The translations under genes and the position numbers were made by a program. DNA of 35,281 nucleotides from Stentor roeselii (taxonomy: Eukaryota > Ciliophora > Heterotrichea > Heterotrichida > Stentoridae), in assembly GCA_006503475.1 (NCBI GenBank), contig RSEH01000363.1, positions 1 to 35,281 of the forward strand, given 5' to 3'. Below the pieces are notes generated by a model. It was not told where the DNA came from, ran no database searches, and saw only the letters and a program-made list of their open reading frames with translations. Shown here one piece after another: positions 1 through 35,281 of this stretch (position 1 is its first letter; every line of letters begins with the position of its first letter).

Positions 1-1045
1 AAATATTTTTAAATAAACTCGAAAAAGAATGTGAAAAACTTTTAGAGGATTATCGAGATATTTTAGAAACTGCTATACTGGAATTCTTGAATACTCCTTG
101 TTTAACTGATCGGATAAATGTTTCAAATGGAATACTTTACTTTATTTTGGTTTTTCTTATTGATATGAAGTCTAGTAAGAATCTGAGAAAAAAATTTTAT
201 ACTTCAATAAAAAATCAGCAAGGGCCTAGGGTTTTAGACTATTACACTAAACTTAAAACAATAAAATTCTTAGGTCCTTTTTTGCAAGATTTTATATTCA
301 TAGCATTAGCTGCTCAATCGTATGATAAAGATTAGAATTATTTTTTTGAGTTAGATTCTCTTTTTTTAAGCAATCTTCTTGCTTTTCACTTGTGTTTTGT
401 GATGAAATTTCAAAGCAATTCAGAAAATTATTAGCTCATGAAAAGATTTTTAGAGTACTGTCAACCTATCTTGATTCAGATATAAAAGATCAAGTACTTG
501 AAATTATATTTAATCATGCACTACCTCATGTCTATATAATTCCTTTGCCCTCTACCTTTCAAAGCTTAACAACCTATAATTTAAACATATTTTTGAATAC
601 TTATGATCTTCATTCTGTTTTAAATTGTCCACCAAGGTACTTAGTTGCTTGGTTTCTTACTTTATTACATGAGTTAGCTCATTTTCTCAGAAGATATACA
701 AGCAACAACTTTTTTGAATCAAAGTCAAGACAACTTCGAAAAAATAACTCAAGTGTCCCTGAGTTTTTTATTGATTTAACTGAAAATTTAATCGATGAAC
801 AAGAAATCAGAGAAGAAACTGGAAAAGAAGTCAAAGATCAGTTTTGGGAACCACAAGATTTTATAAATGATTCATCAGCAAAGTATTTTTTGAAAGGACA
901 TTTTGAAAGTGAAGAGTTTATGAATAAGATAAAGAGAAAAAACTTGAAAACACTGAGTCGCTTAGCACTATTTAAAAGTAGATATCCGAGTTTTTTTTGG
1001 GGGATCAGAAATGTGGACTTAGCAGAATGTAGTGATAATAAAGCT
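1..1045 (+). pseudogene. Copy A: 5'-cut, broken pseudokinase/HExxH family member
   Basis: This is the 3' two thirds of a gene homologous to the intact copy at 9675-11693; the window edge removes the 5' part. The frame is open from base 3 to a TAG at 333-335, where copies C and D have TGG (Trp). The poly-T stretch near 360-372 lacks about one base relative to copy C, so the frame changes. From 392 the reading continues to 1048 with the conserved HELAH zinc-protease-type motif (about 670-685) and the ETGKE segment. A further one-base loss in the T/G run near 992 changes the C-terminus (FFWGIRN instead of FFLGDK). Most of the sequence is still close to copy D, so inactivation looks recent. Assembly indels could explain single frameshifts but hardly the Trp-to-stop change as well. 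Confidence 0.8.
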
Positions 1046-1110
1046 TAGATTATTAAATTATTTTATATATTAAAAACATATACAACTTCAGGGGACTACT
1101 TAATAATAAA

Positions 1111-2035
1111 ATGGAAAGCTTAATTTTATCAAATTCTTTATTTTGGGATAATCCTTCAATAGACTTCGATAAACTTGAAAAATACAAAGAAAGTGAATAT
1201 TGTGATGAAGTTCTAGCTTATTTTAGAGGAAAAATAGGTATAAATCAAGAATGCTATTTTAGGAAATTCACATCTAATACTGAAAGGGTAAAGGAAGTAG
1301 CTGAAAGAGAGTTAAGAATTATTGTGAAATTAAGAGATCTAAAAATTCAGGATAATACATTTGGATACTTTTTCATCCATGAAGAAACTTCTTCTTCATA
1401 CGTATGGATTTCAAAATCATATCCTTTAAAACTATTTGATGTGATTTCCGAAAATGCTGATAAGAATTAAGAGTCATTTCAAGTCTCATAAAAGTTGTCT
1501 ATACTTTAAACTCAAATGATATTTATTATTTAAAGTGAGATCCAAATAAAATTTTTATTGAAGGCGATGATATAATTCTAGGAAACCATTTCCTTGCAGA
1601 TCAATATGATTCTGAAGAAGATTTAAGAATATTATTAAAAAATATAAAACTTACAATAAAAAATTGTTTTATGTTGGATTTTTACAAATTATGCATAACA
1701 TCAACAAAATTAGATTCTAACTTATTACGAAAAGCAGAAAATTCAGATATTAGTTCTCTAAAGCTATTAATTGAATATCTTTTCAATATTAAATTTGAAG
1801 ATCTTCCATCTGTGGTGAACAGAAAAACAAATTATCCTATGCTTGATTATAAGTCAATTAAACACTGTCAATTATTCAAAATAACTGGAAATTAAAAAAA
1901 CGTTGAAATTATATCATTAATTTCAACAAACACCTTGAACATAGATTAATTGAAGGTTTTTTTTTCAAGTAAATGAGATAAAAGTATATCAGGCACAAAC
2001 ATTTCAAGAATATTATCAAATTTAGTATAATGTAA
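1111..2035 (+). pseudogene. Copy B: broken and 3'-truncated pseudokinase family member
   Basis: It starts with the same ATGGAAAGC context as the intact copy at 9675 and is preceded by the same short spacer. The first 119 codons are intact and closely match copy D: the kinase-like N-lobe with a beta3-type RKF and an alphaC-like Glu. A missing A in the AAATTAAG stretch near 1466 shifts the frame. Further on a conserved Trp codon has become TGA (1536-1538). The frame recovers at about 1671-1895, is again broken near 1893 and 1949, and similarity to copy D fades around 2030. The HELAH half is absent. This is a pseudogene of the same subtype as copy D. Confidence 0.85.
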
Positions 2036-2229
2036 ATTCTAAAGCAATACTTCGAATATGTCAAATGTGCCAAAAGATTACTTCTTCTAAATCATCAACC
2101 AGAAATAGCTTATCCATTGTTTGCTAAGTTCAAAAATATGCATAAAAAGAATTCAATCTACATAAATAGCTTACACAGATGATATATTTAAATATAATGA
2201 AAGAAGTGTGCATTTGACTCGATAATTAA

Positions 2230-2660
2230 ACCTAAAAATGTGTTTACTTCGAACCACTTGGGAAAAGGTCGAATAGTGCGCAACGGTGCTCAATATGTAA
2301 ATACCTCTTCACCTAAAGTGCTTCTTCGAGTACCATTCACCTAAATATTTAGCTTAAATTTTAATGGTTGAACTAAATATTTTGAAGTAGACATAACATT
2401 GAACACGTTACCTTGCAAATAAAGGTTTTGTTTGTTTACCCAGAGTTCTGGATGACTTTCATCGACAATTTCACCTGCACTGGGTGCATCGAAGGTTAGT
2501 CACTATAAAAAAATACATTTTAAACAACGAAAATGATAGGAAAACTTGGGAACTGGCATGATTATAATGATTGAATTTGAATTTATGGGGACTTCATGTT
2601 ATATCAGCAGTTTCTTGATTTTAATAATTATTCCATTAAGAAAAAGTGGAACTTGAAATT
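2230..2660 (+). pseudogene. Possible decayed SPRY-like coding remnant
   Basis: In one frame from about 2239 the translation stays mostly open, with words such as GKGRIVRNGAQYVN, then KYFEVDITLN near 2370, then GTGMIIMIEFEF near 2557. The order of words (strand near NG, YFEV.I, then a G..I.IE.. strand) loosely resembles a SPRY domain, but several stop codons interrupt it. Local G+C is a little higher than in the flanks. No start or intact gene is visible. Treat this as a possible relic; the domain assignment is a guess. Confidence 0.25.
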
Positions 2661-3774
2661 CCGATTAAATAGAAATCTCACCCCGTTTAAGGGGTAACCA
2701 AGCTAATACCACTTTTATTTCGAATCAATTTTTAATCTTGATTCGTGGATCAATCAAAAACCATCATATATTGACTAGTAATAAAAGAATTGAACCATAA
2801 TTTTTTTTAAACTCTATTGCTAAGTAGAAGTTTAACTAAAATCATTATAATTCATATTAATCCAGTAAATGAGGAAGATAATACACTTAAATTAAATTAA
2901 AATATAATAGCAGTGAATTATTCATCAAATAAATCATTCAGCCTTTGTTCTTAAGTGGTAAAATTTTTACAATCTATTTGTATATTTTTCAGAGTGTATC
3001 GATCTTATTTTATTTAAGTTACATGAAAATGAAAAAACTTATTTTACTTTATATAAACATATCTTCTTTTAAACAAATAATGAAACTATGTTATAATGAT
3101 TTAATCGTAATTTCAAGAATACTTCAAGTCAGGAATATTACAAACTCAAATTAATTCGTTATATATAAATAATGTCAATAACTATTATAAGGTACAACTT
3201 TAACTTAAAAAAAATTATTATGATGGCAATACACTTTGTAAAACTGTTATTAAGAATATTAAGACTCTAATCAATAATTTTTTCTAGTAAATATATTCTA
3301 ACTACAAAAAAAAATTTTTGATATTGAGATATTATCCGTATTATCATCACGATTACAAGAGTTTACTAGAGTTAATTTTTAAGAAAAGTTTATATGTGAA
3401 ATTGTAAATCCTGAGTAAAGAAGATAAAATAAATGCAAGAAATGCATTAAGCTGATAAAATAAACTTAAGAAACGTAATTATATAGAAAAAATGAAAACA
3501 TTTCAATTGATCAGTATATATATAGAATCAAATCATTCTTAACTCAACGATTTGTAAAACTTCAAAATTTTCTCATAATGATGAAGAAGTTTTATTTTTA
3601 TAGATGAGACCTAAGACATATTTTCGATATCTATTCTTTTGAAGTAAATTTAAAGATTTGAATTTTGAAAAATTGTCTCTTAATTATTAAAACATTTTTT
3701 CATCGGTTTGGCAAGTGGAAATGCTTCTTATAGACTTTTATTATTAATTAAACTTTGGTTCTTTCTTCATATAA
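2661..3774. other. AT-rich intergenic stretch before the polycystin gene
   Basis: No convincing gene was found. The short open stretch at 2945-3154 encodes a low-complexity Ile/Leu/Tyr-rich peptide without recognisable features and starts from TTG, so it was not accepted. An 8-bp perfect inverted repeat (CGAATCAA/TTGATTCG) lies at 2721-2745. The last 100 bases presumably hold the promoter and leader of the gene starting at 3775. Confidence 0.5.
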
Positions 3775-6700
3775 ATGAAATTTGATAAAAAGACAAGAAA
3801 CTTTGATCTTGAATCAAACAATTTATCTGATTTCCAAGAAGAAATCAAGAGTATCGATTCAATAAGAAAACCGAGGCTGAACGATGCCGAGTTAGAAAAA
3901 ATCGATCAAGAGGTGTTAGAAGCTTCCGATCATCTAAGAAAGGAACTAGAAAATAAAGATATCGAGAATGACGGTCTTTGTATCCCGATTATCTTCTCCA
4001 TCCTCATAGCAGTCTTTTTACTTCAAATCTCCAGGGTGTCGAATTCTTACAACCTAAAAAGCATCAGTTCTTCCCTGCTCAATACAGATGAAAAAGGCTT
4101 TCAGATTAAGAAACTAAGCGACTTAGACCCCTTTCTCAGAGAACGAGTCATTAGTTCAATGCTATCAATCTCAGAAACCCACCGCTATATCGCCCTGGTT
4201 GGCCTGAAGCTCACACTGAAAAAGTCAAGAATAATTAAGATTCCATATCCGAAATTCTCATTTCCCAGGTACGTCAATGATTATCAAGGGAGTGAAGGGC
4301 AGGCGAATGAGAAAAAGTCAAATGATGGACTTTGGGACTATGACTCAGACTCTCAAGGATTCTCCGAGTATTTCACCAACGCCTCAATTCAACAAGCCCT
4401 CTCAAGGTGGCGGGAAATGAAGTCTTTCTGGCTGGACTCAGAATCATTTATTTCACTTGAGATTCATTTGGTGACTCATTGCAGATATACTTTCACTACT
4501 TCTTATTTTTCCAAAAAAATCACTTTCAAAGGTTCTGGAAAATTTGAGTTCACAGAGTTTTGTCAAGGATTCAGCCCAGAGATTTTCTCTGATTCAGAAG
4601 AAATTTTCACTTCAATTGTAATTTTTTTCAGTTTCTTGATTGTTTGCTACTTCATTCAATTATACCATTTTTTAAGCAGATATCGAGTAGTTATAAGAAG
4701 GTTTTTGACAAAGTTTGAACTAGATCTTAACTTATACGACTATCTAGAAGTTATTTTTATTGTTTGTATCACGATTACAGTTGTTTTTTTTATTAAACTC
4801 GACCTCGCAAGTATCAACAAGTTTTAATTGCCTTTAAGTGATAGGGATTTAGACAGCCTAATCGACCATTTGTCTGAATACCGTCATTTTATCAGAACTG
4901 CTTCATTTTCTTGCCTTTTTAGCGTATTTCGATTAGTCGCTCTAATGAAAGTCCAGTTTCCGTCCTTTGGAGTGCGTTCGAAACTATTAAACTATCCCAA
5001 AAAGATATGTTTAACGTTTGCTTCATAACCTCTGTGCTTTTTTGTGGATTCATCGTTTCCGCTCATGTTGCTTACGGCACCCATGGGGAAAACTTCAGCA
5101 GTTTATCATTTTCTGCAATAGAGTTCTTTCAAAGCATGACTGGAAAAGTGACCTTTTCGACTTGCTTAGAGTCTTACTGCATCGTGGTTACCTTGATTAC
5201 CATATTGTTCATTATTTTGTTTTACTTTGTGCTGATCAACTTGTTTTATGCGGTGATAATCAGCACTTTTTCCATGATTAAGGCAAAAGATCGACTGGTA
5301 ATCGCTGCAAAAACTGAAATCGTTAAGGATACTACGAAAGAGTTACTAAGTATTCTTATTGGTTTTTTTAATTTCGACAAGAAGTCACTTCTTTATAGGG
5401 AAGCCAAAGAATATAAACATCTGATAAAAGTTAATTATACTTCCATGACCAATGAAAACAAAGAAAAACTTCAAAACCTTGAAAAATTCATAAAAGGGCA
5501 GATGAATATCAGTTTCTATCAGAAAATCAAATTCAATTTCAGCTCTTTAAGAGCTTTTTTATATAAGACTAATCCAATTTCTCAAGAGTTTTATGTTGAA
5601 AAATTGAACAAAAAAATCAGAAAAATTCTGGTTGATGAAAAGGATAAAGAAAAAGTCCATCAGTTGAGAGAGTTTGATGTTGAATACAACTTCAGAATAA
5701 TCAGAGGGCTTTTTTGCTATGTTTTGTTAGTTATTTTCTTTTTATTCACAATCATTTCATTTTTAAATATAAAGCCTTCATACGAGCTCAGTAAAGTTAA
5801 TCACGACTGCATCAATCAAATAATTACTGGCGACTCAAAAACAGAAATAAAGAATATTGATACTTTAGAACAGATTTATAATATAAGCAGGTCTCTAGTT
5901 AATTCACTTCTCAGTTCTTCATGCAATGCACAGAATTATCTTGATTTCAATGGATCAGTTCGGCTTACCATTCAGATTTACTTGCATGAAAGAAACCCAA
6001 GTTCGTTTTCTAAAGAGATTTTTCCGTATTTTATCACAGGAAAATTAAATCACTCTGAATTTCGAGGAAAAATTACAAAAATGTATTACTACCCAAGCCT
6101 TAAAGGAAGCCAAGATTCATACAAGCTTCAAGGAGGAATAAATTTTACATCAAATAAGTGGAATTATTTACAAAATTTTTTTGATAAGGTCGAATATGAC
6201 AATATTTTAAACGATGCTAAATTGTTAACTATTGAATGGGTAACATTAAATTCGAATCTTGATTTAATTACTTATAATTTAGCATCGTTTACTATTGGCA
6301 TTGATGGAATTTTGCAATTTGATTTCAAATCAGTGCCAATCAGTCAGTATTTTTATTCAAATAATGAAAAATCAATGATTGCGTTGATTCTGATAAGTTT
6401 GGTTCTCTGCTGTTACTTTTTAATTGCAATCTTGATTGATTTAGGGGAAATCTGGAGATCAGTTAATAAGTTAAGAGTTAAAAGAATGAGAAAAAATAAT
6501 GAATTAGATCAAGTAATTGCAGAAGTATGTGGGTCGAAAACTGATGACTTAGATTCTTTAGCCAGTTCTTATTTTTCCTTCAAATTTAAGTCTATTCTGT
6601 TTGGAGTATACCACTATTTTTTGCAGCTTTTAAAAATCATTTACATTTATTTTGAAGTCCCTATAAATCTGCTTGAAACTATATGCATTATCCTGACATT

Positions 6701-8195
6701 TGCTACTTTAAACAACTTAATTTATGTGAGTTTTGACCTGTTCGATATAAACAGCATAAGCGAAGCTGCCCTTGCTGCTGATTACGTTGATTATATAAGA
6801 AAAATCGCAGCAATCAATTCAATGATATTGCTGATTCATTTTCTGTCATATCTTCAAATATTTTCTCGAATTTCGAATCTTATAAGAATGATAATGAATG
6901 CAAGGTTGGACTTTATATTTTTCATGATGATGTATTTCATGATTTTATTTTCTTATATTTTCTCAGGTCATATTTTAATCGGTTATTTTCATAGCGGCTT
7001 TTCTACGATTCCTCTGTCGTTATTTTCATGTTATTTTATGCAGTTTGGCGAATACGATCACCGAAAATTTACCAGAGCTGACAAATACCTAGGAATTCCT
7101 TTTGTATTTTTTTATGTGATCATTGTTATCTTTTTCTTGACAACGATGTTCACAGCTATTTTTTCAGGAAATTATCAGAAAGATGCTCATATTCACAAAT
7201 TGGGAACTTTTGAAAAAATAAAAAGAACGATTAAAGCAAGGTGGGAAAGAAAAAAGGTCATTGTTTTAGTAAACAATATGCATGAAGATCATGAAAACTT
7301 TTTTTCTACAATTAATGAATTGACCATATCCAAATATGATGATGAAGATATTAAAGAGGAATTTAAATTTGATGAAGCACCCAGAAAAAACACTGATCAG
7401 ATTAACTTTTTTTCAGCCCTTGAGAAGCAACTTTTGCTAAAGAATATCAAACTAAATTTATCAGGGTTAAACCAGAATTTTACTTTTAAATACATAATGC
7501 CGAGTCTGATTCCTTACGTCAATCAACTAACTTGGAAAGAGTCACTGATAAAAGAAAAAGTGCAGATTTGGAATGGTCTTTCAATTCAATTGAAAGATGA
7601 AACAATACCTCATAAGGAGATAAATTTTCCAAGTGCAAAAAGAAATGATTATACAGAAATACAGTTTGAACTTTGGACGAGTTTGACTTTGCCTGAAAAA
7701 ATTGAAGTATGGAAAGGTAACATGTGTAACGAAGGAAGAGTTGCTATTTGGAAAATTGAAGAGAGTTTCCAAGATTCATTCAACAACTGGGATCGATTAA
7801 ATATTAAAGAAAAGATAAAAAAATCAAAAGAATTTCTAAAAGGTAAAGAAGTGGTTCAGGAACTATGGAGATCTCTTCCTCGCTTTTCAATTATTAAACT
7901 AAATCTACTCCTTAGCCTTCAAGAAAAGAATCAATATGAAATAGTCATGTATCTGTGCTTATGTGATGCAATAGACAATCCGATCTTCATTGATACGATA
8001 GACCAGCAATTAGAAGACATTCTTGATGATGCTATATATACAATGAACCTACAAATTTGCCAATTTCATGGAGAAAAAAACAAATTCAAAAAAATTACTG
8101 ATTTGAAGAACTCAGCAATCGAAGAATGTGAATCCTTGATTGACTTTAAGAGTTCATTAAAATCGAAGTTATTGCGCTCGAGGAATAGAAAATAA
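3775..8195 (+). CDS. Tandem (2x6 TM) polycystin-type cation channel, first module disrupted
   Basis: It encodes two consecutive polycystin/TRPP-like modules. Module 1 has TM1 near 3985-4050, an extracellular polycystin-type region, TM2 near 4615-4670, TM3 near 4740-4800, TM4 near 4880-4945, TM5 at 5007-5065, a pore segment near 5085-5160 and TM6 near 5180-5275. Module 2 repeats this layout from 5700 to 7170. A long charged cytosolic tail with Trp-containing repeats follows. Two problems lie in module 1: an in-frame TAA at 4825-4827, and a frame change (one base missing) near 4945-4955, where TM4 residues LMKV continue as SVLWSAFETI in another frame. An 18- or 24-nt intron (4821-4838 or 4821-4844) could remove the TAA and would keep frame, but both are longer than the other introns here. 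The following 3.2 kb are fully open, which argues against an old pseudogene. The family call is firm; intactness is uncertain. Confidence 0.8.
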
Positions 8196-8289
8196 ATTTT
8201 AGGTATATATTAGTTAGTTCTAAGCTAAATAATGATTATAAATTTGATTTTACAATCCTATAAAAGATTCAATAAAATATTATAAAAAT

Positions 8290-9597
8290 ACTTTAAGACT
8301 AAGTACTAGTCCAGATTTCGGGTCATTAAACATAATAATTCGATACCTATTCGATATAAATTTAGAAAATCTCCCAATCAAATCACAAAACAACATTTAC
8401 CATCTTATGATTAATTATCCAAATATTAAAAATTATCAATTATTTACACTTACAAACAATTTAAAAATTGCAGAGATATTTTCATTAATTTTGTTAGATC
8501 TTTTAAATATAAAAAGTTTGAATGAATGCTTCAACTTAAATGAAATAAAGAATTACAATATTCCTTGTGATTCGTTTAAATATAATTTTAGCTCTGATTT
8601 AAAACTGATACTTAAAAGTTTCAAATTCTTCAAAGTGAAATTTTTTCGCTTAGATCTGCGAAAGAAATTTTCTTAAATAAACTCGAAAAAGAATGTGAAA
8701 AAATTTTAGAGGATTATCGAGATATTTTAAAAACTGCTAAATTGGAATTCTTGAATACTCCTTGTTTAACTGATCGGATAAATGTTTCAAATGAAATCTT
8801 TTACTTTATTTGGGTTTTTCTGATGGATATGAAATCTAGAAAGAATCTTAGAGAAAAATTTCATACTTCAATAAAAAGTCAGCAAGGCATTGGGTTTTAG
8901 ACTATTACACTAAACTTAAAACAATAAAATTCTTAGGTCCTTTTTTGCAAGATTTTATATTCATCGCATTAGCTGCTCAATCGTATGATAAAGATTGGAA
9001 TTATTTTTTTGAGTCAGATTCTCTTTCTATTAAGCAATCTTCTTGCTTTTCACTTGTGTTTTGTGATGAAATTTCAAAGCTATTCAGAAAATTATTAGCT
9101 CATGACTATATAATTCCTTTACCGTCAAGCTTGACAACTTATAATTTAAACATATTTTTGAAGATTTATGATATTAGTTCTGTTTTTTAATGTCCGCCGA
9201 GGTACTTTTTTGCTTGGTTTCTTACTTTATTACATGAGTTAGCTCATTTTCTTAGAAGATATACAAGCAACACCTTTTTTGAATCAAAGTCAAGACAGCT
9301 TCGAAGAAATAACTCAAATGTCCCTGAGCCTTTTATTAATTTAACTGAAAACTTAATCGATGAACAAGAAATCAGAGGAGAAACTGGAAAAGAAGTCGAG
9401 ATCAGTTTTTGGAACCACAAGATTTTATAAATGATTCATCAGCAAAGTATTTTTTGAAAGGTGATTTTGAAAACGAAGAGTTTATGAATAAGATAAAGAG
9501 AAAAAACTTGAAAACACTGAGTCGCATAGCACTATCGAAAAGTAGATATCCGAGGTTTTTTCTGGGGGATAAGAAATGTGGACTTAGTAGAATGTAG
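8290..9597 (+). pseudogene. Copy C: 5'-truncated, multiply broken family member
   Basis: It begins about 95 bp after the polycystin stop, without the pseudokinase N-lobe. From 8290 to 8676 it is open and aligns with residues around 215-320 of copy D (SLNIIIRYLF matching SLKLLIEYLY). A frameshift in the T run near 8641 follows, then a two-base loss near 8888. An internal deletion of about 110 bp near 9103 removes the segment before DYIIPLP. A TAA at 9188, where other copies read on, and another frameshift near 9397 (GTCGAGATC against GTCGAAGATC) complete the damage. The HELAH segment is still readable near 9234. It is closest to copy A (shared LNKLEKEC and FCDEISK words). Clearly non-functional. 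Confidence 0.85.
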
Positions 9598-9674
9598 TGA
9601 GAATAAAGATTAGATAATTAAATTATTTTATATACCAAAACATATACAACTTCTGGGGACTACTTAATATTAAA

Positions 9675-11693
9675 ATGGAAAGCTTAATTTTATCAAATTC
9701 TTTATTTTGGGAGAATCCTTCAATAGACTTCGACAAACTTGAAAAATACGAAGAAAATGAACATTGTGATGAAGTTCTAGCTTATTTCAGAGGAAAAATA
9801 GGTATAAATGAAAAATGCTATTTAAGGAAATTCACATCTAATGCTGAAAGGGTAAGGGAAGTAGCTGAAAGAGAGTTAAAAATTATTATGAAATTAAGAG
9901 ATCTAAAAATTCAGGATAATTCATTGGGATACTTTTTCATCCATGAAGAAACTTCTTCTTCATTTGTATGGGTTTCAAAATCATATCCTTTAAAACTATC
10001 TGATGTGATTTACGAAAATGCTGATAAGAAATTAAGAGTCATTTCAAGTCTCATAAAAGTTGTCTATACTTTAAACTCAAATGATATTTATTATTTAATC
10101 TGGGATCCAAATAAAATTTTTATTGAAGGCGATGATATAATTTTAGGAGACCATTTCCTTGCAGATCAATATGATTCTAAAGAAGATTTAAGAATATTGT
10201 TAAAAAATATAAAACTTACCAGAAAAAATTATTTTATTTTGGATTTTTACAAATTATGCATAACATCAACAAAATTAGATTCTAACTTATTACGAAAAGC
10301 AGAAAATGCAGATATTAGTTCTTTAAAGCTATTAATTGAATATCTTTACAATATTAAATTTGAAGATCTTCCATCTGTGGTGAATAGAAAAACAAATCAT
10401 CCTATGCTTGATTATAAGTCAATTAAACACTGTCCATTATTCAAAATAACTGGGAATTTAAAAATCGTTGAAATTATGTCATTAATTTCAACAAACACTT
10501 TGAACCTAAATCAATTGAAGGCCTGTTTCCAAGTAAATGAGATAAAAGTATATCAGGCACAAACATTTCAAGAAAATTTCGAAACCATTTGTTTTAAAGA
10601 AATTTTAAAGTCATTTCAAACCCTTCAGTTAAACATCTTTTCATACAGATCCTCCAAGGATTCTTTTTGTAATAAACTAAAGAAAGAATGTAAAAGCATC
10701 TTATCAAATTATTATAATATTCTAGAAAAATCAAGGGAAAAATACTTAAACACTCCATGTTTGACTGATCAAATAGACGTTGCAAATGGAATTCTTTACT
10801 TTATTTGGGTTTTCCTTATGGATATGATTTCAAGTGAAAAATTAAGAGAAAAATTTCACATCTCGATTAAGAATCAACAAGGCCGCAAGGCGCTTGATTA
10901 TTATAATAAATTAAAAGCAATAAAATTTTTATGTCCTTTTTTGCAAGATTATTTTTTATTAGCCTTGGCAGCTCAATCATATGATAGCTACTGGAACTAC
11001 TTTTTTGATTCAGATTCTCTTTTTATTAAACTTTACTCGTGCTTCTCACTTATGTGTTGTAAAAATATCGTTAATATTTTTAAAAAACTATTAATGCATG
11101 AAAAAATACAAAGAATTTTAACAGTTTATTTGGATGCAGAGCTCAAAAATAAAACCTTGGAAATCATTTTCAATCATGCTCTACTACATGTCTATATAAT
11201 TCCTTTACCGTCTACCTTGCATGGCTTAACAACCTATAATTTAAACATATTTTTGAATATTTATGATATTCATTCTGTTTTAAATTGTCCACCAAGGTAC
11301 TTAGCTGCTTGGTTTCTTACTTTATTACATGAGTTAGCTCATTTTCTCAGAAGATATACAAGCAATAACTTTTTTGAGTCAAAGTCAAGACTTACTCCAA
11401 GAAATAACTCAAGTGTCCCTGAGTCTTTTATTAATTTAACTGAAAACTTAATCGATGAACAAGAAATCAGAGGAGAAACTGGAAAAGAAGTCGAAGATCA
11501 GTTTTGGGAACCACAAGATTTTATAAATGATTCATCAGCAAAGTATTTTTTGAAAGGCGATTTTGAAAACGAAGAGTTTATGAATAAGATAAAGAGGAAA
11601 AACTTGAAAACACTGAGTCGCTTAGCACTATCGAAAAGTAGATATACAAGTTTTTTTTTGGGGGATAAGAGATGTGGTTTAAGTAGACTTTAA
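9675..11693 (+). CDS. Copy D: intact pseudokinase-like / HExxH metallopeptidase-like protein
   Basis: 672 aa, no signal peptide or membrane segment. The N-terminal region (about 1-200) is laid out like a protein kinase. It has a beta3-like RKF with Lys52, an alphaC-like ERELKIIMKL with Glu67, and a hinge-like stretch near 96-104. The catalytic loop lacks HRD (NDIYYLIWDPNKIFI, 136-150), and GDH (158-160) stands where DFG is expected, so a kinase reaction is unlikely. The middle is helical and unrecognised. The C-terminal part has HELAH at 552-556 and, 45 residues later, ETGKEVE (601-607), the arrangement expected for HExxH zinc ligands plus a downstream Glu. The ATG at 9675 is supported by an identical start context in copy B. 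It is the only undamaged member of a local array. Its function and substrate are unknown; the protease call rests on the motif alone. Confidence 0.75.
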   Translation: MESLILSNSLFWENPSIDFDKLEKYEENEHCDEVLAYFRGKIGINEKCYLRKFTSNAERVREVAERELKIIMKLRDLKIQDNSLGYFFIHEETSSSFVWVSKSYPLKLSDVIYENADKKLRVISSLIKVVYTLNSNDIYYLIWDPNKIFIEGDDIILGDHFLADQYDSKEDLRILLKNIKLTRKNYFILDFYKLCITSTKLDSNLLRKAENADISSLKLLIEYLYNIKFEDLPSVVNRKTNHPMLDYKSIKHCPLFKITGNLKIVEIMSLISTNTLNLNQLKACFQVNEIKVYQAQTFQENFETICFKEILKSFQTLQLNIFSYRSSKDSFCNKLKKECKSILSNYYNILEKSREKYLNTPCLTDQIDVANGILYFIWVFLMDMISSEKLREKFHISIKNQQGRKALDYYNKLKAIKFLCPFLQDYFLLALAAQSYDSYWNYFFDSDSLFIKLYSCFSLMCCKNIVNIFKKLLMHEKIQRILTVYLDAELKNKTLEIIFNHALLHVYIIPLPSTLHGLTTYNLNIFLNIYDIHSVLNCPPRYLAAWFLTLLHELAHFLRRYTSNNFFESKSRLTPRNNSSVPESFINLTENLIDEQEIRGETGKEVEDQFWEPQDFINDSSAKYFLKGDFENEEFMNKIKRKNLKTLSRLALSKSRYTSFFLGDKRCGLSRL

Positions 11694-12290
11694 AAATTAG
11701 CCCATTATGTTTCATGCTTGATAAAGATAAATACTCTAGTTATTCTTAGTCTCTATTTTGTTCAATAAAATCCATTCTAATTAAATATTTTCGTAAGCAA
11801 ATATATGTCCAAAATATTTAATAAAACTATATATTTATCTAAATGTTAAGGGGTTTTAATCTGAAGTTGGAATATATTTTGGCACTCAATAGTTATACTA
11901 AAATGCTCTATTAGAATATATTATCAATTTAAATTTAAATAAGTATAGAGGATTATTATTCCATTTCAACTATCTATACCACTCTTACTTTCATTAGCTT
12001 TTTGTTAAGTTTTTAAATATGCCAAATATTGTTTATTTTTAAACACAAATATTAGTTATCAAAAAAATTTTAATGTATGAGTCTGGGCTTTTAAGATTCT
12101 GTCCTCCTATCTTATATATTTAAAGAATATTAAATCACTTATGTGTTGTTAGTCTATCTAATTAAGTTCTTTTCTTCGAAAAAGAAAGAAAACTCAATTC
12201 CTTTACTCGAATTAAGTTTAATATTATCAAGATAACAAAATTAATTTTACTATACTCCTCTCTATTCATCAATTCTAAATATTAGCCTAT
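11694..12290. other. Intergenic region between two convergent genes
   Basis: This very AT-rich stretch contains only the 3' flanks of copy D (+) and the cysteine protease (-). No open reading frame of interest, RNA gene or repeat was recognised. Confidence 0.55.
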
Positions 12291-13292
12291 CTAAAAGTAA
12301 GGATAAGAAGGTAATTGTTGTATTCCACACATACCAGGCCCATCCTTAATTTCAATCAACAAATATCCCTGCATTCCCCACTTAGGTCCCCAAGAGTTCC
12401 TGACAATATAATAAGGAATAGTTTGAGTAGTATCATACCCAACAACAACAACAGCATGGTCAATAGCAAGTCCACAGTCTTTAGTAATAACTCCACTCTT
12501 ATAAAACGACCAGCTCAGCTGATCAGCTTCAACTCCAACCGAGATAGGCTGCTGTGCAACAGCAGCAAGCAGCGCAGCACTAGAATTAGCAGTGACATCA
12601 GTATATCCCGTGATTTTAACCGCTACCTGATCAGCGAGTGTATAATTACACCTCTCATTTGCCGAGTTGTAAGGATAAACCGCTTCAGTCGGAATGCCTT
12701 TAGCCTTGGCATACTTGAAGGCATTATCAACAAGTCCTCCATAGCAGTGGTCATTTCCATAAGCTGAAGAGCAGTCAATGATCGACTGTTCAGAAAAAGA
12801 AGTCAAAGGATGGCCTGCTAAGAACCAGGCGCTTTCAATTGAACTGACAGCTGAAAAAGAGTAACAACCTCCGCAGGCCTGCTGGTCTTTCACAGGCAAG
12901 ACGGCTCCCTTCGTTCGCCAGTCGACCGTCGCTGGGTAAGTCGGCAGCTCTTCTGATGATTGGGGGACTGGAGGCCTTTTGGGGAATTTCTGAGGCAGGT
13001 AGATGGAAACATATTCTTCGTAGGACAGGTCTGACAGGAAGTTGTGACCGAGGGTCCAGGTGTTCCCTTCTTTGTTGAAATCGCGAATCTTCTTTGAGTT
13101 TTGGTTGAAGTTTCTGAACCTTTGCCAGAACTCTTCGCTGGAATATGACTTTCCGTGATCTTGTTGGTACTGCTCGAACTCTTGCATGTCTAGCTCGAAG
13201 GAACTTAGTGGAAGGGAGGAGTGGTTGTAAAGAGCCGCTATGAGGGCTACTGTTAGTAGGAGGACTAAGGAAATTTCTCGTACCTTTGACAT
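12291..13292 (-). CDS. Cathepsin L-like papain-family (C1A) cysteine protease
   Basis: 333-aa preproenzyme, a normal length for cathepsin L. Residues 7-22 form a hydrophobic signal sequence. The I29 propeptide shows the ERFNIN pattern (E54, R58, F62, N65, I69, N73) and a GxNxxxD element (G82, N84, D88). The mature enzyme should start near 120 (PATVDWR). The catalytic set is complete: oxyanion Gln137, Cys143 in CGGCYSF, His279 in DHAVVVVGY and Asn299 in RNSWGPKWG. The residue after the catalytic Cys is Tyr where most family members have Trp. It is probably a lysosomal/phagosomal or secreted digestive protease. A single uninterrupted exon ends at TAG. It diverges from the channel gene at 13806. 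Confidence 0.95.
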   Translation of the reverse strand: MSKVREISLVLLLTVALIAALYNHSSLPLSSFELDMQEFEQYQQDHGKSYSSEEFWQRFRNFNQNSKKIRDFNKEGNTWTLGHNFLSDLSYEEYVSIYLPQKFPKRPPVPQSSEELPTYPATVDWRTKGAVLPVKDQQACGGCYSFSAVSSIESAWFLAGHPLTSFSEQSIIDCSSAYGNDHCYGGLVDNAFKYAKAKGIPTEAVYPYNSANERCNYTLADQVAVKITGYTDVTANSSAALLAAVAQQPISVGVEADQLSWSFYKSGVITKDCGLAIDHAVVVVGYDTTQTIPYYIVRNSWGPKWGMQGYLLIEIKDGPGMCGIQQLPSYPYF

Positions 13293-13805
13293 TTTATTTG
13301 CTTACTGATCACAAGTTTGGAATATTTTCTTTTTGATGTCAACAAGAAATATTTTGTATTTTTGGAATTGATTTTATAGGTTATCTTGAATAATCTTGAT
13401 GATGGCTTTAATATAAAATTAATTATTGAAATCATGTAATCAACCATTCTCGATTGTCGATTGCTTTGACTCTAATAAAACTCAAGCTTTTTTCGAAAGA
13501 ATTGTATATAATTCTGTAAAAGAAATCAATTTTCTTTCAATCGATTACATCAAGAATAAAAAACCCGTTTATATTTCAATCATAATACATTTTCGTTGAA
13601 TCTTTTCAATCTTTAAGGTGTTAATCATGATTCTCTAAAAACATACCTATAAAAAAAACCTTGACCCTCTGATACCAAAACCAAAATTCAATCTTTCTCC
13701 AATTAACTGTCTTAACATTTAAAAAATTCAGTAAATGGAAAAACAATTAAACTCCATACTTAACAAATATCAACAAATAACTCCATACTTAATAAATATC
13801 AACAA
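13293..13805. promoter_or_regulatory. Shared 5' region of divergent protease and channel genes
   Basis: About 510 bp separate two divergent start codons, so both promoters must lie here. The half next to the plus-strand gene is A+C-rich on its coding strand, with runs of A followed by CC (near 13645-13690). No defined promoter element could be identified, and the regulatory role is inferred from position only. The last 58 bp hold a direct duplication, listed separately. Confidence 0.45.
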
Positions 13806-13807
13806 AT
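13750..13807 (+). repeat. 29-bp tandem duplication ending in the start codon
   Basis: Two copies of a 29-bp unit (13750-13778 and 13779-13807) differ at one base (TTAACAAA against TTAATAAA). The second copy ends with the A and T of the channel gene's ATG. In the first copy the same position reads ATA, so only one start codon exists. Confidence 0.85.
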
Positions 13808-16292
13808 GAAAATCCATCCAGATCACTTATTCACTCAATGCTCCTTCCCAACCTACAACCCATACGAAAAGGCTGACCTGAGCAAATCAGAGATGCACAG
13901 ACAGTCTCACCTGGTACGTCAAATATCAAAAGCGATGCAAGACCCATCAACTCCCAGATGCCCCTGCTGCGGATTCCCTTCCAAGGCAGAGCCATTTGAT
14001 CTAAACTGCAATATTCTCGATTTAAGCGAATTAGGAGCAGGTTTTTCTCTTTATTTCATCCTCACCAAGCAGATCGGTCTTTTACTTCTGACAGGTTTTA
14101 TTGTTGTGAGCATTCCTTGCATGACAGACAACCTACTGTCTCAAGACTCCCACGAATGGAACCACAAAGAATCCAGCTGGGAAATCTTCGCGACTTTAGG
14201 AAATCAAGGGAAAGATGGAATTATTTTTCCACTTTGGCAATGTGCCCTGCATATCGGTTTTATGTTGTTTGTGCTGATTTTTTCACATTTCTGTGAAAAG
14301 TGGCTTCGCAAGAAAGAAAAAGAATTCGATGTCAGCGTTGTTTCTCCTCGGGACTTCACTGTTCACGCTTATGGACTCGGCAACGCAGATGAAGATGAAG
14401 TCAAGAAATTCTTCGAGAAATTCGGCAGGTTTGATGGAAAACAAGCGAAAGTGGTCAAAGTGGTCCCTGCTTATCGAATAAAAGACTATGTCGACAGCAT
14501 ACGAAAGATAATCAGTCTTACAAATGAACTCAATCAGGCTAAACTGTCAAAAAAAGGACTTTGTCAAAAACGGAAAAGCAGGGAATCTATACAAAACGAA
14601 ATCAACATCGCAAAGAAATATATCGAAAAGTTTGAAAAATTAGAATTGAATGTTCTTAGAACAGGCCAGGCTTTTGTCACTTTTCAAAGTCAGGATGATG
14701 CTCGCGCTGTTGAGTTGAAGTTTAACAGAACATTGGTCACGAGACTCTGGAAAAAAATTTTTGAATGTTGTAGAAAAAAATCTCAGTTAACTGGCGGGAT
14801 TAATGAAAAAAATGTGTTTGCGGAATTGGCACATGAGCCAAATGATATATATTGGGAGAATCTTGAAGTTTCTTTTAAATCTAGACTTTTTCGAATGGCT
14901 GAAACTTCCTTGTTCACTTTAATAACTGTGCTGATTTCGTTTGTGCTAGTTTTTGGTATGAAAATGTATGAAAAAAAATTGAAAGAATCTCAAGGAGTTG
15001 AGGATGAATCTGCGCATATTAGTCTTAGGATTGCTTCTATGTGGCCTTCTGTGGTGATTATTTTACTGAACTTTGTTCTTACTATTTCAACAAGGTATTC
15101 AGTTTTTTTTGAAAGACCTCACTCTGTGACTCACTACAACATATCATTAGCGCTAAAGCTTGTATTTATAATGTTCTTCAACACAGCAATAATCACCCTA
15201 TTTATGAACTATGATTGGGAAAAAGATTGGTTTGTTCCAGGAGGACTTGTAGTTGATTCCTTTTACATCTTATTATCAAACGCGCTAATAACTCCCTTAG
15301 TTTTTTTATTCAATCCGGCCTTTCTTCTTCACTGGTACAACAAGCGAAGAGTATCCACATCCAGAAGTATCAGCCAGCAAGAGGCAAACCTTCTCTTCGA
15401 GAACCCTTCAGTAGACATTGCTCAAAAATATGCAAACCTGATAAAAACCCTTCTACTGACTTTCTGCTATGTGCCTTTGGTCCCTATGGCTTACGGCATA
15501 TCACTATTCGGTATAATCTTCGAATACTGGAGCTTTAAATACCTTCTCCTTCGAAAACACTCTTTTCCTCATCAAATATCAGGAGATTTGGTCAAGTCAG
15601 TTTTCGCTCTGGTTCCTTGGGCAGTTTTATTTTACTCATTTGTGAATTTCATCTTTACCTATTTTTTAAATGAAGTTGAAAGGGAACTTTCCTTCTACTG
15701 GATGAGTTTCTTAGTTGTTTACAACTTTTTCCCTGCTCAACTCTTGACCAAGTGCAATAAAAAACTTGAACTGTCCAGCTGGGAGTCTGAAGAAACTTAT
15801 GATCGAGTTTCAATGAACTTCGTCATGGACTATGACAAGGTCAACCCTTTCACGGCCAGTCAAGCTTTGAATAGTTTCATTAAAAAAATGCTGGATGAAG
15901 GAGTTGTTGATTCCAGTGAATTCAAGTCAATTGAAAATGATATTTTTAATGACTTCCCTGATCGGTTTAAGAGTCTTCAGAGATATGCGACTTTGAGAAG
16001 TAACTTTGGAGATTTTCAGCCTGGGGATCAGAAAACTTTGAGTAGTCTTTCCAGGGCTTTTACTGGCATTCAAGACTGTCATTTAATAAATATATCGCAG
16101 GTCTTTGATAAGATGAAGGAAAAAATAGACAAGGTTAAAGAAAAACAGAATAATTCAATGATTTATATTTTGAATAGTACTCAGGTTGTTGATTGCTTTG
16201 ATGAGAATGGGTCTGATGTGAAAACTGATAAAAGAGAGATTCACAGTGTTGACAAGATCAATAAAAGATTTTCAGTATTGACTAATCAATAG
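13806..16292 (+). CDS. OSCA/TMEM63 (CSC1-like) mechanosensitive cation channel
   Basis: 828 aa with about nine to ten membrane segments. A Cys-rich N-terminal stretch (CPCCG, residues 56-60, with nearby Cys) precedes TM1 (about 75-100). A second segment lies near 140-160. A cytosolic RRM-like insertion (about 178-300) starts with FTVHAYGLGN and ends with GQAFVTFQS. It is followed by DIYWENL near 347, the DI.WENL signature that leads into the channel core of OSCA/TMEM63 proteins. The remaining segments fill about 360-660. The soluble C-terminal tail (about 660-828) is charged. Members of this family conduct cations in response to membrane tension or osmotic stress. A single uninterrupted exon ends at TAG. 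The ATG lies at the end of a 29-bp duplication. The family call is fairly sure; function in this cell is inferred. Confidence 0.85.
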   Translation: MKIHPDHLFTQCSFPTYNPYEKADLSKSEMHRQSHLVRQISKAMQDPSTPRCPCCGFPSKAEPFDLNCNILDLSELGAGFSLYFILTKQIGLLLLTGFIVVSIPCMTDNLLSQDSHEWNHKESSWEIFATLGNQGKDGIIFPLWQCALHIGFMLFVLIFSHFCEKWLRKKEKEFDVSVVSPRDFTVHAYGLGNADEDEVKKFFEKFGRFDGKQAKVVKVVPAYRIKDYVDSIRKIISLTNELNQAKLSKKGLCQKRKSRESIQNEINIAKKYIEKFEKLELNVLRTGQAFVTFQSQDDARAVELKFNRTLVTRLWKKIFECCRKKSQLTGGINEKNVFAELAHEPNDIYWENLEVSFKSRLFRMAETSLFTLITVLISFVLVFGMKMYEKKLKESQGVEDESAHISLRIASMWPSVVIILLNFVLTISTRYSVFFERPHSVTHYNISLALKLVFIMFFNTAIITLFMNYDWEKDWFVPGGLVVDSFYILLSNALITPLVFLFNPAFLLHWYNKRRVSTSRSISQQEANLLFENPSVDIAQKYANLIKTLLLTFCYVPLVPMAYGISLFGIIFEYWSFKYLLLRKHSFPHQISGDLVKSVFALVPWAVLFYSFVNFIFTYFLNEVERELSFYWMSFLVVYNFFPAQLLTKCNKKLELSSWESEETYDRVSMNFVMDYDKVNPFTASQALNSFIKKMLDEGVVDSSEFKSIENDIFNDFPDRFKSLQRYATLRSNFGDFQPGDQKTLSSLSRAFTGIQDCHLINISQVFDKMKEKIDKVKEKQNNSMIYILNSTQVVDCFDENGSDVKTDKREIHSVDKINKRFSVLTNQ

Positions 16293-16467
16293 AAGGTTAC
16301 AGTAAATAATGAAGATAAGGAATAATGTAACTGACTATTTCATTTTAGGGGATTTTTTATGTGTAAACTTGAAATATTTATTAATTAAAAATAAGCTCAA
16401 TAAACTTAAGAAGCCTATCCATTTACTTCTTATTCCAACCCTCTCCATATCTATAAAATCCCTAAAA

Positions 16468-19400
16468 TTACACAAGTTCACTAATTAAAGAATAATCCTC
16501 TCTAACCTTCATAACCTTCAAACTTCTAGCAATAAACAAAACTCCAATCTCATCATACATCTCTCCCTGCAAAAACAAAGAACAACAGAATTCATGATCA
16601 GGGCGACAAGCTTCAACGAAACAAACTGCCTCTTCCTTTTTAATCAAAACAGCAAATTCCTTATCCGAAATCTCCTGATTAAAAAGACTAAAAACTTTTT
16701 TTCCATCAATCTCAAAAATCCCAAATTTTTTCGACTCAATAAAATCAATATTTTTTTCCACAAACTCAAAAAACATTGACTCGTCTTGAAAGTCCTTCTG
16801 AATCTTGAAAGGGATCCAAAAGACTTGACAATTTTTATCATTCGCCACTAAAAAGTACTTCTTTTTTCTGAAAATTTTCACTTTTACCTCCTGACCTGAG
16901 ATGTTTTTCACGAACTCGAAGACCGGGTCTGCCCTGGACAAGTCCGAAGGCGAATCAATTAAAAACTTTTGACTGCAGGTCAAAAGCTTGCCCTTTTCAT
17001 GGTCTTTAAAGTAAAGTCTTGGAAAAACGTTTTGCATTAAAATTCGTTTTAAAGGACAGTCTTCTGGGTAGCCTTCAAGAATCAGGGACTTGAGGAAAAC
17101 TGTGAAACTTTCTGAAGCATTTTTGGCTTCTATTTTGAGAAATGTCTTGAAAACTTTGCAGTTTAGATCGAATGGATTTTTGTTTATTTCGAATGTCGTC
17201 TGGAAATCCAGACGTAGCTCTTCTTCGGGGTTGGAAGTCGGAAGAGAAGGAAAGTCTTTTTCGTTTTCGAGAGAAAGACTTGATTTTGAAGATGAAGGGT
17301 CGATCGGGATCTTTAAAGCGAGTGTCAAAGGACTTGTTGAGACTTGTGACTCGGAAGAACTTTCAAAGCTTTTCACTGGGTTTAAATCGAGATTTGTCTC
17401 TTGCATTGAACTTTCTGAGTCGTTTTTACTTGAAATCTTTGAAGATGAACTCTGAGTTTTTCGAGGAGTTAAGATTTTTTCTGTTGTTTTTTCGAGACTT
17501 TCAGGAAATTTACTTTTTTGGGTAGAATCTTCGACTTTCATGACAGTTTCTGGAGATTCTTCTTGACTTTCCTTTTTCTCACTTTGATGAGATTTCTCAT
17601 CGAAATTCATATCAGAATTTTTTTCAATTTCCTGAAGACATTGTTCCTCATTTAAATAAATTTCCTTTCCTTTAATTTCAACCCGTTTTCCAAGATCTTC
17701 CTCAAGACATTGTTCCTCATTTAAATATATTTCCTTTCCTTTAATTTCAACCCGTTTTCCAACATCTTCCTCAAGACATTGTTCCTCATTCAAATAAATT
17801 TCCTTTCCTTTAATTTCAACCCGTTTTCCAACATCTTCCTCAAGACATTGTTCCTTATTCAAATAAATTTCCTTTCCTTTAATTTCAACCCGTTTTCCAA
17901 CATCTTCCTCAAGACATTGTTCCTTATTCAAATAAATTTCCTTTCCTTTTATTTCAACCCGCTTTCCAACATCTTCAGCAAAAGAACGAGAAGTCCTCAA
18001 AGGTAAATATTCCGAATCAAACATGCTGCCATCATTGACGTCCTTCACAAAAATCCCAAAAGCCTTTCCTTTCAAATAAACCTTGACAGAGATCTCAGTG
18101 CCATTTGATATCTTTTCACCTTCATACAACAAGAGCGGCAGACTTTCCAGACTTTCACTTAAAACCAAAACTTCTTCTTTGATCTTCAACTTAGGAACGA
18201 TTTTCTCTTCAATGTCCTTCTTGCTGCTGAAGCCTTTTTGGACTTTGACTGAAAATTCCTTCTGACTTTTGACGCTTTTGCCTTTAATCAAAACTTCATT
18301 TCTTTCATTTGAGAAGCAGTCAAGGATCAAGTCTTCTTCTCCGACTTTCCTAAGACTTCTCTGAACATGTTTAAAGCAAGGGTCTTTAGGTTTCTCAGTT
18401 TCAGGCAATCGAAGTTTGTGATTCGAGTCGAATTCGAGAGTGTTGAGGAAGGCCTCAAGGTTTTTTACTTGGTAGTCATTCAAAACTGTGCGAAAAACAA
18501 GTGATTTTAACTGAATGTTGAAAATTTCTAGAGTTTGGATTGCGCTTATCTGATAAACGAGGACAAAGAGGTACTGGGAATTTATTTGTTTCCAGGCTGA
18601 CAAAAGAACGTGACAAGGAGAATGATAAGAAAAGTACTTATTTTTCAGAGGACTCTTCTTTAACCTCAAGTTTTTCCGACAGAGAAACCCTCGAAAGCAT
18701 GACTGGATGAAAATTATATTAGCTTCATCAAAGACCTCTACAAAACTTTCTTTCTTGACAGGAGAAACTTCTTCAAATGATAGGAACTGGTCTGTTTGTG
18801 AGACGTTGTCAGTTCTTGACATGCCTGTGCCACTTTCATTATGAAGAACAGAAAACTGTGAACTGGGCGTAACAAAAGACCTATCAGGTTCACTTCGAGT
18901 AGGCAAGACACGTATTCCGCTCTGAGAAGCGATTTTAAGCTGCACTTTCTTCTCATACAACGGCGGCCTGGCAATGATTCTCTCAATTTCTTTCTTATAA
19001 TGCAACATCTCATTGCTAACCAATTTCGCTCCGCTTCCAGGGCGCAGATAATGACTTGACTTGCGACTCGAGGCACGTGAAGAGTCCTCTCGTTTGGGTC
19101 TCTCAATTCTATTTGCGCCTTTTTGCTTGAAATTCGCAGAGACAGGTCTGGGTTTTTGATAAACTTCATTTTGAATGCTCAGAAAGGCCTGCTGCGCTTC
19201 TTTCAACATTTCCTGCATTTCTGGAAGCTTTTCCAGAAGACTCACCGTCTTTTTGAAGAACTTGCAGGCCTCATGCAGATCTTTCAAGTGGACTTTCTGC
19301 GTCGCATAATGAAAACACGCGTTAGCAAAGAGTTTCTGCAAGTTTTCACTAAGAGAAGAAAATCTAGAAAAGCCTTCAACGATTTTAAAAGCTTCAGCAG

Positions 19401-19839
19401 CGGCTTTTTCATGTTTTTTCATCTCAGATAAGATAGAAACAAGGTTTAAATGAACAGCCGCTCGTTCAGGGAATGGAAATTTTGCGGTTAAAGATAAAGA
19501 ACAGGCTTTTTCTGAGTATTTCTTCGCCTGGATGACGTTGCCAAGATTTTTATAAGTGCAAGCGAGGTTATTATAAACAGAGCACTTGTCAGTCACAGGT
19601 ATTGTCGAAGACTCCTCAACGACCACCTTGACCTCCTGATAAATCCTCAGCGTTTTGTGAAGGTCAGGCAAAGCAAGAGAGTCTTTCAGGATTTTCGAGA
19701 TCAGAGATGAAATCAAGCCGCCCGGGGATGACTCCTGAATCTGCTCCACATATCTAATCAACTGAACCGCATCAGACCAGCGGTTCTTTTTTATGTAAGC
19801 CTCTGCTGTTGTCAGCACCTTTTGTTCGAAGCGTTCCAT
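16468..19839 (-). CDS. Large TPR and IQ-motif protein with internal 23-aa repeats
   Basis: 1123 aa, soluble. Residues about 1-230 are TPR-like helices (for example SVYNNLACTYKNLGNVIQA). A basic, Ser-rich linker follows. Near residue 376 there is an IQ motif (IQSCFRGFLCRKNL), a probable calmodulin-binding site. Several beta-rich stretches that resemble one another follow, interrupted at about 622-736 by five near-identical 23-residue repeats (GKRVEIKGKEIYLN). Then come a low-complexity Ser/Glu linker and a final beta-rich domain. No enzymatic motif is visible; a scaffold or cytoskeletal role is a guess. The start ATG lies 13 bp after the stop of the upstream beta-barrel gene, so its promoter must overlap that gene or the two share a transcript. 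It converges with the channel gene with a 175-bp gap. Confidence 0.8.
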   Translation of the reverse strand: MERFEQKVLTTAEAYIKKNRWSDAVQLIRYVEQIQESSPGGLISSLISKILKDSLALPDLHKTLRIYQEVKVVVEESSTIPVTDKCSVYNNLACTYKNLGNVIQAKKYSEKACSLSLTAKFPFPERAAVHLNLVSILSEMKKHEKAAAEAFKIVEGFSRFSSLSENLQKLFANACFHYATQKVHLKDLHEACKFFKKTVSLLEKLPEMQEMLKEAQQAFLSIQNEVYQKPRPVSANFKQKGANRIERPKREDSSRASSRKSSHYLRPGSGAKLVSNEMLHYKKEIERIIARPPLYEKKVQLKIASQSGIRVLPTRSEPDRSFVTPSSQFSVLHNESGTGMSRTDNVSQTDQFLSFEEVSPVKKESFVEVFDEANIIFIQSCFRGFLCRKNLRLKKSPLKNKYFSYHSPCHVLLSAWKQINSQYLFVLVYQISAIQTLEIFNIQLKSLVFRTVLNDYQVKNLEAFLNTLEFDSNHKLRLPETEKPKDPCFKHVQRSLRKVGEEDLILDCFSNERNEVLIKGKSVKSQKEFSVKVQKGFSSKKDIEEKIVPKLKIKEEVLVLSESLESLPLLLYEGEKISNGTEISVKVYLKGKAFGIFVKDVNDGSMFDSEYLPLRTSRSFAEDVGKRVEIKGKEIYLNKEQCLEEDVGKRVEIKGKEIYLNKEQCLEEDVGKRVEIKGKEIYLNEEQCLEEDVGKRVEIKGKEIYLNEEQCLEEDLGKRVEIKGKEIYLNEEQCLQEIEKNSDMNFDEKSHQSEKKESQEESPETVMKVEDSTQKSKFPESLEKTTEKILTPRKTQSSSSKISSKNDSESSMQETNLDLNPVKSFESSSESQVSTSPLTLALKIPIDPSSSKSSLSLENEKDFPSLPTSNPEEELRLDFQTTFEINKNPFDLNCKVFKTFLKIEAKNASESFTVFLKSLILEGYPEDCPLKRILMQNVFPRLYFKDHEKGKLLTCSQKFLIDSPSDLSRADPVFEFVKNISGQEVKVKIFRKKKYFLVANDKNCQVFWIPFKIQKDFQDESMFFEFVEKNIDFIESKKFGIFEIDGKKVFSLFNQEISDKEFAVLIKKEEAVCFVEACRPDHEFCCSLFLQGEMYDEIGVLFIARSLKVMKVREDYSLISELV
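17632..17976 (-). repeat. Five 69-bp coding tandem repeats
   Basis: Five units of 69 bp start at 17632, 17701, 17770, 17839 and 17908. They encode five copies of a 23-residue unit with core GKRVEIKGKEIYLN. The units are almost identical. In translation order the first two copies have NKEQ and the last three NEEQ; the last copy also has EDLGK instead of EDVGK. A unit length divisible by three keeps the gene open. Confidence 0.95.
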
Positions 19840-19852
19840 TTAAATATTAGAA

Positions 19853-20644
19853 TCAAAAAGCGGAACAGATGAAGAACAAACGTGGATTTTTTCCTAGTGA
19901 TAGAGAAACTTGAAGACCTGCCGAAAGACTTGTTGAAAGACTTGGTGAAAGTCCTGATGACGGCGAGTAAGTCAACTTGGCCTCGGTATCGAGGGAGAAG
20001 GAATAACGCGCTCCTATTGTCCAGTTAGGCTTTGGATGGCTTGAGAGCTTCAGGCAGAATGAAGAGTTTTGAAAGTCTTTCAGAAGATATAAACGGGTCT
20101 CTGAAGGACTTTCTCGATGAAATATTTGGGTCTTGAAGTACTCGCCGTTGTGACTCGCTATTAACTTTGATAGACTCATTAAAGGCCTTGAGTCTCGATC
20201 TTCGCTCATGTCTAGGTTCAACGAACACCCTAGAAGAAGGGACTCGAAGTGCTTCAGTAGCTTGAGTTTCAAGATTTTACTTGAAGTCACTGAAAACATC
20301 AACTTTTGGAAACTGTCTTTGTACTTTGAATGAAGCTTTAGTGTTGAACCTTTTCCTGAAAGTTTTAAAGAAGTGTTGGGAAATGATGATTGTGGAGTGG
20401 AAATTGAAATTTTGGTCTTTGAAGGAGTTGAGATTCTTAAAGATAAACGCAAGTCTTGGCTTTCCATTCGAAGAAATTTTTGGAGATCTAGATGCATGTG
20501 CGGTTTATGAAGAAGAAATAACTTGAAGTTCAAACCTGGAGACAGGAAGGTTAAATCGGCTTCGCTTGTGAGATAAGATGTTAGAGCTGATTAGAAGGTA
20601 CCTTCGGCTTGGGAAAAGATCTCTTTTGTCTTTTCAATTGACAT
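19853..20644 (-). CDS. Putative mitochondrial beta-barrel protein (VDAC/porin- or Tom40-like)
   Basis: 258 aa from two exons. Exon 1 (20644-20602) encodes the start MSIEKTKEIFSQAEA, then a 15-nt intron (20601-20587) is removed and exon 2 runs to TGA at 19853. Without splicing the frame hits a TAA inside the intron and no ATG precedes the conserved part, so the intron decides the start. The sequence alternates polar and hydrophobic residues in short strands, most clearly near the end (GARYSFSLDTEAKLTYS, then SLSTSLSAGLQVSLSLG), as in the last strands of eukaryotic porins. There is no signal peptide or membrane helix. VDAC or Tom40 are the likely candidates, but the sequence is divergent. The next gene starts 13 bp downstream. 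Confidence 0.6.
20587..20601 (-). other. 15-nt intron of the beta-barrel gene
   Basis: On the coding strand it reads GTACCTTCTAATCAG. It has GT...AG ends and a CTAAT word near the 3' end. It contains an in-frame TAA. Its removal joins an ATG-initiated 43-nt exon to the long downstream frame. Confidence 0.85.
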
Positions 20645-21585
20645 TTTTAAGGCAGTGATCTGGGACTTTTGAGAGGGTGTTATGAAAATTGTTAGGGTGA
20701 AGGACTTGGATTTTATTTGGGGTTTTTATTGAAGTAGGGGATTTTGATTAGGGGTTTTTTTTTAGATAGGGATATTTAAGACTTGGTTTAGGAAAATTTT
20801 GGAAGTCGATTAGGGGATTGGTCTTTGATGAGTGTTGGGTGGGATATGAAAGGAATTTCCTCATATCTCTACTTAACACCAAACCAATCTCTTCACCATC
20901 ACCTTTTAACAAAATATTCCTTCAGCTAAAATAAATCCCTCAATACTCGAGCATCTCCACTGAAACAATCCTCCTTCAACTCTCCCCCTTCTCTTCCAAG
21001 AGTAACCCGTTAATCTTATAAAATAAATCAGGGAAAAACCACTTTGAAATCACTAGATCAGCTAGAGATACTTGAATCATCATTCCATATTTACCACTAA
21101 TTAAATTTTCCTAAGCTTATCTTAAAGAGGACATACAAAAGAGCATCTTCTATAAATTCCAAGTCCTTAACCTCAATCTTAAAACTTTCTATATTTCCCC
21201 TGCAAAGGCGAAGGAATACTTATTCTTATAATTGCCTGTAACATCTTGAATCTCTTCTTCATGATCTACTGAATCGCCTGAAAATTCAGCAACTTCATAT
21301 AAGATTTTTTCCACCTAATAGCGAGTATCTCTAAACTCAATAGTTTTTAAGTTTCAGTCTCTTGATTTCACTGAGGAAATTTTATGTTTCGCATAACGAA
21401 TATTACCCAAATATAAAAAGAACTAGAAAATCTTATCTTCAAAAGAAAACTTGAAATAGCAAAGATTAATTTAATTTACAAAGCCTTGCTCGCAAATCAT
21501 TTATCAAGTAAAATAACAGATAATATATAAATTTACAACAAGGATAATAGCTTTTATCATAAACTACTAATATATCTAATTTATC
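20645..21585. other. Intergenic region with G+T-rich 5' flank of the beta-barrel gene
   Basis: The 200 bp next to 20644 are strikingly G+T-rich on the plus strand (A+C-rich on the coding strand), with words such as GATTAGGGG at several places and a T9 run. The composition switches near 20860 to C+A+T-rich. From 20900 to 21585 no coding frame, RNA gene or clear repeat was recognised. The first part presumably holds the promoter of the gene ending at 19853. Confidence 0.45.
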
Positions 21586-22080
21586 TCAAAAGCCAGATAA
21601 ATTATCACTGCACCTGAACCTTTTCCAAATAAAACTAGTAAAATTTCTGCAATTGCTGGTAACTAAGTTAAAAGGCTGATTCCATTCATTAAAAACCTTC
21701 CAAAGCTCTCTCACAACATCTGCTTTAACATCTTGATACTTAAGTAATTCAACTTTTTCAATCAAATAAATTCCTTCAAACGTTGAAAAGATAGCCTGTG
21801 ACTTGTTTGCAAAGAATTCTAAATGCTTGAACCCATCTTCAGTGAAATGACTGAGAATCGTTCCCTTTTCGTAGTCATTTTCAATATCAATGACTAGAAA
21901 ATAGTGAGCAGCTCCAATGAAATGCATGATCCAACCAACAGGAATCTGGCAAAGGGAAAGACGAGTTATCCTCCAGTTAAGTTTATCTTCGATTCCTTCA
22001 ACTGAGGATTGTAGGTCTATTTTGCTGAATGCTTTTTTCAACAATGAAGGGTTGTTTTGGATAGAAGCAGAAAGTCCCAT
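21586..22080 (-). CDS. Small papain-like-fold protein (LRAT/NlpC/PPPDE type)
   Basis: 164 aa. It starts with MGLSAS, a possible N-myristoylation signal. A His in GAAHYFLVI (His59) is followed about 85 residues later by a Cys in TSNCRNFTSF (Cys144). The His-first, Cys-later order with an NC(R/H)xF-type motif is what permuted NlpC/P60-related proteins (LRAT, PPPDE) show, where the pair forms a thiol active site. The hydrolase or acyltransferase role is therefore plausible, not shown. Single exon ending at TGA. It lies 96 bp downstream of the kelch gene on the same strand. Confidence 0.6.
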   Translation of the reverse strand: MGLSASIQNNPSLLKKAFSKIDLQSSVEGIEDKLNWRITRLSLCQIPVGWIMHFIGAAHYFLVIDIENDYEKGTILSHFTEDGFKHLEFFANKSQAIFSTFEGIYLIEKVELLKYQDVKADVVRELWKVFNEWNQPFNLVTSNCRNFTSFIWKRFRCSDNLSGF

Positions 22081-22176
22081 TTTTATCTCAATCCAGTATC
22101 TTAAACTTGAAAGTTCGATTCTATATACATCAATGTGTATAAAGCATCATAGACTTTCTAATAAAACTTTAAGATT

Positions 22177-25100
22177 TCAGATTATTAATGATATATGAGT
22201 CTGATTAGATTGGAAGTCAGGCATCGTTTCAACTCCACAGCGTTTACCAAAAAATACCTTAAAACTCTCAGCATCCAATTGACTTCCGAAGTAATCAATC
22301 CTCGTTTTCATTTTTACCACTCGATCCCTAATATTCTTTTTATCTTCAATTTTTTTATTAACAGCTTCAGTAACTTTCATCATCACAGCGAAAACTCCCA
22401 TCAACCCGAAAACAGATCCAAGAAGTGCTCCTATAAAATTGAACCAACTTTGATTAATGAGTCGATTAGTGATCATTGCAGTTTCGCTTTCCTCAATCAA
22501 AACCTCAACTTTCAAATGATGATTCAAATACAACCTGTTTAAAACTTACGAGTCTTTATCAGCTTCTGAGCCTTTTTGAGGTTCTTGCCGTAACAAAATA
22601 TGAAAACCAGTTTCTTTTTCAGGCCATTTTTCACTTTCACTTTTGAAAACCTGCTTATTTTTACAGACGGGGTGAATTTAAAGTAAAACTTCGAAGACTC
22701 TGACCCCTTGAACAGCAAATTTTCATTGCTGGTCGGAAAGCCGATGAAAAATCCGCTGATCTGATCAGGGATCGAGGAAGATGCGCTGATATTGACACTG
22801 ACACCATTTGAGTAACTTTTCTGTTCTTCTAAAAACAATGAAATTCCAGCATTTTTATTTTTAAGCGAAGCTTGCATGAAGTTCACTTTGATGAAGCAGT
22901 TGTCAGTTTTAGAAAAGCAGTCAATTTTCGAGGAATCATATAAAAGTCCTTCAGTTATCAACTTGATACTTGCCTCGCATTGTTTTTCTAAGGTGCAAGT
23001 CCCTCCATACGAGTATAAAGTGAATTCAACACTCAAAGTCCTCGCTTTCACTGAAGTTTCAATTGAAGTCAAAGGGATCAAAGCCTGCATTTCTGTGATA
23101 TTATCTAAAAAGAAGTTCAGTAGTCCACCAACGACCATAACAATCGAAACCCCCAAGAAAAAAACACTAAAAAGTCCTCCAAAGCTAGTTTTTCTATGAA
23201 TAACAGGCTCACCAATGACAGTTTCATGATCCGCAGCAAACAAATCAATTTTCCTTAAAAAATTCCAAACCATTCCCACTCTGACCGTGAAAAAAAAGCC
23301 CAAAAGCACAACTCCAAAAATGGTCCAAAGGTCTTCTAAAATCTGTGCAATTTTCTGTGTTTTATACTTATACGACGAAGGTTGATACGAACTATTCAAT
23401 GGAAGACTCGAAAACTTTCGAGGGGTAATAGTGCCGACAGGACAAGAGTACCCAGACTGGCATTGGAGGCACTTTGACGACCCTTCTTTATTCGTGAAGT
23501 ACCCTGCTGGGCAAGGCAAGCACTGATCCTCACTAGTTGAAGCGAGGCGATCGTTAAAAGTCCCAATAGGGCACTTCACACAAGACCCACTTTTAAAATA
23601 AGTCCCTGTCTGGCAAGGCTGGCAGTTGTCTTGATGTGTTCCAGGACTACACCCTAACTGAAACTCATCATTTTCCTCAAAGTCGATTTTTAAGAACTGA
23701 TTAGTGAGTTTTCCTAAAGACTTGTAAACATCATTCGAACCCCCTCCTCCGAAGACGTATATTGATTTGTTGAAATGAACTGCAGAGTGACCGAAATATG
23801 GAAACTTCTGAGATGTGTTGAAAGGTTTCAATGATTTTTTCTGAAAGTCGAAGATAAATATCGTGTTGAGCATCATCCAAGTGAAGACAGTTCCTCCAAG
23901 TCTGATGCCGAATCCGTTGTTTCGGATAAGCGACGTTTCTGACCCGACCAGTCCGCTTCTTAAGATATCGCTGAATTCAAAGAAACTGATATCATTTGTG
24001 CTGTTCTTAAATATCTTGATTTCGATCAGGTAAAGGTTAGGAGCTCCTCCCATATTCAACCCTCCAGCAATCACAAGTTTATGAAAATCCGAAAAATCTT
24101 CCACCCAGCAATGAGAGTCAATAATTCCTGTTTCAGTGATTTTCTCAGGAAAAAGTGAAAATTCATTAGTTAAAAAACTGTAAACCCAAATTTCACTCAA
24201 GCCTTCATCATTCCTTCCTCCAACAATAAAAAGTTCATTATTGAAATAAGCCATGCAAGTTTCACTTCTACCTGAAGGGGCTTCTCCCTGATAAAACACT
24301 TTACTCCACTTTTCAGTAGATTGTTTAAAGTAATACAAATCGTTTAAATACCCGCTAGGGCCGAATCCTCCAAAGACAACGAGAACATCTCCAGAAATCA
24401 TGACATGTCCGAAGTTTTTCCTTGGACTTGGGGTGTCCCCAGCGGGTTTGACGAGAGACCAGACTTGAAACTGGAAGCTGAAGGTCCAAAGGTCATTGAA
24501 AAAGACTTCAGTGACAGAATTGGTCCCGTCTGACCCTGCGAAAATGAACATGTCTTGACCGACTGTAAAACTGCAGTGGTTCGTTCTAGGTGATGGCGAT
24601 GGCCAGTCGTTTGAAAGGTACTCTGGACTTGGCGGAGTCCTGCTCAGGTCAATGAAAATCACGGAGTTCATTATTTTTTCTAAGTTTCGCCCGAAGAGCA
24701 TAAAAAGTTTACTTCCGATTAAGACTGAAGCAGATATGTGCACTGTGAATGAGTTGTGGGAAGTTACAAAACTCCAGGTTTTTGAGATAAAGTTGTATTT
24801 GAAGATCGTGTCGAATAGCAATGAGTACTCTTGCATCGCACCGTATACGATGAAAAGATCGTCGTTTATTAAACATGCACAGTGATATGATTTCGGGCCT
24901 GCGGGGATTCCTGAGGTTTGAATAACTTCCCAGAAATATTCATGTAAATCATATCTGAATAACTCACTGCCAGTTTCTGATCGATTTTCAAGAGTATAGC
25001 TTGAATAGCCGTAAAGGTATAAAGAATCGTTGTAGAAAGTTAGACTTGGTCCTCTTCTTGATAATGGAACTTTTCCAGCATTTGGAAGTTTTCGACTGAA

Positions 25101-25619
25101 AAGAGTGTTCACGTCAATCCTAAATAAAAAATACAAAAATAAGTCATTGTTATACTCTCGTGAAGTCATCCCTCCGAAGATTGACAAGTATTGAGTATCA
25201 TTGAAAGTAAATGAAGTGCATCCGTGATTTAAAATATCTGAAACAGGGTCTCCTTGCAATTCTGACTTAGACCAGGAAAAATCGTCAAGTCTCAATAACA
25301 AGACCTCTGCCCAGGTACCAAATGTAATGATTTTTCGATCTTCTCTTAAAAATAAACAACTGTAGATGAAGTAACTCGGCTTGAATTCTGAAGAAATCTT
25401 TGGAGTGGTCCAGGTTAAAGTTTTTAAGCTGAACAAATGAACATCTGGAGTTACAAGGTCGTTTTTGCTGATCTGTCCTCCGATCGTCACTATTGAATCA
25501 GTGAGTGAGTCATAAACCCCAGCAGCTCCTATTCTGCCTAAAGGAGGAGTTCCTGTTGAAGGAATGGAATTGATAATAATACCAGATATTCGAGTTATCA
25601 AAAAGAAATAAGTCAGCAT
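22177..25619 (-). CDS. Kelch-repeat, Cys-rich, three-TM surface protein (three exons)
   Basis: 1137 aa after removing two introns. Exon 1 is 25619-22665, exon 2 is 22650-22550 and exon 3 is 22534-22177. Residues 1-18 look like a signal peptide. About 20-590 contain repeated kelch blades (GG doublets with downstream Tyr/Trp, e.g. LVVFGGFGPSGYLNDLYYF). A Cys-rich stretch with CxxC spacing (about 655-726) resembles GCC2/GCC3- or TNFR-like modules. Membrane helices lie near 762-787 and 808-835, an outside beta-rich domain follows, and a third helix (FIGALLGSVFGLMGVFAVMM) lies near 1050-1072. Without splicing, the protein would end at KTRKF and lose that helix. With splicing, exon 2 reads VFKSESEKWPEKETGF and continues smoothly into exon 3. 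It is probably a cell-surface receptor or adhesion protein; its ligand is unknown. Confidence 0.85.
22535..22549 (-). other. 15-nt intron of the kelch gene
   Basis: On the coding strand it reads GTAAGTTTTAAACAG. In the exon-2 frame, splicing joins GACTC to GTTG and gives DSLYLNHH. Unspliced, that frame stops at the TAA formed at the donor site. Confidence 0.85.
22651..22664 (-). other. Unusually short (14-nt) intron of the kelch gene
   Basis: On the coding strand it reads GTAAAAATAAGCAG, 14 bases with GT...AG ends. Removing it changes the frame so that TPS is followed by VFKSES, which is needed to reach exon 3. If the A run is one base short in the assembly, the intron would be a normal 15-mer; the spliced product is the same. 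Confidence 0.75.
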
Positions 25620-25780
25620 TTATTAATATAATTAAGATGAAGGCTTTTATCAAAACGAATGAAGCTACTTTGAAACAAGATAAATTATTTAACATGTGAA
25701 AATACATACATTTTCCATATTTCAATCAAAAATTAACTTTAAAAAAAATTACTATTTTCAATTCATCCCATAAAATCCAA

Positions 25781-27211
25781 TCAACTCCTAATAGTATTAA
25801 TCAAATATTCTTTAAACTCTTGCAAAGAAATATCCCCATTTTTATCCTCATCAACCTGCAACAAAAACTCTCTCCACTCCTTTTCACTGACATTAGTAAA
25901 GCAACTCTTAAGTTCATCAAGTGACAACTTTCCACACTTTTCAAAGTACTTAAAAACCATCTGAGCCTTCTGATCACTAAGCAGTTGATTCCAGCTCATA
26001 GTAGCAACCAAGAACTCATTATAATCAATGAACCCGCTTCGGTCCATGTCGCATTTTTCAAAGATTTCCTCAGCTTCTTCAGGAGTGAAAAGTTTTAAAG
26101 AGGTGCTGGTTTCAACAAGTTCCTGTTTGCTGAGCTTTCCATTCCCATCAGAGTCAAGAGCTCGAAACATTTTAGCGATGGGAGACTCTTCCTGGTGAGT
26201 AAGCATCTGACTGGCGATATAGACGAGTATTGAAGAGACGATTTTATTGGTTCTCTATTTTTGGATTACCTTGAAACTCCTAAGATTGTCACAGTAACTC
26301 GTCTGAATGCTCATCAGTGAGTTGTCTGCCTCAGTCTTCAGCCACGGGTGCTTCAAAGCCAGAAGTGCTGAAATCCTTTTATCCTTATTCGGGTTAAGCA
26401 TTTTTCTCAGCAGGTCGATGCAACTATCAGAAACTTTCGACCAGGCCTTCTTGTGAAAACTCAAAACTTCGTTTTGAATGCGGGCCAGGTACTTTTCGTC
26501 AGTGTCATATTTGAAAGGAAAAGACCCTGAAATCATCATGTAAAGAATCACCCCGGCACACCATATGTCGACTTTTTCGTTGAAGTCTCCTGATAGCACT
26601 TCGGGGGCGAGATAGTTGGCCTGATTGGAAATTACGGAACCGATTTTACCTGAAAAAGGACTGGATGTCATTCGGCGACTCACTCCGAAGTCGACGATTT
26701 TTAACTTGCTGTCTGGGGTTTCGTTGGTTAGGACAAGGTTTTCGAGTTTTAGGTCCAGGTGGACGATTTTGTTTGAATGAAGGTAGTTTAGACCTGATAA
26801 TAAGTCAAACATCAACTTTTTCGATTTTTCTTCGGTGAAGGTCTTTTTTCTCTTTAGTAAGTTGAATAAGTCCCCGCCTTGTAGATATTCGCAGATTATG
26901 TAGTAACATTTTGGAGATTCTATGATTTCGAAGAGCTTCATTATGTTTGGGTGGTCAAGACCTTTAAGAATCTCGATTTCGTTTAGGATTAGAGATAGTT
27001 GTTGGGATGGAACTTGAAGTTTTATCACTTCTTTCATCGCTTTTTCTAAACCGGTCTTTCGATCACGAACTCTTGAAACTGATCCGAATGATCCTCTGCC
27101 TAAAGACTGAAGAATTTCATAGGAATCTTGTACATTTCCTTTTTTATTCATCACGTACTCTGACTTTTTGATGAGTAGATTTTCTTGTTGACTACTTTGG
27201 CAACAACCCAT
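25781..27211 (-). CDS. Calcium-dependent protein kinase (CDPK), two exons
   Basis: 471 aa. Exon 1 (27211-26270) encodes MGCC, an N-myristoylation/palmitoylation-type start, and a Ser/Thr kinase domain. It has a GRGSFG loop (about 38-43), an AMKEV Lys, the catalytic loop HLDLKLENLVL near 150, DFG near 171 and an APE segment (LAPEVLSG). The catalytic loop reads HLD instead of HRD. A 15-nt intron (26269-26255) leads to exon 2 (26254-25781), where the junction reads LRSFK|RTNKI...VYIASQ, the typical CDPK autoinhibitory junction. Four EF-hand positions follow: EF1 at 348-359 (DSDGNGKLSKQE), EF2 at 383-394 (DMDRSGFIDYNE), a degenerate EF3 near 414-429 without a usable loop, and EF4 at 449-460 (DEDKNGDISLQE). 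It phosphorylates proteins in response to Ca2+, probably at membranes. It ends at TGA. Confidence 0.95.
26255..26269 (-). other. 15-nt intron of the CDPK gene
   Basis: On the coding strand it reads GTAATCCAAAAATAG and is located between SFK and RTNKI. Its terminal TAG would stop the kinase in frame if retained, leaving a kinase without junction and EF-hands. Removal keeps frame and restores the canonical CDPK order. Confidence 0.93.
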
Positions 27212-27799
27212 TATTAATCGTTAATTTGACGAATAAAAATGTAAAATTCTAAATGTTTAGATTTTTAATAATAATAATTTTATAACTATGCAAATGATGC
27301 TAAGGACCTATCATTGAATAAGGTACCATTAAAATTACAAGGAAAGTATTAGAATAGCTAATAATGTTGATAAAGAACTAATTTACGTATTATAAATCGA
27401 ATCAACTGCTAAACAACCTTGAAAAAAACCATAAAAATCCTCCAAAACATACAGATTTAATAAATTTCTTATATAAAATGACTGAAAAACCTTATTTAAC
27501 AAAGAAATGAAAATCTAAAAAAAAATTGGAATTTCACTAGAATTTGTATCATATTCTCAAATAAGACAGTCAACACGAATCTCCGATATTATATTAAGTC
27601 AATGATAAAGTCTCATAACCCAAAAATCCAAATTTAATCAAAAATTCCATGCTTCCAGAAAATTCTATATAACTATTATCTAATCCAAATCATCTAAGCA
27701 AATATTCCTAACTATTTCATGCTAAAGACAAAAAACTTTGAATCTTTCTATAAAAAATTCAAAGTCTTGTATTGAGTAAACTTAAAAATCCTAAGTTAC
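27212..27799. other. Intergenic region upstream of the CDPK gene
   Basis: AT-rich, with A/T runs. It should contain the CDPK promoter next to 27211 and the 3' flank of the lysozyme gene near 27800. No gene, RNA or repeat was recognised. Confidence 0.5.
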
Positions 27800-28198
27800 T
27801 TAAGCGCAACCACATCCCGCCCCAGTTGACCAAAGTTTGAAAGTATTTCCTCCCCACTTGTAGACAGCGATGGCGCAGTTCAAGTTATTGGTAGGGTTGC
27901 AAGGAATGTTTCCACCATTGCAAGCGCCCCAGTTCATTTGATTGATTTGCCAGAGGCCAACATCGAAAGACCCATTAGTATTGTAGTTCGCAGCATTAGC
28001 ATTGCCACCACTTTCTTTATTCATGACACACTGGCAGCATGCCTGGTTCCATGTATATTTACTGCACCAGTATGAAATGCTTTGGGGACTTGTGGTAGTC
28101 CCACAAGGACAACTTGGACAGTTATTTGAAGGACAGTTGCCTCCACAGGTGTTTGCCATGATGCCTACAGCCAAGACAAATAAAATCACCAGTTTCAT
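27800..28198 (-). CDS. Secreted c-type-like lysozyme (GH22-like), copy 1
   Basis: 132 aa with a signal peptide (about 1-15). A short Cys-rich N-terminal segment (CGGNCPSNNCPSCPCG) follows. The core matches the c-type lysozyme active-site stretch without gaps: Glu62 in ESGGN, then 17 residues later Asp79 in FDVGLWQIN. This equals the Glu35-Asp52 spacing of hen lysozyme followed by DYG(I/L)xQIN. The end (NCAIAVYKWGGNTFKLWSTG) parallels the NCA...W part of that family. It should cleave peptidoglycan, either for digestion of bacteria or defence. Single exon, stop TAA. It is about 80-90% identical to the copy ending at 29696, by eye. Confidence 0.85.
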   Translation of the reverse strand: MKLVILFVLAVGIMANTCGGNCPSNNCPSCPCGTTTSPQSISYWCSKYTWNQACCQCVMNKESGGNANAANYNTNGSFDVGLWQINQMNWGACNGGNIPCNPTNNLNCAIAVYKWGGNTFKLWSTGAGCGCA

Positions 28199-28911
28199 AT
28201 TATATAGTAATTAGAAAATGGATAATTTAGACAAAATATTAGAGGAATCTTAAGAATATGATATTTTTTTTAGAGTTTTGTGAATTATTTTAGATTTTTA
28301 GAAAGAATTCATGTATGAAGGATTTGAATACTTTTAATTAGAAATTTTCAGGGTTGGGGATTTTTAGGATATTAGAGTTTATAGATATAGATTGTTGAAA
28401 TAGAGAGGCTGAAGATTGAAGTTTTATATTAGATTATGTCTAGGTATTGTTTTTAATTACTTCATTTCGATATCTTACCCCATACCATTGATTAATTTGT
28501 AAATTTCTCAATATAGCTCTATAAATAATTTTGAAAAAGATATAGATACTTTAAATTAAAATTAGTTTTGTACAATATTTCTTGGTATTATGGAAATCAT
28601 GAAAGTTTCTTAATGATTGGAATTTGATGCATGCTTAGTAATCGTAGAATAATATATTTTCTAATAAAATGATTTCTTTTTCATGCATAATTAACTTATG
28701 ATGAATTTTAATATTCAAATTCGATTTTAAAAAATATTCAAGAGCCTTTTTACGCAAATTTAAATCATTTAAGAGTTATCATACATGCAAATGGATAATC
28801 ATCTCTAAATTCGATTTCTTATAACACATTCATAAAAACTTATAAATCATAGATTTTCAACCTAGATCTAACTATTCATATTCAATCTTTAAGAATTTTA
28901 AATATCTAAGT
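28199..28911. other. Spacer between lysozyme copy 1 and the dead copy
   Basis: It holds the 5' flank of the lysozyme gene starting at 28198 and AT-rich sequence without recognisable coding potential. Bases near 28340-28440 are G+T-rich on the plus strand, like other 5' flanks of minus-strand genes here. Nothing else was seen. Confidence 0.45.
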
Positions 28912-29288
28912 CCTCTACATTCACATAAAATTGACCATAATTTGAAGAAATTTCTTCCACCTATATAAATTGACAAAATAATCAATTTTTTTAAGAATCA
29001 CAGGATCTATTCAATAATTATCCCAATACATCTGATTTATCTGCAATAATCTAAAATTAAAAGATCCATTACTATCATAATATGCAGTATTTTCATTACT
29101 TATATTTTTTTATTAAAAATTCGATGGAAATATTATGATTTCATCAATACTTGCTACACTAACTTGAATTGCGCAAATACTAGTTATTATTCCTCAAGGA
29201 CAGCTTGGGCATGTATTTGAATGAAATTATTAGTACAAGGGCCTGCCTTGATACTAAAAGCCAACACTAATAAATATCTTAGCTTCAT
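28912..29288 (-). pseudogene. Decayed lysozyme copy 2
   Basis: It aligns by eye with both neighbouring lysozyme genes over their whole length: ATG and MKL-like start at 29288-29280, remnants of the Cys-rich segment near 29190-29215, and the WQIN region near 29030-29050 (CATCTGATTTATCTGC against CATTTGATTGATTTGC). Many substitutions, lost codons and stops make it untranslatable. It lies between the two intact copies, on the same strand. Confidence 0.8.
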
Positions 29289-29695
29289 TTTTGTGTTAAA
29301 TGAAAAAATGACATCAAATACCTTGGCAAGATTGAATTAGATGTTATTCAGGCTTTGGGTTATTTTAGTTAAGTTTTTTATTAAAATTTTAATAAAGAAG
29401 TTTTATATAAATGATTTTTAAGAGTAGTTCTAAACTGTAAAGAAAACTTGTAGTTAAATCATGTGAGGACAACTAAATTTTAAGATTATTGAAATAATCT
29501 ATGCAAGTTAATATTTATATTTGATATATATCTCTTATGGGGGTTTCAAACTTATTTAGCATTAATAAAACTATTACTGCAGATATCACCTAAAACAATA
29601 AAAACTCTAAATCGAAAATTATCATTTGTTATTAATAAATCCTATTTCAAAAAAATCCACTTCTTCCAAGTAAACCTCTTAGATAACCTATCCAT
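29289..29695. other. Spacer between dead and intact lysozyme copies
   Basis: AT-rich; no gene or repeat recognised. It holds the former promoter of the dead copy and the 3' flank of the copy ending at 29696. Confidence 0.45.
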
Positions 29696-30094
29696 TTAAG
29701 CGCACCCACATCCAGGGCCAGTTGACCAGAGTCTAAAAGTATTTCCTCCCCACTTATAACAGTCAATGGCACAATTCAAGTTGCTGTTCAAGTCACAAGG
29801 CATATTCCCTCCATTGCAAGCGCCCCAATTGACTTGATTGATTTGCCAAAGGCCAACATCAAAAGAGCTATCAGTGTTATAATTCATGGCATTAGCATTG
29901 CCTGAACTTTCATGAGTAACAACACATTGGCAGCATGCCTGATTCCAAGAATACTTACTGCACCAGTATGAGATGCTTTGGGGACTTGTGGTAGTCCCGC
30001 AAGGACAACTCGGGCAGTCATTAGAAGGACAGTTGCCTCCACAAGTATTTGCCATGATGCTCACAGTCAAGGCTAATAAAATCACCACTTTCAT
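29696..30094 (-). CDS. Secreted c-type-like lysozyme (GH22-like), copy 3
   Basis: 132 aa from the ATG at 30094, which aligns with the start of copy 1; the TATAAT sequence just before ATG is also shared. Signal peptide, Cys-rich segment and core are as in copy 1, with Glu62 in HESSGN and Asp79 in FDVGLWQIN. The sequence NYNTDSSFDVGLWQIN is even closer to the hen lysozyme stretch. It has an extra Cys (IDCYKW) compared with copy 1, which might alter disulfide pairing. Differences between the copies are concentrated outside the active site. Single exon, stop TAA. Confidence 0.85.
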   Translation of the reverse strand: MKVVILLALTVSIMANTCGGNCPSNDCPSCPCGTTTSPQSISYWCSKYSWNQACCQCVVTHESSGNANAMNYNTDSSFDVGLWQINQVNWGACNGGNMPCDLNSNLNCAIDCYKWGGNTFRLWSTGPGCGCA

Positions 30095-30676
30095 ATTATA
30101 CAACAATTTTATTGGATTTTTTAATGAAATGATTTAGGAACTATTTGATTGAAGATATGATGAAAGATTTAAATGAAATTATTTGATTTAAGTTTAATGT
30201 GATGTTTGTTTATTGGGTTTATTTTTACTATTGTTGAGAAGAATTTAGATGGATTTTTTGGAAGTTTAAGATTTTGTTTATGAGGAATAGTGTCTCTTGG
30301 ATTATCATTTGAAAATAATTCAGAGAAGCAAGATATTTATTCAATCTTAAAGAACTATTTTAGAAGTTACGAGTGATCTAGATTAGGATGATTATATTAA
30401 ATTTCAAGAAAACAACCAATATAAATCAGGGAAATCGCAGTAGTCTGAATGTTTGCAATTTTATTTGATAAATTCAAACTTTTATGATAAAAATCTTGTA
30501 AAATAATCCATTAGAAGATGTAAACATTCATTAAATCTGTTCAATCAAATACCTAATAAAAACAAAATATTCCGATATTAACTAAATTCCAAAAATCTTT
30601 AAACAATTTCAATCAAAATAATAAAGCCTCTCAATCCAAGTCCTAAAATCACTACTTAAATTTTATAATTACCACC
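30095..30676. other. Intergenic region upstream of lysozyme copy 3
   Basis: It holds the 5' flank of the lysozyme gene and, at the far end, the 3' flank of the zinc-binding protein gene. It is AT-rich with G/T-rich patches near 30180-30300. No gene or RNA was recognised. Confidence 0.45.
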
Positions 30677-31519
30677 TTAAAAAACATTATCAAGAAATAC
30701 ATGCTCAACATGATTATCCCTAATATGTTGAATAGCTTTGCTGTAACTAATGGGCTGATTGCATATCCTGCAGACAAACCAACAAATTTCACAGTTCTTA
30801 CAATGAAGCAGTTTTTCACTAAACACCATACGTGTTCCGCAGTAGCAGTAATAAGGAAGTCCACTAAAAACATTTATAAGATGCTTCTGGGGCTCTGCGA
30901 TTTGAGATTCTTTACAGCTCGGACAGTACTTTAACCGTGAACATCGAAGACAAACCACAAGACTACAGCACATGAAAATCGAAGGCTGATATGCAAAGTT
31001 CTTGCAGCAGAAACATCGAAATTTATCAAAAAGTTCTCCTGAAATTTCAGCTTTTCTGGCATTTATCGACTTTTGTAGAATATCAAGATGATATTTTAAA
31101 ATTGACAAATTTTCTTCCTCAGTGAAAAACTTTAGACAGTAGTTGTAATCCATGTGTTTTTCACAGAACATTGAAACAGCAGCTGCGAGATCATTGAAAT
31201 TTGAGACACCAGGTAAATAAAAATTGATGATTTTTCCTGATTTCTGGTAAATCACTTCAAGTAACGTAGTAATTGCCCTGCAGTACTCACTCATATCAGA
31301 GTTATCATTAACCACCGCAAGTAAAATATTTCGGTTCTTATTATTCTTCTCCGCATAAACATAAATAAACTCATTCAAATTCTTCTTCTTTTCATACTCC
31401 GCAGAAAAAATCTGACTGAACTTCCAGCACTTTCCAACAATTTCCACAATAAGAACAGTTCCCGAGCAATTCAAAATATTTCCATCACCGATACCAAACT
31501 GTAAAATCATTATAACCAT
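30677..31519 (-). CDS. Zinc-binding protein, possibly TFIIH p34 (Tfb4)-like
   Basis: 280 aa. The N-terminal half (about 15-130) alternates beta strands and helices in a way compatible with a von Willebrand A-like fold (GTVLIVEIVGKCW, later NILLAVVND). Residues about 165-205 carry a Cys-rich cluster (CFCCKNF...CCSLVVCLRC...CPSC). A second cluster (CYCGTRM...CKNCEICWFVCRIC, then HIRDNH) ends the protein. A vWA-like domain followed by a C4-type zinc finger recalls TFIIH subunit p34/Tfb4, but the similarity seen by eye is weak; a RING-like ubiquitin ligase is an alternative. The start at 31519 lies 8 bp after the stop of the upstream gene; a second ATG three codons later is possible. Confidence 0.5.
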   Translation of the reverse strand: MVIMILQFGIGDGNILNCSGTVLIVEIVGKCWKFSQIFSAEYEKKKNLNEFIYVYAEKNNKNRNILLAVVNDNSDMSEYCRAITTLLEVIYQKSGKIINFYLPGVSNFNDLAAAVSMFCEKHMDYNYCLKFFTEEENLSILKYHLDILQKSINARKAEISGELFDKFRCFCCKNFAYQPSIFMCCSLVVCLRCSRLKYCPSCKESQIAEPQKHLINVFSGLPYYCYCGTRMVFSEKLLHCKNCEICWFVCRICNQPISYSKAIQHIRDNHVEHVFLDNVF

Positions 31520-31527
31520 AATCCTAT

Positions 31528-32148
31528 CTATTTACTTAAAGGCTTCCCAGTGAAAAGATCAGCCCCTCTTCTCTCTCTATGAGCGAAGTACTTTCTATAG
31601 TTCTGATCCCTTACATGATAATTAAGCCTGCAGAAGATTGGACTAGGTTTTACATTCAAGTTAGAAACCAGTCCTTTCGTCGCGTTTCCTTCAGTATGTT
31701 TGAAGTGCTGAGTCAAAGTCCTTTCATAAGTAAAAGACTCTTTTCCATGTTCAGCTTTAGCATGACCTTGAAAGACATCTTCACGCGCGCCTAACTTTGC
31801 AACATCGGCGAGATGTGAACCAGACACCCACCAACCCCCTATGTACATATAGAAGAAGTAAAGAGGTAAAATTCGAATCTTTCCTGACTGTAGATGAGGA
31901 GTAATCTTCCAAAAAACATATCTGAACGGGTGGTCTAAAAATCTGAGAAAGTTTCTAAGGTATCGATGCTTGTTAGCCACATCTGGAGATCGGTAGTTCT
32001 TGTTGTAGTTGTCGAAGTCGTAGTTTATTGCTCGGCATATCATGAACATACGCTCGTGAGCGTTTGGAAGAGCTCGGTCGAAGAAAGCTGCTCCGAATTC
32101 TTTATGGGTGTAAACGATCGGGTTCTCTGGAGGTTTCTCGTACGCCAT
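31528..32148 (-). CDS. Conserved-looking ciliate protein, possibly mitochondrial
   Basis: 206 aa, rich in Arg, Tyr, His and aromatic residues, with one possible membrane segment (LYFFYMYIGGWWVSG, about 95-112). There is no clear cleavable presequence. The composition and single helix resemble accessory subunits of mitochondrial respiratory complexes, many of which are lineage-specific in ciliates, but no family could be named. Single exon, stop TAG. The base composition is higher in G+C than the flanks, as expected for a real conserved gene. The next gene on the same strand starts 8 bp downstream. The upstream flank is A+C-rich on the coding strand. Confidence 0.6.
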   Translation of the reverse strand: MAYEKPPENPIVYTHKEFGAAFFDRALPNAHERMFMICRAINYDFDNYNKNYRSPDVANKHRYLRNFLRFLDHPFRYVFWKITPHLQSGKIRILPLYFFYMYIGGWWVSGSHLADVAKLGAREDVFQGHAKAEHGKESFTYERTLTQHFKHTEGNATKGLVSNLNVKPSPIFCRLNYHVRDQNYRKYFAHRERRGADLFTGKPLSK

Positions 32149-32674
32149 TTATTAGATTGATTTGGAAAATTGAATATAGTAAATGTTTTGAATGTTTTGG
32201 TTTTGGCTATTTGGGGATTTTTTATGGGTTGAATGGGTTTGGGTTTTAGAAGTTTTTTTAGAGGGTTTGAAGGATTTATTTTTATGGATTTTTTAGAAGA
32301 TTGATGAAGTTTTTGAGAAGGGATTGTGATTTTAAAGGTTTTTTTTAGGGGTTTGGGATAGTTGGGGATTTTAGTTGGGTGAATGAAGATTTTTAATTTA
32401 GATTGTTTTAGGTTTTAAGAGCAGGGAGATTTATTTGTTTGATTTAAGGAACAAGTTGGGTTGAATTTTGGTTTCAAAGACTTATGTAAAAAGATTGAAA
32501 AAGTCTTTCTTTGATTAAGTAACAAAGTCGGCTTGAATTTCAAAGACTTATGTAAAAAGATTGAAATATTGAAGTTATCATAAATTATCCAATTTTAAGT
32601 GTACTTCATTTGAATTCTTAACATTTCTTATCATATTTAAATCCTTGATGACTCCATTAGACTTGAATTACGAA
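32149..32674. other. G+T-rich 5' flank and intergenic region
   Basis: Bases 32149-32430 are strongly G+T-rich on the plus strand with repeated TTTTTTAGGGG-like words, so A+C-rich on the coding strand of the gene starting at 32148. An imperfect direct duplication follows (listed separately). No gene was recognised. Confidence 0.5.
32438..32568. repeat. Imperfect tandem duplication in intergenic DNA
   Basis: Two adjacent related units (about 32438-32509 and 32510-32568) share a perfect 29-bp core at 32472-32500 and 32538-32566, which includes CAAAGACTTATGTAAAAAG. The sequences before the core are similar with small gaps. Confidence 0.85.
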
Positions 32675-32860
32675 CTAAGGGAAAAATATCGCTGACCCTA
32701 TAATGACCACAACAAAAAGTGAGTAAACAATAACAACCCACCCATACCAAGAAATCTCTTCAAAATTCCCATAGTCCGTAATCGTCAAAGGATTACGAGT
32801 CTCAAAATCTTCCTCCGCAACATTCAAAACCATCTGAAGTAAAATGCAAATAACTTTCAT
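32675..32860 (-). CDS. Small single-pass membrane protein
   Basis: 61 aa. The N-terminus (MKVICILLQMVLNVAEE) could be a short signal sequence. An acidic middle (NPLTITDYGNFEE) leads to a hydrophobic helix near the C-terminus (WVVIVYSLFVVVIIGSAIFF). A compact start, a good ATG and the clear two-part layout make it more likely than a chance frame, but no family is recognised and no expression evidence exists. It lies just downstream of the Rb-like gene on the same strand, 111 bp apart. Confidence 0.45.
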   Translation of the reverse strand: MKVICILLQMVLNVAEEDFETRNPLTITDYGNFEEISWYGWVVIVYSLFVVVIIGSAIFFP

Positions 32861-32971
32861 TTATTACTTTAAAATAATCCCTAAAATCCTCAAAAAAACT
32901 CTAAAAAATTCCTAAACTTTAAACATTCCAAAAAAATCTCTACCTCAAATCCTATTATTGATAAATAAACA

Positions 32972-35134
32972 CTATTTTTTATTACGGTGTATCGGGGAAT
33001 CTTCTTCAATCTTTGGAAGATGCGGCTCATCATCAAAGCTGATGAGTCTGCCCTTCTTATGTACGATGTTTTGTGTGCCTTCAGCAGAAGCCCAAAGTTT
33101 TCTAGTCCTTGGAGTCAAATACGGAGTTTTGGGTGAGCAGAAAGTCGATCCACGAGAAGGTGAAGTAATCGGAAGGCTCGCTCTAAGTGGACTCGAAAAG
33201 AAATTCTTCAAGTTTTCCGTTCCTTGACTTAAAGACTCTTTAAATCTCGGAATAAAGAACAAATTGTAAAACTTGATGATATCCCCAGCGCCAGTCACTT
33301 GTTTAAAAACATGTTCTTTCCCCGGGTTCTGAACTGAAAAGTTCTCAATCAAAGTCTTGAAACTCACAGGTTTAAACAACTTGCAAACCGCGTAAATCGA
33401 GCAAAGGACAACAGTGTCTAAAGTCCTATTTGTTAACAAGTCAACATTTTCAGTGATGCAAGTTTTGATGAGTTCCCAGATCCTTTCTTTCACCTCTTCT
33501 AAGATATCAAGTTGGTCAGTCACTTCAACCAGTTTCTGTGCCAGGTATGAAAGAATCCTTTTAAAGAAAATGTTGAAAATAGGAGACCCTGAAGATGTTT
33601 TTGACTCACTTACGAATTGACTCATCATTAAAAGAATCACACTGGACTCACTCCAGGCACTTTCATTGACGATATGATTTTCCACGTCTCTGAAGTGCCT
33701 TTTAAGAGAAATCGGGATTTTGCTGTCAAACTGAACAAAAGTCGTGATAATCTTCCAGAACTCAAAGACTGAAACCTGCGCCATTTCAAGAACTTGGCAA
33801 AAGTTCAAATTCAAGCCATGTGCGAAGACAATACTTTCAATTGCACAAGCGAGAGTAGCTGAATGAAAATTTTCATTATTATAAAGCGTGTTCAAATTTC
33901 CCTGTCTTTTCTGTTCATTTTTAATCATTCCATGCAAGGCATAAACATAAAGTTTTAAAATACTTTCACCTTTCGACTTTCCCTGAGCCTGTTCAATCCC
34001 TGAAAGATTTTCTTTTTCATTAAGTCCTAAAGTGAGTCGATTTCGAAAAGCTTCGATTTTTGCATAAACTGAGAAATTTGCGACACTATTATATTCTTCT
34101 AACAGTGAAGGGACTTGATTGAGTTGAATCTTTTTTACGATCTCTCGAAGCCAGTTGCTCAGTTCCATTGCCGAGCTCATCGGAGTGAACGAGTGCGGGT
34201 TCGGCGAGGACTGAACAGGAACCTCTCCTAATTTACTCTTAAGTCCATTGTCACTTTCACTGTCCCAGGTGATGATTCGCTTTGACTTCAACTCGACTTG
34301 AGCCTTTCTGTGTCTTGTTTGTTTTACAGGCGTTTTCGGCTGTTGCTTCTTCAAAAATTCAATTTCACTGAATTGAAAAGCTTTCAAGTTCGAAATGTAA
34401 AAATCAACTAAATGGTTGTGATTGTAATGAATGTGACTCGCTGCAAAGATACCTTCGAAGTTTTCCGAACCACATCGTAAAAGTTCATTTGTTTTAAGAC
34501 ATGCCACGAAAGTCTCAAACGAACTGATGGATTCTTGAAATTGTTCATTTTCCGCATTGAAGAGTCGTTGAAGGAAGTCTGCTGGAGCTGCTGATGAGAA
34601 ACTGACAGTGATTGGAAGATGTGAAAGTGCGAAGTGAAAAGCAGAAAGTAATAAACAAGCATTTTCAACTAAATCATTTGATTGCATTGACTGCCTTCGA
34701 ATGGAGATAAGGACCCAAATGATATCTCTCAGTTGTCCTGAAGACCCGGAATGTCCTTGTTTTTGTTCTAACTCGAGTTGAGCCCATTTCTCTAAAAACT
34801 TCTTGTAAAGCCGCCAAGCGAAGGTGAATTCTTCAATCATTCCTAAAGCTTGGACTCCCTCTGCTGGGCAGACAGTCTCTGTGAAAAGCTTGAAAAACTC
34901 GTGAAAGTCTTCAGGAGCTGAAAGATTTTTAAATAAATTCTGAAGAAAAGTGTTGGGCACTGATTTCGCTTGAAGTCCTGCTGATAGCACTGCAGCCGTG
35001 TATAAATATAAAGGTTGCTGTAATGAGTTACTACGTAAAAATAATTTACAGCTCGCTTCTGCCTCTCGGCAGGTCTCGCAGCTTAGACCTAGTTCTTGGC
35101 AGAAGGCCTGGAGACTATTTGAATCAAAGCTCAT
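32972..35134 (-). CDS. Retinoblastoma-family pocket protein
   Basis: 720 aa, single exon. The N-terminal region (about 1-230) matches the cyclin-like Rb N-domain in layout. The A-box begins near 313 with TPMSSAMELSNWLREIV, as pocket A starts in RB1/p107 relatives, and runs to about 500 (FHSATLACAIESIVFAHG, then VFEFWKIITTFV). The B-box (about 530-645) includes LDTVVLCSIYAVCKLF and ends with IIKFYNLFFIPRFK, the typical IKFYNxxY-like end of pocket B. The tail has several S/T-P sites (SPLR, SPSR, SPKTPYLTPRTRK), likely CDK targets. Pocket proteins restrain E2F-dependent transcription and the G1/S transition. Shorter than RB1 (928 aa) but similar in order. The start has no competing upstream ATG in frame. 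Confidence 0.9.
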   Translation of the reverse strand: MSFDSNSLQAFCQELGLSCETCREAEASCKLFLRSNSLQQPLYLYTAAVLSAGLQAKSVPNTFLQNLFKNLSAPEDFHEFFKLFTETVCPAEGVQALGMIEEFTFAWRLYKKFLEKWAQLELEQKQGHSGSSGQLRDIIWVLISIRRQSMQSNDLVENACLLLSAFHFALSHLPITVSFSSAAPADFLQRLFNAENEQFQESISSFETFVACLKTNELLRCGSENFEGIFAASHIHYNHNHLVDFYISNLKAFQFSEIEFLKKQQPKTPVKQTRHRKAQVELKSKRIITWDSESDNGLKSKLGEVPVQSSPNPHSFTPMSSAMELSNWLREIVKKIQLNQVPSLLEEYNSVANFSVYAKIEAFRNRLTLGLNEKENLSGIEQAQGKSKGESILKLYVYALHGMIKNEQKRQGNLNTLYNNENFHSATLACAIESIVFAHGLNLNFCQVLEMAQVSVFEFWKIITTFVQFDSKIPISLKRHFRDVENHIVNESAWSESSVILLMMSQFVSESKTSSGSPIFNIFFKRILSYLAQKLVEVTDQLDILEEVKERIWELIKTCITENVDLLTNRTLDTVVLCSIYAVCKLFKPVSFKTLIENFSVQNPGKEHVFKQVTGAGDIIKFYNLFFIPRFKESLSQGTENLKNFFSSPLRASLPITSPSRGSTFCSPKTPYLTPRTRKLWASAEGTQNIVHKKGRLISFDDEPHLPKIEEDSPIHRNKK

Positions 35135-35281
35135 TATATATTAGAAAGCGGGTTTTCCTAATGCCATTTTCGCAGTTTACTTTTCGTTTAGGAAGACTAA
35201 AGGGTAGATTAAAAGATTTGAGTAAAGAGAAATTTTGAAGTAACTTGAAAGTTTTAGGTTTTTTTTTAAGAAATTTTTGAA
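35135..35281 (-). promoter_or_regulatory. 5' flank of the Rb-like gene
   Basis: These 147 bp precede the Rb-like start codon and must include part of its promoter. On the coding strand they are A-rich with an A-run followed by CC near the window end. No E2F consensus site was found. Confidence 0.3.

Follow-up and report, generated by a model that had tools for sequence, protein, structure and literature searches.

A kinase-like front and an HExxH motif on one chain

What kind of protein begins like a protein kinase and ends around an HExxH motif, and what might the one half do for the other? The question is raised by an open reading frame of Stentor roeselii (9675-11693, + strand), which runs intact from ATG to TAA and encodes 672 amino acid residues comprising a pseudokinase-like region, a middle region and a zincin-like C-terminal domain. 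The frame lies in a window of 35,281 nucleotides that corresponds to the entire contig C303; the genome searched consists of 44.4 Mb in 522 contigs. The sequence-only reading had placed the gene in a local multi-copy array, and the array proved real, consisting of one intact and three broken copies, all on the + strand. Broken copy A (6-1045), equivalent to residues 331-670, is cut by the contig start, copy B (1111-2124) represents the N-terminal half, and copy C (8248-9594) is equivalent to residues 191-672. The 672-residue protein is 54, 54, 56 and 42% identical to four full-length paralogs on other contigs.

Beyond the window, four C-terminal queries located the C-terminal domain at 66 or more places of the 44.4-Mb genome at E<=1e-3, of which 46 carry an open frame of at least 300 residues and 12 one of less than 150 residues. 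Matches less than 1.5 kb apart on one contig were merged, and these counts are lower bounds; the loose-limit matches of the four queries numbered 35, 68, 54 and 62. Protein models, fragments included, were read from part of the 66 places, yielding 41, of which 37 hold the HExxH site and four are fragments without it. Among the loci numbered L001-L054, L006-L008 overlap the copies of the window, L014 repeats L004, L024 was replaced by the longer frame L054, and L012, L034, L039, L041, L044-L047 and L050-L053 gave no model, being fragmentary or disrupted where matched. L052 and L053 retain frames of 133 and 239 residues with the motifs HEFAN and HETFH, respectively. In a hand-made list of 41 places on contigs of known size, one of which (C89) matches the N-terminal part only, 24 are no more than 10 kb away from a contig end as against 13.2 expected from the sizes of their own contigs, a lean to be read with the proviso that many ends may be assembly breaks. 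A telomere-like repeat was found at the start of C244 and at the end of C396.

The N-terminal region is a predicted pseudokinase

The N-terminal region, residues about 30-230 (9762-10364, + strand), was initially described as a kinase-like layout with a β3 Lys52 and an αC-like Glu67, lacking HRD and carrying GDH in place of DFG, and comparison with the paralogs bore out most of this description. Glu67 is present and invariant in the 672-residue protein and its four closest full-length paralogs; the "GDH" corresponds to D159-H-F, the Asp of which aligns to that of DFG in a HMMER alignment with GCN2; and HRD is absent, with YYL in its place. The assignment of Lys52 is probably wrong, as the β3 place, which we take to be set by a V-A-I-K-x-hydrophobic register, is occupied by Arg51, and Lys52 is a Glu in paralog L005. 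Throughout the 11 kinase-bearing members of the family, the β3 place is Arg in nine, Asn in one, Ser in one and Lys in none, and the HRD Asp is lost from all 11, the HRD place reading YYL, YYF or NYL in the protein's own group and HGF, HGS or HGA in the sister paralogs. Asp159 is kept by all five members of the own group, as is Glu in the Glu67 column, which is also Glu in L016, L009 and L010 and another residue in L015, L017 and L011. Because the HRD Asp and the β3 Lys are both missing from 11 of 11 members, the N-terminal region is, judged by its catalytic positions, a pseudokinase and not an active kinase.

Pfam returned no kinase match for the 672-residue protein, L002, L005, L009 or L010, and its Pkinase matches to the sisters L015 (2.6e-5), L017 (7e-7), L011 (2.6e-7) and L016 (0.023) were all below the cut-off. 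A profile built from six sister N-termini, when searched against the PDB, matched kinases from 2.2e-4, with RIPK1, GCN2 and KSR first among the best 60 of 363 matches. With the own-group profile, searched to an E-value of 10, kinases made up 28 of 30 matches (GCN2 from 0.0089, TTK from 0.023), the remaining two being to TFIIIB B'' at 0.011, on a par with the kinases. Profile-to-profile comparison tied the own group to the sisters at 1.5e-8 and 1.7e-8 in two comparisons, and linked the sisters at 3.5e-9 to two genuine kinases encoded in the same genome, one of them partial; 13 reversed or unrelated control comparisons gave 0.012-0.83. Compared directly with the same two kinases, the own group yielded no signal (0.13), and its kinase ancestry thus rests on the sisters. 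Consistent with such an ancestry, a tree of the C-terminal domain, comprising 32 of the 41 models after nine fragments were left out, gathered all 11 kinase-bearing rows on the same side of one branch (with a support of 93/76, not starred). Descent of the N-terminus from a protein kinase, traced transitively via the sister paralogs, is well supported as a homology. Of the dead kinase fold originally proposed, kinase ancestry with lost catalysis stood by virtue of the transitive profile link, while direct comparison failed to uphold it.

The order of the αC Glu, the catalytic-loop region and a DFG-like Asp is that of kinase-fold pseudokinases of the PF00069 lineage (RIPK1, GCN2, KSR, TTK), with which the sisters also share an APE or PPE and a DxxxxG-like stretch. 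The Stentor protein differs from them in having neither the HRD Asp nor the β3 Lys and in carrying a peptidase-like core on the same chain.

The C-terminal domain is a conserved, zincin-like family

As delimited by paralog alignments and profile comparisons, the C-terminal family domain spans residues 477-672 (11103-11690, + strand). Translation of the frame located HELAH, a putative zinc site, at residues 552-556 (11328-11342, +) and ETGKEVE at residues 601-607 (11475-11495, +), exactly where they had first been noted. The domain defines a conserved family marked by HExxH and, further downstream, ExG(x3)E: 32 of the 37 site-holding models keep HExxH, in agreement with the initial claim of a C-terminal HExxH domain, and in the other five Tyr or Asn replaces the second His. 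That the region recurs in paralogs as distant as 21% identity makes the HELAH motif more than a chance occurrence.

In a 26-row alignment (A1), His552 and Glu553 are found in 26 rows, His556 in 21, Glu601 in 22 and Glu607 in 25, and Gly517, Gly603 and Cys667, the last lying near the C-terminus (11673-11675, +), in all 26; since the pattern used to select the rows demanded HE followed later by an Arg, conservation of these letters is built in, whereas that of the others is not. The alignment was built from the first models, leaving out L026 and L032 with their long inserts. Glu553 falls at what we take to be the general base position of known zincins. Roughly 30 to 300 residues separate HExxH from ExG, depending on the model. 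Glu607 is Ile or Met in six HExxH-keeping rows of the tree, Glu601 is replaced by Ala, Asp or Asn in four, and at neither place does L013 carry Glu; either residue, or both, may be the third zinc ligand and is regarded here as a candidate for it. The five members without the second His (L005, L022, L028, L033 and L011a) sit on separate branches of the C-terminal tree. The L052 fragment likewise shows an Asn/Tyr-type loss of the second His, and its residue at the place of the C-terminal Cys of L043 is Tyr. A C-terminal cysteine switch at Cys667, presumably analogous to that of matrix metalloprotease propeptides, was considered and is not favored, the five HExxY/N rows of A1 having retained the Cys.

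Neither Pfam, NCBIfam nor the PDB matched the C-terminal ~190 residues above threshold, a result that, as regards Pfam and NCBIfam, bears out the sequence-only reading. The best Pfam match, itself sub-threshold, was of YgjP-like (PF01863) to L031 (2.1e-5, 25.1 bits for a cut-off of 26), the same family reaching 0.024 in L030 and 0.19 in L025. SprT-like (PF10263) matched L031 over the HExxH region at 0.01, WLM (PF08325) the 672-residue protein at 0.094 and L019 at 0.12, Peptidase_M78 (PF06114) L020 at 0.14, Peptidase_M90 (PF06167) L023 at 0.17, and ATLF (PF07737) L029 at 0.092, the last read as an HExxH resemblance. Altogether, six of the 18 weakly matching Pfam families are zincins, matched over the HExxH region, and the other 12 are unrelated to them; NCBIfam added weak matches to seven families, of which two bear metallopeptidase-like names. 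When searched against the PDB, the 672-residue protein alone matched nothing, and the C-terminal profile matched proabylysin at 0.44 and nothing else. On the strength of weak zincin matches over HExxH, none of which reaches a cut-off, we label the C-terminal domain zincin-like by sequence and of no named family. HExxH is common to it and to the zincin families YgjP-like, SprT-like, WLM, M78 and M90 as well as proabylysin, and it is there that the sub-threshold profile matches fall; the Stentor combination of GxT, HExxHxxxR, ExG(x3)E-FG and a terminal Cys was, by contrast, not found in a named family. A C-terminal query against phage translations and another against plasmid translations returned no match, and scans of bacterial, archaeal and viral contigs, each seeded by two short peptides and thus apt to miss distant relatives, returned no relative.

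One core follows several different front ends

The same C-terminal core occurs on several different N-termini. In L054 (contig C183), a protein of 1326 residues, it is preceded by a long WD40 array (Pfam WD40, 2.4e-175) in which 13 units were recognized at 42-residue spacing, and two members of 376 and 377 residues consist of the core only. Concerted evolution of the WD40 repeats was considered and found no support, the 13 pattern-cut units having a mean identity of 33% and a maximum of 55%. Comparison of eight group profiles in 28 pairs, run without decoys, tied the groups to one another through the C-terminal part and several of them also through the preceding region. The own group matched the HEL group at 5.5e-12 over 254 columns and the WD40/core-only group at 1.5e-11 over 253 columns, and the weakest matches, at 2.5e-4 to 7.9e-4, were those of four pairs, the own group with L030, L016 with L030, L016 with L026/L027, and L016 with the L032/L035 group. 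The middle region of the 672-residue protein (residues 300-476; 10572-11102, +) is, according to these profile alignments, partly common to paralogs that have no kinase part, the overlap extending from alignment column 375 onward with the HEL group and from column 365 onward with the WD40/core-only group. The names "RRMlike", "UBL" and "HEL" served as group labels only and imply no fold. No ubiquitin-like N-terminus is claimed for L030, which matched a redesigned ubiquitin at an E-value of 1.5 only, nor an RRM-like one for the group of L032 and L035-L038, searches with L035 and with alignment A10 having given no support.

The compared paralog pairs are under purifying selection on average

The local array had been taken to suggest a role under changing selection, a suggestion that the substitution rates do not support. 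Gene-wide dN/dS (Nei-Gojobori) was 0.20-0.39 in 12 of 13 paralog pairs, indicative of selection that is purifying on average, despite the duplication and decay seen in the array; the thirteenth pair, which includes the disrupted L011, gave 0.50. The ratios of the three L001 pairs and of L018/L033, in which dS exceeds 1, are rough. In nine of 11 computable pairs dN/dS of the C-terminal part was below that of the rest, the exceptions being L020/L022 and L035/L036.

A pseudokinase-steered zinc peptidase is the favored reading

The reading that we favor, with a confidence slightly above even, is that of a pseudokinase-steered zinc peptidase belonging to a large ciliate paralog family with interchangeable front ends. 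The 672-residue protein is presumed, and probably is, intracellular. HExxH and a downstream Glu would bind zinc and cleave peptide bonds, and the kinase-like part would bind, but not phosphorylate, a ligand or partner, and such binding would bring the peptidase to its substrate or free it from inhibition. Paralogs lacking the second His would be non-cutting partners or competitors, or else be decaying; its loss on separate branches suggests that non-cutting members are either kept or on their way out. Zinc binding, catalysis and steering by the front end are all what we infer from the sequence. Inactive metallopeptidase homologs that have lost zinc-site residues do occur beside active members, according to the available part of one account (PMC11266112), where the families named (M1, M12, M13, M14, M24, M41) are other ones; the likeness lies in the loss of zinc-site residues from some members.

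A set of housekeeping or regulatory proteases, engaged in regeneration or in ciliary or cell-cycle proteolysis and equipped with front ends that select substrates, would be compatible with the favored reading and differ from it in the biological role assigned; we rate it as possible but on the unlikely side. Purifying selection on average over the 13 pairs fits such a role, as do several architectures on one core, which are what substrate targeting would be expected to produce, but the 20 of 66 places without a 300-residue open frame and the lean toward contig ends suggest a fast turnover that would be unusual for housekeeping genes.

Rather doubtful is the proposal that the C-terminal domain is no peptidase and retains its metal site in a structural or binding capacity, the family then being one of scaffolds or receptors. 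It draws on the five models, located on separate branches, in which Tyr or Asn replaces the second His, on the pairs including three of these members (L005, L022 and L033), which still show dN/dS of 0.28-0.31, and on the invariant Gly517, Gly603 and Cys667, none of which is known to be catalytic in zincins. Retention of HExxH by 32 of 37 models nonetheless argues for activity, as does Glu553 in 26 of 26 rows, albeit within the pattern by which the rows were selected, and recurrent loss at one and the same ligand looks like loss of activity among active enzymes.

An improbable reading, put forward as a possibility by analogy, is an NLR-like intracellular surveillance in which varied front ends would sense threat or damage and activate a zinc-protease effector, with dead-protease paralogs acting as brakes or decoys. 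Such an immune-like role would follow a modular logic like that of bacterial conflict systems, and these data hold no link to a pathogen. The bacterial NTP-dependent conflict systems combine, in the portion available of their description, disrupted kinase domains, propellers and peptidases, rarely metallopeptidases (PMC7159879); the likeness is one of modules, the organisms are others, and the prokaryotic and viral scans described above gave no relative. Highly improbable, finally, is that the kinase likeness is due to chance and the N-terminus an unrelated fold, for which the missing Pfam match of the 672-residue protein and the 0.13 of the direct comparison with two kinases could be cited, but against which stand the transitive profile link with its 13 clean controls and the concordant C-terminal tree.

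Neither the fusion nor the family was found described in the literature searched. A 2017 preprint by Reiff and Marshall, reportedly on the Stentor kinome, its expanded kinase families and novel domain architectures, may list it; its title alone points to new kinase fusions in a heterotrich ciliate, as here. The favored reading concerns a large family of peptidase-like proteins that match nothing above threshold in Pfam or NCBIfam, found in a heterotrich ciliate, the group to which the regeneration model Stentor belongs. It also concerns an architecture that combines, on a single polypeptide, a predicted dead kinase with a predicted, probable zinc protease. Should the regulation prove real, the 672-residue protein would show that pseudokinases can steer proteases in nature, and it might be a protist analogue of sensor-effector immunity proteins.

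Gene context and genetic code of the window

The window genes are eukaryotic, among them those of a retinoblastoma protein, a papain-type protease, a kelch protein and a calcium-dependent kinase. Under the standard code, frames of up to 1123 residues stay open, and 98 TGG codons were counted in 16 frames, indicating that Trp is not commonly written TGA; TGA terminates two of the 16. The kinase/EF-hand gene at 25781-27211 (- strand) reads through once a single 15-nt GT-AG intron is removed. The standard code and introns of 15-16 nt are reported for Stentor in the accessible text of PMC9505925, and introns mostly of 15-16 bp for Blepharisma, but with UGA read as Trp, in that of PMC9942806. By its standard code and 15-nt intron, the genome looks like that of a Stentor-like heterotrich. 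The product of 25781-27211 is a calcium-dependent protein kinase (Pkinase 5.1e-69, EF-hand 4.5e-23), and 32972-35134 (-) encodes a Retinoblastoma family protein (RB_A 2.8e-31, RB_B 1.5e-21). Two frames lie between broken copies B and C (3775-8195, +), the second of them encoding a polycystin-like channel (PKD_channel 5.3e-11). In a TPR/IQ protein (16468-19839, -), a repeat of 23 residues, EDVGKRVEIKGKEIYLNxEQCLE, occurs five times in frame. A second local duplication comprises two similar small lysozyme-like (SLT) proteins (27800-28198 and 29696-30106, both -); L040 holds a frame resembling these SLT proteins, and its contig terminates in a telomere-like repeat.
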